Positions 1-64,000 of a stretch of 64,000 nt of DNA are shown piece by piece. The stretch's first letter is position 1, and each line of letters begins with the position of its first letter. The translations under genes were made by a program, and so were the position numbers. Source of the DNA: Thermoleophilia bacterium (GTDB taxonomy: Bacteria > Actinomycetota > Thermoleophilia > Miltoncostaeales > Miltoncostaeaceae); the NCBI GenBank assembly GCA_028285405.1, contig JANQPH010000033.1, positions 1 through 64,000 of the forward strand, in the 5' to 3' direction. Under the pieces are notes generated by a model. That model saw nothing but the letters and a program-made list of their open reading frames with translations. It did not search any database and was not told the DNA's origin.

Positions 1-302
1 GCCGCCAGCAGCGCCCGGAGCTCGTCGGCCAGCCCGCGACCACCGGGCCCGCGCACGGCCGCGCTCGGCCGCGCGAGCATCGTGATCCGAAAGCCACCCA
101 CCTCGGCGGCCGCCAGCGCCTCGGCGCGCCTGGTCTCGACGACCGCGGGGTCGCCATCCGCCGGAGCCCCGTCGCAGCAGACAACGGCATGCAGCCGACA
201 GCGCCCGGCCAGCCCCCCGGCGATCTCGGGGAGGGCCATGATCTCGATGTCGTCGGGGTGCGCTCCGACGACGGTGATCGCCGCCTGGGCCGGCCCAGCC
301 AC
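1..302 (-). CDS. PIG-L family deacetylase, N-terminal part (runs off the window)
   Basis: The first 100 residues, read from a GTG at 302, contain AHPDDIE at residues 14-20, the zinc-binding AHPDDxE signature of PIG-L/LmbE deacetylases. A hydrophobic beta strand precedes it, as usual in the family. Members remove N-acetyl groups from amino sugars, including mycothiol and bacillithiol precursors and antibiotic intermediates; the substrate cannot be told from this fragment. The C-terminal part lies before base 1. The gene is divergent from the MerR-type gene at 366, and the 63 bp between them hold a perfect palindrome. No clear Shine-Dalgarno precedes the GTG, so the exact start is uncertain. 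Confidence 0.85.
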   Translation of the reverse strand, partial: MAGPAQAAITVVGAHPDDIEIMALPEIAGGLAGRCRLHAVVCCDGAPADGDPAVVETRRAEALAAAEVGGFRITMLARPSAAVRGPGGRGLADELRALLA

Positions 303-317
303 CCCGGGAGTGTCGCA

Positions 318-331
318 GGCCGGATCCGGCC
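318..331. promoter_or_regulatory. 14-bp perfect palindrome between divergent genes
   Basis: GGCCGGATCCGGCC lies in the 63-bp gap between the PIG-L gene and the MerR-type regulator. A possible -10 element, TACGCT, is at 353-358, eight bases before the regulator's ATG, which suggests leaderless transcription. It is a candidate operator for the regulator itself. GC-rich palindromes also occur by chance here, so this is tentative. Confidence 0.3.
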
Positions 332-365
332 CGGGCGAGCCGCGCCCGTGGTTACGCTGGTTTGC

Positions 366-1250
366 ATGGCCCGCCCAGCCCAGGAGATGATCCGGATCGG
401 AGAGGCCAGCCGGCGCCTGGGGCTCAGCCCCGAGACCATCCGGGCGTGGGAGCGCCGGTACGGGGTGGTCGCGCCCGAGCGCTCGGAGGGCGGAACGCGC
501 CGGTACTCGCCGCTCGACCTCGAGCGGCTCCACGTCATGCAGCGCGAGATCGCGGCCGGGATGGCTCCGAACGAGGCCGCGCGCCTCGCGCTCGCCCTGC
601 ACGGCACGGCTCCCGAGGTCACGGACCCCCAGGACGTCTCCCACCTGACGGCGGAGCTGGTCACCGCGGCGCGGGCGCTCGACGAGCCGCGAGCGCAGGA
701 GGTGGTCGACACGCTGCTGTCGGGGTTCACCGAGGAGTTCGTGCTCCGCGAGGTGTTCCTGCCGCTCTACTTCGGCCCCGTGCTCGGCCGGACGACCGGC
801 CGGCCGATGGGTGGCGCCGAGGAGGGGTTCCTCGTGAACCTCCTGCGCGGGCGGCTGCTCGGCCTCGCGCGCGGGTGGGGCGACGGGGCGGGGCCGGTCG
901 CCGTCCTCAGCTGCCCACCGAACGAGCAACACGATCTCGCGCTGATCTGCTTCGGCATCGCCCTTCGCAGGCACGGCTGGCGAATCCTGTTCCTCGGCGC
1001 GGACACGGCGGTGTCGGCGACCCGGGACGTCGTGCGCTGGCTCGGGCCGGAGTTCGTGCTCGTGGCGACCTCGGACCGGGCGCACTTCGACGCGGTCGCC
1101 GACGAGCTGGCCGAGCTCAGGCGGGACGGGCCGCTCGCCGTGGTGGGCCAGGGCCTCACGCCAGCCGACGCGGATGCGATCGGAGCCCAGCTGGTCCAGA
1201 ACGAGCCGGTGACGGCCGCGGCGTTCGTGGCCGCCGGCGTCGCGCCCTGA
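366..1250 (+). CDS. MerR-family regulator with cobalamin-binding-fold C-terminus (CarH/LitR-like)
   Basis: The protein has 294 residues. An N-terminal MerR winged helix (about 8-80) carries the recognition segment LSPETIRAWERRYG. A helical bundle follows, then a Rossmann-like B12 domain with NEQHDLAL, where E187 and H189 fit the ExH lower-ligand motif. CarH-type relatives use adenosylcobalamin to sense light and repress carotenoid genes. The upper-face Wx9EH motif of CarH is not kept: the aligned positions read T143 and E153-G154. B12 binding or photochemistry may therefore differ or be absent. ATG 366 is chosen because MerR homology starts at once; longer GTG/ATG reading upstream is non-homologous. 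No carotenoid genes are nearby, though a B12 enzyme lies 4 kb away. Confidence 0.8.
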   Translation: MARPAQEMIRIGEASRRLGLSPETIRAWERRYGVVAPERSEGGTRRYSPLDLERLHVMQREIAAGMAPNEAARLALALHGTAPEVTDPQDVSHLTAELVTAARALDEPRAQEVVDTLLSGFTEEFVLREVFLPLYFGPVLGRTTGRPMGGAEEGFLVNLLRGRLLGLARGWGDGAGPVAVLSCPPNEQHDLALICFGIALRRHGWRILFLGADTAVSATRDVVRWLGPEFVLVATSDRAHFDAVADELAELRRDGPLAVVGQGLTPADADAIGAQLVQNEPVTAAAFVAAGVAP

Positions 1251-1313
1251 GACCGCGCGGCGAGCTGCGCTCGCGGAGGAGTACCGTCCCCTCGGACTCG
1301 GACCGGGGGAACC

Positions 1314-2306
1314 GTGCCTGACGCGGTCGTCGCAGAGGGACTGAAGAAACGATTCGGTGAGACGCAGGCCCTCGACGGGGTCCACCTGAGCGTGCCCGAG
1401 GGCTCGATTCGGGGACTGCTTGGCCCCAACGGCTCCGGCAAGACCACGACCGTCCGGGTGCTCGCCACGCTGCTGCGCCCGGACAGCGGCACGGCCAAGA
1501 TCGCCGGCTACGACGTGATGAAGGACAGCGATCGCGTGCGCGCGGCGATCGGCCTGTCCGGCCAGTTCTCGGCGACCGACGGCAACCTGACCGGGCGCGA
1601 GAACCTGCGGATGGTCGGACGGCTCTACCAGCTCGGTCGCGCCGAGGCGAAGCGGCGCGCCGACGAGCTGCTCGAGCGCCTGGAGCTCGAGTACGCCGCG
1701 GACCGCCCGGCCCGGACGTACTCCGGCGGCATGAACCGGCGGCTCGACCTGGCCGCGGCCATCATCGGCCGCGCGCCCGTGCTGTTCCTCGACGAGCCCA
1801 CGACCGGCCTCGATCCCGTCAGCCGGCGCCAGATCTGGGAGCTGGTCCGCTCGCTGGTCGACGAGGGGACGACGCTCCTGCTGACGACGCAGTACCTGGA
1901 GGAGGCCGATCAGCTCGCGGACGAGATCACGGTCATCGACCACGGCCGGGTGATCGCCGAGGGGACGGCCAACGAGCTGAAGTCCCGCGTCGGCGGCAAC
2001 GCCCTCGAGCTGCGCCTGTGCGACCCGGCAACCCACGACGAGGCGCTGCGCATCCTGACGACGATCGCGCCCGACGCCCGAGCGATCTTGGACGACCGCG
2101 ACGTCACGGGCACCATCGAGGTGCCGCTCGGCGAGGACACCGAGCTGATCGCCGCCGCGATCCACTCGCTCCACGAGCACCAGGTCGCGATCGAGGACGT
2201 CAACGTGCGCCGCCCCAGCCTCGACGACGTGTTCCTCACGCTCACGGGCCGCAAGGCGGAGCCTGACGCGACACCGGACGAGCAGGAGGAGGAGGCGATC
2301 CGGTGA
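1314..2306 (+). CDS. Daunorubicin-resistance-type ABC transporter ATP-binding protein (DrrA-like)
   Basis: 330 residues, GTG start behind a GGGGGA ribosome site. Walker A GPNGSGKTT is at 37-45, the signature SGGMN at 137-141 and Walker B VLFLDEP at 156-162; a C-terminal extension of about 90 residues is typical of the DrrA/NodI exporter group. It would energise export of a hydrophobic compound or lipid through the permease encoded next, whose GTG overlaps this stop by 4 nt. The substrate is unknown. Confidence 0.9.
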   Translation: MPDAVVAEGLKKRFGETQALDGVHLSVPEGSIRGLLGPNGSGKTTTVRVLATLLRPDSGTAKIAGYDVMKDSDRVRAAIGLSGQFSATDGNLTGRENLRMVGRLYQLGRAEAKRRADELLERLELEYAADRPARTYSGGMNRRLDLAAAIIGRAPVLFLDEPTTGLDPVSRRQIWELVRSLVDEGTTLLLTTQYLEEADQLADEITVIDHGRVIAEGTANELKSRVGGNALELRLCDPATHDEALRILTTIAPDARAILDDRDVTGTIEVPLGEDTELIAAAIHSLHEHQVAIEDVNVRRPSLDDVFLTLTGRKAEPDATPDEQEEEAIR

Positions 2307-3112
2307 GCGTCGCGGCCCCAGCGATCTCGTTCTCGCCCGGAGCGAAGCTCCGGCGAGCGTTCGCGGACTCGGGCGTGATGGCGTGGCGCTACCTCATGCA
2401 CTACATCCGCCAGCCGGACCTGCTCTTCTTCTCGACGGTGCAGCCGATCATGTTCGTGCTGCTCTTCAACTACGTCTTCGGAGGAGCGATCGGGCAGTCG
2501 CTCGTTCCGGGCGTTGACTACGCCGACTTCCTGATCCCCGGAATCCTGATCCAGACCGTCGCGTTCGCGTCGAGCACGCCGGCCGTGTCGATGGCCAAGG
2601 ACAAGCAGGAGGGGATCGCCGACCGATTCCGATCGCTCCCGATGGCCCGCTCGGCGGTCCTGTCGGGGCGGGTGCTCGCGGACACCGTCTACATGGCCTA
2701 CACGGTGCTGCTGCTGATCCTGATCGGCTTCGTGATCGGCTTTCGCTTCCAGGGGTCGTTCGGCGAGGCCGCCCTCGGGTTCCTGCTCGCGGTGCTGTTC
2801 GGCGTCGCGCTGCTCTGGATCTCGATCCTGATCGGGCTGTCGGTCAAGAACGTCGAGACCGCGCAGCTGGCGGGCTTCATCTGGCTCTTCCCGCTCACGT
2901 TCGCCAGCTCGGCGTTCGTCCCGGTCGAGACGCTTCCCGAAGGCCTGCGCCAGTTCGCCGAGTGGAACCCGGTGACGATCTTCGTCGACGCGGTCCGCGG
3001 CCTGTGGCTCGGCCCCGTCGACTACCAGGACATCTGGCTCTCGATCGCGTGGGCGGTGGCGCTGACGGTGATCTTCGCCCCGCTGGGGGTCTGGAAGTAC
3101 CGCAGGGCCTGA
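2303..3112 (+). CDS. ABC-2 type transporter permease (DrrB-like)
   Basis: 269 residues with about six hydrophobic segments and the ABC-2 pattern of a long first loop (VPGVDYADFLIPGI) and a late PVETLPEGLR loop before the last helices. The start codon GTGA overlaps the stop of the ATPase gene, so the two are translationally coupled and form an exporter in the inner membrane. The C-terminus ends with the basic KYRRA tail usual for the family. The exported substrate cannot be inferred. Confidence 0.9.
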   Translation: MSVAAPAISFSPGAKLRRAFADSGVMAWRYLMHYIRQPDLLFFSTVQPIMFVLLFNYVFGGAIGQSLVPGVDYADFLIPGILIQTVAFASSTPAVSMAKDKQEGIADRFRSLPMARSAVLSGRVLADTVYMAYTVLLLILIGFVIGFRFQGSFGEAALGFLLAVLFGVALLWISILIGLSVKNVETAQLAGFIWLFPLTFASSAFVPVETLPEGLRQFAEWNPVTIFVDAVRGLWLGPVDYQDIWLSIAWAVALTVIFAPLGVWKYRRA

Positions 3113-3121
3113 TCCGAAGGC

Positions 3122-4084
3122 CTACCCGCGAAGCGGGGCGAGCGCCTCTCCCAGTCCGGCGATCTGGTCCGGATGCGCCGGGCCGGCGGCCATCACGATG
3201 AGGTGATCCAACCCGGCGTCGACGTACTCCTCGACACGCTGGCGGATCCGCTCCGGCCCGCCGTGGTCGAAGAAGCCGTCGAAGGAGACCTCGTCCATCC
3301 CGATCTCCTCGCGCATGGACCGCGCGATCCGGTCGGCCTCGGCATCGGTGTCCGCCAGCAGGATTCCGCCCAGCCGTGACCGCTCGATCTCGCTCGGGTC
3401 CCGCCCGACGTCCTCGCAGTGGGCGTCCAGCACGGCGTTCTTGTGGCGGACCGTGTCGGGGCTGCCGAAGTAGTTCGTCATGTCACCGAGTTCGGCGAGG
3501 ATGCGCAGCAGGCGCTTCTCACCGCCTCCGCCGATCATGATCGGCGGGCCGCCCGGGCGAAGCGGCTGTGGGTTGTTGAGCGCGTCGGCAACCCGATGGC
3601 GGTCTCCCACGAACGTCGACGACGGACCGCTGAACATCGCCCGGCAGATCCGCACGGCCTCCTCGAGCCGATCGAGGCGCTCCTTGATCGACGGCAACCC
3701 GTCGCCGAAGCCGTACGCGACGTACTCGTCCTCGTTCCAGGAGGCGCCGATCCCGAGGATCGCCCGTCCACCAGAGACGTGGTCCAGCGTGGTCACCTGT
3801 TTGGCCAGGAGCGCCGGGTTGCGGTAGGTCGCCCCGGTGACGAGCGTGCCGAGCTCGATCGACTCGGTCCGAGCCGCGAGGCCGGCCAGGAGCGTGTACC
3901 CCTCGGGCATGGGATCCGCTCGGTCGAAGAACGGCGGCAGCTCGTGGAAGTGGTCCATGACCCAGAGCGTGTCGAAGCCCGAGGCCTCCGCGGCGTGGGC
4001 CAGCTCGAGCGTCCGAGGAAAGAGGCCGCCGGAGGACGCGTCCTGCCAGCGGAAGTCGGGGATCTGGATGCCGAAACGGGTCAT
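3122..4084 (-). CDS. LLM-class F420-dependent oxidoreductase (luciferase-like)
   Basis: 320 residues forming a bacterial-luciferase-like TIM barrel: start MTRFGIQIPDF, the substrate/cofactor strand TLWVMDHFHELPPFFD, the core RAILGIGASWNEDEY, and PIMIGGGGEKRLLRI near residue 185. This pattern is common in actinobacterial F420-dependent enzymes, which pass hydride between reduced F420 and organic substrates. FMN-using relatives exist, so the cofactor is inferred. GGAGG four bases before ATG 4084 supports the start. It ends 9 bp from the convergent exporter operon and has no obvious partner gene. Confidence 0.88.
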   Translation of the reverse strand: MTRFGIQIPDFRWQDASSGGLFPRTLELAHAAEASGFDTLWVMDHFHELPPFFDRADPMPEGYTLLAGLAARTESIELGTLVTGATYRNPALLAKQVTTLDHVSGGRAILGIGASWNEDEYVAYGFGDGLPSIKERLDRLEEAVRICRAMFSGPSSTFVGDRHRVADALNNPQPLRPGGPPIMIGGGGEKRLLRILAELGDMTNYFGSPDTVRHKNAVLDAHCEDVGRDPSEIERSRLGGILLADTDAEADRIARSMREEIGMDEVSFDGFFDHGGPERIRQRVEEYVDAGLDHLIVMAAGPAHPDQIAGLGEALAPLRG

Positions 4085-4145
4085 CGGGCCTCCGGTGGGG
4101 TGGGCCGAAAGAGCATGCCACCGCCGCCTCGACGACGGCGCACCC

Positions 4146-5141
4146 TCAGGCGAGCTGCCCCTGGATCAGGCGCTCCGCAGCGACCTCGGGGAGCAGCGAG
4201 CCCTCCCTCACCTGCGCCTCGAGCGAGGTCGCCGACTCGCCGTCGCGGGAATCGGCGGCCGCGGCGACCAGACCCGCGCGCACCTCGTCCCACATCGCGG
4301 CGGCCCGCTGCTCGCCGCGCATCCGCTCGAGGACCCCGGCCTCGGCGAGGGCATCGGCCCGTCGCCCGATCGCCGTCCACAGCTCGCCGATCCCCTCGCC
4401 CGAGACCGCCGAGCAGAGGACCACCTCGGCAGGGAACCCCGGGTGTCGGGACATGGACAGCTGTGTCGCCGAGTCGTGATCGCGCAGCGCGCGCTCGGCG
4501 GCCGAGCGCAGGTCGCCGTCGGCCTTCGAGACGACCACGATGTCGGCGAGCTCCATGATGCCGCGCTTCATCGCCTGCAGGTCGTCGCCACCACCCGGTG
4601 CGACGACGAGCAGCAGCAGGTCCACCATGCCGGTCACCGCGTGCTCCGACTGGCCGGCACCCACCGTCTCGACGAGCACCGGGTCGTGCCCGGCCGCCTC
4701 GGCCAGCAGGATCGTCTCGCGCGTCCGGCGCGCGACCCCGCCCTGCTGTGTGCCTGCGGGACTGGGGCGGATGAACGCCTCGGGTCGGCGAGCCAGCTCG
4801 CCCATGCGGGTCTTGTCGCCCAGGATCGAGCCGCCGGCGATCGCGCTGGAGGGGTCGATCGCGAGCACCGCCGGGCGCATGCCGTCGTCGCAGGCGACGA
4901 GGCCGAGCGCCTCGATCAGGGTCGACTTGCCGGCGCCCGGGGCGCCCGAGACACCGATCCGAAGCGACGGGGTGATCGACTGGAGCAGGTCACCGAGCAG
5001 GGCCCGCGCCTGCGCCCGGTGATCCTCACGGTCGGACTCGACGAGGGTGATGGCCCGCGCCAGTGCGCGCCGGCTGCCGGAGCGGACAGCCGCCGCCAGG
5101 TCGTCCCCCGGCGCCTGGGCCTCCGGCCCCGCGGCGGTCAT
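4146..5141 (-). CDS. meaB: Methylmalonyl-CoA mutase-associated GTPase MeaB
   Basis: 331-residue G3E-family P-loop GTPase. Walker [10 protein letters not shown] is at 66-74, followed by the [18 protein letters not shown] switch region, ETVGAGQSE, and SKAD as the guanine-specificity motif (usually NKxD). MeaB gates adenosylcobalamin loading and protects methylmalonyl-CoA mutase from inactivation, using GTP. Its ATG overlaps the mutase stop (ATGA), which makes coupled expression and a shared complex very likely. Confidence 0.93.
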
Positions 5142-7306
5142 ACCGGGCTCGGTCGGCGCTCCAGCACGTCGAGCACCTCGCCGGCCGCATCCGGGACGGG
5201 GGTGCCGGGGCCGAAGATCGCTCCCACCCCCGCCTCGCGCAGCATCTCGTAGTCCTGTGGCGGCACGACGCCCCCGACGACAACGGCGATGTCGTCGGCG
5301 CCGGCGTCCGCGAGGGCACGGATGAGCTCCGGGACGAGCGTGCGATGGCCGGCCGCCTGGCTCGAGACTCCGATCACGTGAACATCAGCCTCGACCGCGT
5401 CGCGTGCGGCCTCCTCCGGGGTCTGGAACAGCGGGCCGACGTCGACGTCGAACCCGAGGTCCGCGAACGCGGACGCGATGACCTTGGCGCCGCGGTCGTG
5501 CCCGTCCTGGCCGAGCTTCACCACCAGCATGCGCGGACGCCTGCCCGCGGTCTCGACGAACGCGTCCGCGCGGGCGCGCACCCCCGCGACACGCTCGTCG
5601 CCCTCGAGCGCCGCGCCGTACACGCCGTGCACGCCGCGCACCTCGGCGCGGTGGCGCCCGAACACCCGCTCCATGGCGTCGGACATCTCGCCGACCGTCG
5701 CGCGGGCCCTCGCCGCGTCGACACAGAGCTCGAGCAGGTTCGCGTCCGCGGCCGCTCCGGCCGTGAGCGCGGCGAGCGCGGCCTCGACGGCGGCCTCGTC
5801 CCGCTCGGCCCGCACCCGCTCGAGGCGCGCGACCTGCTGCTCGCGAACCTCGCGGTTGTCGATGTCGAGGATGTCCACCATCTCCGGCTCGTCGGGCGCG
5901 TACTTGTTGACGCCGACGACGGTGATCTCCCCACGGTCGATCGCCGCCTGCTTGCGTGCGGCGGACTCCTCGATCCGGAGCTTCGGCATCCCGGACTCGA
6001 CTGCCCTGGTCATGCCCCCGAGCCCCTCGACCTCGGCGATCAGCTCCTGCGCGGCGCCCGCAAGGCTCGCCGTCAGCGCCTCGACGTAGTAGCTGCCGCC
6101 AAGCGGATCGACGGTGCGGGTGACGCCGGTCTCCTCGGCCAGGATCAGCTGGGTGTTGCGCGCGATCCGGGCCGAGAACTCGCTCGGCAGCGCAAGCGCC
6201 TCGTCGAACGCGTTGGTGTGCAGGCTCTGCGTGCCCCCGAGCACCGCGGCGAGGGCCTCGTAGGCCGTCCGGATCACGTTGTTGTAGGGGTCCTGCTCGG
6301 TGAGCGACACCCCGGAGGTCTGGCAGTGGGTGCGGAGCATGCTGGAGGCCGGACGCTCCGGTGAGAACTGGGCCATCGTCTGCGCCCACAGGAGCCGGGC
6401 GGCGCGCAGCTTTGCGACCTCCATGAAGAGGTCCATGCCGATCCCAAAAAAGAACGACAGCCGGGGCGCGAAGTCGTCGACCGACAGCCCGCGGGCCAGC
6501 GCCGAGCGAACGTACTCGAGGCCGTCCGCGATCGTGAACGCGAGCTCCTGGACCGCCGTCGCCCCGGCCTCGTGCATGTGGTAGCCGGAGATCGAGATCG
6601 AGTTGAACCGCGGCATGTGGCGCGCCGTGTACTCGATGATGTCGGCGACAATCCGCATGCTCGGCTCGGGCGGGTAGATGTAGGTGTTGCGGACCATGAA
6701 CTCCTTGAGGATGTCGTTCTGGATCGTCCCCGAGAGCTGCTCCGGCCCGACGCCCTGCTCCTCGGCCGCGACGATGTAGCCGGCCATCACCGGCAGCACG
6801 GCGCCGTTCATGGTCATCGAGACGCTCATCCGGTCGAGCGGGATCCCGTCGAACAGGATCTTCACGTCCTCCACCGAGTCGATCGCGACGCCCGCCTTGC
6901 CGACATCGCCGACCACCCGCGGGTGGTCGCTGTCGTAGCCACGATGGGTGGCGAGGTCGAACGCGACCGACAGCCCGGTCTGGCCCGCCGCGAGGTTGCG
7001 CCGGTAGAACGCGTTCGACTCCTCGGCCGTGGAGTAGCCGGCGTATTGGCGCACGGTCCACGGCCGGTTCGCGTACATGGTCGCCCGGACCCCGCGGACG
7101 TACGGCGGCTCGCCCGGAAGCGTGCCGGCCAGCTCGAGCCCCTCGAGGTCGTCGGCCGTGTAGAGCGGCTTGACCTCGAGGCCCTCGGGGGTCCGCGCGA
7201 GGAGGTCCTCCGGGGAGCGATCGCGCAGCTCACCGGCCGCCCGCTCGCGCCATGCCTCATCGAGGCCGGGTCCGCCGACCCGACGGTCGATCCGCTCGCT
7301 CGCCAT
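5138..7306 (-). CDS. scpA: Methylmalonyl-CoA mutase, large/homodimer-type subunit
   Basis: 722 residues. An N-terminal TIM barrel carries [17 protein letters not shown] and [15 protein letters not shown], typical of methylmalonyl-CoA mutase rather than isobutyryl- or ethylmalonyl-CoA mutase. A C-terminal B12 domain has DGHDRG (H about 603, the DxHxxG lower ligand). It interconverts (R)-methylmalonyl-CoA and succinyl-CoA with adenosylcobalamin. No small subunit gene is adjacent, so a homodimer is likely. AAGGGAG six bases before ATG 7306 fits; an alternative ATG at 7333 also has a good GGAGGAG site and would add nine residues. I looked for a cobalamin riboswitch upstream and saw none. Confidence 0.95.
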
Positions 7307-7449
7307 TCCGGACTCCCTTCGCCGAGCGTACATATTGCTCCTCCAGCACCCACGACCGCCCGAACGCCGACCCGCCCGGTCCGGCTCCACCGCCCCGCCG
7401 CCGCGCCCGAGGCGGGGGCGGACCACACATCAGTCGGCCGGTGACATCC

Positions 7450-7480
7450 GCGTGGCGGGATGGCCGAGACCCCGCCACGC
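7450..7480. other. Perfect 10-bp inverted repeat (hairpin) in the 7307-7592 gap
   Basis: GCGTGGCGGG (7450-7459) and CCCGCCACGC (7471-7480) form a perfect stem with an 11-nt loop. It lies between the PrpD-like gene, which ends at 7593, and the mutase gene, which starts at 7306; both are on the minus strand. It could end PrpD-like transcription or shape the mutase leader. No T-run follows on either strand. The rest of this 286-bp gap shows only a possible mutase promoter near 7330 and no gene. Confidence 0.4.
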
Positions 7481-7592
7481 AGTGTCGGCGACGTGCCTGC
7501 ATAGCCGTCGCGTCATGCCGGTGTTGTTCGGACCGAAGCACCCCGCACGGGGGCGCGTGATCCAGGCCACCGCCGGCTGGGCCACATCGAGC

Positions 7593-8534
7593 TCACCTGT
7601 CGAAGATCCCGCGGGGCTGTCGCAGGGCGAGCGCGTCGGCGTCGGCCGTCAGCGTAAGGCCGTGCAGCTGCCCCGGCGGCAGCTCGGGCAGGCTCAGCGC
7701 CAGATCCACGAATCGCCGCTGCTCGGCGACCGAGACCATCCCGTAGGCGAGCGCCTCGAGCGTCTCGACGCCGGGGAGGTCGCGGGCGTCCGGTCGGCGA
7801 CCGCCGCCCGCCGCGTCGTGGCGCCTGCCGGGGGGTGTCCCCGGCTCCGCGCGCATCGCCCGATCGACCTCCTCGATGGCCCGCTTGCCGCCGAAGGCGG
7901 CGGCGTGCGACCACCGCTCGGACTCGGCCGGAGTCGACGCGGGCTCGCGGACGTGGAGGGTGCCGAGGATCGCCTCGAAGACGGTCTCGATCGACAGGTC
8001 GAGCGCGGCGCCGATCCCCGCCGCGACCGTCGCCGCGAACGGCGGCGACTCGAGCCCCGAGCCGATCGTCTCCTCGGCGTCCCACGCCGGATGATTGAGC
8101 GCCTGGACCGTGGCGAGCCCACGGAGGAGGTCGGCGCCGGCGATCTCGCAGTGCTGGGCCACCGCGATCAGCGCGGGAACGGCCGCGCGAGCCCGCGAGT
8201 CGGGCCCGTCGGCGTCGTCCACGTGGCTCACCGCCACGGTGTTCGCCCACGCTCCCCACTCCGGCGAGACCCGCACGTCGCGCTCGAGACCCATCACCGT
8301 GGCGCCCGGCCGCAGCCCGTGCGGAATCGCCTGACCGCGAGCCGCGGCGACGGGGAGCGCTCTGAGCGCGGCGGCCGACACCGCGGCGTTGTCGATCACC
8401 CGATCGATCATCGCCGCGACCACGTCGTCGGCCGGCTGCGCCCGCTCGGTGGCGTCCTCGGCGACCCGCCATGCCAGGGACCGCTCCCGCCAGTACGGAT
8501 CGTCCGTCGTGCCCGCCGCCGGATGGGTACTCAC
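7593..8534 (-). CDS. Shortened MmgE/PrpD-family protein
   Basis: 313 residues read from a GTG preceded by GGGGAGG. The middle matches the MmgE/PrpD (2-methylcitrate dehydratase) fold: EWGAWANTVAVSHVDDAD resembles the WANG..D segment, then PALIAVAQHCEIAGADLLRGLAT and VAAGIGAALDLSIETVFEAILGTLHV. PrpD enzymes usually have 450-500 residues, and here much of the C-terminal small domain is missing or replaced by an ADP-rich tail. Catalysis is therefore doubtful. It diverges from a PrpR/RamB-type regulator at 8663, a classical prp arrangement. No methylcitrate synthase or lyase gene is in the window. Confidence 0.75.
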   Translation of the reverse strand: MSTHPAAGTTDDPYWRERSLAWRVAEDATERAQPADDVVAAMIDRVIDNAAVSAAALRALPVAAARGQAIPHGLRPGATVMGLERDVRVSPEWGAWANTVAVSHVDDADGPDSRARAAVPALIAVAQHCEIAGADLLRGLATVQALNHPAWDAEETIGSGLESPPFAATVAAGIGAALDLSIETVFEAILGTLHVREPASTPAESERWSHAAAFGGKRAIEEVDRAMRAEPGTPPGRRHDAAGGGRRPDARDLPGVETLEALAYGMVSVAEQRRFVDLALSLPELPPGQLHGLTLTADADALALRQPRGIFDR

Positions 8535-8662
8535 AGCCCTCCCCTTGCGCACTCGCTCGCAGTGTGCGTAGGTTGGACGTCTGAGCAAACCCCTGTCTAG
8601 TGGATGATGGCGAAGCATCCGATGGGTGCTGCGAAGGTTGTGAACAGGTCGGGAGACGAGCG
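8535..8662. promoter_or_regulatory. Divergent control region, PrpD-like gene / PrpR-like gene
   Basis: This 128-bp gap must hold both promoters. It contains an imperfect inverted repeat, GCGCACT / AGTGTGC, near 8547-8568. Its other words (GAGCAAACC, GAAGCATC, GAAGGTTGTG) only faintly recall the TTTGCAAA-type sites of RamB/PrpR regulators. No exact operator can be assigned. Confidence 0.3.
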
Positions 8663-10075
8663 ATGAAGCGAAAGCTCTTCGTCGGGCCGCGCCTTCGGCA
8701 GCTGCGCGCCGAGCGCGGGCTGACCCAAGCGGGGCTGGCCAGGCTGATCGAGATCTCGCCGAGCTATCTCAATCAGATCGAGCACGACCAGCGTCCGCTC
8801 ACCGTCGCGGTGCTGGTCAAGCTGACCAGCGCGCTCGAGCTCGACCCGGGCGAGCTGGCCGACGGCGCGGACGCACGGCTCGTCACCGACCTGCACGAGG
8901 CGGTCGCGGACCCGGACTCGGGGATCGGCGAGACGATCCCGACGAGCGAGCTGCGCGAGGTCGTCGCGGCGCACCCGGCGGTCGCGCGGGCCATCGTGAC
9001 CCTGCACCGCCGCATGAACGGCGCGCAGCGGCGGGTCGAGGAGATGGCGATTGGCCTCGGCGCCGGCGTGCCGGAGCCGTCGCCCCTGCAGGTGTCCCCG
9101 TACGACGAGGTGCTCGACTTCGTGTACGACAACCGCAACCACTTCCCCGAGCTGGACGTCGCCGCCGAGATGCTCCGCGCCGACGGCGGACCCGGCCCCC
9201 CGGCGGCGCCGCTGGTCGAGCGGCTCTCCGCGCGCCACGGCGTTCGGACCGCGCTGGTCGAGGACTCCGCCATCCGGCGCCGGCTCGACCGGCGAGGGCG
9301 GGTGCTCGAGCTGTCGCGCGAGCTGTCCGAAAGCCAGCGGGCGTTCCAGCTCGCCGCCCAGATCGCCCACCTCGAGCACGACGCGCTCCTCGATCGGCTG
9401 GTAGGCGTGGCCGGACTCTCCTCGGACGCGTCTCGGGCGCTCGCCCGCATCGGCCTCGCCAACTACTTCGCCGCGGCGTTCCTCCTGCCGTACGCGAGGT
9501 TCCTCGAGGCGGCCGAGGGGGTCGGATACGACATCGGCATCCTCGGCGAGCGGTTCGGGGTCAGCATCGAGACCGTCTGCCACCGCCTCAGCACCCTCCA
9601 GCGGCGGGCCGCCAGCGGCGTGCCGTTCGTGTTTCTGCGGGTGGATCGGGCGGGCAACATCTCCAAGCGCCACTCCGCGACCGAGTTCCACTTCTCGCGG
9701 ATCGGCGGCAACTGCCCGCTGTGGAACGTCCACGAGGCATTCGCGTTTCCGGGCAGGTTTATCACCCAGGTCGCGCAGATGCCGACCGGGCGCACGTACT
9801 TCTGGGTCGCCACGACGGTCGGCAGGCGCATCGGCGGCTTCGACGAGCCGGATGTCGAGTACGCCGTCGCGCTCGGATGCGACGTCCGGCACGCCTCGCG
9901 GCTGGTCTACTCGCGCGGGCTCGAGCTCGACGACCCGACGGTGGCGGTGCCGATCGGGCCGGGCTGCCGGCTGTGTGAGCGCACCGACTGCCGACAGCGC
10001 GCCTTCCCCCTGGTTGGCCGCGCGCTCGACGTCGGCGTCGATCGGGCGCCGGCGACGCCGTATCCAGCCGACTGA
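8663..10075 (+). CDS. XRE-family short-chain-fatty-acid regulator (PrpR/RamB/ScfR-like)
   Basis: 470 residues. The N-terminal XRE helix-turn-helix reads RLRQLRAERGLTQAGLARLI and SPSYLNQIEHDQRP. The long C-terminus matches the RamB/PrpR (DUF2083) sensor region and ends with GCRLCERTDC. Four cysteines stand where family members are reported to hold an Fe-S cluster: C351 (GGNCPLW), C435, C438 and C443. Relatives control methylcitrate or acetate-utilisation genes in response to acyl-CoA level. GGGAGA precedes ATG 8663. It is divergent from the PrpD-like gene and close to methylmalonyl-CoA mutase, so it may balance the two propionate routes. Confidence 0.88.
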   Translation: MKRKLFVGPRLRQLRAERGLTQAGLARLIEISPSYLNQIEHDQRPLTVAVLVKLTSALELDPGELADGADARLVTDLHEAVADPDSGIGETIPTSELREVVAAHPAVARAIVTLHRRMNGAQRRVEEMAIGLGAGVPEPSPLQVSPYDEVLDFVYDNRNHFPELDVAAEMLRADGGPGPPAAPLVERLSARHGVRTALVEDSAIRRRLDRRGRVLELSRELSESQRAFQLAAQIAHLEHDALLDRLVGVAGLSSDASRALARIGLANYFAAAFLLPYARFLEAAEGVGYDIGILGERFGVSIETVCHRLSTLQRRAASGVPFVFLRVDRAGNISKRHSATEFHFSRIGGNCPLWNVHEAFAFPGRFITQVAQMPTGRTYFWVATTVGRRIGGFDEPDVEYAVALGCDVRHASRLVYSRGLELDDPTVAVPIGPGCRLCERTDCRQRAFPLVGRALDVGVDRAPATPYPAD

Positions 10076-10113
10076 GCGGAGCCGGCGGCATGCGCCTCTG
10101 AGAAGATCGGCCC

Positions 10114-11304
10114 GTGGCGCAGGACGGCGAGACCGCGGACGAGGCACGCCGGCGGCGGCGGGTGTCGCGCCAGCGCTTCGACCTTCGGCGACGCCTCGTC
10201 GACCAGGACGAGGACGCCGAGGAGGCGGACCTCGAGCTCGACGAGGCGGCCGAGGACGAGCCCGACGACGAGCGCGCCCGCAAGGGGATCCTCCGCTACA
10301 TCTGGCCCAAGCGGGACCTGAGCCGCGAGGAGCGCCGAGAGGTGCTGCTGCAGCTGTTCCCGGAGCGGGGCGAGACCGCGATCTGGCTGTCGCGCCACTT
10401 CGCCCTCATGGGCTTCTCGATCGCGATCGCGACGTTCGGACTGCTGAACGACTCCGCCGCGGTCGTGATCGGGGCGATGCTCGTCGCTCCGCTCATGACA
10501 CCGATGATGGGCTACTCGGCGGCGATGGTGATGGCGTGGCCACGCCGCCAGGCGTGGGCGATCACCGTGGTCTCGGTCTCGGCCGCGTACGGCATCGGCC
10601 TCGCGGTCGTGCTGAGCCTCATCGTGCCGACCGGGCGCGACCTGGGGGGCCTGCCGTCGGAGGTGCTGGCTCGGACCGAGCCGAACTTCCTGGACCTCTT
10701 CATCGCGCTGGCCGCCGGAGCCGCCGGTGCCTACGTGACCGTCCATCCCCGGGTCGGGGCGGCGCTGCCGGGGGTCGCGATCGCGGTGGCGCTCGTTCCG
10801 CCGCTCGCCACCATCGGCATCACGATCCGGGCGGGGGCCTGGGACGACGCGGGCGGGGCATCCCTGCTGTTCGCGACCAACTGGGCGGCGATCGCGCTGG
10901 CCGCCGCGGCCGTGTTCCTGATCTCGGGCGTCACCCCGCGGCGACGGGCGTTCCGCTACAGCGGGCGGATCAAGTTCGGCGTCGGGATGGCGGTGATCGT
11001 CGTCCTCGCCGTGATGATCCCGCTCGGCTTCTACTCCCAGCGGGAGTTCTTCGCGGTGCGGGACGAGGTGCGGGCGACCGACGCGGTGGACGACTGGGTC
11101 GGCGATCGGGATCTGCGGGTCGTCGACCTGATCGTGGACGACACCGGCGACCGCATCGACGTCACCGCGGTCGTCGCGGGCCCGAACAGGCCCGCCTCGA
11201 CCACGCAGCTCGCGTCGGGCCTCGCCGACGCGCTCGGTGAGGACGTCGATGTCGAGGTGCGCTGGCAGCAAGAGGAGCTGTCGTCGTCCGAAGGCTCGCC
11301 GTAG
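10114..11304 (+). CDS. DUF389 (TIGR00341-like) membrane protein
   Basis: 396 residues. After a charged, Arg/Asp/Glu-rich N-terminus of about 85 residues come six to seven membrane segments with the DUF389 landmarks AAVVIGAMLVAPLMTPMMG and PGVAIAVALVPPLATIGI. A soluble C-terminal domain of about 70 residues follows. The family's function is unknown. The GTG start at 10114 lacks a strong ribosome site. It stands alone between the PrpR-like gene and the formate dehydrogenase module. Confidence 0.85.
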   Translation: MAQDGETADEARRRRRVSRQRFDLRRRLVDQDEDAEEADLELDEAAEDEPDDERARKGILRYIWPKRDLSREERREVLLQLFPERGETAIWLSRHFALMGFSIAIATFGLLNDSAAVVIGAMLVAPLMTPMMGYSAAMVMAWPRRQAWAITVVSVSAAYGIGLAVVLSLIVPTGRDLGGLPSEVLARTEPNFLDLFIALAAGAAGAYVTVHPRVGAALPGVAIAVALVPPLATIGITIRAGAWDDAGGASLLFATNWAAIALAAAAVFLISGVTPRRRAFRYSGRIKFGVGMAVIVVLAVMIPLGFYSQREFFAVRDEVRATDAVDDWVGDRDLRVVDLIVDDTGDRIDVTAVVAGPNRPASTTQLASGLADALGEDVDVEVRWQQEELSSSEGSP

Positions 11305-11383
11305 GCCGAGACCGCCGGGGCGAGGGCGTGCTTCCGACAACGCTCGCCGAGTGCCGGAAGGTGCGCTCAACCGAGCCCGCCTC

Positions 11384-11412
11384 GTGTAATAGGTGGGGCC
11401 TATCGAGTACAC
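11384..11412. promoter_or_regulatory. Nested inverted repeat upstream of formate dehydrogenase
   Basis: GTGTA at 11384-11388 pairs with TACAC at 11408-11412, and inside it ATAGG at 11389-11393 pairs with CCTAT at 11399-11403. The structure is 70-100 bp before the formate dehydrogenase start, a usual distance for a LysR-type activator site, and a LysR gene is the second gene of the operon. Assigning it to that regulator is inference. Confidence 0.4.
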
Positions 11413-11448
11413 GACGCAAGGCATTGGACGACCAACGTCGCGCGCGCA

Positions 11449-11472
11449 TAGGTTGAGACGAAGCGCAACCTA
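11449..11472. promoter_or_regulatory. TAGGTTG-N10-CAACCTA inverted repeat next to the fdh ribosome site
   Basis: TAGGTTG (11449-11455) and CAACCTA (11466-11472) form a perfect 7-bp repeat. It ends two bases before the GGGGAGA ribosome site (11474-11480) of formate dehydrogenase. It could be an operator or an RNA stem placing the ribosome site next to a hairpin. Confidence 0.4.
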
Positions 11473-11484
11473 CGGGGAGAAGCG

Positions 11485-12687
11485 ATGGCCAAGGTGGTCT
11501 GCGTCCTGTACGAGGATCCCGCGAGCGGCTACCCGCCGCCACAGGCGCGGGCTGGGATTCCCACCATCGAGCGGTATCCCGACGGCCAGTCGACACCGAC
11601 GCCGAGCTCGATCGACTTCACCCCGGGGGAGCTCCTCGGGAGCGTCTCGGGCGCGCTCGGCCTCAGGAGCTTCCTCGAGGCCGCGGGGCACGAGCTGGTC
11701 GTGACGTCCGACAAGGACGGCGCGGACAGCGTCTTCGAGCGCGAGCTCGCGGACGCCGATGTCGTGATCTCACAGCCGTTCTGGCCGGCCTACCTGACCG
11801 CGGACCGGATCTCCCGAGCGCCTCAGCTGAAGCTCGCCATCACGGCCGGGATCGGCTCGGATCATGTCGACCTGCAGGCCGCCATCGACGCGGACATCAC
11901 CGTGGCCGAGGTGACCTACTGCAACAGCATCAGCGTGGCCGAGCACATCGTGATGATGGTCCTCGCGCTGGTGCGCAACTACATCCCGTCGTATCAGGTC
12001 GTCGTCGACGGCGGCTGGAACATCGCCGACTGCGTCTCCCGCGGGTACGACCTCGAGGGAATGCAGGTGGGGACCGTGGGGGCCGGACGCATCGGCACGG
12101 CCGCGATGAAGCGGCTGAAGCCCTTCGACGTCGGGCTCCACTACTTCGACCGCCACCCCCTCGATCCGGACGTGGCGGCGGATCTCGAGGTGACGCGCCA
12201 CGACACCGTCGAGTCGCTCGTCGAGGCGTGCGACGTCGTCACGATCAACTGCCCCCTCCACCCCGAGACGGAGCGGCTCTTCGATGCCCGCCTGCTCGGG
12301 CGCATGCGGCGGGGCGCATACCTGATCAACACCGCACGGGGCAAGATCTGTGACGAGGATGCGGTCGCCGAAGCGTGCGCCAGCGGCCAGCTCGCCGGAT
12401 ACGCCGGCGACGTGTGGTTCCCGCAGCCAGCCCCGGCGGACCATCCCTGGCGGTCGATGCCGCATCACGGGATGACCCCGCACGTCTCGGGGACGACCCT
12501 CTCGGCGCAGGCCCGCTACGCCGCCGGCGTGCGCGAGATCCTCGAGTGCTGGCTGTCGGACACGCCGATACGCGACGAGTACCTGATCGTCGCAGGGGGG
12601 TCCCTCGCGGGAGCCGGAGCGCACTCCTACAGCGCCGGCAACGTGACCGCCGGATCCGAAGACGCGGCTCGCTTCCGAGCCGACTGA
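11485..12687 (+). CDS. fdh: NAD-dependent formate dehydrogenase
   Basis: 400 residues, nearly co-linear with the metal-free NAD formate dehydrogenases of methylotrophs. The start VVCVLYEDPASGYPP, the formate-site segment TYCNSISVAEH, the nucleotide motif GAGRIG, and catalytic R285 (INTARGK), Q314 (FPQPAP) and H333 (TPHVSG) are all visible, as is the characteristic C-terminus HSYSAGNVTAGSEDAARF. It oxidises formate to CO2 and reduces NAD+ in the cytoplasm. GGGGAGA precedes ATG 11485. A LysR gene follows 13 bp later, then formamidase, so the likely formate source is formamide. Confidence 0.97.
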   Translation: MAKVVCVLYEDPASGYPPPQARAGIPTIERYPDGQSTPTPSSIDFTPGELLGSVSGALGLRSFLEAAGHELVVTSDKDGADSVFERELADADVVISQPFWPAYLTADRISRAPQLKLAITAGIGSDHVDLQAAIDADITVAEVTYCNSISVAEHIVMMVLALVRNYIPSYQVVVDGGWNIADCVSRGYDLEGMQVGTVGAGRIGTAAMKRLKPFDVGLHYFDRHPLDPDVAADLEVTRHDTVESLVEACDVVTINCPLHPETERLFDARLLGRMRRGAYLINTARGKICDEDAVAEACASGQLAGYAGDVWFPQPAPADHPWRSMPHHGMTPHVSGTTLSAQARYAAGVREILECWLSDTPIRDEYLIVAGGSLAGAGAHSYSAGNVTAGSEDAARFRAD

Positions 12688-12700
12688 GGAAGGCAGACAA

Positions 12701-13603
12701 TTGTTCCTGCGTCAGCTCGAGTACTTCTCCGCGCTGGCGCGGGAGTGCCATTTCGGTCGGGCCGCCCGGACCTGTTGCGTCTCCCAGCCGGCGCTCTCGG
12801 TGGCGATCAAGAAGCTCGAGGACGAGCTCGGCGTCGAGCTCGTCCGCCGTGCCGACAACCGCTTCGCGGACCTGACGCCGGAGGGTCGGAGCCTCCTGGT
12901 GTGGGCCGAGCGAGCCCTCGCGAGCATCGATGGGATGGCCTCGGAGGCGAGCCGTCTCTCGGGAGACCTGCGTGGTCGCCTGCGCCTGGGCGTCGTGCCG
13001 ACGGCGCTCCCCGCCGTCGCCGCGATCACCGAGCCCCTCCTGCGCCGGCATCCGGCAATCGACCTCGAGGTGCGCTCGCTGTCGGCGGTCGAGATCGTTC
13101 ACCAGCTCGAAAGCCACGCCATCGAGGCCGGCGTGACCTATCTGGACATCCAGCGTCTCGCCGGGCTGGTGACGAGCCCGCTCTACGACGAGCGCTACGC
13201 CCTCATCACCGCTGACCCCGAGCCCGCCGACTCGGTCGCGTGGGCCGATCTCGACGGCGTCTCGCTGTGCCTCCTCACCCCCGAGATGCAGAACCGGCGG
13301 ATCATCGACAGCCACCTCGCCGACGCGGGAGCGACCCCGAACACTCGCGTCGAGACGGACTCGGTCTCGGCCCTGCTGTCGTACGTGTGCGCGGGCTGGC
13401 GCTCGATCCTCTCGTACGGCTGGCTCGGGCTCTACGGCGTGCCCCCGGGAATGCGGGCCCTCGCGCTCACCGACCCGGACGCCTGCTACCGAATCGGGCT
13501 CGTGCGGCGCGAGACCGATCTGGTCCTTCCGGTCGTCCAGGCGCTGGTCGACGAGATCGAGCAGATCGACCTGCGGGACCGCATGGAGGCGCTCTATGGC
13601 TGA
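12701..13603 (+). CDS. LysR-family transcriptional regulator
   Basis: 300 residues from a TTG start with a strong GAGGAAGG site seven bases upstream. The first 60 residues are the LysR winged helix (LEYFSALARECHFGRAARTC, SQPALSVAIKKLEDELG); the rest is a periplasmic-binding-protein-like effector domain. Its place between formate dehydrogenase and formamidase suggests it senses formamide, formate or a related C1/amide compound and controls this module. Palindromes at 11384-11472 are candidate sites. The effector is inferred from position only. Confidence 0.92.
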   Translation: MFLRQLEYFSALARECHFGRAARTCCVSQPALSVAIKKLEDELGVELVRRADNRFADLTPEGRSLLVWAERALASIDGMASEASRLSGDLRGRLRLGVVPTALPAVAAITEPLLRRHPAIDLEVRSLSAVEIVHQLESHAIEAGVTYLDIQRLAGLVTSPLYDERYALITADPEPADSVAWADLDGVSLCLLTPEMQNRRIIDSHLADAGATPNTRVETDSVSALLSYVCAGWRSILSYGWLGLYGVPPGMRALALTDPDACYRIGLVRRETDLVLPVVQALVDEIEQIDLRDRMEALYG

Positions 13604-13899
13604 GGCGCCCGCGCCCGCTCACCACGACTCGAGCGGTGGCCGACGCCCGAACGTCACCGAACATGCGGCGGGCGATAACTGGCCCCTATCCCCCGCAACG
13701 CGCGGTGTCTTGAAGTTCGTCCCGCGCGCCGACGACATCCTTGGCCAGGCGGACATACCCCGCCCAACGGCCGCGTTCTTACATTGGACTCGCGATGTGA
13801 GTCCACCCGGCGACCGACGACATGTCGAGTTGCCCATCCTGCCCGAGACCCACCCGCGTGCTCTTGCCACGTGGCCCTCGAGAGACGTCAGGAGCCCTC
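13604..13899. promoter_or_regulatory. Leader region of formamidase, no gene seen
   Basis: These 296 bp separate the LysR gene from formamidase. I see no convincing coding region. They contain a possible -10 TACATT at 13780-13785 and, right after it, GGACTC-N7-GAGTCC (13786-13804), a 6-bp stem that could be an operator. CAGGAG at 13885-13890 is the formamidase ribosome site. Formamidase may therefore have its own promoter. Confidence 0.4.
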
Positions 13900-15153
13900 A
13901 TGCCCCAGAACCTGTACCCGCTTGACAACACGAAGAAGTTCACCGACCAGAAGCACTGTGGACACAACCGATGGCACCCGGACATCCCGGCGAACGTCAG
14001 CGTCAAACCCGGCGATGTATTTCGCGCCGACTGTCGTGAGTGGTTCGACGGCGCCATCAAGAACGACGACTCGGCCGACGACATTCGCCACGCCCCGCTC
14101 GACACCGTCCACGTACTGAGCGGACCGTTTCACGTCGAGGGAGCGGAGCCCGGTGACCTGCTCATCGTCGACATCCTCGAGATCGACGCATGCGACCAGG
14201 AGGACGAGGGGCCCTACTCGGGAATGGGCTGGGGCTACACCGGCGTGTTCGCCAAGTCCAACGGCGGCGGCTTTCTCACCGACCGGTTCCCGGACGCATA
14301 CAAGGTGATCTGGGACTTCACCGGCGATGTCGCGACGTCACGTCACATCCCGGAGTGCTCCTATGTCGGGATCCATCACCCGGGCCTGATGGGCACGGCA
14401 CCCTCGGCCGAGCTCCTGGCGAAGTGGACCAAGCGCGAGACCGACCTGATCGCGACCGATCCAGACCGGGTGCCGCCGCTGGCGCTGCCGCCGAACCCGG
14501 ACGGGGCGATCCTCGGAACCCTCTCCGGAGCGGAGTTCGACCGCGTGGCGGCAGAGGCCGCACGGACGGCACCGCCTCGCGAGAACGGCGGCAACCAGGA
14601 CATCAAGAACTTCACCGCCGGCACGCGCGTCTTCTACCCGGTGTTCGTCGACGGCGCGAAGCTGTCGTTCGGCGATCTGCACTTCTCGCAGGGCGATGGC
14701 GAGATCACCTTCTGCGGCGCCATCGAGATGGGCGGGTTCATGGACCTGCATGTCGATCTCATCAAGGGCGGCATGGAGAAGTACGGCGTGTATGAGAACG
14801 CCATCTTCATGCCGGGACTTCGCGACCCGCAGTACTCGGAGTGGATCGCGTTCTCGGGCGTCTCGGTCGACCTCGACGGAAAGCAGCACTACCTCGACTC
14901 GCAGCTGTCGTACGAGCGCGCCTGTCACCACGCCATCGACTACCTGATGACGTTCGGTTACACGGACATCCAGGCCTACATGATCCTCGGCACCGCTCCG
15001 ATCGAGGGCCGCCTGTCGGGGGTCGTGGACATCCCGAACTCGTGCGCGACGGTGTACATCCCGCGGCGCATCTTCGACTTCGACGTCGCGCCATCGGCCC
15101 AGGCACCGCATCAGGTAGCCCAGGGCATGCAGGTGCCCTCGTCGCCCAACTGA
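13900..15153 (+). CDS. fmdA: Formamidase (FmdA-type, acetamidase/formamidase family)
   Basis: 417 residues, start behind CAGGAG. The sequence follows the acetamidase/formamidase family: HNRWHPDIPANVSVKPGD, GPFHVEGAEPGDLLIVDIL, CSYVGIHHPGLMGTAPS, RENGGNQDIKN and GDLHFSQGDGEITFCGAIEM. It hydrolyses formamide to formate and ammonium. The long conserved N-terminal half and the length (about 400-415 in the Methylophilus enzyme) favour formamide over acetamide. Neighbouring formate dehydrogenase would consume the formate, and a zinc-ribbon FmdB-like gene follows as in methylotroph fmd clusters. Confidence 0.95.
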   Translation: MPQNLYPLDNTKKFTDQKHCGHNRWHPDIPANVSVKPGDVFRADCREWFDGAIKNDDSADDIRHAPLDTVHVLSGPFHVEGAEPGDLLIVDILEIDACDQEDEGPYSGMGWGYTGVFAKSNGGGFLTDRFPDAYKVIWDFTGDVATSRHIPECSYVGIHHPGLMGTAPSAELLAKWTKRETDLIATDPDRVPPLALPPNPDGAILGTLSGAEFDRVAAEAARTAPPRENGGNQDIKNFTAGTRVFYPVFVDGAKLSFGDLHFSQGDGEITFCGAIEMGGFMDLHVDLIKGGMEKYGVYENAIFMPGLRDPQYSEWIAFSGVSVDLDGKQHYLDSQLSYERACHHAIDYLMTFGYTDIQAYMILGTAPIEGRLSGVVDIPNSCATVYIPRRIFDFDVAPSAQAPHQVAQGMQVPSSPN

Positions 15154-15190
15154 GCCGAGACGGCCTTCCCGCACCGAGAAAGGTGGCCAC

Positions 15191-15481
15191 GTGCCCATCT
15201 ACGAGTACAAGTGCGACGAGGACGGCCGCTTCGAGGAACTGCTGCCGCTCGGCACCGCCCCGGACGCCAACGCGTGTCCGGTGTGCGGTGTCAGCGCGCA
15301 GCGGATCATGTCGACGCCCAGCCTCATGCGGAACGACCCGGCGATCGTCGCGGCGATCGACAACGCGGACAAGAGCCGCTACGAGCCGGAGGTCGTCACC
15401 TCGCTCCCGCCCCGACATCCGCGGGATCGGACGCCGATGGCACCGCTGACGCCGGCGCTCAGCAAGCTCCCGCGGCCCTGA
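15191..15481 (+). CDS. FmdB-like zinc-ribbon protein with one missing cysteine
   Basis: 96 residues, GTG start after AAAGGTGG. The start MPIYEYKC is the FmdB-family hallmark, followed by CPVCG at 29-33. The first knuckle normally reads CxxC, but here it is C8-D-E-D11, so only three cysteines remain for the metal site. FmdB was first described as a putative regulator of formamidase; many relatives are small proteins of unclear role. The C-terminal half is Pro/Arg-rich and probably disordered. It lies 37 bp after formamidase and is surely co-transcribed. Confidence 0.85.
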   Translation: MPIYEYKCDEDGRFEELLPLGTAPDANACPVCGVSAQRIMSTPSLMRNDPAIVAAIDNADKSRYEPEVVTSLPPRHPRDRTPMAPLTPALSKLPRP

Positions 15482-15538
15482 CGCACAGCCTGACCTGACA
15501 CCACCCACGATCCCCGCCCACCAGAGGAGGCGATCTCA

Positions 15539-16684
15539 ATGAGCCTGCGCCCGAACGGCGGAGGAGCCCTCGGGATGCTCAACGGCACGATGCCCAGGTG
15601 GCAGGAGCGTGTCGAGGCGAACCCGGTCGCGGACTTTGTCGACTACTGCCTGCGCGGGGTCGGGCAGGTGGTGTTCATGAACAACCCCGTCACCGGCCTG
15701 CTCATCCTCGTCGGCATGTTCATCGCATCGACGTGGCTGGGGACGGCCGCGATCATCGGCCTCGTGGTCTCGACCCTGGTCGGGATCCTGCTCGGCATGG
15801 ATCGCGCGCTGATCCGTGCGGGCCTGTTCGGCTTCAACGGAATCCTGGTCGGTGCCGGGCTGTCGCTCTTTCTGGCCCCCGAGTGGGACTGGGTCGTGAT
15901 CGTCTGGATCGTCCTGGTGTCGGGGTTCTCCTCGATCCTGATGGCCACGCTCGCCACGCTGTTCGCCACCTGGAACGTCCCGCCGTTCACCCTCCCGTTC
16001 AACTTCGCGACCCTGATCTTCCTCGTGGCGGCGCTCCAGCTGGCGAACGGACAGCTCGGGCCGCTCGTCAACCCGGATGCGGTGGGAGCGGTGGGCGCCG
16101 AGATCGAGACCACGCTCAGGGCGACCGAGACCGGCGGCGACGTCGGCAACCTCGAGGGCTGGGCGAACGCCGTCATGCGCGGGATCAGCCAGCTGTTCTT
16201 CGCGAACAGCCTCGTGGCCGGCTCGCTGATCATCGTCGGCATCGCCGTCGCGTCACGCATCGCCGCCGGGTTCGCCCTCGTGGGCTCCGCGGTCGGCATG
16301 CTGACCGGGCTCGCCCTCGGAGCCGACGGCGTCGCCATCTACAACGGTCTGTGGGGCTTCAACTCCTTCGACGCCTGCCTCGCGATCGGCGGAGTGTTCT
16401 ACGTCCTCACCTATCGCTCCGCGGCACTCGCGGTGGCCTGCGCCGTCGCCACCGCCGTCCTCTTCGGGGCGATCGCCGCGTTCCTGGTCCCCTGGGGCCT
16501 GCCCGCGCTGACGCTTCCGTTCTGCTTCGGGACGCTCGCGTTCACGATCATGAAGTACACGACCAAGAAGCTGATCCCGGTCGAGCCGGAGGACATCACG
16601 ACACCCGAGGAGCACCTGCGCCGACACCGGGCGGCGAAGGCGGCGGCTCGCGACGGGTCGGGGGCGCAGACCCAGCCGGCCTAG
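15539..16684 (+). CDS. Urea-transporter-family channel (probable urea/formamide uptake)
   Basis: 381 residues with about ten membrane segments in two homologous halves. Each half carries the urea-transporter signature: VPPFTLPF in the first and LPALTLPF in the second. Members are passive channels for urea and small amides. GAGGAGG precedes ATG 15539. Since it closes the formamidase operon and no urease is present in the window, formamide may be its main physiological substrate; that is inference. The charged C-terminal tail is cytoplasmic and probably disordered. Confidence 0.92.
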   Translation: MSLRPNGGGALGMLNGTMPRWQERVEANPVADFVDYCLRGVGQVVFMNNPVTGLLILVGMFIASTWLGTAAIIGLVVSTLVGILLGMDRALIRAGLFGFNGILVGAGLSLFLAPEWDWVVIVWIVLVSGFSSILMATLATLFATWNVPPFTLPFNFATLIFLVAALQLANGQLGPLVNPDAVGAVGAEIETTLRATETGGDVGNLEGWANAVMRGISQLFFANSLVAGSLIIVGIAVASRIAAGFALVGSAVGMLTGLALGADGVAIYNGLWGFNSFDACLAIGGVFYVLTYRSAALAVACAVATAVLFGAIAAFLVPWGLPALTLPFCFGTLAFTIMKYTTKKLIPVEPEDITTPEEHLRRHRAAKAAARDGSGAQTQPA

Positions 16685-16695
16685 ACGGTCGGCGG

Positions 16696-16729
16696 ACGGG
16701 CGCCGTCGCGTGTCGTCGGCGGCGCCCGT
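16696..16729 (+). terminator. Terminator-like hairpin after the amide module
   Basis: ACGGGCGCCG (16696-16705) and CGGCGCCCGT (16720-16729) form a perfect 10-bp GC-rich stem with a 14-nt loop, 12 bp after the channel gene. There is no T-run, which is common for terminators in such GC-rich genomes. It separates the amide module from the metal-regulated operon. Confidence 0.6.
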
Positions 16730-16764
16730 GGATGCCTCCTGGCGTCTCGCCTCGAGAGTGACTG

Positions 16765-16779
16765 TGATAATCATTCTCA
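16765..16779. promoter_or_regulatory. Zur/Fur-family operator upstream of a metal ABC transporter
   Basis: TGATAATCATTCTCA is a 7-1-7 imperfect palindrome (six of seven pairs match). It agrees with the actinobacterial Zur consensus TGAAAATGATTTTCA at most positions. The flanks extend the symmetry: GAGTGACTGTGA at 16756-16767 is complementary to TCTCAGTTACTC at 16775-16786 at ten of twelve positions. The site ends 18 bp before the ATPase start and would block transcription when metal is plentiful. Zinc is the likely signal; iron or manganese cannot be excluded. Confidence 0.7.
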
Positions 16780-16797
16780 GTTACTCGCACTGGGCAG

Positions 16798-17565
16798 ATG
16801 GCCGGCCACTCCACATCCACGAGCGCGATCGACGCCGCGTCCTCGACCGTCGCCCCCACCGCCGAGATCGCGGTCCGGACCGAGCGGCTCGGGGTCCGCT
16901 ATCCGGGAGGCGAGGAGCCCGCCCTCGAAGACGTCGAGCTGTGCATCCCCGTGGGGGCCCGCATCGCGGTGGTCGGCGCCAACGGCTCCGGGAAGTCCAC
17001 GCTGCTGAAGGTGCTCGCCGGGGTGATCACCCCCCAGCGCGGGTGGGCGCAGACGCTCGGCACGAGCCCCCGCAACGCACGTAGTCGCGTGGCGTACATG
17101 GCCCAGCGGGCCGAGGTGGACTGGTACTTCCCGATGAGCGTCCGCCAGCTGGCGATGACCGGGCGCCTGGCGAACCTGGGCTGGCGCCGGCGCGCGCGCC
17201 GGGTAGACCGCGAGATCGTCGAGCGCGAGCTGGCCCGCGTCGGCCTCGGCACGATGACCGACCGCCGCATCGCCGACCTGTCGGGGGGCCAGCGCCAGCG
17301 ACTGCTGCTGGCGCGCGCGCTGGTGCAGGAGCCGGACCTGCTGCTGCTCGACGAGCCGGACGCCGCGATGGACCGGCACGGGATCGAGCTGCTGGCCGAC
17401 GTGCTCGACGAGGCGCAGCGCAACGGAAGCACGGCGATCATCGCGACCCACGCGGCCGATCGGCTGGAGGGTCAGGTCGACGGCGCGCTCTACCTTTCGG
17501 ACGGGCGCGAGGTCAGCCCCGCACCGGGGAGCTTCCGCGGGCTGCGTGTGGGGAGGAGCCGATGA
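16798..17565 (+). CDS. Metal-ion ABC transporter ATP-binding protein (ZnuC/MntB-like)
   Basis: 255 residues. Walker A GANGSGKST is near residue 60, RVAYMAQRAEVDWYFPMSV is the Q-loop segment typical of Zn/Mn importers, the signature is LSGGQRQR, and Walker B is LLLLDEPDAAMD. It energises import through the permease encoded next (4-nt overlap). A Zur/Fur-like box sits just upstream. No binding-protein gene is adjacent, unlike the second importer at 30-34 kb. The first 25 residues are Ala/Ser/Thr-rich and may not be translated if a later start is used. Confidence 0.9.
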   Translation: MAGHSTSTSAIDAASSTVAPTAEIAVRTERLGVRYPGGEEPALEDVELCIPVGARIAVVGANGSGKSTLLKVLAGVITPQRGWAQTLGTSPRNARSRVAYMAQRAEVDWYFPMSVRQLAMTGRLANLGWRRRARRVDREIVERELARVGLGTMTDRRIADLSGGQRQRLLLARALVQEPDLLLLDEPDAAMDRHGIELLADVLDEAQRNGSTAIIATHAADRLEGQVDGALYLSDGREVSPAPGSFRGLRVGRSR

Positions 17566-18476
17566 ACGAGCTGCTCGTCGAGCCGTTCGAGCTGCAGTTC
17601 ATGCGCACCGCGCTGGCGGCGACGATGCTCGTCGCGATCGCCGCAGGCGCGGTCGGGGTCCACGTGGTGCTCCGGCGGATGGCCTTCGTCGGTCACGCAG
17701 TCGCGCACTCGATCCTGCCCGGGGTCGTCGTCGCCGTGCTCTGGGGCGGGGCGCTCGTGTTCGGGGCGCTCGTCGCGGGTGTCCTCGCCGCGGTCGTGAT
17801 CGGCCTGGTGAGCCTGCGCCACCGAGTCCGGGAGGACACGGCGATCGGGGTCGTGCTCTCGGGGATGTTCGCGCTCGGCGTGTTGCTGATGAGCCAGACG
17901 GGCGAGTTCCGCGATCTGAGCCACATCCTGTTCGGGAACATCCTGTCGGTCGCTCCGAGCGACCTGTGGGTGCTGGCGATCATGACCGCAGTGATCGTCG
18001 GCCTGCTCGCGCTCTTCCATCGCGAGCTGACCGTGAGCGCGGTCGACCCGACGCACGCCGCCGCGAGCGGGGTCCCCGTGGGCCTTGTCCGGATGGGCCT
18101 GCTCGTCCTGCTCGCGCCCACGATCGTGATCGGCGTCGACACCGTCGGCGTGATCCTCATGACCGCGATGCTCGTGACCCCCGCCGCGACCGCGGCCCTC
18201 CTCACGCGCCGGCTGGTGCCGATGATGGTCATCTCGGTGGGGATCGGCATGGTGAGCGGCGTGACCGGCCTGCTCGTCAGCTACCACGTCGGTGGCTCGA
18301 GTGGCGCGGCGATCGTGCTGGTCGCGACGGGCCTCTTCGCCGTCGCGTGGGTGGGACGGACCCTCGCCGAAGCGGTCGGCGGGCGGACCCTCAGCTCCCG
18401 GGCGAACGAAGCAGATGCGCCCGCCGATAGCGGATCGCCCGCTTCACCTTCGCGCGATCGTGCCCCTGCTCGATGA
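17562..18476 (+). CDS. Metal-ion ABC transporter permease (ABC-3 family, ZnuB-like)
   Basis: 304 residues with eight or so membrane segments and ABC-3 landmarks: GHAVAHSILPG, DTAIGVVLSGMFALGV, and GVILMTAMLVTPAATAALLTRR. ATG overlaps the ATPase stop. The last 28 residues are Ser/Pro/Arg-rich, outside the family fold, and the coding region overlaps the convergent CtaG-like gene by 86 bp. The partner solute-binding protein must be encoded elsewhere, or the system borrows the one at 30339. Confidence 0.9.
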   Translation: MNELLVEPFELQFMRTALAATMLVAIAAGAVGVHVVLRRMAFVGHAVAHSILPGVVVAVLWGGALVFGALVAGVLAAVVIGLVSLRHRVREDTAIGVVLSGMFALGVLLMSQTGEFRDLSHILFGNILSVAPSDLWVLAIMTAVIVGLLALFHRELTVSAVDPTHAAASGVPVGLVRMGLLVLLAPTIVIGVDTVGVILMTAMLVTPAATAALLTRRLVPMMVISVGIGMVSGVTGLLVSYHVGGSSGAAIVLVATGLFAVAWVGRTLAEAVGGRTLSSRANEADAPADSGSPASPSRDRAPAR

Positions 18477-19272
18477 GCTCCTGTGACAGCTCGCTCTCGC
18501 GGGCGAGTCGGAAGAACAGCGCGACCATGGTTCCTCCGACGATGACCAGCATCGCGACCATCATCGCCGTTCCCCCGTTCGCCTGGTCGCCGACGGCCGA
18601 GATGCCCCACAGCGCCGCGCCCTCCTCGTGGGTCGGATAGAAGGGCGTCCCCGCGAACCAGTAGACGTTCGAGATCAGGAGGCCCCCGAACCAGATCCCG
18701 CCGAGGTAGACGAGCCGGGGTCCGGTGCCGAACCACTCGGGCGCCGGCAGCACCTCGACGATCGGCGACCACAGGGCCAGGCCGGAGGCGAAGAAGGTCA
18801 CGTGGGCGAGGGCATGCAGGAGCTCGTCGTCCAGCTGGAGCTCGTACATGGGCGGGAAGAGCCAGAACACCGTGAGCGCGAACCACAGCGGCAGCGCGAC
18901 GAGCGGATGCGAGAGGATCCGCAGCCGCTGCACCGACTTGTATGCCAGCAGCGGACGCAGGACCGCCCCCGTCAGGCCGAGCAGGACGAGCGGGGCGGCG
19001 ACCTCGGTCAGGATCAGGTGCTGGACCATGTGGACCCCGAAGAGGGTCTCGGCGAGGGCATCGAGCGGGCTCATCACCGACAGTCCCAGGCAGGCCAGGC
19101 CGGCGCCGTAGCTCACGATCCGCCAGCGCCCGACGCGCGCGATCCCCACCTGGCGCACCCGGATGGCGTAGAGCACCGCCGCGATCGAGATCATGGCCAG
19201 CACGTAAGGATCGAGGGCCCACGCCCCCATCCACTCGTCGGGTCCCACGAGCGCCGTCACACCGGTGAGCAC
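18391..19272 (-). CDS. CtaG/Caa3-type cytochrome c oxidase assembly family membrane protein
   Basis: 293 residues from GTG 19272, with about seven membrane helices. Histidine-rich landmarks of the caa3_CtaG family are present: GVHMVQHLILTEVAAPL, LLHALAHVTFFASGL, and PFYPTHEEGAALWG. Relatives help insert copper in caa3 oxidase. No oxidase genes are in the window. GTG 19272 is preferred: a longer start at 19353 would overlap the divergent methyltransferase start at 19343, and TACGAT lies 8-13 bases upstream of 19272 as a leaderless-type -10. The 3' end overlaps the metal permease gene by 86 bp tail to tail. Confidence 0.85.
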   Translation of the reverse strand: MLTGVTALVGPDEWMGAWALDPYVLAMISIAAVLYAIRVRQVGIARVGRWRIVSYGAGLACLGLSVMSPLDALAETLFGVHMVQHLILTEVAAPLVLLGLTGAVLRPLLAYKSVQRLRILSHPLVALPLWFALTVFWLFPPMYELQLDDELLHALAHVTFFASGLALWSPIVEVLPAPEWFGTGPRLVYLGGIWFGGLLISNVYWFAGTPFYPTHEEGAALWGISAVGDQANGGTAMMVAMLVIVGGTMVALFFRLARESELSQELIEQGHDRAKVKRAIRYRRAHLLRSPGS

Positions 19273-19342
19273 GCGCCAATCGTAGGGCCGATCCGGCGCG
19301 CGGAGCCAGGGACGAGCGCCCCTGCTGGCGAATGAGTGGACG

Positions 19343-20248
19343 ATGCCAGCCACCTACCGAGGCGCCCCGCGCCTGACGAGCGCGGCGCCGCGCACCTGGC
19401 CGCCGCCACACGACCTGCTGGTGCAGGGCGAGAGCCTCGACGTCATGCGCACGTTCGCGAGCGGGATCTTCGAGCTCGTCTACGCCGACCCCCCGTTCGG
19501 AACGGGCCGGGATCAGGTGCGACGGACGGTCAAGGCGCGCTCGGCGCCCGACGGGCGACCCGGCTTTGGCGGGCGGCCCTACGCCCTCGAGACCGTCGGC
19601 GAGACTCGCTACTCGGACGACATCGCCGACTACCCGGCGTTCATCGGCCCGCGGATCGAGGAGATGCGCCGGTTGCTGTCGTCGACGGGGACGCTCTACC
19701 TGCACCTGGACTGGCGCCAGAGCCACCGGACGAAGCTCCTCCTGGATGAGGTCTTCGGCGAGGAGTGCTTCCTGAACGAGATCGTCTGGGCCTACGACTT
19801 CGGCGGCCGCTCCACCCGGCGCTGGCCCGCCAAGCACGACACGATCCTCGTCTACGTGAAGGACCCGAGCCGGTACCACTTCGACGCGGCCGCGGTCGAC
19901 CGCGAGCCGTACATGGCGCCGGGGCTGGTCGGCCCCGAGAAGGCGGCCCGCGGGAAGCTGCCCACCGACGTCTGGTGGCACACCATCGTGCCGACGAACG
20001 GGCACGAGAAGACCGGCTACCCGACGCAGAAGCCAGAGGGGATCGTGCGAAGGATGGTCAGCGCGTCGACCAGACCCGGCGGATGGTGCCTGGATCCCTT
20101 CGCCGGCAGCGGCACGCTCGGCGCCGTCGCGCGCTCGCTCGGCAGACCCTTCGTGATGATCGACCAGAACCCCGAGGCCATCAGGGTCGCGGCCAGCAGG
20201 GTGGGTGCCACCTCGACCCGCCGGCGCTCCGCGACCGCAGTTGCTTAA
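19343..20248 (+). CDS. Site-specific DNA methyltransferase (beta-class, probably N6-adenine)
   Basis: 301 residues. Catalytic motif [10 protein letters not shown] is near residue 47, and the SAM-binding motif I DPFAGSGT is near residue 255, with [12 protein letters not shown] just before it. This order (IV, target region, I) defines the beta class that includes type III Mod and CcrM-like enzymes. No restriction or helicase gene is adjacent, so it is solitary and may serve epigenetic regulation rather than defence. Target sequence unknown. Upstream lies a 70-bp divergent region shared with the CtaG-like gene. Confidence 0.9.
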
Positions 20249-20352
20249 TCGCTGAGCCTCGGGCGCCGATCGTAACCGTGTACGCCGGGCGTCCCGGGTG
20301 TGCGCGACAATCGCCCCTCTCGCCCGACCCCCCGAACACGAGGTTCGCGCGC

Positions 20353-22002
20353 ATGGCGACCACAGACCCCGTTCCGCAGCTGACCGACCGTCCCGAGTGG
20401 AAGGCGCTCCAGGCGCACCATGCCGAGATCCAGGATCGGCACCTCCGCGCCCTGTTCGCCGAGGATCCGGGGCGCGGCGAGCGGATGAACCTCTCGGCGG
20501 CCGGCCTCTACCTCGACTACTCCAAGAACCGCCTGACCGACGAGACGATCGGGCTCCTGGTGCAGCTGGCCGAGGCCTGTGGCGTCACCGACGGGCGGGA
20601 CGCGATGTTCGCCGGCGAGCGCATCAACATCACCGAGAACCGGGCCGTGCTCCACACCGCCCTGCGCGCGCCCAAGGGCGCGTCGGTGATGCTCGACGGC
20701 AAGAACGTCGTGGACGACGTGCACGAGGTGCTCGACCGCATGAAGGCGTTTGCCGCGAGCGTGCGGGACGGCAGCTGGACCGGCCACACGGGCAAGCGCA
20801 TCACGACCGTCATCAACATCGGGATTGGTGGCTCCGACTTGGGCCCGTCGATGGTCTGGGATGCCCTGAGCCCCTTCGGCGACCACGTCGTCGAGTGCCG
20901 CTACGTGTCCAACGTCGACTCGGTCGACTTCGTCGAGAAGACCCGTGGGCTCGACCCGGCGCAGACGCTCTTCGTGATCGCCTCCAAGACCTTCACGACG
21001 CTCGAGACCCTGGCCAACGCGCACACGGCACGCGACTGGATCACGAACGCGCTCGGTGACGAGGCGACGCCGAAGCACTTCGTGGCCGTGTCGACGAACG
21101 CGGACGAGGTCGCCAAGTTCGGGATCGACACCAAGAACATGTTCGGCTTCTGGGATTGGGTCGGGGGCAGGTACTCGGTCGACTCCGCGGTCGGGCTCTC
21201 GACGATGGTCGGGATCGGCCCCGACCACTTCGACGAGCTGCTCGCGGGATTCCGCGAGATGGACGACCACTTCCGCGAGGCCCCGCTGGCCGAGAACATG
21301 CCCGCGCTGTTGGGCCTGATCGGCGTCTGGTACTCGAACTTCTTCGGCGCCGAGACCGTCGCGATCCTGCCCTACGCGCAGTACCTGGACCGGCTGTCCG
21401 CGTACTTCCAGCAGCTCGACATGGAGAGCGACGGCAAGTCGGTCCGCCGGGACGGCACGCCGATCACCGACTACTCGACCGGCCCGATCGTCTGGGGTCA
21501 GCCGGGCACGAACGGCCAGCACGCCTACTACCAGCTCATCCACCAGGGAACGCGTCTGATCCCGGCCGACTTCATCGGGTTCGCGTACTCGAACGCCCCG
21601 CTCGGCGACCACCCGGACCTGCTCATGAGCAACTTCTTCGCGCAGCCCGAGGCGCTGGCGTTCGGCAAGACCGCGGAGCAGGTCGCCGCCGAAGGGGTGC
21701 CGGCCGAGCAGGTTCCGCATCGCACGTTCAACGGCAATCACCCGACGAACTCGATCCTCGCCGAGCGCCTCACGCCGCGCACCCTCGGCAACATCATCGC
21801 GCTCTACGAGCACAAGATCTTCACCCAGGGCTGGATCTGGGACATCAACTCGTTCGACCAGTGGGGGGTCGAGCTGGGCAAGGTGCTCGCCAAGCGGATC
21901 ATCCCCGAGCTCGAGGCGACCGAGGCGCCGCACCTGGCGCACGACTCGTCGACGTCGACGCTGATCCGCAAGTACCGGGAGATGTTGGGCCGCCCGGTCT
22001 AA
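20353..22002 (+). CDS. pgi: Glucose-6-phosphate isomerase
   Basis: 549 residues with the complete long-form bacterial GPI pattern: [46 protein letters not shown], the signature region around [14 protein letters not shown], and a C-terminal [10 protein letters not shown]. It interconverts glucose-6-phosphate and fructose-6-phosphate. ATG 20353 fits the family N-terminus ([13 protein letters not shown]); the ribosome site is weak. It stands 104 bp after the methyltransferase gene and may have its own promoter. Confidence 0.97.
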
Positions 22003-22011
22003 CCTTGGTCC

Positions 22012-22626
22012 GTGGACCCGGACGCCGAGGACCATTACGCCGCCCTCGGCGTCCGCGACGACGCCCCCGCCGAGCAGATCGAGGACGCGTGGAAGTTCGG
22101 GGTCCTCGCGTTCCATCCCGACCGGTTCCGGGCGGGTGAGCAGCGCGAGCGCGCCGAGCGCATCACGAAGCGCCTCAACTCGGCCTGGCAGACGCTGGGC
22201 GATCCGGTCGCCCGCGCGCGGTACGACCGAACGCGCCGCAACGGCAAGAGCGATGCCCCGCCCAAGGTCGTCGCGACACGCTCGATCCCCTGCCCCACCT
22301 GCTCGACGGTCGGCCGCATCCCGGACAACGGCGGGCGTCAGACCGAGGTCCGCTGCTCGGCCTGCGGGGAGCGCTTTGCGGTCATCATCGGCGCGCACCT
22401 GCTGGACCGCCCCCGCCTGAGCGGCCCGATGTGGCGGCTGCGCTTCACGGCGCCGCTCCGATCCGACGACGGCCGCATCCGCGAGCAGGTCTTCCGGAAG
22501 ATGCCCCAGGAGCTGTCGCTCGCGACCGGAGAGACGGTCTCGGTCGTGTTCGCGCCCAAGGGGACACGACCGCGGTATCTGATCCGCCACGCGCCCGGTC
22601 TGGACATGGGGTGGCGGGTCGACTGA
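22012..22626 (+). CDS. J-domain protein with a zinc-ribbon
   Basis: 204 residues. An N-terminal J domain contains HPD at 35-37 and the usual YAALGV opening and ARARYDRTR end. A four-cysteine ribbon follows (CPTC and CSAC about 25 residues apart), then an unassigned domain of about 80 residues. HPD proteins stimulate DnaK ATPase; the client is unknown. GTG 22012 is 9 bp after pgi, so they are probably one operon. It lacks the Gly/Phe region of true DnaJ. Confidence 0.8.
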   Translation: MDPDAEDHYAALGVRDDAPAEQIEDAWKFGVLAFHPDRFRAGEQRERAERITKRLNSAWQTLGDPVARARYDRTRRNGKSDAPPKVVATRSIPCPTCSTVGRIPDNGGRQTEVRCSACGERFAVIIGAHLLDRPRLSGPMWRLRFTAPLRSDDGRIREQVFRKMPQELSLATGETVSVVFAPKGTRPRYLIRHAPGLDMGWRVD

Positions 22627-22694
22627 GACAGGCGGCGAGCCGGCCGAGGCCGGGGGGCGGATACACTCGGGCCGCCAACGAAAGCGAGGGAGTG

Positions 22695-23144
22695 GTGGGA
22701 ACAAACGACGACGCTGACATCGGCCCGATCGACTTTCTTCTCGTCGAGTTCCCCGGCAGCCAGTTCAAGGGCGAGATCGCGCCCGAGCTGGCCCGGCTGG
22801 TGGACCAGGGTCTGATTCGTTTGCTCGAGCTCATGCTGATCAGCAAGGCCGATGACGGAAGCGTCATGGCGATCGACGCGGCCGACATCGACCGACCGGA
22901 GCTCGCCGCCTTGGCGCCGCTCGCGGCCGGCACGCTCGGCGTCGTGAGCGACGAGGACATCGCCCTCGCGGCCGAGGCGCTCGAGCCGGGAAGCAGCGCC
23001 GGCCTGCTCGTCTGGGAGAACCTCTGGGCGATCCCGACGGTGAACGCCATTCGCCGCGCCGGTGGCCAGCTGGTCGCCACGGGCCGCATCCCCGCGCAGG
23101 ACCTGATCGAAGCCCTCGAGGCGGCAGACGCCGCCGGCGCCTGA
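22695..23144 (+). CDS. DUF6325-type small protein
   Basis: 149 residues. The pattern GPIDFLLVEFPGSQFKGEIA, LVDQGLIRLLELMLISK, and ALEPGSSAGLLVWENLWA matches a small actinobacterial family annotated DUF6325, related to DUF1269, of unknown function. It is commonly next to SHOCT-domain genes, as here. Two in-frame GTG codons (22692, 22695) follow GAGGGA; the second has the better spacing. No signal peptide or full membrane span is seen. Confidence 0.75.
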   Translation: MGTNDDADIGPIDFLLVEFPGSQFKGEIAPELARLVDQGLIRLLELMLISKADDGSVMAIDAADIDRPELAALAPLAAGTLGVVSDEDIALAAEALEPGSSAGLLVWENLWAIPTVNAIRRAGGQLVATGRIPAQDLIEALEAADAAGA

Positions 23145-23158
23145 GAGGAGAGCGAGAG

Positions 23159-23464
23159 ATGCCACTTCTTCGTACCGTTGGACGGACCGCGGTCATCGCG
23201 GGTACGGCGTCGGCCGTGAACGGTCGCGTCTCGCGGCGCCAGCAGCGTCGCTGGTCCGAGCAGGAGGCCAAGGACGCCGCCTACCAGCAGCAACAGCAGC
23301 AGGCCGCTCAGCAGCAGGCCGCCGCCCAGGCCCCCCCGCCCGCGGAGGGGTCCAGCATGGACGACAAGGTCAAGGCCCTCCAGCAGCTCGCCGAGCTGAA
23401 GGAGCAGGGCATCCTCACCGAAGAGGAGTTCGCCGCCCAGAAGGCCCAGATCCTGGCCTCCTGA
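23159..23464 (+). CDS. SHOCT-domain small protein with a poly-Gln linker
   Basis: 101 residues. The C-terminal 30 residues (DKVKALQQLAELKEQGILTE and the following EEFAAQKAQIL) form a SHOCT helix-turn-helix segment, an oligomerisation-type module. The middle is a Gln/Ala-rich linker (about residues 40-60), and the N-terminus is hydrophobic then basic. Paired with DUF6325 14 bp upstream, it is probably co-transcribed. Function unknown; the pair is often envelope- or stress-associated in actinobacteria. Confidence 0.85.
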   Translation: MPLLRTVGRTAVIAGTASAVNGRVSRRQQRRWSEQEAKDAAYQQQQQQAAQQQAAAQAPPPAEGSSMDDKVKALQQLAELKEQGILTEEEFAAQKAQILAS

Positions 23465-23485
23465 CCGCGAGCGGCGCCGGCGGCG

Positions 23486-24133
23486 CTAGTCGCCCTGGCG
23501 CCGCTTCGCGAACCGGTGCAGCTCGGCCAGCTGGCGCATCAGCGCCGGATAGTCGGCGGCCGGCGGCGGTGGCGGCGCACCGAGCTCGGCGGCGAGCTCG
23601 GTGACCCACGTGTTGGTCGCCTCGGTCGGAGCGGCATCGTCGCCGACGATGGCCTGCTCGTAGACGTAGCCTCCGAGCGCCCGGAGCTCGGCCAGGATCT
23701 CGTGCAGGGGGCGCGCCTCGCGCTGCTTGGGCCTGGCCCGGCTTCCCCTGACCCGTGGCCGGCGGCCGCGGCCGTCCCTGGTGGTCGGTGGACCGGTGGG
23801 CGCCGACGGAGCGACCGCGCCCGGCGTGAGCTCGACACCGAGCAGCGTGCCGTCGCCGTTTGGCGCGGCGTGCGCGATCACGCCCCCGAGCTCGTGCCAT
23901 CCGGCCTCGGGCAGGTTCAGACGGACGCTGACCTCGCGCCCGACCTCGGGCCCCGCGCCGCGAAGGGCGACGCCGAGTCCCGCCTCGCTCGAGTCGGTCG
24001 TCACACCCATCACCCGGCGACCGGACCACTCGACGAGCACGCCGAGCTCGGTCGGGATTCTGGGATGTGCCCGCCGCTCGTCTTGTGGATCGGGCGGCAG
24101 CGTGCTCGGGCTCGTGTACGTCTCGTGCGCCAT
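23486..24133 (-). CDS. PilZ-domain protein (putative c-di-GMP receptor)
   Basis: 215 residues from ATG 24133 (a GTG at 24157 is possible). A PilZ domain near the N-terminus has both ligand motifs: RAHPR (RxxxR) and DSSEAG (D/NxSxxG). After a basic Pro/Arg-rich linker, a C-terminal helical part (about 70 residues) has no family I recognise. It would bind c-di-GMP and signal to an unknown partner. Convergent with the SHOCT gene, 21 bp apart. Confidence 0.8.
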   Translation of the reverse strand: MAHETYTSPSTLPPDPQDERRAHPRIPTELGVLVEWSGRRVMGVTTDSSEAGLGVALRGAGPEVGREVSVRLNLPEAGWHELGGVIAHAAPNGDGTLLGVELTPGAVAPSAPTGPPTTRDGRGRRPRVRGSRARPKQREARPLHEILAELRALGGYVYEQAIVGDDAAPTEATNTWVTELAAELGAPPPPPAADYPALMRQLAELHRFAKRRQGD

Positions 24134-24218
24134 GGTCTCCGCCGTGGATCCTGCCACGGTGTCGCAACTGCACCAAACCTACAGGCGGCTCAGGTGCGCG
24201 CGGACGCCCGCCCGGCCG

Positions 24219-24446
24219 CTACTTCTCGCGATACGTGATGCGTCCGCGCGTCAGGTCGTACGGGGAGAGCTCGACCTTCACCCGGTCCCCGGGATTGATG
24301 CGAATCCGAAAGCGCCGCATCTTCCCGGACATGTGAGCGAGGACCTCGTGGCCGTTGTCGAGGATCACCTTGAACATGGTGTTGGGGAGGGCCTCGGTCA
24401 CCTCGCCCTCGACCTCGATCGCCTCTTCTTTCTCTTTCTGCGCCAC
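24219..24446 (-). CDS. infA: Translation initiation factor IF-1
   Basis: 75 residues from a GTG preceded by AGAGGGG. The OB-fold sequence is standard: [60 protein letters not shown]. It binds the A site of the 30S subunit during initiation. It is not next to the usual rpmJ-rpsM cluster but alone, between PilZ and Lin0512 genes. A longer reading frame upstream has no homology. Confidence 0.96.
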
Positions 24447-24544
24447 GGAGCCCCTCTTCGTGAGCGGGCCGATCCTAACCCACGTCACGCCGATTCCCGC
24501 ACCATCAGCACGGCCGGCGCGCTCCCGGCGCTACGATCGCCGCT

Positions 24545-24931
24545 GTGACGGGGGAGCAGACGGGCGGCGGCCACATGCCGCCGGACGAGCGGCCGGCGTT
24601 CCTCGAGATGGGGATCGGCGTCGACCTGTTCGGCGAGGACCAGACGAAGGCCGCCCGGCGGGCGGTGCGCGAGGCGATCGGACGAACCAGTCTTCCGGGA
24701 TTGCGGCATCTGGTCCCGAGCGGCGAGCGGGACGACATGCAGGTCGCCGTCACCGTTGCGGTCCCCGAGCCCTCGCGGGTCGACGGTGCCGCGGTGGCCG
24801 GTGAGTTCCCCTACGGGCAGGTCCACGTGAACGCGATCGAGGGCGGCATGCGTGCCCCGAACGGAAGCGGCGAGGGCGACGGCCGCGACCACCTGATCAT
24901 CGCGGTCGCGCTCGTCGCGGTCGGCTGGTGA
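24545..24931 (+). CDS. Lin0512-family protein
   Basis: 128 residues with the family pattern FLEMGIGVDLFGEDQTKAAR, RAVREAIGRTSLPGL and VHVNAIEGGM. Lin0512 proteins are small, ring-forming-like and of unknown function. GTG 24545 gives a 14-residue lead before homology; ATG 24575 is an alternative. Its stop overlaps the GTG of the following ABC ATPase gene by 4 nt, which ties it to that transporter, an association I cannot explain. Confidence 0.8.
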   Translation: MTGEQTGGGHMPPDERPAFLEMGIGVDLFGEDQTKAARRAVREAIGRTSLPGLRHLVPSGERDDMQVAVTVAVPEPSRVDGAAVAGEFPYGQVHVNAIEGGMRAPNGSGEGDGRDHLIIAVALVAVGW

Positions 24932-25686
24932 GCGCGGACGCTCGCGCGGCGGAATCGACCCCGGCGCTCCGGTGTCGCGGCGTCCACAAGCGGTTCCCCC
25001 ACGACGTGATCGCGCTCGACGGTCTCGACCTCGAGGTCCCGGCCGGGTCGTTCTTCGGGCTGCTCGGCCCGAACGGTGCCGGCAAGACCACGCTGATCCG
25101 AAGCGTGGTCGGGCTGAACGAGCCGGACGCGGGCGAGATCGCGGTCTTCGGGCACAACGCCCTCGGGCCCGGCGGCGCCCCGACGCGCAGGATCGTCGGA
25201 TACGCCCCGCAGGAGATCGCGCTCGACAAGTTCGTCCAGGTCCAGCAGCTGCTCGAGCTGCACGGCCGGTACTTCGGCCTGGAGCGACGGGACGCCCGCG
25301 ACCGCGCCGCGGAGATGCTCGAGCAGTTCGATCTCACCAACAAGGCCCGTGCCTACGCCAATCGGCTCTCTGGCGGCATGCGACGCCGGCTGCTGCTGGC
25401 GCGGGCGCTCCTGCACCGCCCCCGGCTCGTGATCCTCGACGAGCCGACGGCCGGCGTCGACATCGAGCTGCGACAGGACCTGTGGAGCTACATCCGCCGG
25501 CTCCACGCGGACGGGACGACGATCCTGCTCACGACCCACTACCTGGACGAGGCGGACGAGCTGTGCGAGCAGGTCGCGTTCATCCGCGACGGCCGGATCG
25601 CGGCCGAGGGCGAGCCGGACCAGCTGCGGGAGCGATTCGGCGCCCCCCGACTCGAGGACGTCTACCTGCAGCTCGTCGGACGTTGA
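24928..25686 (+). CDS. ABC-2-type transporter ATP-binding protein
   Basis: 252 residues. Walker A GPNGAGKTT is near residue 50, the signature LSGGMRRRL, and Walker B LVILDEPTAGVD. The sequence is of the YadG/CcmA-like exporter group without the long DrrA tail. The GTG start overlaps the Lin0512 stop, and the stop overlaps the permease TTG, so three genes are coupled. The exported substrate is unknown. Confidence 0.9.
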   Translation: MSADARAAESTPALRCRGVHKRFPHDVIALDGLDLEVPAGSFFGLLGPNGAGKTTLIRSVVGLNEPDAGEIAVFGHNALGPGGAPTRRIVGYAPQEIALDKFVQVQQLLELHGRYFGLERRDARDRAAEMLEQFDLTNKARAYANRLSGGMRRRLLLARALLHRPRLVILDEPTAGVDIELRQDLWSYIRRLHADGTTILLTTHYLDEADELCEQVAFIRDGRIAAEGEPDQLRERFGAPRLEDVYLQLVGR

Positions 25687-26483
25687 CGGCGCGCGGCGCG
25701 CGAATCGACTCCCTGCGGACCGCCCGGCGGCGCGGGCTCGCGGCGCTGACCGAGCGCGAGGCGTTCCGGGTGCTGCGCCTGTGGCGACAGACGATCGTTC
25801 CCCAGATCATCGCCGCGACCCTCTTCGTCGTGGTGTTCGGGATCGCCCTCGGCCGGGAGATCCGCGAGATCGAGGGTGTGCCCTACGAGCAGTTCATCGT
25901 GCCCGGGCTGGTGCTGATGGGCGTCGTGACCCAGGCCTTCGCCAACAACGCCACCTCGCTCTACCAGGCCCGAAGCGACGGCTTCATCGAGGACCCGGTG
26001 ACGAGCCCGATGGCTCCCCGGCACCTGATGGTCGGATACCTGTCGGGAGGAGTGCTGCGCAGCATCCTGATCGCGGTCGGCACGCTCGCCGTCGCCCGGA
26101 TCTTCGTCGAGTACCCGATCGAGCGACCGCTCGTCCTGGCCGCCACGATCGTGATCGCGGCGATCGGCTTCTCGGCGCTCGGCACGATCGTGGGGCTGTA
26201 CTCCACCGGCTGGGAACAGCAGAACTTCACCCTCAACATGGTGATCCAGCCGCTCGCGTTCCTCGGCGGGGTCTTCTACTCGATCAACGCCCTGTCGGAG
26301 CCGTGGCGATCGCTGACGTTCGCCGATCCGATCTTCTACGCGGTGTCGGCCGCGCGGTACGGCGTGCTCGGAGAGGCCGAGGTCTCGCCGTGGCTGTCGG
26401 TCGGCGTCACGACCGCGGTCTCGGCGGTGCTCCTGGCCTGGTGCTGGGTGCTGTTTCGCAGGGGCGTCGGCCTTCGGACCTGA
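25683..26483 (+). CDS. ABC-2-type transporter permease (YadH-like)
   Basis: 266 residues from a TTG that overlaps the ATPase stop (TTGA). Six hydrophobic segments are seen, with the ABC-2 motif PYEQFIVPGLVLMGVV and a late FLGGVFYSINALSEPWRSL loop typical of YadH/NodJ relatives. It forms the membrane part of the exporter with the upstream ATPase. The TTG start is chosen because homology begins within 25 residues and no ATG/GTG lies earlier in a sensible place. Confidence 0.87.
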   Translation: MTARGARIDSLRTARRRGLAALTEREAFRVLRLWRQTIVPQIIAATLFVVVFGIALGREIREIEGVPYEQFIVPGLVLMGVVTQAFANNATSLYQARSDGFIEDPVTSPMAPRHLMVGYLSGGVLRSILIAVGTLAVARIFVEYPIERPLVLAATIVIAAIGFSALGTIVGLYSTGWEQQNFTLNMVIQPLAFLGGVFYSINALSEPWRSLTFADPIFYAVSAARYGVLGEAEVSPWLSVGVTTAVSAVLLAWCWVLFRRGVGLRT

Positions 26484-26513
26484 GGGGTCGCGCCACCCGG
26501 ACGACCGTTGTGA

Positions 26514-26535
26514 CGCTCGGCGCCACGCCCGAGCG
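26514..26535. terminator. Hairpin between convergent genes
   Basis: CGCTCGG (26514-26520) and CCGAGCG (26529-26535) make a 7-bp stem with an 8-nt loop in the 67-bp gap between the exporter permease and the convergent methyltransferase. It is probably a bidirectional terminator without T-runs. Confidence 0.45.
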
Positions 26536-26550
26536 GCACGACGGAGGACC

Positions 26551-27387
26551 TCAGCCGGGCTTTCGCCCCACGGCGAACGTCTTGGTGAACGTGTACTCGA
26601 ACCCGCGCGGCCCAGACCTCGCTCGTGCCGCCTCCTCGATCCGCGCGAGCTGGCGCTCGACCTCGTCGGCGGGAAGCCGCGAGTTCCACGTGTGTGCCCC
26701 GACGGTCCGCATGCGCGCCATGAGCACGTCGAGCGGCACCCGCCGAACCCGTACCTCGACCCAGATGTCGTCGACCTCGAGCCCCGCGCCGGCGAAGTAC
26801 TCCGCCAGATCGTCCGTGCTCACCTCGGCCAGCCCCCACCCGTCCCAGCACGGCTCCGGGGCGGGAGGGTCGAGCGCCTTGACGATCTCGACGTACTCCC
26901 GGTCGTGGCCGACACCCGGCGCGAGGATGCCGATCAGGCCCCCCGGCCTGAGCGCGGCGGCCATCCGCGCCACCGCGGCGCCACGATCCGGCAGCCAGTG
27001 CATGGTCATCGAGCTCAACACCAGATCGAACGACGCGGCGGGCAGATCGGTCTGATCCTCGGCGGCGGCCCGCAGGTCGTAGTCGACGCCACCGAGGGCG
27101 TCGAGCTGCCCCTTGAAGCGATCCAGCATCGCGGCGGAGACGTCGACGCCCGTGACCGACGAGGCGCCGTAGCGCCTGATCGCCGGCAGCGTCGCGAATC
27201 CGGTCCCGCAGCCGATGTCGAGGATGCGGTCGACGTCCGCATCGGGAAGCGAGGCGACGAGCCGCCGCGCTCCCGTCGCGTTGTGGCGAGCGGCCTGCTC
27301 GTAGTCGGTCGCCGAGCGGTCGTAGTTGTCGGCGATGCCGGTGCCGATCTTGGTCTGGCGCTCCTCGATCAGCCGATCCTGTGTCAT
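26551..27387 (-). CDS. Class I SAM-dependent methyltransferase (BioC-like)
   Basis: 278 residues. Motif I LDIGCGTGFAT is near residue 55, motif II VTGVDVSAAMLDRFK, and motif IV FDLVLSSMTMHWLPD; the last resembles BioC (malonyl-ACP methyltransferase), which has SSxALQWxxD-like text. No biotin genes are adjacent, so a small-molecule methyltransferase is the safe call. ATG 27387 sits directly after GGAAAGGG; upstream reading lacks homology. It diverges from the SRPBCC gene at 27442. Confidence 0.8.
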   Translation of the reverse strand: MTQDRLIEERQTKIGTGIADNYDRSATDYEQAARHNATGARRLVASLPDADVDRILDIGCGTGFATLPAIRRYGASSVTGVDVSAAMLDRFKGQLDALGGVDYDLRAAAEDQTDLPAASFDLVLSSMTMHWLPDRGAAVARMAAALRPGGLIGILAPGVGHDREYVEIVKALDPPAPEPCWDGWGLAEVSTDDLAEYFAGAGLEVDDIWVEVRVRRVPLDVLMARMRTVGAHTWNSRLPADEVERQLARIEEAARARSGPRGFEYTFTKTFAVGRKPG

Positions 27388-27441
27388 CCCTTTCCGCCCT
27401 CTCGATGCGGCGCACGCGACCGCGTGACAAGCTGCCCGACC

Positions 27442-27855
27442 ATGGCCAACTCTTTCATGCGCAGTCGACACATCGCCGCTCACCCGGACGACACGTGGGC
27501 CGTCGTCGGGGACTCGATGCGGCTCCCAGAGTGGTTCCGGGTCGTCACGAGCGTTCGCCTCGAGGGTGACCGTCGCATCCTGGGGCTGAAGGGCGGCGCC
27601 GAGCTCGTCGAGCGGTTCGTGCTCCGCGACGACGAGGCCCGACGCTACGTCTACACGGTCGAGTCCGGCGCAAGCACCCCGATGACCTACCACCGAGCCG
27701 GATTCGACGTCGAGGACGACGGATCGGGTGGATCGGTGGTCAGGTGGTGGACCGACGCGCGGACCGCCGATCCCACGGCCGATCTCGAGGAGCGCCTCGG
27801 CCCGGCGTTCGACGCGGGCCTGGAGTCGCTCGCCGAGCTCCTCGAGGGCTCGTGA
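27442..27855 (+). CDS. SRPBCC-family (START/polyketide-cyclase-like) protein
   Basis: 137 residues. The opening SRHIAAHPDDTWAVVGDSMR and RLPEWFRVVTSVRLEG, then the hydrophobic-pocket pattern of SRPBCC proteins, identify the fold; the closest type is the MxaD/cyclase-dehydrase group. It should bind a hydrophobic ligand, unknown. The stop overlaps the next gene's GTG by 4 nt. Confidence 0.8.
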   Translation: MANSFMRSRHIAAHPDDTWAVVGDSMRLPEWFRVVTSVRLEGDRRILGLKGGAELVERFVLRDDEARRYVYTVESGASTPMTYHRAGFDVEDDGSGGSVVRWWTDARTADPTADLEERLGPAFDAGLESLAELLEGS

Positions 27856-28574
27856 GCCGGCGCCGACACCGCCTGCTCCTGGCCGGAGGCGCCGTCGCGA
27901 TCGCGCTCGGCGTCGCCGCCTGCGGTGGAGGCGACGACGATGGCCAGGAGACCGCGGCCACCGGTGGGGACGCGGCGGCAGCAGCGGCGCCGGCGAGCGT
28001 TCCCGAGCCGACGACCGATGCCGACGGGAACATCGTGTGCACCGACGAGGCGCCCGATCCGCCGCCGGACCCGGAGACCTACGATGGACCGCCCGAGGTC
28101 GTCATCGACGAGGCGCTGGCCTACACGGCCACGATGCAGACCGGCTGCGGCGAGATCGTGATCGCGCTCGACGCCGAGAACGCCCCGAGCACCGTCAACA
28201 ACTTCGCGTTCCTCGCCGAGGAGGGCTTCTACGACGGCCTCACGTTCCACCGGGTCGTGCCGGGTTTCGTGATCCAGGGTGGCGACCCGGCCGGTGACGG
28301 GACCGGTGGGCCCGGCTACCAGTTCGACGACGAGCTGCCCGACGACGGCTACCCCGAAGGCGCGGTCGCGATGGCGAACGCCGGCCCGAACACGAACGGC
28401 TCGCAGTTCTTCATCGTGACGGGTGACGCCTCGGCGCTCCCGAACTCCTTCAGCCGGTTCGGAGAGGTGACCGAGGGCATCGAGGTCGCGCGGGCGATCG
28501 AGGGGCTCGGCGACGCGACCGAGCAGCCGAGTCAGCCGGTGTACATCTACGACGTCCAGATCACGACCGGCTGA
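27852..28574 (+). CDS. Cyclophilin-type peptidyl-prolyl isomerase, lipoprotein
   Basis: 240 residues. A signal peptide ends in the lipobox VAAC (Cys about 24), then a Gly/Asp/Ala/Pro linker, then a cyclophilin domain with NFAFLAEEGFYDGLTFHRVV, GFVIQGGDP, AMANAGPNTNGSQFFI. It is presumably anchored outside the membrane and assists folding of exported proteins. GTG 27852 overlaps the SRPBCC stop. The catalytic Arg-Phe-Gln set appears intact. Confidence 0.92.
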   Translation: MSRRRHRLLLAGGAVAIALGVAACGGGDDDGQETAATGGDAAAAAAPASVPEPTTDADGNIVCTDEAPDPPPDPETYDGPPEVVIDEALAYTATMQTGCGEIVIALDAENAPSTVNNFAFLAEEGFYDGLTFHRVVPGFVIQGGDPAGDGTGGPGYQFDDELPDDGYPEGAVAMANAGPNTNGSQFFIVTGDASALPNSFSRFGEVTEGIEVARAIEGLGDATEQPSQPVYIYDVQITTG

Positions 28575-28584
28575 GGCGGGCGAG

Positions 28585-28608
28585 GCCCGGGCGCGGCGCC
28601 CGGGCCCG
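28585..28608. terminator. Hairpin between convergent cyclophilin and binding-protein genes
   Basis: GGCCCGGG (28585-28592) pairs perfectly with CCGGGCCC offset to 28601-28608 (8 bp, 8-nt loop). It sits in the 39-bp gap between two convergent genes and can end transcription from either side. Confidence 0.55.
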
Positions 28609-28613
28609 TGCGC

Positions 28614-29609
28614 TCAGCTGCCGCTCGGCAGGTACTCGTCGGTGACCGCCGCGTCGACGTCGATGTCGCCGAGCAGGTCGTTGTCCTGCATCCAGGCGGC
28701 GAACTGGCCCCAAGCCGCCGGATCGAGCGCCAGCGGCTCCTGCCCCTCCTGGGTCAGCAGGGGCACGGTGATGTCCACCTGCTCGGCGGTGACGCCCTCC
28801 TCCAGGTCCGGGTTGGCGGCGAGCACGGCCCGGGTCGCGAACTCGGGGTCCTCTGCCGCCCGCTCCTGCCCGGCCGCGAGACCGGCCAGGAATCGGCGGA
28901 CGAGGTCCGGGTTCTCGTCGAGCACCTTCTCGCTCGCGACCACGACGAGCTCGTCGTAGCTGGGGACTCCGTTCTCCTGGAGGCGGAAGACGTTCGCCGT
29001 GACGTCGCGCTCCTCGAGCTCGACCAGCTCGATGTTCCAGTAGGCGCCGATGATGGCGTCGACCCGTCCGGACGCGAGGGCCGGGGTCAGGCCGAACCCC
29101 ACGGACCGCAGCTCCACCTTCGACGGGTCTCCCCCGTCGGTCGCGACCGCGGTCTCGAGAAACGGCCGGTTGATCGGGATGCCCGGCCAGCCGACGGTCT
29201 TGCCCTCGAGGTCGCGCGGCCGGCTGATCCCGCGATCCTCCCTGGCGATGATCGAGTTGAGGGGCTGGCCGACGATCGCCCCGGTGGCGACCACGGGGAT
29301 CCCCTCGTCACGAGCCTGCAGGATCGTCGGCTGATACGAGATCGCGAGCTCCGCCCGGCCGGCGCCGACCTGCTTCAGCGCCGCGGAGGGATCGCTCGGG
29401 ACCTGGGGGTTCACCTCGAGCCCCTGGTCGGCGAAGTCGCCCCCGTCGATCGCCGAGTAGAGACCGGCGTGATCGGGGTTGGGAAACCAATCGAGCACGA
29501 TCGTCAGCTCGTCGTCGCCGCCGCTGTCGTCGCCTCCACACGCGACGGCCACGGCCCCGACGATGCCCGCGGTCACCAGGGCAACGACAAGCAACAGGAA
29601 CCTCTGCAC
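28614..29609 (-). CDS. ABC transporter substrate-binding lipoprotein, NMT1/THI5-like (thiamine-pyrimidine precursor)
   Basis: 331 residues from GTG 29609, five bases after GAAGGGAG. A signal peptide ends in the lipobox VAVAC. The mature part is the NMT1/THI5-like fold: LTIVLDWFPNPDHAGLYSAI, ALKQVGAGRAELAISYQPTI, VTGAIVGQPLNS-like text, and VGWPGIPINRPFL. ThiY-type proteins bind pyrimidine thiamine precursors, and the TPP riboswitch directly upstream makes that role very likely. No permease or ATPase gene is next to it, so it must pair with a transporter encoded elsewhere. The 19-residue N-terminal extension possible from 29672 is a translation of the riboswitch, so it is excluded. Confidence 0.93.
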   Translation of the reverse strand: MQRFLLLVVALVTAGIVGAVAVACGGDDSGGDDELTIVLDWFPNPDHAGLYSAIDGGDFADQGLEVNPQVPSDPSAALKQVGAGRAELAISYQPTILQARDEGIPVVATGAIVGQPLNSIIAREDRGISRPRDLEGKTVGWPGIPINRPFLETAVATDGGDPSKVELRSVGFGLTPALASGRVDAIIGAYWNIELVELEERDVTANVFRLQENGVPSYDELVVVASEKVLDENPDLVRRFLAGLAAGQERAAEDPEFATRAVLAANPDLEEGVTAEQVDITVPLLTQEGQEPLALDPAAWGQFAAWMQDNDLLGDIDVDAAVTDEYLPSGS

Positions 29610-29616
29610 GCGCACT

Positions 29617-29718
29617 CCCTTCGCTGGTTCGAACCAGATCAGGTTCAACGGGTCGGTGTCGGCGCTGCGCATTCATCCCGCGCGTCGACGCCCTCTCAGC
29701 CCGAACTCGGGCTCCCCG
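29617..29718 (-). ncRNA. TPP riboswitch (THI element)
   Basis: Read on the minus strand, the conserved THI-box blocks are all in order: GGGGAGCCC, CTGAGAGGG (29691-29699), then GACCCGTTGAACCTGATC (ending near 29637) and CTGGTTCGAACCAGCGAAGG. These form the TPP aptamer. The AAGGGAG at its 3' edge is also the ribosome site of the downstream binding-protein gene, so ligand binding probably hides the site and stops translation. High thiamine pyrophosphate would then switch precursor uptake off. Confidence 0.96.
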
Positions 29719-29871
29719 GTGGTCGGCGGCAAGCATGGCCCTCCGAGCATGGTGCCGTCAAGGGTTCCTCGATCCGGCGACGAGGCCGCGGCCACCCACG
29801 CGACCCCCCGCAGACCCCCCCGATGGGCGGGGGCGGCATCTCGGGAAGCAGGAGTAGACTGCTCCGCGGCC

Positions 29872-30150
29872 GTGTTCACAATCGAGCCACATCCCGATGG
29901 GGCGGACGCCGGCCTCTCGCTGATGCAGCCGGACGGCTCCGGCTACCAAGTTCGACGCTTTGCGGTCGGGATCGTCGAGGCTACGTGGGTCTGCGCACAG
30001 GGCATCGCCTGCCACGAGGTGCGCCAGTCCCCGCTCGACTTTCTCCACAATCACCCCGAGGTCGCCGATGTGCCGGGGGTGGGCAACGCCCTGCGCTGCC
30101 TCGCCTTCCCGGCGACCGCGGACATCACCGCCGTCAGCCGAGAGCTCTAG
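29872..30150 (+). CDS. Small hypothetical protein
   Basis: 92 residues from GTG 29872. TAGACT at 29855-29860 lies at the right distance for a leaderless transcript. The sequence is not repetitive and has a balanced composition: VFTIEPHPDGADAGLSLMQP, RRFAVGIVEATWVCAQGIAC, FLHNHPEVADVPGVGNALRC. Three cysteines and a central hydrophobic strand suggest a small folded domain. I do not recognise a family. It is followed by 188 bp that carry the operator and promoter of the metal-binding protein gene. Confidence 0.5.
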   Translation: MFTIEPHPDGADAGLSLMQPDGSGYQVRRFAVGIVEATWVCAQGIACHEVRQSPLDFLHNHPEVADVPGVGNALRCLAFPATADITAVSREL

Positions 30151-30263
30151 CGCCCGACCGAGGTCCCGCTGCGTGCCCGCCGGCGCCCCCGGCTCGGCAC
30201 CGCATGGTCCGAGGGCGATTCGAGGTGCGTCTCGTTGGGCGCGGTATCGTCTGCGCGCTTGTG

Positions 30264-30281
30264 ATTTAGCCGTGGCTAAAT
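30264..30281. promoter_or_regulatory. DtxR/MntR-like operator before the metal-binding protein gene
   Basis: ATTTAGCC-GT-GGCTAAAT is a perfect 8-bp inverted repeat, 58 bp before the binding-protein start. Its core TAGCCGTGGCTAA is almost the same as TAGTCATGACTAA before the ATPase gene at 31384 (differences are only C/T and G/A and keep the symmetry). The shape fits DtxR-family metalloregulators. Confidence 0.75.
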
Positions 30282-30338
30282 GAACTGCTAGCCTGTGCTT
30301 CGAGGCCGGTCCAGCGACCCCCGGCCAAGGAGGCGAAG

Positions 30339-31316
30339 GTGACGGCAGGACGCTCCAGACGACGTACCGGCTGGCGGGTGGGCACGGCGATCGTGGCCGT
30401 CGCCGCGGTCGGAGTCGCCGCAGGATGCGGCTCGGACTCGGACGACGGTGGTGACCTCGGCGATCGCCAGGTCGAGGTGGCGACGACGACCAACTTCATC
30501 ACCGACATGGCCGAGGAGATCGGCGGTGACCGGGTCGAGGTGACCGGGCTCATGGGCCCGGGTGTCGACCCGCATCTCTACAAGGCGTCGGCGTCTGACG
30601 TCTCGACGCTCCGCGGCGCGGACGTGATCTTGTACAACGGCCTGGAGCTCGAGGGGCGGATGACCGACCTGCTCGTCGAGCTGGCCGGCGACACCGAGAC
30701 CGTCGCCGTCACCCGCGACGTCCCCGAGGACGAGCTGCGTGAGCCGTCCGAGTTCGAGGGCAAGTTCGATCCGCACATCTGGTTCGACGTGCCACTCTGG
30801 TCCGCCACGGTGCAGACGATCGCCGACACCTACGCCGAGGTCGACCCCGAGCACGCCGACGAGTACCAGGAGCGTGCCGACGCCTACGAGGCCGAGCTCG
30901 AGGCCCTCGACGCCGAGGTCCGCGACATGCTCGAGGGGATCCCCGAGGAGCAGCGCGTCCTCGTCACCTCGCACGACGCCTTCGGCTACTTCGGCGAGGA
31001 GTACGGCTTCGAGGTCGCTCCGATCCAGGGCACCTCGACCGCGACGGAGGCCACGACCGCCGACATCGACCGTGTCTCGGACCTGATCGCCGACCGGGGC
31101 CTGTCGGCCGTGTTCGTCGAGTCCTCGGTCTCCCCGCAGACGATCGAGGCCGTCCTCGAGGCCGCCGAGCGCAAGGGCCAGACCGCGCGCGTCGCGGGCG
31201 AACTCTTCGCGGACGCGGCCGGCGAGGCGGGCACCGAGGAGGGCACCTACATCGGAATGGTGCGCTCCAACGCGACCTCGGTCGCCGACGGCCTCGGGTC
31301 GCCGGCCGCGGAGTGA
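30339..31316 (+). CDS. Metal ABC transporter substrate-binding lipoprotein (TroA/MntA-like)
   Basis: 325 residues, GTG start after AAGGAGG. A signal peptide ends in the lipobox VAAGC. The cluster-A-I binding fold shows ligand candidates in order: His in GVDPHLYKAS, His in DPHIWFDV, Glu in VFVESSV and Asp in ELFADAAG. A Glu at the third position is the set seen in Mn/Fe-binding PsaA/MntC-type proteins, where zinc proteins have His. The protein lacks a His-rich loop, also against zinc. Manganese is the best guess. Its operator matches that of the downstream transporter genes. Confidence 0.92.
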   Translation: MTAGRSRRRTGWRVGTAIVAVAAVGVAAGCGSDSDDGGDLGDRQVEVATTTNFITDMAEEIGGDRVEVTGLMGPGVDPHLYKASASDVSTLRGADVILYNGLELEGRMTDLLVELAGDTETVAVTRDVPEDELREPSEFEGKFDPHIWFDVPLWSATVQTIADTYAEVDPEHADEYQERADAYEAELEALDAEVRDMLEGIPEEQRVLVTSHDAFGYFGEEYGFEVAPIQGTSTATEATTADIDRVSDLIADRGLSAVFVESSVSPQTIEAVLEAAERKGQTARVAGELFADAAGEAGTEEGTYIGMVRSNATSVADGLGSPAAE

Positions 31317-31320
31317 GCGG

Positions 31321-31356
31321 GCCGGTGCGCGCCGGCGACCGTCGGTGCGCACCGGC
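31321..31356 (+). terminator. Hairpin between binding-protein and ATPase genes
   Basis: GCCGGTGCGC (31321-31330) and GCGCACCGGC (31347-31356) form a perfect 10-bp stem; AATTCCTTTC follows, an unusually AT-rich tail here. It probably ends most transcripts after the abundant binding protein, and the next genes have their own operator and promoter. Confidence 0.65.
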
Positions 31357-31383
31357 AATTCCTTTCGCTCGGCAACGAGTCTT

Positions 31384-31399
31384 GATAGTCATGACTAAC
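31384..31399. promoter_or_regulatory. Second DtxR/MntR-like operator, before the ATPase gene
   Basis: GATAGTCATGACTAAC contains the perfect 12-bp palindrome TAGTCATGACTA (31386-31397). It shares the core TAGYCRTGRCTAA with the site at 30264-30281. It lies 42 bp before the ATPase ATG, just after the hairpin that ends the binding-protein transcript. The pair indicates one regulator controlling both transcription units. Confidence 0.75.
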
Positions 31400-31440
31400 A
31401 CAGCGCTTCGCCGAGACAGACCCCGACGAGGTTCCCCCCG

Positions 31441-32205
31441 ATGACCCCCGCCAACGACGTCCTCGCCCTCGAGATCGACCACCTGACGGTCAGCTATCGC
31501 GACCGTCCGGTGCTCTGGGACGTCGACGCCCACTTCCCCGCCGGGGCGCTCTCGGCGATCGTGGGCCCGAATGGCTCGGGCAAGTCGACGCTGCTGAAGG
31601 CCGCGCTGGGACTCGTACCCGCCGATGCAGGGCGGGTCGCGATCCTCGGAGGCAGCTCCGGCTCGGCGCGGTCCAAGGTGGCCTACGTGCCCCAACGCGA
31701 CGCTGTCGACTGGGACTTCCCGGTGACGGTGCGCGAGGTGGTCGAGATGGGCCGCTACCGCTCGGTCGGCTGGTTCCGCCGCGTCGGGCGCAGCCAGCGC
31801 GCGATCGTTGACGACTGCCTGGAGCGGGTGGGGATGGCGCCCTTCGCCGGGCGCCAGATCGGTCAGCTGTCGGGTGGTCAGCGCCAGCGGGTCTTCATCG
31901 CGCGCGCCCTGGCACAGCAAACCGAGCTCCTGGTCCTCGACGAGCCCTTCGCGGGCGTCGACGCCCGCACCGAGCACGCGATCCTCGGACTGCTCGGCGA
32001 GCTGCGCGACCACGGTCGCTCGATCGTGATCGTGCACCACGACCTCGGCACCGTTCGGTCGACCTTCGACTGGGTGCTCGTGCTGAACGTGCGCACGGTC
32101 GCGTGCGGACCGATCGCCGAGACGCTCACGCCCGAGAACCTGCGGCGCGCCTACGGCTCCGACGCCGTCGTGGCCGAAGAGCCCGAGCCGGCGCCATGGG
32201 GGTGA
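31441..32205 (+). CDS. Metal ABC transporter ATP-binding protein (TroB/MntB-like)
   Basis: 254 residues. Walker A GPNGSGKST is near residue 42, KVAYVPQRDAVDWDFPVTV is typical for Mn/Zn/Fe importers, signature LSGGQRQR, Walker B LLVLDEPFAGVD, and the switch His is in IVIVHHDL. It overlaps the start of the first permease gene by 10 nt. With the following two permeases it forms a TroBCD-type importer. Confidence 0.93.
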   Translation: MTPANDVLALEIDHLTVSYRDRPVLWDVDAHFPAGALSAIVGPNGSGKSTLLKAALGLVPADAGRVAILGGSSGSARSKVAYVPQRDAVDWDFPVTVREVVEMGRYRSVGWFRRVGRSQRAIVDDCLERVGMAPFAGRQIGQLSGGQRQRVFIARALAQQTELLVLDEPFAGVDARTEHAILGLLGELRDHGRSIVIVHHDLGTVRSTFDWVLVLNVRTVACGPIAETLTPENLRRAYGSDAVVAEEPEPAPWG

Positions 32206-33452
32206 TCGCGGAGCAGCTCTCCGCGACCTTCCCGCTCACATATTCCGAAGCGATCGTCGCGATGGGAGCGGCGATCCTCGGGATCGCGGCCGGCATGCTC
32301 GGCGCGCTGGCGGTCCTCCAGGGCAGGAGCCTCGTCGGCGACGCCCTCGCGCACTCGGCGCTCCCCGGTGTCGCCGTCGCGTTCATCGTCACGGGGGCCA
32401 AGGATCCGGCCTCGTTGCTCGCGGGCGCGATCCTCGCCGGCATCGTCGGCGCCTTCATGATCGTCGGGATTGAGCGGACGAGCCGGATCCGCCCCGACGC
32501 CGCGATCGGGGTCGTGCTCTCGAGCTTCTTCGCGCTCGGCATCGTGCTCCTCACCTACATCTCGAACACGGGCGGCGCGCAGCAGGCGGGCCTCGACACG
32601 TACCTGTTTGGGCAGGCGGCCGGGATCGTTGAGCGCGATGTCGAGATCATGGCCGTGATGGCCGGCGGTGCGGCCCTGGTGGTCGTCGCGTTCTTTCGGA
32701 TCTTCAAGACCGTGCTCTTCGATCGTTCCTTCGCGAGCTCGCTGGGCGTCCCCGTCAAGATCGTCGAGCTGGCGACCACCGCGCTTCTGGTCGTCGCCAT
32801 CGTCATCGGGTTGCGAACCGTCGGCGCGATCCTGATGGTCGCGATGCTGATCACCCCGACCGTCGTGGCCCGCCAGTTCACGAACCGCCTCGTCTGGCTG
32901 CTGCCGGTCGCCGCGCTCGTGGGCGCGACGGTCGGGATCACCGGTGCCCTGGCCTCGTCGCAGGCGGAGGTGCCGACCGGCCCGGTGATCGTGCTGGTCG
33001 GCGTCAGCCTCGCCGTCCTCGCGATCCTGTTCGCCCCGGGTCGAGGCGTCGCCTGGCGCGCCGCCACGCTCGCCCGGGCCCGCCGGCGCGAGAACACGAG
33101 CGGGGTCCTGGTCGCGCTCGAGACCGCGATGCACCACGGCGCCCCGCCGACCCCCAGGGAGCTGGCCCTGGCCAGCGGCCGCTCGGCGCGGTCGGTGCGC
33201 CGTGGCCTGCGCGACCTGTCGCGAGCGGGACTGGTGCAGCGCGACGAGGGCCGCGTGATCCTGAACGAGCGCGGCGCGGCCGCCGCGCACGCGGCGCTCG
33301 AGAGCCGGAGGCTGTGGTCGGCGTGGCTCGAGCACGGCTGGCGGCTGGACCTGCCCGACGCCCGCGAGGCCGATCCGCGCGACCTGCGGGCGAGCCTCGG
33401 CGACGACGCCGTCGATCAGCTCGTGGTGCTGGAACGTGAGGCGACGGCATGA
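32196..33452 (+). CDS. Metal ABC permease fused to a DtxR-like winged-helix region (TroC-like)
   Basis: 418 residues. The first 290 or so are an ABC-3 permease (GDALAHSALPGVAVAF, DAAIGVVLSSFFALGI, GAILMVAMLITPTVVARQ). From about residue 294, a soluble region begins: RARRRENTSGVLVALE, then PTPRELALASGRSARSVRRG and LSRAGLVQRDEGRVILNERG, a winged helix. Next comes a segment like the DtxR dimerisation domain (ESRRLWSAWLEHGWRLDL and DLRASLGDDAVDQLV). A separate tro/mnt-type regulator gene is missing nearby, so this cytoplasmic tail may sense or report metal. Similar permease-regulator fusions are known in some phyla; function there is unproven. Confidence 0.87.
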   Translation: MGVIAEQLSATFPLTYSEAIVAMGAAILGIAAGMLGALAVLQGRSLVGDALAHSALPGVAVAFIVTGAKDPASLLAGAILAGIVGAFMIVGIERTSRIRPDAAIGVVLSSFFALGIVLLTYISNTGGAQQAGLDTYLFGQAAGIVERDVEIMAVMAGGAALVVVAFFRIFKTVLFDRSFASSLGVPVKIVELATTALLVVAIVIGLRTVGAILMVAMLITPTVVARQFTNRLVWLLPVAALVGATVGITGALASSQAEVPTGPVIVLVGVSLAVLAILFAPGRGVAWRAATLARARRRENTSGVLVALETAMHHGAPPTPRELALASGRSARSVRRGLRDLSRAGLVQRDEGRVILNERGAAAAHAALESRRLWSAWLEHGWRLDLPDAREADPRDLRASLGDDAVDQLVVLEREATA

Positions 33453-34366
33453 CGACGCTGTTCTCGGACGACGTCACGATCATCCTCACCGCCGGGCTCG
33501 TGGCCACGGCCTGCGCCATCCTCGGCGTCTTCCTGGTCCTGCGGCGGGTCGCGCTGATGGGCGACGCGGTGAGCCACGCCGTCCTCCCGGGGATCGTGGC
33601 CGTGTTCCTCCTGACCGAGTCCCGCGCGCCGTTTCCGATGATCGTGGGGGCGGCGCTCTTTGCGATCCTCTGCGTCCTCGCGATCGAATGGCTGCGCGGC
33701 ACCGGGCTGCTCCGTGCGGATGCGGCGATCGGCCTGGTCTTCCCCGCCCTGTTCGCGCTCGGGGTCCTCGGGATCCACCGCTACGCGGGCAACATCCACC
33801 TCGATCTCGACTCGACGATCTACGGCGAGATCGCGTTCGCCCCGTTTCGCACCGTCGAGATCGGTGGCGTGCTGGTCGCCCAGTCGCTGATCATCAGCGG
33901 TGCGGTCGCAATCGTGAACCTGGCCTTGGTCGTGCTGCTCTGGAAGGAGCTCAAGGCCACCACCTTCGACCCCGAGTTCTCCAAGAGCGTCGGCCTGAAC
34001 CCGACCTGGGTCTCGCGGATGCTGCTCGTCGCCGTCAGCATCACCGCCGTCACCGCGTTCGAGTCGGTCGGCGCGATCCTGGTGGTCGCGCTGCTGATCG
34101 TCCCCGCCGCAGCCGCCTACCTGCTGACCGACCGGCTGTGGGCGATGGTGGCGATCGCCGTCGGGATCGGCTGGATCAGCGCCGTCGTCGGGTACACCGG
34201 GGCGGTCCAGGCGGACGCGTCGATCGCGGGCGCGATGGGGGTCACGGCGGCGGTGCTCTTCGGCGTGGCGCTAATCGCCTCGCCGAAGTACGGGCTGCTC
34301 GCCCGACGGATCGCGCTGCACCGGCGCCGGCGAGCGACGCGGCCGGTCGCGGCCCAGGAGGGCTAG
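33449..34366 (+). CDS. Metal ABC transporter permease, second subunit (TroD-like)
   Basis: 305 residues with eight to nine membrane segments and ABC-3 landmarks (MGDAVSHAVLPGIVAVF, DAAIGLVFPALFALGV, VGAILVVALLIVPAAAAYLL). ATG overlaps the preceding stop by 4 nt. Two different permeases in a row, after a binding protein and an ATPase, reproduce the TroABCD order of manganese/zinc/iron importers; the two probably form a heterodimeric channel. It lacks the regulator-like tail of the first permease. Confidence 0.92.
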   Translation: MTTLFSDDVTIILTAGLVATACAILGVFLVLRRVALMGDAVSHAVLPGIVAVFLLTESRAPFPMIVGAALFAILCVLAIEWLRGTGLLRADAAIGLVFPALFALGVLGIHRYAGNIHLDLDSTIYGEIAFAPFRTVEIGGVLVAQSLIISGAVAIVNLALVVLLWKELKATTFDPEFSKSVGLNPTWVSRMLLVAVSITAVTAFESVGAILVVALLIVPAAAAYLLTDRLWAMVAIAVGIGWISAVVGYTGAVQADASIAGAMGVTAAVLFGVALIASPKYGLLARRIALHRRRRATRPVAAQEG

Positions 34367-34436
34367 ACCCGGGGACGTCGTCGACGGGCGCCTGGGGCAT
34401 ATCCTCCGACGGTGAACCTCGAGCGAAGGGCCACCG

Positions 34437-37190
34437 GTGAGTGACCAGGTGACCACGGCCGGTCAGCCCGCGGCGGCGGGCAGCCGCGCCGGGCGCGGCT
34501 TCCACCGGATGACACCGGAGGAGGTCGGTCGGCTGCTCGAGGTCGACCTCGAGCAGGGGCTCTCGGGCGGCGCGCACGAGCGGCGCCTGCAGGAGTTCGG
34601 CCCGAACGCGCTCGAGGAAGGGTCCCGCGACCCGCTCTGGCGCCGACTGGCCCGCCAGTACGAGTCGGTGATGCAGTGGCTACTGGTCGCCGCCGCCGTA
34701 CTGAGCCTCGTCATCGGCCAGCTGTCGACGGGCGCCCTCCTGCTCGTGCTCACGCTCGTCAACGCCTACCTCGGGCTCTCTCAGGAGGCCAAGGCCGAGC
34801 GCGGAGCCGCGGCACTCGCCCAGATGATGAAGACCACGGCCAGAGCGCGCCGCGACGGCAAGCTCGTCGAGGTCGCCACCGAGGACCTGGTCCCCGGCGA
34901 CATCGTCCTGGTGGAGGCCGGTGATCGCGTTCCGGCCGACGGCCGCCTGATCCAGGCCGCCACGCTCGAGATCGAGGAGTCGGCGCTCACCGGCGAGAGT
35001 CAGCCGGCGGCAAAGGACACCGACGTCGTCGACGGTGACGTGCCGCTCGGGGACCGGTCGGACATGGCGTTCATGCACACGCTGGTCACGCGCGGCTCTG
35101 GAACGCTCGTGGTCACCGCCACCGGGATGGCGACCGAAGTCGGCCGGATCGCCGACCTCCTCGAGAAGGTGAAGGTCACCAAGTCCCCGCTGCAGCGGCA
35201 GATGGACGACCTGGCCGCGCGGCTCGGCTACATGGCCATCGCCGCGATCGTGGTGATCATCATCTCGGGGCTCGCGCGCGGGCTCGAGCTCGATGACCTG
35301 TTCCTGCTCGCCGTCGCCATCGCGGTGGCCGCGCTCCCGACCGGGCTCCCGACCGTCGTGACGACGCTGCTCTCGCTCGGAACGCAGGAGCTCGCCAAGG
35401 AGAACGCCATCCTCAAGGACATCTCCTCGGTCGAGACGCTGGGCTCGACGAGCGCCATCTGCTCGGACAAGACCGGCACCCTGACGCTGAACCAGATGAC
35501 CGCGCGAGAGATGCTCTATGCGGGGAATCGGTACAAGACCACCGGCAGCGGCTACTCCGCCGACGGCCGCCTCGAGCGCTCCGGGGACCACGACCCACCG
35601 CTCGACCCGGCGTTGCTCGCGATGGCCCTCGCCAGCGACGCATCGGTCACGGACGGCGAGCTCGTCGGCGATCCCACCGAGGGAGCGCTGGTCACCCTGG
35701 CAGCTAAGGGTGGACTTGACGTTGAAGGTGAGCGCGCTCGCCGCCCGCGAGTCGCCCTCGTCCCGTTCGATTCCTCGTACAAGCTCATGGCGAGCTTCCA
35801 CGACGCCGTCGGCGAGGACGGCGCGCCGGTGGTGCGGTGCTATGTGAAGGGCGCTCCGACCGCGCTGCTCGATCGCGCCGCCACCGTGAGCCTGCTCGAC
35901 GGCTCCCCCACCCCGATCGCGACGGCGCACGGACCCGTGATGGACGCGAATGCGCGGATGGCCGAGCGTGGCCTGCGCGTGCTGCTCGTCGGCGTGCGCG
36001 ACTTCTCGCCGGACGAGATCGACCTGGGGGCTGACGACCTGCTCGCCGCGGTGCGCGACATCGATGTCCTCGCGCTCGTCGCGATCGTCGATCCGCCCCG
36101 ACCCGAGGCCCAGGACGCGATCGCCGTCGCCAAGCAGGCCGGGATCCGGGTGCGCATGATCACCGGCGACCACGCCGTGACCGCCAGCGCGATCGGGCGG
36201 GAGCTCGGAATCGAGGGCGAGGCGATCTCGGGTGCCGACCTCGACGGGATGGACGACGCCACCTTCGCCGAGCGTGTGGACGCGATCGGCGTCATCGGCC
36301 GGGTCGCGCCCGAGCACAAGGTGCGGCTGGTCGAGACGCTCGAGGGCAAGGGCGAGATCGTCGGGATGACTGGCGACGGCGTCAACGACGCGCCGGCGCT
36401 GAAGGCCGCCGACATCGGTATCGCCATGGGCATCACAGGAACCGAGGTGAGCAAGCAGGCGTCCCGGATGATCCTCGCCGACGACAACTTCGCCACGATC
36501 ATCCGTGCCGTCGAGCGCGGGCGCGCGATCTACGACAACCTCAAGAAGTACCTGCGCTTCCAGCTGACCGCGCTCCTGGCCTACCTGCTCTTCTTCACGG
36601 TCGCCGCGTTCGCGGGAATCGGGAACGGCGCGCCGCTGTCGCCGCTGCAGATCCTCTTCCTGAACTTCGCGGTCGCCGTCCCGTTCGCGCTCGCACTGGG
36701 CATGGACCGCCCGACCCCGGGCCTGATGGACCGGCCACCCCGAGACGCGAAGGCCAGCGTGCTGAACCGACGCGCGCTGGCGATGCTCGCGCTGCCGGCG
36801 ACCGCCACCGCGGCGGCTGGCCTGCTGGTGATCGGCCTCGCGCCGGGGGAGCTGGTCTCCGACGCCGCGACCGTTCCCGGGACCATGGGGGTCGTCTCGA
36901 TCGCCCTGAGCTTCTTCGTCATCGCGATCGAGAGCCGGAGCGAGACCGAGAGCGTGTTTCAGACCGGGCTCGACGGCCCGTTCCTGAAGCGCCTGGCCCT
37001 CGGCCTCGGTGCCACGGTCGCCGTCGTCGTGCTCGGCTTCCTCAACAACTGGTTCGACACCGTCCCGCTGAACGGGCGCGAGTGGGGCATCTGCATCGCC
37101 GCCGCGGCCGGCGTGTTCCTCGTGATGGAGGCCCAGAAGCTGGTGCTCCGGCTGGGCCTGCTCCGGCGCCCCACGCCCACCGCGGGCTGA
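34437..37190 (+). CDS. P2-type cation-transporting ATPase with altered ion-site residues
   Basis: 917 residues, GTG start with AAGGG six bases upstream. All P-type motifs are present: TGES in the actuator, DKTGTLT with D344, the KGAP nucleotide segment and TGDGVNDAPALK. The layout is that of Ca2+/H+ (SERCA-like) pumps. However, the M4 motif is P301-T-G-L-P305 where Ca2+ pumps have PEGLP, M6 has N743-FAVA where they have NxxTD, and the M5 Asn/Glu pair is replaced by Leu/Tyr. Classical Ca2+ coordination is therefore lost and the transported ion is uncertain. It follows the metal importer by 70 bp, hinting at metal or proton balance. Confidence 0.88.
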   Translation: MSDQVTTAGQPAAAGSRAGRGFHRMTPEEVGRLLEVDLEQGLSGGAHERRLQEFGPNALEEGSRDPLWRRLARQYESVMQWLLVAAAVLSLVIGQLSTGALLLVLTLVNAYLGLSQEAKAERGAAALAQMMKTTARARRDGKLVEVATEDLVPGDIVLVEAGDRVPADGRLIQAATLEIEESALTGESQPAAKDTDVVDGDVPLGDRSDMAFMHTLVTRGSGTLVVTATGMATEVGRIADLLEKVKVTKSPLQRQMDDLAARLGYMAIAAIVVIIISGLARGLELDDLFLLAVAIAVAALPTGLPTVVTTLLSLGTQELAKENAILKDISSVETLGSTSAICSDKTGTLTLNQMTAREMLYAGNRYKTTGSGYSADGRLERSGDHDPPLDPALLAMALASDASVTDGELVGDPTEGALVTLAAKGGLDVEGERARRPRVALVPFDSSYKLMASFHDAVGEDGAPVVRCYVKGAPTALLDRAATVSLLDGSPTPIATAHGPVMDANARMAERGLRVLLVGVRDFSPDEIDLGADDLLAAVRDIDVLALVAIVDPPRPEAQDAIAVAKQAGIRVRMITGDHAVTASAIGRELGIEGEAISGADLDGMDDATFAERVDAIGVIGRVAPEHKVRLVETLEGKGEIVGMTGDGVNDAPALKAADIGIAMGITGTEVSKQASRMILADDNFATIIRAVERGRAIYDNLKKYLRFQLTALLAYLLFFTVAAFAGIGNGAPLSPLQILFLNFAVAVPFALALGMDRPTPGLMDRPPRDAKASVLNRRALAMLALPATATAAAGLLVIGLAPGELVSDAATVPGTMGVVSIALSFFVIAIESRSETESVFQTGLDGPFLKRLALGLGATVAVVVLGFLNNWFDTVPLNGREWGICIAAAAGVFLVMEAQKLVLRLGLLRRPTPTAG

Positions 37191-37196
37191 CGCGCT

Positions 37197-37226
37197 CGCC
37201 CCGACGGCCTCCTCGGCGCCGGGGCG
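37197..37226. terminator. Hairpin between convergent ATPase and fprA genes
   Basis: CGCCCCG (37197-37203) and CGGGGCG (37220-37226) form a 7-bp stem in the 42-bp gap between two convergent genes; GTGGTCGTTAT follows. It is likely a bidirectional terminator. Confidence 0.5.
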
Positions 37227-37232
37227 TGGTCG

Positions 37233-38621
37233 TTATCCCCGGCGCGTGCCGGAGCTGGCGACGTCACGCATCGCCTTCTCCGAGGTCAGCTTCACCCGCG
37301 GACGATCGGTGAGCGCCCCAGCCTTGATCTCGTGCTCGTCGATCGTCTGCCAGTGCTCGAACGTGAACGGCTCGGCCGCCCGCTCGGCGAGCAGGCGCTC
37401 CACCGCGCTTGGCTCACGACCGGGGGAATCGTCACGCCCGAGCAGCCCCGCGTCCAGGTCCTCGAGCAGCTGCGCCACCGTCTCGCGGGAGTCGGCCCGG
37501 TTGGTGCCGATCACGCCGCTCGGTCCGCGCTTGATCCAGCCCACGACGTACTCGCCGGGAAGCGGAGCACGGCTCTCGGTCTCGACGAGCCGACCCTGCT
37601 CGTTCGGAATCGTGGCCGTTCGGTCGTCGAACGGAACGTCCGGAAGCGGCTTGCCCCGGTAGCCGACGGCGCGGAGCACGAGGCCCGCCTCGAGCGTCTC
37701 GCGCTCGTCCGTCTGCACGGCTCGGAGCGTGCCGGCCCCGTCCACCTCGAGCTTGTTCCGCGCGATCGTGACCGACTCCACGCGGTCCTCGCCGTGGACC
37801 TCGAGCGGCGAGACCAGGAATCGAAGGACGATCCGGCGCTTGGCGCCGGTGAGCGGGCGCGCCGCGTACTCGCGCAGCATCTCCATCATGCGCTGCTGAG
37901 GCTTCGACGCCTCCTCCAGCTGCGCCTCACTGACGGCGTCGAGCTCCATGTCCTCGGGCGGAACGACGATGTCGACGCCCTCGAGCTCACCCAGCTCCTT
38001 CAGCTCCGGCGGGGTGAACGCCGCCTGGGCGGGCCCCCGGCGTCCCAGGATCACGACCTCCTCGATCTGGCTCGCGAGCATGTAGACCAGCGCGTGGTCG
38101 GCCATGTCGGTCTTCGCGAGCTGCTCGAGCGGCCGGGCCAGCATTCGGGTGACATCGGCGGCGACGTTGCCGTTGCCGACGACCACGGCTCGCTTGCAGG
38201 TCAGGTCGTAGATGTGCGTCGTGTGGTCGAGGTGGCCGTTGTACCAGGCGACGAACTCGGTCGCGGCGTGGCTTCCGACCAAGTCCTCACCCGGGATCCC
38301 GAGCGGGTTCGCGGTCGCGGTGCCGACGGCGTAGATCACGGCGTCGTAGTGACCGGTCAGATCGGCGCGGCTGAGATGCTTGCCGAACTCGACGCCGCCG
38401 AAGAACCGGAAGTTCTCGTGCGCGGCGACGGCCTCGTACTGCTTGGTAACCGACTTGATCTTCTGATGGTCCGGAGCCACACCGCTCCGCACCAGCCCGT
38501 ACGGGTTCGGCAGGCGCTCGAACATGTCGATCCCGACCTCGAGCCCCTCGGTCTGCTGCAGGCGCTCCGCCGCGTAGAAACCGGATGGCCCGGATCCCAC
38601 GATCGCCACGCGCAGGGGCAT
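37233..38621 (-). CDS. fprA: Ferredoxin-NADP+ reductase, adrenodoxin-reductase type (FprA)
   Basis: 462 residues. The FAD motif GSGPSGFYAAERL is at the start, then FERLPNPYGLVRSGVAPDH (family signature), the NADP motif VVGNGNVAADVTRML, and VILGRRGPAQAAFT. The C-terminal GWIKRGPSGVIGTN is also diagnostic. It moves electrons between NADPH and ferredoxin, feeding P450 or Fe-S enzymes. ATG 38621 matches the family N-terminus (MPLRVAIVGSG); the ribosome site is weak. The radical SAM protein 1.3 kb upstream would need reduced ferredoxin or flavodoxin, a possible functional link. Confidence 0.95.
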   Translation of the reverse strand: MPLRVAIVGSGPSGFYAAERLQQTEGLEVGIDMFERLPNPYGLVRSGVAPDHQKIKSVTKQYEAVAAHENFRFFGGVEFGKHLSRADLTGHYDAVIYAVGTATANPLGIPGEDLVGSHAATEFVAWYNGHLDHTTHIYDLTCKRAVVVGNGNVAADVTRMLARPLEQLAKTDMADHALVYMLASQIEEVVILGRRGPAQAAFTPPELKELGELEGVDIVVPPEDMELDAVSEAQLEEASKPQQRMMEMLREYAARPLTGAKRRIVLRFLVSPLEVHGEDRVESVTIARNKLEVDGAGTLRAVQTDERETLEAGLVLRAVGYRGKPLPDVPFDDRTATIPNEQGRLVETESRAPLPGEYVVGWIKRGPSGVIGTNRADSRETVAQLLEDLDAGLLGRDDSPGREPSAVERLLAERAAEPFTFEHWQTIDEHEIKAGALTDRPRVKLTSEKAMRDVASSGTRRG

Positions 38622-38865
38622 GCCGCCACGTCCCACCAGTGTTCAGCCCTCCAGAATCTTCGTCCCGATACCCCGACCGCAGTGCGGTCGACCGTCGACC
38701 CCTCCCGGGCGAGGAGCGTCAACGTGCAAAGAAGATACCGGCTTTGCCAGAAAAGGACAGGTCACGACTCAGATTCCCATCGAGTGGGTCTTTTCCGCCG
38801 GGCGATCGCGGATATCGGCACCGCCGGGCGCGGCGGGAACGCGCATCTTACGGATTGGCGCACGG
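38622..38865. other. 244-bp gap without a gene
   Basis: No credible coding region on either strand. The gap is a little more AT-rich than its surroundings. It holds GCAAAG-N10-CTTTGC (38726-38747), a 6-bp inverted repeat, and further on CCCATCGAGTGGGTCTTTT near 38777-38795. The last reads as a small plus-strand terminator although no plus-strand gene precedes it. A promoter for fprA is expected within it. Confidence 0.4.
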
Positions 38866-39576
38866 TCAGCGAGCGTCGCGGTAAAGGGCGGCGAGTCGGT
38901 CCGCCGGAACACCGAGCAGGAACAGGTGGCGAATGGCGATCCAGGTCGCGACGGTGCGCACGATTCCGAGGCGCTGCCAGCGGCGGGCGGAGGTGACGAC
39001 CGGCGACGGGAGGCGTCGCACCCTCCCCCCCTCGCGAAGCCGCCGCGCGAGGTCGTAGTCCTCCATGATCGGGAGTGGTCGGTAGCCGCCCAGGTCGTCG
39101 AACACCTCTCGCCGAATCCAGATCGCCGAGTCGCCGTAGAAGACCCCGAACGCGTTCTGGACGCGGTACACCGCCCCGAGCAGCGCCGAGAAGCCGCCCC
39201 GACCGTCGAAGCGGATCGCGAAGTTGCCACCCCGGGCACCGGCGCCCACGGCCGCCCGTACCGCCGCGGCCGCGCACACGGGCAGCCGCGTGTCGGCGTG
39301 CAGGAAGAGCAGGACGTCTCCGGACGCGACCCGGGCGCCGTGGTTCATCTGAGCCGCCCGCCCCGGCTCGCACTCGGCCACGATCGCGCCGGAGGGATGG
39401 GCGCTCGCCCGGAGCACGGTTTCGTCCGACGAGCCACCGTCGACCACGACCACCTCCTCGATGTCGGCGGCCGCCAGGGAATCGAGCAGGCGGTCGATGA
39501 TCGCCGCCTCGTTCAGGACGGGCACGACCACGCTGACGGCCACCCTGCGCCGGCGCGCGGCGTCAGGGTCGGACAT
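38866..39576 (-). CDS. Family 2 glycosyltransferase, TIGR04283 type
   Basis: 236 residues. GT-A start VSVVVPVLNEAAIIDRLLDS, VVVDGGSSDET, CEPGRAAQMNHGARVASGDV, FLHADTRLP with the metal-binding HAD, and FGVFYGDSAIWIRREVFDDL follow the TIGR04283 subfamily. That subfamily has been annotated as arsenosugar-biosynthesis-related because of its neighbours in other genomes. A basic/hydrophobic C-terminus may touch the membrane. It is the last of three close minus-strand genes with the HTH protein (3 bp away) and the radical SAM fusion. The acceptor sugar is unknown. Confidence 0.88.
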   Translation of the reverse strand: MSDPDAARRRRVAVSVVVPVLNEAAIIDRLLDSLAAADIEEVVVVDGGSSDETVLRASAHPSGAIVAECEPGRAAQMNHGARVASGDVLLFLHADTRLPVCAAAAVRAAVGAGARGGNFAIRFDGRGGFSALLGAVYRVQNAFGVFYGDSAIWIRREVFDDLGGYRPLPIMEDYDLARRLREGGRVRRLPSPVVTSARRWQRLGIVRTVATWIAIRHLFLLGVPADRLAALYRDAR

Positions 39577-39579
39577 GTC

Positions 39580-39849
39580 TCAGGCGTGAGCCTTCGCGGG
39601 CGGAGGCCGCCTGGGCCGAGGCGGGTTGTCGCGCCGCCAGATCGCGCTGACCTGGCTGGCGGTGAGGCCACACAGCCGCCCGAGCTCCCTGGTCGTGACC
39701 CCGGCGCGGATCGCCTCGATGATCGCGCTGTCCCGACGATCGCGAAGCTCGCTCGCAGCCGCCTCCGCGGAGCGGGTCTCGCCCGCGAGCTCGATGGCTC
39801 GCGCGATCGGGTCCTGCTCGGGCAGTGACACGGCGGCGTCCTGGCTCAC
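39580..39849 (-). CDS. Small helix-turn-helix protein
   Basis: 89 residues, GTG start. A clear HTH is seen in the second half: DSAIIEAIRAGVTTRELGRL followed by CGLTASQVSAIWRR. The N-terminal 35 residues are an Ala/Glu-rich helix and the C-terminus is Pro/Arg/Lys-rich. Small actinobacterial proteins of this type occur as solitary DNA-binding modules. Its position between a radical SAM fusion and a glycosyltransferase suggests local control, unproven. Confidence 0.7.
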   Translation of the reverse strand: MSQDAAVSLPEQDPIARAIELAGETRSAEAAASELRDRRDSAIIEAIRAGVTTRELGRLCGLTASQVSAIWRRDNPPRPRRPPPAKAHA

Positions 39850-39891
39850 GCGGCCAAGCTAGCGGAGGCGTACCGGCCGTTGGTCGAACAG

Positions 39892-41565
39892 TTACGCGAT
39901 TGCGCACGCGAGCGGTGCGGGCAAGCCGCCGTCGGCGAGGCGATCCTCGAGCACCCGCTCGACGACCAGACGCTTGCCGTCCTCGAGGGCGACGCGACCG
40001 GAAGCGAGCAGGAGGTCCGGGCTCGACTCGACGTCTGCGCCCACCGGGTGCCAGTGCAGGCCATCGGTCGTGACCGTCAGCTCGGGCACCAGGCCGGCCG
40101 CGGTGACCGCCATCCCCTCCGAGCTGAAGCCGCGCGCGACCAGTGGGCGCACCGAGTGGTCACCCTCCCCGATGCCGATGCCGGCGAGCAGCGCCGCCAG
40201 CCGCTCCACCTCGTGTGTGTTCACCGGCGTCTCGGTCGTCGACACCCGCACCCGCAGGCCCAGCGCGCGAGCCCGCTCGATCCCCCTGATCGTTCGCGCG
40301 AAGGAGCCCGCCCCACGAAGGGCGTCGTGCGTCTCGGCGGACGCGCCGTCGAGCGAGGTCTGGATCGTCAGCGCCCGGACTCCGACGAGCGTCTCGAGGT
40401 CTTGCCCGCGGCGCCCCTCGAACAGCATCGCGTTCGTGAGCACGGTCGTCGGGACCCGCTCGGCCGCCGCGCGCAGCATCGCGCCGATGTCCGGCTCCAG
40501 GAACGGCTCGCCCCCGGTCACGAAGATCTCCTCGAAGCCCGCCTCGACCGCCTCGTCGCACAGCTCCACGAAGCGCTCCGCCCCGATCGACCGGCGCCGG
40601 GCTGACGGCGAGGACTCGACGGCGCAGTAGGTGCACGCCAGGTTGCAGTGGAAGTTCGAGTAGATCCAGAGCCGTGCCGGAAAGGCATCGGTGCCGAAGA
40701 GGCTCGTGACCGGGAGGCCGCCGGGCGCGGGCGGGGCCACCCGGTCGGGCTGGGCTCCCGAGGGCAGGGGCACCGCGTCGAGATAGCAGTGGTACCGACC
40801 CCTGGCTCGCTCGGCCGGCGGAACCACCTCGAGACACGTCGTCCACCACCCGGTCTCGGCGGTCACCGCGAAGGCCTCAGGCAGCCCGGCCGCCCGGATC
40901 TCGTCCGCGTGCGCCAATGCGTCGTAGGCGACCGGGATCAGCCCGGCCCGCGCCTCCCCCGCCTCGCAGTCGATGAGCGCGTACCAGCCGGCGGAACTTC
41001 CGTCGTTCGCCGATCGGCCGATCGTGCCGCAGTTGACGACCAGGGTTCCGTCGACCTCCCGCGACCACGGGATGCCTGTGTGGGTGCACACGAGCACGTC
41101 CGCGCCGCTGGCGGCGACCCGCCGGCCACACTCCTCGTCGCCGAGCGACTCCCACAGGAAGTCGTTCACGGCCAGCGGCGAGCCGTGCACCATGTGCACG
41201 TCGACGCCGTCGACCCCCTCGCGCCACTCCAGCGGCAGCGAGCCCATCCAGGCGGCGAACTCCGGCGCGGTTCGGGCGCGGGTGAAGTCGTACATGACCT
41301 GCGCGTAGTGGTTGTCGCGCGGGTCCGAGTAGCCGCAGCCACAGTCGTCGGCACCGGACGCGATCGCCAGGTCGTAGTTGCCCGCGATGCACTCGACGCC
41401 GGCGTCCAGGAGCGGCTGCCACACCGCGTCCGGGTCCGCCCCGAACCCGCCCAGGTCGCCGAGGCAGATCAGCCGCTCGCAACCGCGCGTGCGTGCGTCG
41501 GCGATCGTGGCCCGAAGCGCGCGCGGATTGCTGTACACGCCCCCGAATGCGGCGATGCGCGTCAC
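39892..41565 (-). CDS. Fusion: calcineurin-like phosphoesterase fold + radical SAM domain
   Basis: 557 residues in one uninterrupted frame. Residues 1 to about 245 follow the small metallophosphoesterase fold (ERLICLGDLGGFG, HMVHGSPLAVNDF, LVVNCGTIGR), but the usual metal ligands are changed: the opening DxH reads FGGVYSN, GNHD reads GNYD, GHTH reads THTG, and a DCGCGY cysteine motif is present. Residues from about 290 are radical SAM: C307, C311, C314 (CNLACTYC), VTGGEPFLEP and TIQTSLDGASAETHD. No Cys-rich SPASM tail is seen. GTG 41565 is the only early start. I infer a single bifunctional or regulatory enzyme; substrate unknown. Neighbours are an HTH protein and a TIGR04283 glycosyltransferase. 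Confidence 0.85.
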   Translation of the reverse strand: MTRIAAFGGVYSNPRALRATIADARTRGCERLICLGDLGGFGADPDAVWQPLLDAGVECIAGNYDLAIASGADDCGCGYSDPRDNHYAQVMYDFTRARTAPEFAAWMGSLPLEWREGVDGVDVHMVHGSPLAVNDFLWESLGDEECGRRVAASGADVLVCTHTGIPWSREVDGTLVVNCGTIGRSANDGSSAGWYALIDCEAGEARAGLIPVAYDALAHADEIRAAGLPEAFAVTAETGWWTTCLEVVPPAERARGRYHCYLDAVPLPSGAQPDRVAPPAPGGLPVTSLFGTDAFPARLWIYSNFHCNLACTYCAVESSPSARRRSIGAERFVELCDEAVEAGFEEIFVTGGEPFLEPDIGAMLRAAAERVPTTVLTNAMLFEGRRGQDLETLVGVRALTIQTSLDGASAETHDALRGAGSFARTIRGIERARALGLRVRVSTTETPVNTHEVERLAALLAGIGIGEGDHSVRPLVARGFSSEGMAVTAAGLVPELTVTTDGLHWHPVGADVESSPDLLLASGRVALEDGKRLVVERVLEDRLADGGLPAPLACAIA

Positions 41566-41566
41566 C

Positions 41567-41806
41567 GCTCCATGATGCCGAAGCGCGCCCCGGAGCTCCC
41601 GCGGCGGCGTGCGCAGGCGACGCGCCCGAAGGGCCTCCGGTCAGCATCTGGAGCCCGACGAGGGCGAGGCCGGACACCAATGCGATCGCACCGGCGACCG
41701 GTGAGAGGGCCCCGGCGAGCAGGCTCTCGATCGCAACGAGGGCGATCAGGAGGTCACGGAGCGGGTCCCGGGGTCTGGCGCGGACCGCGTCGAGGAGCAG
41801 CGACAT
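41567..41806 (-). pseudogene. Possible small membrane protein, frame not closed
   Basis: From ATG 41806 the minus strand reads MSLLLDAVRARPRDPLRDLL, then a strongly hydrophobic stretch (IALVAIESLLAGALSPVAGA and IALVSGLALVGLQML), as expected for two membrane helices, then low-complexity Ala/Ser/Gly. The frame then runs on into the fusion gene without a stop. A one-base change before 41580 would close it at a TGA overlapping the fusion's GTG (GTGA), the usual coupling in this genome. It may be a frameshifted gene, a sequence error or a chance frame. Confidence 0.25.
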
Positions 41807-41815
41807 GGGCGCGGG

Positions 41816-41833
41816 AGCATAGAACACATGTTC
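41816..41833 (-). promoter_or_regulatory. Candidate leaderless promoter with a palindrome
   Basis: On the minus strand TATGCT (41816-41821) lies nine bases before ATG 41806, the spacing of a -10 box for a leaderless transcript. Overlapping its upstream side is GAACACATGTTC (41822-41833), a perfect inverted repeat. Together they look like the regulated promoter of the membrane fragment / radical SAM fusion / HTH / glycosyltransferase operon. Confidence 0.4.
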
Positions 41834-41845
41834 GGACAGCAAGCC

Positions 41846-42072
41846 GGCGCAGAGCCCCGGGTCTTCTTGCTGACGACCTCGGTCGTCGCGCCGAGGGGGT
41901 CCGGGGCTGGTCGCCGGCGCGCAGGCCGCAGCGCTTTGCCCTTGGGGCACTTGGTTCTCGCATCGAGGTGATGAGCCTCGAGGATCATCTTCGGGGTGCC
42001 CCGAGGGTGAAGTGACCGGCCGAAGTTGGGGCAAGCCCGGCGCAGAGCCCCGGAGTCTTCTCGCCAACGACC
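41846..42072. repeat. Intergenic repeat units in the 41566-42168 gap
   Basis: GGCGCAGAGCCCCGG occurs at 41846-41860 and again at 42039-42053, each followed by TCTTCT and an ACGACC word; the first copy continues with GACGACC-TC-GGTCGTC, a hairpin. GTGACCGGCCGAAGTTGGGG, starting at 42012, recurs exactly at 46700 with flanking bases shared (25 identical bases in total). The roughly 600-bp stretch has no convincing complete gene apart from the possible membrane fragment, and it serves as a repeat-bearing intergenic region. Confidence 0.6.
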
Positions 42073-42168
42073 GTCGGCCATCGGCCGACCCGGCAGACCC
42101 GGTGCGGATCGGCCGACCCGGCGCACCGCCTCGACTACCCTTGGCGGTCGGGCCGACGAAGGGATCAC

Positions 42169-43848
42169 ATGGCCGAAGGTGAGCGCTCCGCAAAACCCGT
42201 GCTGCTCGCGGTGGACGACGAGCCGAGCGTCGCCCGCGCGGTGCAGCGGGATCTGCGCCGCAAGTACGGATCCGAGTTCCGCGTGCTCCGGGCCGAGTCG
42301 GGCGCGCAGGCGCTCGAGCTCCTCGGCGAGCTGCGCCGTCGCGCGGAGCCCGTGGCCATGATCATCAGCGACCAGCGGATGCCGGGCATGACCGGCACCG
42401 AGACCCTCGCGAGGGTCAAGGAGCTCCTGCCGAGCGCCAAGCGGGTGCTGCTCACCGCGTACGCCGACACGCAGGCGGCGATCGACGCGATCAACGTCGT
42501 GCGCCTCGACCACTACCTGATGAAGCCGTGGGACCCGCCCGAGGAGGAGCTGTACCCGCTCGTCGACGACCTCCTCGACGACTGGAGCGTCGCGGCCGTG
42601 GTCGACGAGGGCGTCCGCGTCATCGGCCATCGCTACTCGCGCGACTCGCACGCGATGCGCGACTTCCTCGCTCGCAGCTACATCCCGTTCCGCTGGATCG
42701 ACGTCGACGGAGCCGACGGCGACGCCGGCCGGCTGCTCGAGGCCACCGGTCTCGCGACGCCCCAGCTGCCTGTGGTGTTCCTCCCCGATGGTGCCGTGCT
42801 CCAGCAGCCATCGGTCCGCGACGTCGCAGAGGCGGTCGGGATCTCGACGGCGCCGGACGTGCCGTTCTACGACATCGTCGTCGTCGGCGCCGGTCCGGCG
42901 GGGCTCGCGGCCGCCGTCTACGGCGCGTCCGAGGGACTTCGGACCGCGCTCGTCGAGCGCGACGCCCCGGGCGGCCAGGCCGGTCAGAGCTCTCGCATCG
43001 AGAACTACCTGGGGTTCCCGGTCGGACTCTCCGGCGGCGATCTGACGCGGCGCGCGACCTCGCAGGCGCAGCGGTTCGGCGCCGAGCTGGTCAACGTGCG
43101 CGAGGTCGAGGGCATCGAGGAGCGCGGGTCCGCGCGCGTCGTCCGCCTCGCGGGCGGGGACGAGATCCAGGCGCACGCGGTCGTCATCGCGACGGGTGTG
43201 ACGTACCGCCTGCTCGATGCCGCGGGCGTCGAGCAGCTGACGGGTCGGGGCGTCTACTACGGCGGCTCGCGAGCCGAGGCCGCCAGCGTCCGCGACGAGC
43301 CGGTCGTCGTCGTCGGCGGGGCGAACTCCGCCGGCCAGGCGGCCCTCTACTTCGCCGAGTTCGCTGAGCGAGTGAGCATCCTGTGCCGAGGGGACGATCT
43401 GGCGAACAGCATGTCGAGCTACCTCGTCGAGCGGATCGAGGAATCGCCGACGATCGAGGTCCGCACGCAGACCGAGGTCGCCGAAGCGCACGGTGAGGAC
43501 GGCCTGGAGGGAGTCACCCTCGCCCGATCGAGTGACGGCGAGCGCGAGTGGATCCCCGCGAAGGCCATGTTCGTGTTCATCGGCGCACGCCCGAACACCG
43601 ACTGGCTCGACGGGGTCGTCGCCCGCGACGAGCGGGGATTCATCCTGGCCGGACCGGACGCGTTGGCCTCCGAGGCCTCGCCGGCGTGGCCGCTCTCGCG
43701 CGCGCCGCTGCTGCTCGAGACCACGATGCCGGGGGTGTTCGTCGCCGGTGACGTGCGGCACGACTCGATCAAGCGCGTCGCCGCGGCCGTCGGAGACGGG
43801 AGCACCTCGATCCAGCTGGTCCACCAGTACATGGGGACGCTCGAATGA
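42169..43848 (+). CDS. Fused response regulator / thioredoxin-reductase-like flavoprotein lacking CxxC
   Basis: 559 residues, ATG after GAAGGG. Residues 9-130 are a receiver domain with phospho-acceptor D68 (IISDQRMPG), T96 and K119 (LMKPWD). Residues 150-225 look like a glutaredoxin/thioredoxin fold without cysteines (RVIGHRYSRDSHAMRDFLAR). From about 240 comes a thioredoxin-reductase-type flavoprotein: GAGPAGLAAAVYGAS, GGQAGQSSRIENYLGFP, GGANSAGQAALYFAE and a C-terminal FVAGDVRHDSIKRVA. The catalytic CAxC is replaced by YYGGS near 361-365. It thus keeps FAD and NAD(P)H sites but not the disulfide. It overlaps the histidine kinase gene by 4 nt. Fused proteins of this layout are annotated in other genomes, with unknown physiology. 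Confidence 0.9.
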   Translation: MAEGERSAKPVLLAVDDEPSVARAVQRDLRRKYGSEFRVLRAESGAQALELLGELRRRAEPVAMIISDQRMPGMTGTETLARVKELLPSAKRVLLTAYADTQAAIDAINVVRLDHYLMKPWDPPEEELYPLVDDLLDDWSVAAVVDEGVRVIGHRYSRDSHAMRDFLARSYIPFRWIDVDGADGDAGRLLEATGLATPQLPVVFLPDGAVLQQPSVRDVAEAVGISTAPDVPFYDIVVVGAGPAGLAAAVYGASEGLRTALVERDAPGGQAGQSSRIENYLGFPVGLSGGDLTRRATSQAQRFGAELVNVREVEGIEERGSARVVRLAGGDEIQAHAVVIATGVTYRLLDAAGVEQLTGRGVYYGGSRAEAASVRDEPVVVVGGANSAGQAALYFAEFAERVSILCRGDDLANSMSSYLVERIEESPTIEVRTQTEVAEAHGEDGLEGVTLARSSDGEREWIPAKAMFVFIGARPNTDWLDGVVARDERGFILAGPDALASEASPAWPLSRAPLLLETTMPGVFVAGDVRHDSIKRVAAAVGDGSTSIQLVHQYMGTLE

Positions 43849-45254
43849 GCGACGAGCTGCCGGGAGTTCGCGAGGTGCTGTCCACCCTCGACCTGCTCGA
43901 GGGACTGAGCGACGAGGGGCTGGAGCGTGTCGCCGCGGCCGCGTACGAGCGACGGATGGAGCCGGGCGACGTGCTGGTCGAGGAGGGCGACACCGCAAGT
44001 GACCTGAACGTGCTCGTCGACGGGCGGTGGGAATGGTCGCGAGTCCTGGACGGGGAGCGGGTGATCCTCGGCTCGCGCCCGGCGATCACCTACGCGGGCG
44101 CATCCACGCTCCTGACGGGCGAGCCGGCGCTCGGCACCGGCACGGCCATCGAGCCGTGCCTGATCTACGTCATCCCTGGTGAGGAGTTCCGCCGCCTCCT
44201 GCGCGACGAGCCCTCGGTGCTGAAGGCGACGCTCCGGCTGATCGCCCCGGTGCAGCAGACGGCCGCGTCGGTGATCGAGCAGCGTGAGCGACTGCTGTCG
44301 TTGGGAACGCTCTCGGCCGGCCTCGCCCACGAGCTGAACAACCCGGCCGCGGCCGCACGGCGAAGCGCGAAGCGCCTCGCGAGCGCGCTCGCGGTCCTCC
44401 AGGACACCGTGCACCAGTTCGTCTCGAGCGGCATCGAGCGAGAGGAGGCCGAGCAGCTCGTGGCGATGCAGCACGACGCGCTGCGCCGCTACGCCGAGAA
44501 CGGCGGCGGAGCCGGAGGCCTCGACGCCGCGGACCTCGAGGACGAGCTGGGGGAGGCCCTCGAGGAGCTCGGGGTCGAGGACGCCTGGGAGGTGGCACCG
44601 GTCCTCGTCGAGGCGGGCCTCGACCGGGAGTGGCTCGACCTCCTCCAGGAGCGAGCCGGATCGGCGAGCACGGCGGCGGTCGCGTGGGTCGCGGCCTCGC
44701 TCGGTGCCCGGGCGCTCGCCGACGAGCTGGCCGAGGCGACCGAGCACATCTCGAACATCGTCTCGGCGATCCGCGACTACAGCAGGATGGATCGTGCCGC
44801 CGTCGAGGAGATCGACGTGCACGACGGGATCGAGAGCACCCTGACGATCCTCGCTCCGCGCCTGAAGGAGGGCTCGGTCGAGGTCGTCCGCGACTACGGC
44901 GAGGGCGTGCCCCGCATCACGGCGCACGCGGCACAGCTCAACCAGGTGTGGACCAACCTCATCGTCAACGCGATCGATGCCGTGGCCGGCGACGGCACGA
45001 TCCGGATCAGGACGCGCAACCTCGACGACCAGGTGATGGTGTGCGTGGAGGACACCGGGCCCGGGGTGCCCGAGGAGCTGCGCTCGCGGATCTTCGATCC
45101 CTTCTTCACGACCAAGGGGGTCGGCGAGGGAACCGGTCTCGGCCTGGACGTCTCACGGCGGATCGTCGAGGCGCATCGTGGGCAGATCCTGCTCGAGTCG
45201 GAGCCCGGCCGAACCCGCTTCGACGTTCGCCTGCCGCTGGCCATCGACGGCTGA
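43845..45254 (+). CDS. Histidine kinase with N-terminal cyclic-nucleotide-binding domain
   Basis: 469 residues. The first 130 or so form a cNMP-binding-type beta roll (LSDEGLERVAAAAYERRMEP, GDVLVEEGDTASDLNVLVDG). Then comes a dimerisation/phosphoacceptor helix with H162 (SAGLAHELNNPAAA), a long helical insert (about 170-290), and an HATPase with N box NLIVNAID, G1 DTGPGVP, F box FDPFFTTK and G2 GTGLGL. There are no membrane segments, so it is cytoplasmic. ATGA overlap with the flavoprotein-response regulator makes the two a cognate pair. The beta-roll ligand may be a nucleotide or may be degenerate. Confidence 0.92.
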   Translation: MSDELPGVREVLSTLDLLEGLSDEGLERVAAAAYERRMEPGDVLVEEGDTASDLNVLVDGRWEWSRVLDGERVILGSRPAITYAGASTLLTGEPALGTGTAIEPCLIYVIPGEEFRRLLRDEPSVLKATLRLIAPVQQTAASVIEQRERLLSLGTLSAGLAHELNNPAAAARRSAKRLASALAVLQDTVHQFVSSGIEREEAEQLVAMQHDALRRYAENGGGAGGLDAADLEDELGEALEELGVEDAWEVAPVLVEAGLDREWLDLLQERAGSASTAAVAWVAASLGARALADELAEATEHISNIVSAIRDYSRMDRAAVEEIDVHDGIESTLTILAPRLKEGSVEVVRDYGEGVPRITAHAAQLNQVWTNLIVNAIDAVAGDGTIRIRTRNLDDQVMVCVEDTGPGVPEELRSRIFDPFFTTKGVGEGTGLGLDVSRRIVEAHRGQILLESEPGRTRFDVRLPLAIDG

Positions 45255-45325
45255 GCCCGCCTGCCGTCGGACGCGCAGCGGCGCTCCCGTATCCTCGGCG
45301 CCACCCGATCAGGAGCTCCTCGCCG

Positions 45326-46516
45326 ATGGACCTGCGCCCGCTGCTTCAGCCCTCAGACCAGAAGATCCTCGTCGTGCTCATGGACGGGCTCGGTGGCTTC
45401 CCGGAGGCGACCAAGGGGACTGAGCTCGAGGACGCCCACACCCCGAACATGGACCGGCTGGCGGCCGAGGGCCTGACCGGCCTCGGCGAGATCGTCGGCC
45501 CGGGGATCACCCCCGGATCCGGCCCGGGGCACCTGGCCCTCTTCGGCTACGACCCGAACGAGTTCGAGCTGGGACGCGGCGCGCTGTCCGCTGCGGGGCT
45601 CGACATCGCGCTCCGAAAGGGCGATGTCGCCGCACGCGGGAACCTCTGCACCCTGGATGCCGACGGAACGATCGCCGATCGCCGCGCCGGACGCATCGCC
45701 ACCGACGAGGCGGGGCCGCTGGTCGAGCGCCTGCAGGACGAGGTGAAGATCGAGGGCATCGACCTCACGTTCGCGCACGAGCGCGAGCACCGGCTGCTCG
45801 TGCTGCTGCGCGGAGACGGCCTCGACGCTCGCATCACGGACACCGACCCCCAGCGCACGGGCATCCCCCCGGCTCAGCCGGAGGCGCTCGACCCGACGGC
45901 GGAGCGGACCGCGGCGATCATCGCCGAGGTCGACGCCCGGGTCCGGGCCGCGCTCGAGGGCGAGCGCGCGAACGGCGTCCTGATGCGGGGCTTCGACACG
46001 CACGAGGACCTACCCAGCATCGAGGAGCGCTACGGGCTGAGCGCCGCGGCGATTGCGATCTACCCGATGTACCGAGGCATCTCCCGCCTGCTCGGGATGG
46101 AGGTGCTCCCCAAGCCCGCCGACCTGGCCGAGCAGGTCGCGATGACGCGCGAGGCCTGGACGGACTTCGACTACTTCTTCATCCACCACAAGGCCACCGA
46201 CGCCGCCGGCGAGGACGGGGATCGCGAGGCGAAGATCGCCGCGATCGAGCAGGTCGATGCCGTGATCCCGGACCTGATGGCGCTCGAGCCCGACGTGGTG
46301 ATGATCACCGGCGACCACGCCACGCCACCCCAGCTGGCCGGGCACGGCTGGCACCCGGTTCCGGTCCTGGCGCGCGGCGCGCGGCTGGGCGTCGACGACA
46401 CCGACCGCTTCGGGGAGCGGGCGTGCAGCGGGGGCCTGCTCGGCCTGCGCCCGATGGCGCACATGATGCCCATCCTGCTCGCGGCATCCGGGCGCCTCGC
46501 CAAGTACGGGGCATAG
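45326..46516 (+). CDS. apgM: 2,3-bisphosphoglycerate-independent phosphoglycerate mutase, archaeal type
   Basis: 396 residues. Alkaline-phosphatase-fold metal motif LVVLMDGLGGFPEA at the start, AHTPNMDRLAAEG, TPGSGPGHLALFGYDP containing the nucleophilic-Ser region, YPMYRGISRLLGM, and TGDHATPPQLAGHGWHPVP for the second metal site. It interconverts 3- and 2-phosphoglycerate. Residue count fits ApgM (about 400). AGGAG is at 45311. Such genes are typical of archaea and some deep actinobacteria. A repeat element starts immediately after the stop. Confidence 0.93.
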   Translation: MDLRPLLQPSDQKILVVLMDGLGGFPEATKGTELEDAHTPNMDRLAAEGLTGLGEIVGPGITPGSGPGHLALFGYDPNEFELGRGALSAAGLDIALRKGDVAARGNLCTLDADGTIADRRAGRIATDEAGPLVERLQDEVKIEGIDLTFAHEREHRLLVLLRGDGLDARITDTDPQRTGIPPAQPEALDPTAERTAAIIAEVDARVRAALEGERANGVLMRGFDTHEDLPSIEERYGLSAAAIAIYPMYRGISRLLGMEVLPKPADLAEQVAMTREAWTDFDYFFIHHKATDAAGEDGDREAKIAAIEQVDAVIPDLMALEPDVVMITGDHATPPQLAGHGWHPVPVLARGARLGVDDTDRFGERACSGGLLGLRPMAHMMPILLAASGRLAKYGA

Positions 46517-46801
46517 CAAGGAGGGCACAGAGCCCCAGTCATTGCCGCCGACGAGCTTTGCTCGTCGCCTCCTCGGGCGTGCCCTCAGGGTGAGCCCAAC
46601 CGGACGGTCGGGGTCATCCAGACCCCGCTGCGTCCTCTCGCCGAACACCTGCGACCGACCGATGCGGGGCATCGCTCGTTCTCGGGTTCAGCTCACAGAG
46701 TGACCGGCCGAAGTTGGGGCAAGGAGGCCCAACGCTCCGGCTGATCTCGCCGACGACCAGAGGTCGTCAGCGCGGTGGGCCGGGGCTCTGTGCCCTCCTT
46801 G
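46517..46801. repeat. 285-bp element with perfect 20-bp terminal inverted repeats
   Basis: CAAGGAGGGCACAGAGCCCC at 46517-46536 is repeated as its exact reverse complement at 46782-46801. Inside are two perfect hairpins, GACGAGC-TTT-GCTCGTC (46550-46566) and GACGACC-AGA-GGTCGTC (46752-46768), and a 25-bp sequence (46699-46723) identical to one at 42011-42035. It has no coding capacity I can support. It fills the 335-bp gap between apgM and the convergent thioesterase gene. MITE-like or REP-like mobile origin is possible. Confidence 0.75.
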
Positions 46802-46851
46802 CGCTCGTTCTCGGGTTCGCCTCGGAGGCGACGCGCAGGCCGCGGGGTGCC

Positions 46852-47250
46852 TCACGACGACGGCAGGGGCACCGGCTTGCCGTCGGGGTCGACCGCGACC
46901 ATCACGAATCGCCCGCTCGCGACGGGCGTGAGCTCCCCGAAGACGAGGTCCTCTCGCGCCAGCTCGGCATGCACGACCATGGAGCTGCGGCCGGTCGAGA
47001 CGAGTCGGGCCGTCACCGCGACGACGTCGCCATGGTGCGCGGGGGCATGGAAGGTGATCTCGTCGGCCGATGCCGTCACCACCTGCGTCCGCGCCAGGCG
47101 CGAGGCGACGACGAACGCGGCCTTGTCCATCATCCCCATCGCGTGGCCACCGAACAGGGTGCCGTAGTGGTTGGTGTTGTCGGGGAAGACCACCTCGAGG
47201 AACCGGACCTCCTCGGGGTGCTCCGGGCCGCCACGCTCGGCCTCAGGCAT
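46852..47250 (-). CDS. Acyl-CoA thioesterase, hotdog fold (YciA/BACH type)
   Basis: 132 residues. The hotdog pattern VFPDNTNHYGTLFGGHAMGM, MDKAAFVVASRLARTQVVTA, and ITFHAPAHHGDVVAVTARL is that of the cytosolic acyl-CoA thioesterase family, with the GG-H-x-M-x-x-D helix. It hydrolyses acyl-CoA to free acid and CoA. The start ATG overlaps the end of the Cys-rich gene by 8 nt, so they are co-transcribed. Acyl specificity not evident. Confidence 0.9.
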   Translation of the reverse strand: MPEAERGGPEHPEEVRFLEVVFPDNTNHYGTLFGGHAMGMMDKAAFVVASRLARTQVVTASADEITFHAPAHHGDVVAVTARLVSTGRSSMVVHAELAREDLVFGELTPVASGRFVMVAVDPDGKPVPLPSS

Positions 47251-47698
47251 CGCGGGGCTCCTCGATCAGGCCGTCGTCGTCCACCCGCGGCGGCACCTGC
47301 GCGCTGAAGAGGAAGTCGGGCGCGACGCACGGTCGCTCGGCCCGGTCCGGGTGCGAGGGCGCGATCGCCACGCGACAGTTCTCGATCGGCGGGCGCGCCA
47401 CGCGCAGACCGCCGAAACCCGCGTGCGTGCGCTCAGCCTGCTGGAAACGCTCCATGTCGACCTCGACCTCGAAGATCCGGCGCATGCAGCCGAAGAATCG
47501 CCGTCCCGACACCTCGTGGACGTAGAGCATCGGGCAGGACGACTCGATGCACCCGGCCGGCTCGACGACCCGATCACACCAGACCGGGCAGCTGCGGCAG
47601 GAGCCCGCGGCGAGCTCGGCGGGGGGCAGCGGCCCCGTCATCGGAGCGCGGCGGTCTGGCGCTGAATCGGCGTCCCCCTCGTCATCGGCGCCGACCAT
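47243..47698 (-). CDS. Cys-rich hypothetical protein
   Basis: 151 residues. Residues about 33-71 carry seven cysteines: CRSCPVWCDRVVEPAGC, IESSCPM and RRFFGCMRRIFEVEVDM. The spacing (CxxCxxxC...CxxxxC) suggests a metal or Fe-S site. The C-terminal half contains one more Cys pair spaced over 30 residues and hydrophobic segments without membrane character. I do not recognise a family. ATG 47698 is the longest start; ATG 47641, just before PLPPAELAAGSC, is an alternative. It is coupled to the thioesterase gene downstream. Confidence 0.65.
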   Translation of the reverse strand: MVGADDEGDADSAPDRRAPMTGPLPPAELAAGSCRSCPVWCDRVVEPAGCIESSCPMLYVHEVSGRRFFGCMRRIFEVEVDMERFQQAERTHAGFGGLRVARPPIENCRVAIAPSHPDRAERPCVAPDFLFSAQVPPRVDDDGLIEEPRDA

Positions 47699-47763
47699 TG
47701 AAGCCGCGCGGGCGGGGAGCCGTCAAGAACGTGTGGCGCTCCGGTGCTCGTGCGGCTCGGCGG

Positions 47764-48534
47764 CTACCCGGCCTTGCGCCGGCGGGCGAGCAGGGTCACG
47801 TGCTCGGCGGCGAAGGGATCCTCGACCGGCAGCTCCAGCCGATCCATCCCGCACCGCGCGAGAAGGCGTTCCCAGGCCGCGATCGGGAACAGGCCGATCA
47901 CGTGCCGCTCGTGCTCGACCCGCGCAGAGGCGTCGCCCTCGCGCAGCACGAACACGTAGTCGACGGCATAGCTGGTCGCGCCCGGCGCCAGGTCGTGTGT
48001 CCATTCGAGATACCGGATGGCGCGCCCGTCGTCGCCATCGGTCCCGCCGGTGGCCGTCCCGGGCGCGAACGTCTCGGAGACGGCGTCGGGAACGACGAGG
48101 GCGAGGCCCCCGGGGCGCAGATGCGCGGCGATGGTGGCGAGCGCGGACTCGAGGTCGCGCTCGTTCAGCATGTAGTCGATCGCGTCGTGGATGAGCACGA
48201 CGTCGAACAGCCGACCGAGCCGGAGCGTCCGCATGTCGCCCTCGAGGTGCTCGACACCCGGGTTTAGGCGCCGGCTCTCGGCGAGCATCTGCGACGAGAG
48301 GTCCGTGAGCGTGCACGCAAAGCGCTCCGTCAGGTGCGACGCGAGGGTGCCGGCCCCGCAGCCGAGCTCGAGCAGGGTCCGGGTCGACCCCTCGCCCGCC
48401 CGGTCGACCACCGCGATCAGGTGCTCGGCCTCCTCGGCGTAGTCGCTCGGCGCGGTGAGCAGGTGGTACCAGGACGCGAGGTCCGTATACATGAGCGCCT
48501 CGTGCACGGGCGTGCGCGCTCCGGCGTCGGACAC
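47764..48534 (-). CDS. Class I SAM-dependent methyltransferase
   Basis: 256 residues. Motif I LLELGCGAGTLASHL, then CTLTDLSSQMLAESRRLNPG and LIHDAIDYMLNERDLESAL, with a long beta-rich C-terminal part (LEWTHDLAPGATSYAVDYVF, VEHERHVIGLF). The sequence belongs to a group annotated as methyltransferase type 11/12 with an inserted substrate cap. Substrate unknown. GTG 48534 is used; ATG 48489 (MYTDLASWYHLL) also fits homology. It lies 16 bp after dnaE's end and may be in its transcript. Confidence 0.82.
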   Translation of the reverse strand: MSDAGARTPVHEALMYTDLASWYHLLTAPSDYAEEAEHLIAVVDRAGEGSTRTLLELGCGAGTLASHLTERFACTLTDLSSQMLAESRRLNPGVEHLEGDMRTLRLGRLFDVVLIHDAIDYMLNERDLESALATIAAHLRPGGLALVVPDAVSETFAPGTATGGTDGDDGRAIRYLEWTHDLAPGATSYAVDYVFVLREGDASARVEHERHVIGLFPIAAWERLLARCGMDRLELPVEDPFAAEHVTLLARRRKAG

Positions 48535-48550
48535 GCCGCCGAGCCCCTCC

Positions 48551-51500
48551 TCAGGCGACGCAGCGTTCCCCGAAGAGCGTCTTCAGGGACGCGAGGAGGC
48601 TGCCGTCGCGTGGATCGACGCGGTGGCGGTCGCCGAGACGGAACCGCTCGGGCCCATGCGCGGTGCGCATCTCCACAACGACCGCGGCGTCACCGGCATG
48701 GTCGGCGATGAGCGTCTTCAGCTGGACGAGGTCGTCGGGTCGAACGCGAGCCGAGTCGAGCATGACCACCATCTGCTCGTCCTCGCCGTCCTCGGCCGGC
48801 TCGAACGACGTGATCGCCCTGGCGACGACCTTGGTCTCGCCCTCGCCCTTGTGGTCCACACGGCCGTCGACCAGGACCATCGCGTCCGACGACAGGAGCT
48901 CCCGCGCCTCGGCGAGCACGGCGGGGACGACCACGATCTCGACGCTGCCGGACAGATCCTCGAGCGTGAGGAACATCATCGGCTCGCCCTTGCGCGTCGT
49001 CACGCCCTTGGTCGCGCCGACCAGCCCGCCCACCCGCACGTTCTCGCCGTCACCCCGGTCGTGCAGCTGGGTGAGGCCGCACGAGGTGGCCCGCTGCAGC
49101 TGGCGCCGGGCGTCCTCGAGCGGATGGCTCGAGACGTAGAGCCCGAGGGCCTCCTTCTCCCCCGACAGCAGCTCGGAGCGCGCCATCTCCTCGCCCTCGA
49201 TCGGCGGGTCGACGTCGATGCCCGCCACCGCGCCGTTCTCGGACTGCTCCATGCCGCCGAACAGGGACTCCTGCCCGGCCGCCTCGTCCGCCCGACGCTT
49301 GGCGGCGATCCCCATCGCGGAGGGAAGCACCTCGAGCATGGCCGCGCGGGACGCCCCGGTCGAGTCGAGCGATCCGCTCCGAATGAGGCTCTCGAGCGCC
49401 CGCTTGTTGACCTGTGCCTGGTCGACCCTGCGACAGAACTCGTACAGGCTCTCGAACGAGCCGCCCTCCTGCCGCGCGGCGATGATCGCCTGGACGGCGC
49501 TGTCCCCGACGCCCTTCACCGCGGTGAGGCCGAACCGGATCTCGGCCTCACCGGTCACCGCGAAGTCGGCGGCGCTCCTGTTGGCGTCCGGCGGCAGCAC
49601 CGAGAGGCCCATGTCCCGGCTGGCCGTGACGTAGAACGGGACGCGGTCCTTCGTGTCCATCACCGAGGACAGGAGCGCCGCCATGTACTGGGCCGGGTGG
49701 TTCGCCTTCAGGTAGGCGGTGCGATAGGCCAGAAGCGCGTAACACGCCGCGTGGCTCTTGTTGAACGAGTAGTCGCCGGCCGCCTCGCAGAGGCCCCAGA
49801 GCCGCCTGGCCACATCGGAGCCGACCCCGGCGTCCGTGCATCCCGTGACGAACTCCGGCTCGAGTGACGCCATCAGGGCCTTGTCTTTCTTGCCCACGGC
49901 CTTGCGCAGATCATCCGCGCGACTCGGAGAGAACCCGGCGATCTCGCGCGCGATCGCCATCAGCTGCTCCTGGTAGATGGCGACGCCGTATGTCGGTCCG
50001 GTGATCGGCTCCAGGCGCGGGTCGTCGAACTGCACCTGCGACGGATTGCGCTTGTTCTTCGCGTACGTGCTGATGAAGGCCATCGGGCCCGGCCGGTAGA
50101 GGGCCACGAGCGCGATCAGGTCGGCGAACTCGGTGGGCCGCACCTCGCGCAGCGCCTCGCGCATCCCGCTGGACTCGAACTGGAAGACGCCGAGCGCATC
50201 GCCGCGGGCGAGCATCCGATACGTCGACTCGTCGTCGAGTGCGATCGCGTCCATGTCGATGCGGCCGCCGCCGTCTCGCTCGATCAGATCGAGCGCGCCC
50301 TGGATGACGTCCAGGTTGCGCAGGCCGAGGAAGTCCATCTTCAGCAGCCCGAGCGCCTCGACGTCGTGGTCCGGAAGCTGGGTGACGACGTTGCCTTCGT
50401 CGTCAAGGCGCACCGGGATCCAGTCGGTGACGTCACCGGGCGCGATGACCACGCCGGCCGCGTGCACGCCCTCGTTTCGCACGAGGCCCTCGAGCGGCCG
50501 GGCCGTGTCGACGATCTTCTTCGTCTCGGCGTCGGCGTCGTAGGCATCCGCGAGCTCGGTGCCCGACTTCATCGCGTCCTCGAGGCGAATCCCGATCGGG
50601 CGCTCGGGAACGAGCTTGGCGATGCGGTCGACCTGCCCGTACGGGTATCCGAGCACCCGGCCGGCGTCGCGCACGACCGCCCGTGACAAGAGTTTGCCGA
50701 AGGTCCCGATCCGGGCGACCGAGCCCGCGCCGTACTTCTCGGTCACGTAGCTCACGACGCGGTCCCGGCCACCCACGGAGAAGTCGGTGTCGATGTCGGG
50801 CATGCTCTTTCGGCCCGGGTTCAGGAACCGCTCGAACAGCAGCCCGTGCTCCAGCGGGTCGATGTCCGTGATCTGCAGCGTGAACGAGACCAGCGAGCCG
50901 GCGGCGGAGCCGCGGCCCGGTCCGACCGCGACCCCGTTCTCGCGCGCCCACCTGATGTAGTCCCACACGATCAGGAAGTAGCTCGAGAAGCCCATCTCCT
51001 CGATGACCGCCAGCTCGAACCGGAGGCGCTCGTCCGCCTCGGACGGCGGCGATCCCGCGTAGCGCATCGCCATGCCCTCGCGGCACAGCCGCTCCAGGTA
51101 GCCGTGCGGGGTCTCCCCCTCCGGGACCGGGAACCGCGGCAGCTTGAAGTCTCCGATGGGGAGCTCGAGGCCGGCGCAGCGGGTGGCGATCTCGGTCGAG
51201 CGGCCGATCGCCTCGATGTGGTCGGGGAGCGCGACTGCCATCTCCGCGCCGGTCTTCAGGAAGAACTCGTCCGTGTCGAACTTGAAGCGGTTGGGGTTCG
51301 AGAGGAGGTCGCGCGTCTGGATCGCCAGCAGCGCCTCGTGCGCTCGGGCATCGTGCTGACACACGTAGTGCGCGTCACACGTCGCGACCTCTGGCAGCCC
51401 GGTCTCGGCGGCCAGCGCCGCCAGGTGCTGGTTGATCTTCGCCTGGACAGGGATGCCGGAGTTCTGGATCTCCACGTAGACGTCGTCGCGGCCGAAGATG

Positions 51501-51994
51501 TCCGACAGCGTTCCGAGCTCCGACCGCGCCGCGCCCATGTCGTCCTGCTCGAGGTGTGAGCACACGCTCCCCGACAGGCACCCCGAGAGCGCGATCACGC
51601 CTTCCGAGTGCCGGCTCATGAGCTCGTAGTCCACCCGGGGCTTGCGGTGATACCCCTCCAGGTAGCCGGCCGAGCAGAGCCGGATCAGGTTGTAGTAGCC
51701 CTGGGTGGTCTCGGCGAGGAGCGTGAGGTGCGCGCGGCGCTCCTTGCTCGGGCGCTCGGCGCGGTCGGGCACGACGTACGCCTCGAGCCCGACGATCGGG
51801 GTGATGTCCCGCTTTCGCGCTTCGGTGTAGAGCTCGACGGCGCCGCTCATCACGCCGTGGTCGGTGAGCGCGACGGCGCTCTGGCCCATCTCCTCGACCC
51901 GGTCGAGCAAGCGACCGATCTTGCAGGCGCCGTCCAGGATCGAGTAGTCGGAGTGGACGTGCAGATGGCAGAACGGCGGCGCCTCGCGGCTCAT
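48551..51994 (-). CDS. dnaE: DNA polymerase III alpha subunit
   Basis: 1147 residues. The N-terminal PHP domain starts FCHLHVHSDYSILDGACKIG. The catalytic aspartates are in MPDIDTDFS (about residues 396-404), preceded by GPGRGSAAGSLV, and followed by the palm/fingers (LDFLGLRNLDVI, FQFESSGMREAL, YQEQLMAIARE). Helix-hairpin-helix and OB-fold regions (VRVGGLVGATKGVTTRKGEP) complete a DnaE1-type replicative polymerase. ATG 51994 with GGAGG ten bases upstream fits; a longer start at 52054 has no homology. Confidence 0.97.
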   Translation of the reverse strand: MSREAPPFCHLHVHSDYSILDGACKIGRLLDRVEEMGQSAVALTDHGVMSGAVELYTEARKRDITPIVGLEAYVVPDRAERPSKERRAHLTLLAETTQGYYNLIRLCSAGYLEGYHRKPRVDYELMSRHSEGVIALSGCLSGSVCSHLEQDDMGAARSELGTLSDIFGRDDVYVEIQNSGIPVQAKINQHLAALAAETGLPEVATCDAHYVCQHDARAHEALLAIQTRDLLSNPNRFKFDTDEFFLKTGAEMAVALPDHIEAIGRSTEIATRCAGLELPIGDFKLPRFPVPEGETPHGYLERLCREGMAMRYAGSPPSEADERLRFELAVIEEMGFSSYFLIVWDYIRWARENGVAVGPGRGSAAGSLVSFTLQITDIDPLEHGLLFERFLNPGRKSMPDIDTDFSVGGRDRVVSYVTEKYGAGSVARIGTFGKLLSRAVVRDAGRVLGYPYGQVDRIAKLVPERPIGIRLEDAMKSGTELADAYDADAETKKIVDTARPLEGLVRNEGVHAAGVVIAPGDVTDWIPVRLDDEGNVVTQLPDHDVEALGLLKMDFLGLRNLDVIQGALDLIERDGGGRIDMDAIALDDESTYRMLARGDALGVFQFESSGMREALREVRPTEFADLIALVALYRPGPMAFISTYAKNKRNPSQVQFDDPRLEPITGPTYGVAIYQEQLMAIAREIAGFSPSRADDLRKAVGKKDKALMASLEPEFVTGCTDAGVGSDVARRLWGLCEAAGDYSFNKSHAACYALLAYRTAYLKANHPAQYMAALLSSVMDTKDRVPFYVTASRDMGLSVLPPDANRSAADFAVTGEAEIRFGLTAVKGVGDSAVQAIIAARQEGGSFESLYEFCRRVDQAQVNKRALESLIRSGSLDSTGASRAAMLEVLPSAMGIAAKRRADEAAGQESLFGGMEQSENGAVAGIDVDPPIEGEEMARSELLSGEKEALGLYVSSHPLEDARRQLQRATSCGLTQLHDRGDGENVRVGGLVGATKGVTTRKGEPMMFLTLEDLSGSVEIVVVPAVLAEARELLSSDAMVLVDGRVDHKGEGETKVVARAITSFEPAEDGEDEQMVVMLDSARVRPDDLVQLKTLIADHAGDAAVVVEMRTAHGPERFRLGDRHRVDPRDGSLLASLKTLFGERCVA

Positions 51995-52119
51995 CTGGCA
52001 GATGCCTCCACGCGTCGATCGATGTGACGAGAAGTCCGGCTGACGCGCCCTCACGAGGGTACGTCACGGTGTCGGAACGCTACTGCTGGTGGCAGACGTC
52101 CGGCGGACCCTCGACGCCG

Positions 52120-53076
52120 CTAGGTCATGTCCTCCGCGACGCTCAGCTCGATCTTCGCGGTGCCCCAGTCGCCGGTGATCAGGTAGCCGCCGGTCGAGGG
52201 GGCGGCCGCGGCGCGAGCGCCCTCGATCCACTGCACGAGCGCCCCGTCCGAGGAACGGAGAACCGCGACCCGCGGGTCCTCCCCTTGCCCGGAGGACAGC
52301 ACGATCTTCGTCCCGTCGGGCGAGAGCGACATCGCCTCGGCGGCGAACGGTGCCGGGAACGTGCCGACCAGATCGCAGCCCTCGGCGGCCCAGACCGACA
52401 CGTGGGCATCGTCGTGCAGCGATGCGCCCACCTCCGCCGCCGACGCGGTGGCCAGGGCGGAGATCTCGGAGCCGTGCTCGACCGCGCATCCGGGGCGGCC
52501 GATCTCACCGCCGGCGGCGGTGAGGAGATGACCGTCGGACGCGTAGGCGAGCCCGTCGACCGGACCGGCGATCTCGTTCAGTACCTCTCCGTCCGGAAGC
52601 GCGAGCTCCCGGATGACGCCGTCGTGTGCGACCGCCATCTGCTGTCCGTCGTGGCGGATGCTGGCGTGGCCGTCGCCGAGGTCGTAGATCAGGTCGCCGA
52701 GCGAGGGCAGCACGATGGCCCGCCAGCCACCGTCGGCGTGGACGAGCGCCGCGTTGCGGCCCGCCGCCGGCACGAGCTTGTCGAGGCCGGGCGGGCGACG
52801 CTCGTGGAGGAGGTTGAAGCTCGGCCAGGCCAGACACGACAGCGCCCCGCTGCGCCCGATCAGGGCGACCCGCTCGTGATCGCCGAGCGCGCAGAACTCA
52901 CCCGGTACCGGCGTGGCGCCGGTGAGCGTGAGCGGGTCGTCCTTGGCGACCTCGAAACCCGCGGGCGGATCGATCTCGGCCAGCTTCAGGCCCTGGCGGC
53001 CGAGGACCAGCTTGGCGATGATGGGCACTCCCGACGCCTCGAAGCGAAGCGGAGCCGCCGTGCCTCCGCGCTTCAT
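52120..53076 (-). CDS. Beta-propeller-like hypothetical protein
   Basis: 318 residues made of repeated four-strand-like units with DG/GD turns (SLGDLIYDLGDGHASIRHDG, EAMSLSPDGTKIVLSSGQG, GYLITGDWGTAKIELSV), resembling WD40/YVTN propellers. No signal peptide or catalytic motif is evident. Its ATG overlaps the argG stop (ATGA), so it is co-expressed with argininosuccinate synthase, but no link to arginine synthesis is known to me. Confidence 0.65.
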   Translation of the reverse strand: MKRGGTAAPLRFEASGVPIIAKLVLGRQGLKLAEIDPPAGFEVAKDDPLTLTGATPVPGEFCALGDHERVALIGRSGALSCLAWPSFNLLHERRPPGLDKLVPAAGRNAALVHADGGWRAIVLPSLGDLIYDLGDGHASIRHDGQQMAVAHDGVIRELALPDGEVLNEIAGPVDGLAYASDGHLLTAAGGEIGRPGCAVEHGSEISALATASAAEVGASLHDDAHVSVWAAEGCDLVGTFPAPFAAEAMSLSPDGTKIVLSSGQGEDPRVAVLRSSDGALVQWIEGARAAAAPSTGGYLITGDWGTAKIELSVAEDMT

Positions 53077-54278
53077 CCCTTCCTCCGAGCCTCGGCGATT
53101 CGGTGCGCCATCCGGCTCTGCAGCGAGAAGAGCTCGATGAAGCCCGGAGAGGCGCCCTGGGCGAACGCCGCATCGGCGTCGAACGTCGCCAGCGAGCGGT
53201 CGTAGATCGCGTTCGGCGAGCGGCGCCGCACCGCGGTCGCGTTGCCCTTGTAAAGCCGCATCGTGATCTCCCCCTCGACTCGTTCGTTCACGCGATCGGA
53301 GAACGCGGCGATGTCGGCCAGGAGCGGCTCGTACCAGAGCCCCTCGTAGACGATCTGCGCCCAGAGCGCGTCGAGCTGGGGCTTCAGCGCGTTCTCACGA
53401 CCCGTGCACACGAGCTTCTCGAGCTCTCGGTGGGCGGTCAGGATCACCTCGGCCGCCGGCACCTCGTACAGATCGCGGACCTTCAGACCCACGACCCGGT
53501 CCTCGATGTGGTCGACGATGCCGACCCCGTTGCGCGACGCCGCCTCGGCCACGCGCTGGATCAGCTCCACGAGGCCCAGCTCGACGCCGTCGAGGGCGAC
53601 GGGCAGGCCGTCCCGAAAGCCGATGGTGATCTCCTGCGCCCGGTCCGGCGCCCGCTCGGGCGGGGTCACGAGCTCGAAGACGTCGTCGGGCGGGGCCTGC
53701 TCGATGTCCTCGATCACGCCGCCCTCGCTGGAGCGCCCCCAGAGGTTGTCGTCGATCGAGTACGGCCGGGCGGTCGTCGACGAGACCGGGATGCCGTGCT
53801 TCTCGGCGTAGGCGATCTCCTCGTCCCGACCCATTCCCCACTCCCGGACGGGCGCGATCAGCTTCAGGTCCGGAGCGAGCGTCGCCACGGTCGCCTCGAT
53901 CCTGACCTGGTCGTTGCCCTTGCCGGTGCACCCGTGGGCGATGGTGTCCGCGTCGTGCTCGCGCGCGGCCTCGACGGCGATCTTGGCGAGCAGCGGGCGG
54001 CCCAGCGTCGTGAAGAGGGGGTATCCCCCCTGGTACCTGGCGTTCGCCTTGATCGCCGGCGCCACGTAGTCGCGGGCGAACTCCTCGCGCGCGTCGACGA
54101 CGAGGCTGGCCACCGCGCCGAGGTCCACGGCCTTCTGGCGGATCGCCTCGAAGTCGTCCGTCGGCTGCCCGAGGTCGATGCACAGCGCGACCACCTCGGC
54201 GTCGTACTGCTCCTGGATCCAGCGGAGCATCACGGACGTGTCGAGGCCGCCCGAGTACAGGAGCACGACCCGGTGCAC
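53073..54278 (-). CDS. argG: Argininosuccinate synthase
   Basis: 401 residues from GTG 54278. The N-type PP-loop VVLLYSGGLDTSV starts within the first ten residues, followed by DLGQPTDDFE, ARYQGGYPLFTTLGRPLLA, HGCTGKGNDQVR and PYSIDDNLWGRS. It joins citrulline and aspartate with ATP. The chosen start matches the family N-terminus and length (about 400), though no Shine-Dalgarno is seen; upstream in-frame sequence is non-homologous. The 287-bp gap to the divergent anti-sigma gene must hold its promoter, and I see no other gene there. Confidence 0.96.
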   Translation of the reverse strand: MHRVVLLYSGGLDTSVMLRWIQEQYDAEVVALCIDLGQPTDDFEAIRQKAVDLGAVASLVVDAREEFARDYVAPAIKANARYQGGYPLFTTLGRPLLAKIAVEAAREHDADTIAHGCTGKGNDQVRIEATVATLAPDLKLIAPVREWGMGRDEEIAYAEKHGIPVSSTTARPYSIDDNLWGRSSEGGVIEDIEQAPPDDVFELVTPPERAPDRAQEITIGFRDGLPVALDGVELGLVELIQRVAEAASRNGVGIVDHIEDRVVGLKVRDLYEVPAAEVILTAHRELEKLVCTGRENALKPQLDALWAQIVYEGLWYEPLLADIAAFSDRVNERVEGEITMRLYKGNATAVRRRSPNAIYDRSLATFDADAAFAQGASPGFIELFSLQSRMAHRIAEARRKG

Positions 54279-54565
54279 CTCGTGGGGGGCCGCGAGGTAG
54301 CTGGCGACACGCGTCGCCGTGGCCCCGGGCGGGCCCTCCTCGGATCGCGCGTTGCCGGTCAACGTGCCGGTCCGCTCAAGGGCGCTCGGGAGATCGTCTG
54401 ACGCAGAAGGGCAACGCGTCGGACTATACGCCCACCGCGCCCCGGGTCGTCGCGTCGACGGCCGCCGGAGCGCCCCGCCGTGGCCCACCCTCGCCCCCAG
54501 CCGGCATCGGCGGTGTGTGCGATGATGCCGTCGCCCCAGTTTGTGATGGAGGTCTCAAGACCCGC

Positions 54566-55015
54566 ATGCCGCGCGCTCGGCTCGTTTCCGCAGTCACGCT
54601 TCCCGCGGAATACGAGTCTCTGACGTTCGCGCGCAAGGTCGTCGAGCGGGCGCTGGTGTCGCTCGGGTGGGGTGACGACGCGGCGGCCAGGATCGTCCTG
54701 GCCTCGGCCGAGGCCGTCTGCAACGCGATCGAGCACGGCTCCGAGCGGGGAGCCGATGTCGGGCTCGAGCTGTGGTCGGAAGGGCCGACCGCCTGGGTCC
54801 AGGTGACCGACGAGGGTCGCAGCGACTCGGCCATTCCCCTCGTCCTGCCGAGCACCCCGCCGGACGCACAGGCATCGCGGGGTCGCGGCCTCGTGATCAT
54901 GTCCCGCCTGTCCGACGACGTGAGCATCGAGGCCAACAGCGGCGGCGGCACGACGATCATCCTGCGGTTCTCGGGCGAGGACGACCTCGAGGCGCCCGCG
55001 GCGGAGGTCGCCTAG
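54566..55015 (+). CDS. Anti-sigma-factor-type serine kinase (RsbW/SpoIIAB-like HATPase)
   Basis: 149 residues from ATG 54566 (a GTG at 54515 is possible). The GHKL ATPase pattern is present: SAEAVCNAIEHGSERGADVG (N box), VQVTDEGRSD (G1) and ASRGRGLVIMSRLSD (G2). These small kinases bind sigma factors and phosphorylate anti-anti-sigma proteins. No sigma factor or STAS gene is adjacent, so its partner is elsewhere. It is divergent from argG. Confidence 0.85.
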   Translation: MPRARLVSAVTLPAEYESLTFARKVVERALVSLGWGDDAAARIVLASAEAVCNAIEHGSERGADVGLELWSEGPTAWVQVTDEGRSDSAIPLVLPSTPPDAQASRGRGLVIMSRLSDDVSIEANSGGGTTIILRFSGEDDLEAPAAEVA

Positions 55016-55069
55016 GCGGACGCCGGCGGCGGGGTGGCGCGATGCCACCGCCGCCGCGCGACATCGCCG

Positions 55070-55765
55070 TCACCGCTCGAGGCGGAAGGGCGGGTACTCG
55101 TCGCGCATCAGCGCGGCGTAGGCCACGACCCGGTAGACCCACCGGTTCAGCCCGACGAGCAGCCGGAAGATGCCCTGCGGATACCGCGCCGTGAAGAGCA
55201 GCACCACCCCGGCGAAGACCGCCAGGATCCAGACGAGCGACCCCGGCGCCGCCAGCAGGGGGATCGGCAGGAGGTCCGGCCCGAACAGGACGCCGCCGAT
55301 GAAGATCCCGACGAGGATGTAGTGCGGGATCGCCAGGAGCCACCACTTGACGAGGGCCAGCCGGCGCGACAGCCGCTCCGGATAGGGAATCTCGAGCCGG
55401 GCCGGGTAGTCCGGCTCGGGGCCGAGGCTGAGCGGTGGATAGCGGTCGGTTCCGAGCGCGTTGAAGGCGTAGAACGTCACGCGCCAGGTCCACCTGAGAA
55501 CACCCACGTTGTAGTCGAACAGCGGCCGTGGGTAGCGGCCGGTGGCCAGCACCATCACCAGCGCGGCGATGCTGGCGCCGAGAAAGCCGATCCAGAGCAC
55601 GAACAGCACGACGACGTGCGGGATCGCCAGGATCCACTTGACGAGCCACTTCCAGCGTGAGAGCCCCGGGTCGAGCTCACCCTCGACGTTGACCGGGTAC
55701 GGACTCGACGGCCCGGTGCTCGCCGGCTGTGGCGCGGTGACCCCTGGGTACGGAAGCTCGGTCAC
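55070..55765 (-). CDS. DUF4389 membrane protein
   Basis: 231 residues, GTG start behind GGAGG. After a Pro/Ser-rich N-terminus there are two repeated units, each with a LSRWKWLVKWILAIPH- or RRLALVKWWLLAIPHY-type amphipathic segment followed by two membrane helices, and conserved FDYNVGVLRWTWRV / LLVGLNRWVYRVVAY. That is the DUF4389 pattern of actinobacteria, function unknown. It stands alone, convergent with the anti-sigma gene. Confidence 0.85.
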   Translation of the reverse strand: MTELPYPGVTAPQPASTGPSSPYPVNVEGELDPGLSRWKWLVKWILAIPHVVVLFVLWIGFLGASIAALVMVLATGRYPRPLFDYNVGVLRWTWRVTFYAFNALGTDRYPPLSLGPEPDYPARLEIPYPERLSRRLALVKWWLLAIPHYILVGIFIGGVLFGPDLLPIPLLAAPGSLVWILAVFAGVVLLFTARYPQGIFRLLVGLNRWVYRVVAYAALMRDEYPPFRLER

Positions 55766-55920
55766 GGCACCTCCTTTCGTGTCGGATGCCGTGAGGCAAT
55801 GGTCACCCGACCGCCCGGAGCGGGCGTCGGCGGCAGCGGCGATCCGCGCTCCCTCCCGCGGGTGATCTCGGCGAGCCAGGGCTCCATCCCCGGGGGGAGT
55901 CCGCTCGAGGCCGACTCGAG

Positions 55921-56583
55921 CTAGTCGCCGGGGCGCACGAGCCCGCTCTCGTAGGCGAACACCACCGCCTGCACCCGATCGCGCAGGTCGAGCTTGCCCA
56001 GGACGTGCGAGACGTGCGTCTTGACCGTCGCCTCCCCGACCACGAGCCGGTCGGCGATCTCGGCGTTCGAGAGGCCGCGGGCGACCAGGCCGAGCACCTC
56101 CGCCTCGCGCTCGGTGAGCTCCCTCAGACCGTCCGCCGCGGGTGACGCCGGCGGTGGCACGAGCTCGGCCAGCAGCCGCTTGGTCACCGACGGCGCGAGC
56201 AGCGCATCACCGCGCGCCACGACGCGCACCGCGTCGACCAGGGCCTCGGGGGGCGCGTCCTTCAGCATGAACCCGCTGGCACCGGCCTGGATCGCCGCGT
56301 AGACGTACTCGTCCAGGTCGAACGTGGTGAGGATCAGGACCCGCGGCGCGCGCTCCCCGGCCTCGGCGACGATCCGGCGCGTCGCCTCGACGCCGTCGAG
56401 CCGGGGCATCCGCACGTCCATCACGATCACGTCCGGGCGCAGCCGACGCGCCGCCTCGACCGCCTCCAGCCCGTCCTCGGCCTCGCCGCACACGCGCAGG
56501 TCGGGCTGTGCCTCGAGCACCATCGCGAAACCCGCCCGGACCATCGCCTGGTCGTCGACGAGGAGCACGCTGGTCTGCGACAT
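55921..56583 (-). CDS. NarL/LuxR-type response regulator
   Basis: 220 residues. Receiver domain with DD at 10-11 (LLVDDQAMVRAG), phospho-acceptor Asp in VIVMDVRMPRLDG and Lys in FMLKDAPPEAL; then a LuxR HTH (LTEREAEVLGLVARGLSNAE, VVGEATVKTHVSHVLGKLDL). Its ATG shares one base with the stop of the histidine kinase gene, so the two are a cognate pair. The nearby MacB/FtsX-type transporter genes on the same strand are candidate targets. Confidence 0.95.
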   Translation of the reverse strand: MSQTSVLLVDDQAMVRAGFAMVLEAQPDLRVCGEAEDGLEAVEAARRLRPDVIVMDVRMPRLDGVEATRRIVAEAGERAPRVLILTTFDLDEYVYAAIQAGASGFMLKDAPPEALVDAVRVVARGDALLAPSVTKRLLAELVPPPASPAADGLRELTEREAEVLGLVARGLSNAEIADRLVVGEATVKTHVSHVLGKLDLRDRVQAVVFAYESGLVRPGD

Positions 56584-57710
56584 CAGCCGTCCTCGCCCTC
56601 GGGCAGCACGGCGCGAACGAGAAAGCCGCCGCCGGGGACCGGGCCGGCCTCGACGGCGCCGCCGAGCGCCTCCGCGCGCTCCCTCATCCCCACCAGCCCA
56701 TGCCCGGGATCCTGTCCGTTTGCGCCGAGGCCATCGTCGCTCACGTCGACCTCGATCCGGTCGGGAAAGTACCGCAGCGCGACCCGGGCGCTGGCGTTCG
56801 GCCCCGCGTGGCGGCGCACGTTGGTGAGCGCCTCCTGGGCGATCCGGTACGCGGACAGGCCGACGGTCGGCCCGAGCGGGCGCGGTGTACCGGCGACCTC
56901 CAGCTCGACGGCGACACCGGCGTCCCGGTTCGCCTCGACGAGTCCAGGGATGTCGTCGACCCCGGGCTGGGGAGCCAGCTCCCCAGCCGCCTCCTCGGCC
57001 CCTCGGAGCACACCGAGGATCCGGCGCATCTCGGACAGCGACTCCCGGCCCGTGCGCTCGACGTTCTGGATCGCGCCCTCGGCGGCGTCCGGGTCGGCCC
57101 GAAGCACGGTCCGCGCCGCTCCGGCCTGGACGACCATCACGCTCATCCCGTGCGCCACCACGTCGTGAAGCTCGCGGGCGATCTCGAGCCGGTCCTCGGC
57201 CAGCCGGCGCTGGATTCTGTCCTCGGATCGAAGCCGGCGCTGGCGAACCTGCGAGCCGATCGACCAGGCGAGCACCACCAGCGCCATCCCCGCGACGATC
57301 GACCCCGCGTCGGTGGGATCCCCGACCAGCAGGGCGACCAGGAGCAGGCCGCCCGCCAGCACGAGCGCCGCCCGCGACTCCTCCCGAGGCCGGTGGGCAG
57401 CCACCGTGAAGAGGCCCACGAGCACCGCGAACCCGGCGGGCCCGTCGGGAAGCGCCAGGGCGACGTAGACGGCGTATGCGACGGTCGCCAGCGCGAGCAC
57501 GAGCTCGGGCCGAGCTCGGCGCCACGCCACCGGGAGCGTGGCGATCAGGACGAGCGGGACGCCGAGCGCCGCGGGAACGCGTCCGCCGGAGCCACCGTCG
57601 GCGAGGACGGCGAGCGAGCCGAGCGCCAGGACGACCGCAAGCGCCCAGTCCCGACCGTCATTGCCGACGAGCCACCGCAGAAAGCGCCAGATGGAGCGCA
57701 TCGGGCTCAC
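56583..57710 (-). CDS. Sensor histidine kinase, HisKA_3 (NarX/DesK-like) type
   Basis: 375 residues. Five or so N-terminal membrane segments (DWALAVVLALGSLAVLADGG to AGMALVVLAWSIGSQV), then the HisKA_3 helix with the phospho-accepting His in EIARELHDVVAHGMSVMVVQ, and an HATPase ending GLVGMRERAEALGGAVEAGP. The signal is unknown; the short loops suggest sensing within the membrane. GTG 57710 or ATG 57701 may start it. The gene order transporter - kinase - regulator resembles antibiotic/envelope-stress modules. Confidence 0.92.
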   Translation of the reverse strand: MSPMRSIWRFLRWLVGNDGRDWALAVVLALGSLAVLADGGSGGRVPAALGVPLVLIATLPVAWRRARPELVLALATVAYAVYVALALPDGPAGFAVLVGLFTVAAHRPREESRAALVLAGGLLLVALLVGDPTDAGSIVAGMALVVLAWSIGSQVRQRRLRSEDRIQRRLAEDRLEIARELHDVVAHGMSVMVVQAGAARTVLRADPDAAEGAIQNVERTGRESLSEMRRILGVLRGAEEAAGELAPQPGVDDIPGLVEANRDAGVAVELEVAGTPRPLGPTVGLSAYRIAQEALTNVRRHAGPNASARVALRYFPDRIEVDVSDDGLGANGQDPGHGLVGMRERAEALGGAVEAGPVPGGGFLVRAVLPEGEDG

Positions 57711-57755
57711 GCTAGCGCCACGGGGCCGAGGGCGCGCCCCCAGTCCCCCCGGGCC

Positions 57756-60299
57756 CTATTCTTGGGCGATCGCCCGCAGGACGTTCAGCTTGGACGCCCG
57801 CCGTGCCGGCAGCGCCGCCGCCAGGACACCGGCGATCGCCGAGAGGACCAGGTAGACGATCAGGTTCGGCCACGGGACCGAGACGACCAGCAGGTCGGGC
57901 GTCACGCTGGTCAGCCACGCGCCGAGGACGACCCCGAGCGCCAGCCCGAGCACGCCTCCGATCAACCCGACGATCACGGCCTCCCACACCACCATCCACC
58001 GCGACTGACCCGGCGAGAGGCCGACGGCCCGCAGCAGGCCGATCTCGCGCGTGCGCTCGAAGATCGTGAGCGCGAGCGTGTTCACGATGCCGAAGATGGC
58101 GATGATGATCGTCAGGGCAAGCAGCGCGAAGACCAGGGTCAGGAGCTGGTTGATCTGGTCCTGCTGGTCCTGCTTGAACTCGTTCTGGTTCTGGACCTCC
58201 AGGTTGGGGAACGCCGTGAGCGCGTCGTCGATCTGCGCCTGCGCCTCCTCGATCGAGACACCCTCGGCGGCGTTCGCGAAGACGATCGTGTCCTGCTGAA
58301 CGGCGAAGCCCTGCTCGTAGTCGGCCAGGGTGATGAAGTAGCTCGACTCGAACGTCGTCTCCTTGAAGATCCCCTGCACCTGCAGCGTCTGGTCGCCGCT
58401 TCGGGCGAACGTCACGTCGATGCTGTCGCCGACCGACACGTCGAGGCTCTCGGACTGGCCCTCGCTGATGGCGACGCCGCCCTCGGTCAGGTCGCCCCAG
58501 CCGCCGGAGCTGAAGTCGGGATCGAAGACCTGCTCGAGCGCCGCCGGGTCCGAGCCGATCACCGCCTCGTCCCGCGACAGCCCTCCGCCCTCGTCCACCT
58601 GGAACTGGCCGAACCGCATGGCGGCGACGGCGCCGACGCCGGGCTCCTGGGCGATCAGCTCGCCCGCCTGAGGGCTGAACGGCGTGAAGCTCTGACCGGG
58701 GCTGCGGATGATGAAGTCGGCCGGGAACTGGTCGTCGAGCAGCCGGTCCGTCGAGGCGACGAGCGACGCGCTGAAGATGTTGGCGACCGCGACGAGCGCG
58801 AGGCCGATCATCAGGGCGGCGGCGGTGCGCGCCGTCCGGCGCGGATCGCGCATGGCGTTCTCGCGCCCGAGCTTGCCGGCGACCCGGCCGATCGACTGGA
58901 GCGGGCGACCGATCCAGCTGGCGAGCGGCCTCGCGGCGACCTGCGACAGGATCGCGACGCCGACGAAGATCAGCAGCGCACCCACGCCGATCGAGCCGAA
59001 GATCAGCGGGGTGTCGTCGAGCGACGGCCCGCCGAAGAAGAGCGCCGCCCCGAGCGCCGTGACGATCGTTCCGCCGATGATCGTGCTGCGCGAGGACTCG
59101 TGCACGTCGGGTCCGCCTTCGCGCAGCGCCGAGACCGGCGGGATGCCGGCGGCCTTGCGCGCCGGCAGGTACGCGGCGATCAGCGTGACGACGATCCCGG
59201 TGGCGAGCGAGACGATGATCGTCCGCGGCAGGAACTGCAGCGTCGTCGTGGGCAGCTCGAAGCCGGTGGCCTTGAACACCTCCTGTAGCCCGGCCGCGAC
59301 GCCGAGCCCGAGGAAGAGACCCGCCACCGAGGCGAGCACCCCGACCACCACCGCCTCGGCCATGACCATTCGGGTCACCTGGGCGCCGCTCGCGCCGACG
59401 GCGCGCAGCAGCGCCAGCCGGCGCACGCGCTGGGCAACCGTGATCGAGAACGTGTTGAAGATGATGAAGGCGGCCACGAACACGGCGATGAAGCCGAAGG
59501 CCTGGAGCGCGATGGTCAGGAAGCTGAGCTGATCCTTGATCGCGTTGGCGTTCTCCTCCTCGACGCTCTGCGCGCTCACCGCCTCGACCCCGGACGGGAG
59601 GGTGTCGTCGATGCGGCTCACGAGCGTGTCGACGCTCACGCCCTCGTCCGCCGCGACCGAGACCGAGTCGACCTGGCCATCGAGGCCGAAGAGGCGCTGG
59701 GCCGTCTCGAGATCCCAGAGCGCCGTCGTCGCCCCGGCCAGGTTGTCGTCGTCCCCGAAGCCGGCGATGCCGACGAGCTCGAACTCCCTGGTCGGCTCCT
59801 GGGTGATGATCGCGACCCGGTCGCCGATCGAGTAGCCGCCGTCGCTGGCCGAGCCCGCGTCGATCACCACCTCGTCCGCGGTCGCGGGCGGGCGGCCCTC
59901 CTTGATCGTGTACGGGTTGAGCTCCTCCTCGGTGGCCCACGAGGCGCCGAACTGCGGAGCGCCGCCGGTGGTGAGCGCGTCGCCGTCGCGGTCGAGGATA
60001 ACCGCGCCGTTCAGGAGGACCCCGCCTTCTGCGGCCGCGACGCCGTCGACCGCCGCGACCTCGCTCACGAGGCCGTCGGAGATCGGCGCCGTCACATCGG
60101 GCGCGACCTCGGTCTCGGACCGGACGATCACGTCCGTGCCGGCGAAGGCGTCCTCGAAGATCTCGTCGAACGTCTTGTTGAGCGTGTCGCCGAGCACGTA
60201 GCTGCCCGACACGAAACCGACGCCCAGGACGATCGCGACCGCGGTGAGGAGCAGCCGGACCTTGTTGGCCAGCAGCTCGCGTAGCGTGATGCGGAGCAT
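57756..60299 (-). CDS. ABC transporter permease, FtsX/MacB family with two FtsX units
   Basis: 847 residues: an N-terminal membrane segment (LLLTAVAIVLGVGFVSGSYV), an extracytoplasmic MacB_PCD-like domain (to about 250), a block of three to four helices, a second FtsX unit starting GRENAMRDPRRTARTAAALM, a second periplasmic-like domain, and final helices ending in PARRASKLNVLRAIAQE. Such eight- to ten-helix proteins extrude lipids, lipoproteins or peptides, or transmit mechanical signals. It is 8 bp after its ATPase gene and 45 bp before the two-component pair. Confidence 0.92.
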   Translation of the reverse strand: MLRITLRELLANKVRLLLTAVAIVLGVGFVSGSYVLGDTLNKTFDEIFEDAFAGTDVIVRSETEVAPDVTAPISDGLVSEVAAVDGVAAAEGGVLLNGAVILDRDGDALTTGGAPQFGASWATEEELNPYTIKEGRPPATADEVVIDAGSASDGGYSIGDRVAIITQEPTREFELVGIAGFGDDDNLAGATTALWDLETAQRLFGLDGQVDSVSVAADEGVSVDTLVSRIDDTLPSGVEAVSAQSVEEENANAIKDQLSFLTIALQAFGFIAVFVAAFIIFNTFSITVAQRVRRLALLRAVGASGAQVTRMVMAEAVVVGVLASVAGLFLGLGVAAGLQEVFKATGFELPTTTLQFLPRTIIVSLATGIVVTLIAAYLPARKAAGIPPVSALREGGPDVHESSRSTIIGGTIVTALGAALFFGGPSLDDTPLIFGSIGVGALLIFVGVAILSQVAARPLASWIGRPLQSIGRVAGKLGRENAMRDPRRTARTAAALMIGLALVAVANIFSASLVASTDRLLDDQFPADFIIRSPGQSFTPFSPQAGELIAQEPGVGAVAAMRFGQFQVDEGGGLSRDEAVIGSDPAALEQVFDPDFSSGGWGDLTEGGVAISEGQSESLDVSVGDSIDVTFARSGDQTLQVQGIFKETTFESSYFITLADYEQGFAVQQDTIVFANAAEGVSIEEAQAQIDDALTAFPNLEVQNQNEFKQDQQDQINQLLTLVFALLALTIIIAIFGIVNTLALTIFERTREIGLLRAVGLSPGQSRWMVVWEAVIVGLIGGVLGLALGVVLGAWLTSVTPDLLVVSVPWPNLIVYLVLSAIAGVLAAALPARRASKLNVLRAIAQE

Positions 60300-60307
60300 C
60301 CCTGCGC

Positions 60308-61063
60308 TCAGCCGAGCGTCTTCATCCGGTCGAGGACCGCATCGGCCGTGGGGTCGGTCATCGTGTCGACGATGTGACCGTCAGCGAGGAAGAGCACCCG
60401 GTCCGAGTACGCGGCCGCGGTCGGATCGTGGGTGACCATCACCATCGTCTGGTCGAACTCGTCCACCGCGCGCCGCATGAAGCCGAGCAGATCCGCGCCG
60501 GACTTGGAGTCGAGCGCGCCGGTGGGCTCGTCCGCGAACACGATCCGCGGCCGGGACGCGAGCGCGCGCGCCGCGGCGACGCGCTGCTGTTGACCCCCGG
60601 ACAGCTCGGTCGGCCGATGGGTGAGCCGATCGGCGATGTCGACGGCGCCGACCACGGTGTCGAACCACTCCTCGTCGACCTTGCGACCGGCGATCTGGAA
60701 CGGGAGCGTGATGTTCTCGCGCGCGGTGAGCGTCGGGACCAGGTTGAACGACTGGAAGATGAAGCCGATGTAGTCGCGGCGCACCCTGGTGCGGCGCTTC
60801 TCGCCGAGCCGTGAGAGCTCGATGTCGCCGAGGAAGGCCTGTCCGCTCGTCAGCGAGTCGAGCCCCGCCATGCAGTGCATCAGCGTCGACTTGCCGGAGC
60901 CCGAGGGTCCCATGATCGCCGTGAAGGCCTGCGCCGGGAACTCGACGTCGATCGCGTCGATGGCCCGGACCTGGGCGTCGCCCTCCCCGTAGACCTTGGT
61001 CGCTCCGACCGCTCGCGCGGCGGCCTCGACCCGGGCCTCCTCGACCCCGTCTGCTCCCGACAT
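60308..61063 (-). CDS. ABC transporter ATP-binding protein, MacB/LolD type
   Basis: 251 residues. Walker A GPSGSGKST, the family-specific YIGFIFQSFNLVPTLTAREN, signature LSGGQQQRVAAARAL, Walker B RIVFADEPTGALDS and switch His in MVMVTHDP. It works with the FtsX-type permease encoded next. The first 18 residues are acidic and poorly conserved. No ribosome site is obvious before ATG 61063. This gene begins the ATPase - permease - kinase - regulator set. Confidence 0.93.
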   Translation of the reverse strand: MSGADGVEEARVEAAARAVGATKVYGEGDAQVRAIDAIDVEFPAQAFTAIMGPSGSGKSTLMHCMAGLDSLTSGQAFLGDIELSRLGEKRRTRVRRDYIGFIFQSFNLVPTLTARENITLPFQIAGRKVDEEWFDTVVGAVDIADRLTHRPTELSGGQQQRVAAARALASRPRIVFADEPTGALDSKSGADLLGFMRRAVDEFDQTMVMVTHDPTAAAYSDRVLFLADGHIVDTMTDPTADAVLDRMKTLG

Positions 61064-61128
61064 GCAACCTCCGTTTTCGGCTTGGAGAGGCTACCTGAGG
61101 CCTCGCCCGGCACCGGTTAAGGGTTGGA

Positions 61129-62310
61129 CTAGGCGAGCACCGACGGGATGATCGTCTCGAGGGTGTCGGTCAGCCCCGTCAGATCCTCCGAGCCGATCAC
61201 GAGCGGCGGCAGGAACCGCACCGTGCGCGGACCGGTGGCATTCGCCAGGTAGCCGGCCCGAAGGAGCTCGTCGACGAGCTCGGCGCCGCGCGCGCGGGGC
61301 AGGTCGATCGCCAGCATCAGGCCGCGCCCCCGTGCCTCGCTCGCGAGGCCCTTCTCCACGAGCGACTCGAGTCGCTGGAGCGTCCTGGCCCCCAGATCGC
61401 GGACACGATCCTGCAGCTCGCCCCGGGCCAGCACGCCACACGCGGCGAGGGCCGCGGCGCACGCCAAGGGGCCGGCGGCGAAGGTCGATCCGTGATCGCC
61501 GGGCGAGAAGCTGTCCGAGAGCTCGGGCGTCGCGACGATCGCGCCGATCGGCACCCCACCGCCGAGGCTCTTTGCGAGGCACATCACGTCGGGCGTGATC
61601 GGCGACTCCTGGTAGGCGAACAGCGGACCCGTGCGGCTCAGCCCGGTCTGGATCTCGTCGACGATCAGGATCGCGCCGGTCTCGTCGGCGAGCCGGCGCG
61701 CGCGCAGCAGCATCTCGTCGGGCACCGGCCACACGCCGCACTCGCCCTGCACGATCTCCAGCACGATCGCCGCGGTCCGCTCGCTGACGGCTCGCTCGAG
61801 GCCCTCGACGTCGGCTCGGTCGACGTGGTGCACACCAGGCATCAGCGGGACGAACGGCTCCTGCTTGGCCGTCTGACCGGTCAGCGACAGCGAGCCCATC
61901 GTCCGACCGTGGAAGCCGTCGGTGAGCGCCACGAACTCGTCCCGCCCCGGCCGCGCTCGCCGCGCGAGCTTCAGCGCCGCCTCCGAGGCCTCGGCGCCCG
62001 AGTTGCAGAAAAACACCTTGCCTCCGAGCGACGAGCCGCTGATCCACTCGGCCAGCCGGATCATCGGCTCGGTGTAGTAGAGGTTCGACGCGTTGATCAG
62101 CGTCTTCGCCTGCTCGGTGATCGCGGCGACGACCTCCGGGTGACAGTGCCCGACGTTCGACTGTGAGATGCCGGACATGCAGTCGACATAGCGTCGCCCG
62201 TCGCGGTCGAACAGCCACGCCCCCTCGCCGCGCACGACCTCGATCGGCTGGCGGGCATACGTCGGCATCACGACCGCGGCCTCTCGCGCGACGAGGCGCT
62301 CGTCGATCAT
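61129..62310 (-). CDS. argD: Acetylornithine aminotransferase
   Basis: 393 residues, fold-type I class-III aminotransferase: YVDCMSGISQSNVGHCHPEV, FFCNSGAEASEAALKLAR, FHGRTMGSLSLTGQ, LIVDEIQTGLSRTG, and the PLP lysine in MCLAKSLGGGVPIGA. With argB 700 bp upstream, the acetylornithine role is most likely. Its ATG overlaps the stop of the amidotransferase gene by 4 nt. It converts N-acetylglutamate semialdehyde and glutamate to acetylornithine and 2-oxoglutarate. Confidence 0.93.
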   Translation of the reverse strand: MIDERLVAREAAVVMPTYARQPIEVVRGEGAWLFDRDGRRYVDCMSGISQSNVGHCHPEVVAAITEQAKTLINASNLYYTEPMIRLAEWISGSSLGGKVFFCNSGAEASEAALKLARRARPGRDEFVALTDGFHGRTMGSLSLTGQTAKQEPFVPLMPGVHHVDRADVEGLERAVSERTAAIVLEIVQGECGVWPVPDEMLLRARRLADETGAILIVDEIQTGLSRTGPLFAYQESPITPDVMCLAKSLGGGVPIGAIVATPELSDSFSPGDHGSTFAAGPLACAAALAACGVLARGELQDRVRDLGARTLQRLESLVEKGLASEARGRGLMLAIDLPRARGAELVDELLRAGYLANATGPRTVRFLPPLVIGSEDLTGLTDTLETIIPSVLA

Positions 62311-62990
62311 CGGGCGCTCACCACCCTCGACAGGAACCGCTCCGCGACGAGCCGGCCCGGCCCCTCGAGCGGCACCGGATCGGGCGCCGACCCGGCCGCG
62401 AGCCGCGGTGACCACTCCTCGGCGAGCGACTCGTCGACCTCGAGGTGGAACTGCAGCCCCCATGCGCTGCCGACGCGGAAGGCCTGGTTCGCGTAGCGAT
62501 CGTTTCCCGCCAGGCGCGTCGCTCCGTCGGGAAGGTCGAATGTGTCGCCGTGCCAGTGAAAGCACGCCAAGGAGGGGCCGAGGCCGGCAAGGAGCGCATC
62601 CGCCCGCGCCTCGGGCGCGAGCTCGACGGCCCCCATGCCCACCTCCTCCCCGTCGCCCGCGTACACGGCGGCGCCGAGGGCCCTGGCGATCACCTGAGCG
62701 CCGAGGCAGATGCCGAGGACCGGGCGACCGGCGTCGACGAAGGCGCGAACGCTCTCGCGCTCCTCCTCGAGCCAGGGGTGCTCCGAGACCTCGTCGACGT
62801 TCATCGGCCCGCCCATCACGATCAGGGCGTCCGCCTCCGCCAGGGTCGGGACCGGGTCACCGGCGTCGAGCCGGCGCACGTCGGTCGCCAGGCTCCGCGC
62901 CCGTGCGACCGCCAAGAGCAGGCCGGGGTGCTCGAAGGGAACGTGCTGGGTGACGGCGAGGACGGGGCCCCCGTTCTCGCCACCGCTCAC
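62307..62990 (-). CDS. Class I glutamine amidotransferase-like protein inside the arg operon
   Basis: 227 residues from GTG 62990. Catalytic triad as in class I GATases: C95 in VLGICLGAQV, H182 and E184 in GLQFHLEVDE. It belongs to the stand-alone GuaA-like group (IVMGGPMNVDEVSEHPWLEE). It overlaps argB before and argD after by 4 nt each, so the three are translated together. No synthetase partner is adjacent; a role in supplying ammonia or cleaving a gamma-glutamyl bond for arginine or carbamoyl-phosphate synthesis is a guess. Confidence 0.88.
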   Translation of the reverse strand: MSGGENGGPVLAVTQHVPFEHPGLLLAVARARSLATDVRRLDAGDPVPTLAEADALIVMGGPMNVDEVSEHPWLEEERESVRAFVDAGRPVLGICLGAQVIARALGAAVYAGDGEEVGMGAVELAPEARADALLAGLGPSLACFHWHGDTFDLPDGATRLAGNDRYANQAFRVGSAWGLQFHLEVDESLAEEWSPRLAAGSAPDPVPLEGPGRLVAERFLSRVVSAR

Positions 62991-63865
62991 GGAACGACCT
63001 TCGTCCCGATGCCCGCCTCGGTCAGGATCTCGATCAGCACCGCGTGGGGTTGGCGGCCGTCGATGATGTGGGCCGCTCTCACCCCGGATCGCAGCGCGTG
63101 CGAGACGGCCTCCAGCTTGGGGATCATCCCCGTGCTGACCGCCCCGCCCGAGACCATCTCCTCCACCTTGGCCAGATCGCACTCGCTGATCAGGCTGCCC
63201 GCGTCCTCGACGTCCGCGTAGAGGCCCTCGATGTCGGTCAGGAAGACGACCTTCCGCGCGCCGAGCGCGGCTGCGAGCGCCCCGGCGACCGTGTCGGCGT
63301 TGATGTTGTAGCTCTGCCCGCTGGCGTCGATCCCGACCGACGCCACGACGGGAACAAAATCCGAGAGACGGTGCAGGACACGCGCGTCGATGTGCTCGAC
63401 GCGCCCGACCCAGCCGAGGTCACCCTCCTCGGACTCGGCCTTGGTCGCGGTGATGAGCCGCGCGTCGTCGCCGGCGAGCCCGACCGCCGCGGCCCCGGCA
63501 ACGGTGATCTGGCCGACGATCTCCTTGTTGATCTTGCCGACCAGCACCATCTTCACCAGCTCCATCGTGGGCGCGTCGGTCACACGCAGCCCCCGCACGA
63601 ACCTCACCTCGAGCCCGAGGCGATCCGAGTAGCTCGAGATGTCGGGCCCGCCGCCGTGGACGATCACCGGCTGCATCCCGACCAGCTTCAGCAACGCGAC
63701 ATCCCGCGCGAACGAGGCCTTCAGCTCGGGGGCGGTCATCGCCGCTCCCCCGTACTTGATCACGATCGTCGCGCCGGCGAACTCGCGGATGTACGGCAGC
63801 GCCTCGAGGAGCACCCCGATCCGCTCGTCCGCGTCTCCCGTGCTCTGGCTCGCTGACTCGCCCAT
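62987..63865 (-). CDS. argB: Acetylglutamate kinase
   Basis: 292 residues. Amino-acid kinase fold: IVIKYGGAAM, QPVIVHGGGPDISSY, and YNINADTVAGALAAALGARK followed by VVFLTDIEGLYAD. It phosphorylates N-acetylglutamate, the second step of arginine synthesis. The Lys/Gly residues for ATP and the VxGLRVTDAPTME acetylglutamate segment are intact. ATG 63865 fits the family; ribosome site weak. Next on this strand come the amidotransferase and argD genes. Confidence 0.96.
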   Translation of the reverse strand: MGESASQSTGDADERIGVLLEALPYIREFAGATIVIKYGGAAMTAPELKASFARDVALLKLVGMQPVIVHGGGPDISSYSDRLGLEVRFVRGLRVTDAPTMELVKMVLVGKINKEIVGQITVAGAAAVGLAGDDARLITATKAESEEGDLGWVGRVEHIDARVLHRLSDFVPVVASVGIDASGQSYNINADTVAGALAAALGARKVVFLTDIEGLYADVEDAGSLISECDLAKVEEMVSGGAVSTGMIPKLEAVSHALRSGVRAAHIIDGRQPHAVLIEILTEAGIGTKVVP

Positions 63866-63878
63866 CGAGCGAGAGAGG

Positions 63879-64000
63879 TTAGCGGCCGCCCCCACCGCCG
63901 CGCGCGCGCCCCTCGACCATGAGCTCCAGCCCCTCGAGCGCGACCTCACCGGGGTCGGCCAGACCGGCGGGCAGCACGAGGACGACCTCTCCGGGCGATT
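63879..64000 (-). CDS. C-terminal end of an unidentified protein (runs off the window)
   Basis: The minus strand reads SPGEVVLVLPAGLADPGEVA, then LEGLELMVEGRARGGGGGR and a TAA at 63879-63881, 13 bp before argB. Composition and the hydrophobic VVLVLPAG strand look real, but the 40 visible residues do not match the usual argJ or argC C-terminus that I would expect before argB. The rest of the gene is outside the window. Confidence 0.4.
   Translation of the reverse strand, partial: SPGEVVLVLPAGLADPGEVALEGLELMVEGRARGGGGGR

Follow-up and report, generated by a model that had tools for sequence, protein, structure and literature searches.

A single gene in the window, the whole stretch of 64,000 nucleotides of a Thermoleophilia genome that was analysed, encodes a protein in which a Car1-type metallophosphoesterase-fold domain is joined through a linker to a radical SAM core. 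On balance, we consider it probable that this fusion synthesises organoarsenicals in the manner of ArsS and has a built-in domain for handling arsenic, its arsenic chemistry being what we infer. The gene occupies one open frame with a GTG start at 41565, a stop at 39892 and no internal stops, so that the uninterrupted 557-residue frame reported in an earlier note on this DNA holds. The features of the fusion are as follows.

39892..41565, minus strand: fusion gene (557 residues), Car1-type metallophosphoesterase-fold domain, linker and radical SAM core
40861..41565, minus strand: N-half, residues 1–235, metallophosphoesterase fold of the ars-operon (Car1-like) branch
41527..41544, minus strand: G8–N13 (GGVYSN), the DxH site with Asp9 replaced by Gly and His11 by Tyr; G/Y in 77/78 fusions (one row incomplete), D/H in 26/26 stand-alone relatives
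41329..41346, minus strand: D74–Y79 (DCGCGY), with invariant Cys75 and Cys77, most likely equivalent to the essential Car1 pair
41074..41088, minus strand: C160–G164 (CTHTG), the GHxH site, first His kept, second lost, Cys160 gained
40834..40851, minus strand: linker motif GWWTTC, G239–C244, invariant, with Cys244; absent from stand-alone relatives
40027..40683, minus strand: radical SAM core, residues 295–513; CX3CX2C cysteines C307, C311 and C314 at 40624–40647

Both halves were recognised by Pfam, with PF12850 (Metallophos_2) matching residues 15–201 (E 7e-10) and PF04055 (Radical_SAM) residues 306–444 (E 1.7e-22), and the predicted model of the fusion reached a pLDDT of 87.5 and a pTM of 0.84. 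The motifs read by the earlier note were all found, FGGVYSN at residues 7–13, GNYD at 62–65, DCGCGY at 74–79 and THTG at 161–164, together with the three radical SAM cysteines. A scan of the genome collection returned 80 loci, nearly all of them full-length fusions of 53–66% identity. Almost all of these loci belong to Actinomycetota, including Thermoleophilia, Streptomyces, Pseudonocardiales and Catenulispora; contigs from one “Acidobacteriota” metagenome-assembled genome may be mis-binned. In the alignment of 78 fusions (74 distinct loci), the motif set was 97–100% conserved. Pairwise distances within the N-half and within the C-half were correlated (rho 0.72), as inheritance of the fusion as one unit would predict. 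An assembly artefact or chance joining of frames is ruled out by this correlation and by the more than 70 independent loci. The earlier proposal, a coherent branch whose metal ligands are altered and which is joined to radical SAM, is therefore borne out; the branch is widely conserved, as are FGGVYSN, GNYD and DCGCGY across many genomes.

Alignment of the 78 fusions with 26 stand-alone relatives allowed us to define which ligands have changed. Positions 9, 11, 160 and 164 are G, Y, C and G in 77–78 of the 78 fusions, versus D, H, F and H in all 26 stand-alone relatives, whereas D37, N63, H127 and H162 are kept in both groups. We take positions 9, 11 and 164 to be the non-bridging ligands of metal 1, with D37 bridging the two metals and N63, H127 and H162 holding metal 2, in line with the standard reading of this fold. 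On that basis, the metal-1 site appears to have been removed as a unit and the metal-2 site retained. The fusion thus lacks the dinuclear calcineurin-like ligand set (DxH..GD..GNxD..H..GHxH), D9, H11 and H164 having become G, Y and G, and the gained Cys160 sits two residues before the kept His162. The earlier note had counted three motifs as altered and DCGCGY as extra; this stands for DxH to GxY and for GHTH to THTG, but GNYD retains its Asn ligand and, like DCGC, also occurs in 26/26 relatives with normal ligands, so only the DxH and GHTH changes are real losses. Nor is DCGCGY an extra motif of the fusion, since Cys75 and Cys77 are present in 78/78 fusions and 26/26 stand-alone relatives alike. 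The earlier note had coupled normal ligands in stand-alone relatives with a fusion confined to one assembly as counting against its reading; the former proved true (26/26), but the latter fails, given more than 70 loci. In the tree, fusions and stand-alone relatives part with a support of 1.0. Fold searches with the N-half retrieved the metallophosphoesterases 3qfm, 1nnw and 3rqz, the nearest being the Ap4A hydrolase SapH (3qfm).

The genomic setting of the stand-alone relatives is markedly arsenic-related. An ArsM, ArsR, ACR3, ArsC, ArsP-like permease or aquaporin gene lies within ~1.5 kb in 26 of the 28 stand-alone loci of the class, and ArsM adjoins a 27th (G069); NCBIfam models confirmed the ArsM, ACR3, ArsC-type, MIP and ArsR identities in example loci. 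The genome from which the window derives itself holds one such relative on another contig (G000:C16), beside aquaporin, ArsM and ArsR genes. Car1 is reportedly a binuclear metal enzyme. It is an As(V) reductase of Rufibacter tibetensis and has the metallophosphoesterase fold, and an ars-operon metallophosphoesterase ~40% identical to it has Cys74 and Cys76, which are essential for reductase activity (PMC12124457). Uncharacterised metallophosphoesterases are also found in Mucilaginibacter ars operons (PMC10652896). The fusion shares with these proteins the fold, GNYD, the metal-2 ligands and a Cys-X-Cys pair at the same place (74/76 in Car1, 75/77 in the fusion). Judged by motif, spacing and numbering, DCGCGY most probably holds the redox Cys pair that marks the Car1-type branch, and the N-half is, on sequence grounds, a descendant of this arsenate-reductase branch, a point that the earlier note missed. 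The fusion differs from the Car1 type in its incomplete dinuclear site, having lost the metal-1 ligands, in the gained Cys160 and Cys244, and in the attached radical SAM core; moreover, it usually resides outside ars operons, whereas its stand-alone relatives reside inside them. The suggestion that the N-half is non-hydrolytic and binds what the radical SAM half consumes or makes is reasonable, but a role in arsenic redox or transfer is more specific and fits better. Because the stand-alone relatives turned out to be ars-operon proteins, we dropped the generic label of non-hydrolytic phosphoesterase.

The C-half conforms to the radical SAM superfamily, with both CX3CX2C and a GGE motif (G351-G352-E353) conserved, and fold searches retrieved SkfB, BlsE and SuiB. 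Its only conserved cysteines are 307, 311, 314 and 554; a SPASM-type Cys set is absent, in agreement with the earlier description of a core without a SPASM tail. NF049973 (the Rv1681 family) was the best named family in 40/40 members scanned. The window protein scores 277.4 bits against it (cut-off 380) and 53.6 bits against ArsS (TIGR04167, cut-off 300); with both scores under the curated cut-offs, membership in either family was rejected. Rv1681-type proteins also differ from the fusion in having no N-domain. Our literature search, partial in coverage, returned nothing useful on Rv1681/MoeX function or on radical SAM combined with metallophosphoesterase. In one locus (L101, 6294–8137, plus strand), an Rv1681-like stand-alone radical SAM gene directly follows a PhnD-like solute-binding protein, with TIGR04282 near; the Rv1681 family may thus be connected with the uptake of oxyanions.

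Downstream of the fusion, we identified two further minus-strand genes.

39580..39849, minus strand: 89-residue HTH-like ORF separating the fusion from the glycosyltransferase gene; no conservation in relatives
38866..39576, minus strand: TIGR04283 “arsenosugar biosynthesis” glycosyltransferase; 217.8 bits versus a cut-off of 182

The 89-residue ORF is probably incidental and was set aside. The glycosyltransferase is the one that the earlier note had recognised, and it is plausible that it shares an operon with the fusion. Genes in related loci were predicted with a simple GC-position caller. In these loci, the fusion is repeatedly accompanied by TIGR04283, TIGR04282, an MTAP-like phosphorylase, a second radical SAM protein and an FAD oxidoreductase, and also by methyltransferases, VTT/TVP38 proteins, an MFS carrier and a mercuric-reductase-like flavoprotein. 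TIGR04282, TIGR04283 and the MTAP-like gene are often closely packed alongside the fusion; the assignment of the two TIGR families to arsenosugar biosynthesis rests on NCBIfam naming. Clear ars genes lie near only ~9/78 fusions, with an ArsM-type gene in seven loci and ACR3 in two more; two of the ArsM-type matches scored 341 bits (arsinothricin ArsM model) and 194 bits (arsenite methyltransferase model).

We surveyed 179 genomes of the class and found the full-length fusion in 12 of them (13 genes), and a C-half-like gene only in two more (G177 and G015). Two genomes of the same family as that of the window (G002 and G004) bear the label Miltoncostaeaceae. TIGR04283 was present in 12/12 fusion genomes versus 6/167 others (p 1e-14), the second radical SAM gene in 12/12 versus 4/167 (p 1e-15), the FAD oxidoreductase family in 10/12 versus 0/167 (p 9e-15) and the MTAP-like phosphorylase, which is not universal, in 8/12 versus 15/167 (p 8e-6), although these p-values are optimistic because the class genomes are related. 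Counted by genus, TIGR04283 and the second radical SAM gene accompany the fusion in all 10 fusion genera (p about 1e-10). In the family of the window, including its own genome (contig C52), the second radical SAM gene lies at another locus than the fusion, so physical linkage does not explain the co-occurrence. The partners that the earlier note proposed to look for, arsenosugar-type ones among them, thus do co-occur. ArsM shows no enrichment (7/12 versus 72/167, p 0.23) and is not supported as a required partner. Hence, of the features of an arsenosugar-type pathway, the TIGR04283 partner is always there, but an ArsM to supply dimethylarsenite is not. ArsS was found above its cut-off in none of the 179 class genomes, which implies that the TIGR04283 glycosyltransferase must rely on a different arsenic-radical enzyme.

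The second radical SAM protein (gene at G000:C52:47689–49047; locus L154, 7672–9045, plus strand) matched PF04055 only weakly and had no NCBIfam match. It carries CX3CX2C and four more invariant cysteines (C51, C291, C421 and C437). No match was found among sequences of solved structures, fold matches were only weak, and the literature searched, with partial coverage, yielded no description of it. Its gene adjoins that of the FAD/NAD(P)-binding oxidoreductase (G000:C52:49067–50254; locus L154, 9065–10255, minus strand) in four of five genomes of the family.

The travelling partner genes point to an undescribed pathway whose products would be arsenic-containing sugars or comparable molecules. 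In the route we propose, C75 and C77, perhaps with C160, would reduce or hold arsenic in the N-half, from which it would pass in trivalent form to the radical SAM half; there, a 5'-deoxyadenosyl or other SAM-derived group would be attached to create a C-As bond. The MTAP-like phosphorylase could then take off adenine, the TIGR04282/TIGR04283 enzymes would glycosylate, and the second radical SAM and FAD enzymes would tailor the product. Because ArsM is not obligatory among the partners, the enzyme may act on inorganic As(III) instead of dimethylarsenite. There is precedent in ArsS, which adenosylates arsenic, and ArsL, which acts on inorganic As(III) (PMC12159101, PMC8552651). We also put forward, tentatively and as a possibility only, a bolder version: a new actinobacterial class of organoarsenicals made from inorganic arsenic, in which one polypeptide would convert arsenate or arsenite directly to a C-As SAM-derived compound without ArsM or ArsS, using a reductase site put to new use, with thiols in place of metal 1; the product would then be elaborated by the second radical SAM protein.

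Could the cluster serve another element? The N-half might bind phosphonate, selenium, antimony or the like, and the cluster make a non-arsenic, glycosylated nucleoside-derived metabolite. PhnD and PhnE genes lie directly 3' of the fusion in four loci, five class genomes have TIGR04283 without a fusion, and the missing ArsM enrichment points the same way. We nevertheless regard this reading as rather unlikely, because the nearest relatives of the N-half are ars-operon proteins, the Cys pair of the N-half matches that of an arsenate reductase, and nine fusion loci do hold ArsM or ACR3 genes. In two genomes with TIGR04283 but no fusion (L143 in G097 and L144 in G067), the gene stands beside DoxX-like proteins, and a TIGR04282-like domain is fused to ~400 further residues.

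Less probable still is that the N-half serves only as an inert scaffold or for dimerisation, having lost catalysis along with metal 1, so that the radical SAM half alone matters. In G177, the C-half stands alone (L149, 3922–4767, minus strand); its contig also carries TIGR04283 and the gene for the second radical SAM protein, and no N-half was found in that genome. This gene represents a natural case in which the fusion was split or lost and indicates that the N-half is not indispensable; yet all 78 fusions keep C75, C77, C160, C244 and every metal-2 ligand unchanged, beyond the needs of a scaffold. Finally, the N-half could still be a phosphoesterase that works with one metal and trims a phosphorylated compound made by the radical SAM half. 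This would agree with the fully kept D37, N63, H127 and H162 and with SapH as the nearest fold, but it is very unlikely, as hydrolysis in this fold normally involves both metals and the DxH His, and the invariant Cys set would go unexplained.

The organoarsenical synthase that we favour resembles several known systems in part. With ArsS, it shares the radical SAM core, the TIGR04283/TIGR04282 glycosyltransferases alongside and often a nucleoside phosphorylase; unlike ArsS, it has an extra N-domain and no obligatory ArsM. In adenosylhopane synthesis, HpnH carries out radical SAM adenosylation and the nucleoside phosphorylase HpnG follows, an order that the proposed route would repeat, although the fusion scores only 56 bits against the HpnH model (cut-off 225) and no hopanoid genes were seen in fusion loci. 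To our knowledge, only a handful of enzymes form C-As bonds in bacteria (ArsM, ArsS, ArsL and BsnM/BsnN). The bisenarsan (bsn) cluster of Streptomyces is likewise an organoarsenical pathway of actinobacteria, but its identity with the fusion cluster was rejected on the grounds of different chemistry, as BsnM/BsnN form the C-As bond without SAM-dependent enzymes (PMC12159101). The fusion and its fixed partner set are conserved from deep-branching soil actinobacteria to Streptomyces. If our reading is correct, a radical SAM enzyme with its own arsenate-reductase-derived domain would open a new way into soil organoarsenicals, the rebuilding of a metallophosphoesterase site into a metalloid-handling site would be documented, and the orphan Rv1681 radical SAM family would gain a testable hypothesis.

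On the plus strand of the window, positions 42169–45254 hold a gene that joins a response-regulator domain to a thioredoxin-reductase-like flavoprotein, with a histidine kinase gene after it; because the radical SAM fusion is close to dnaE instead in two relatives, this cassette may be an insertion.
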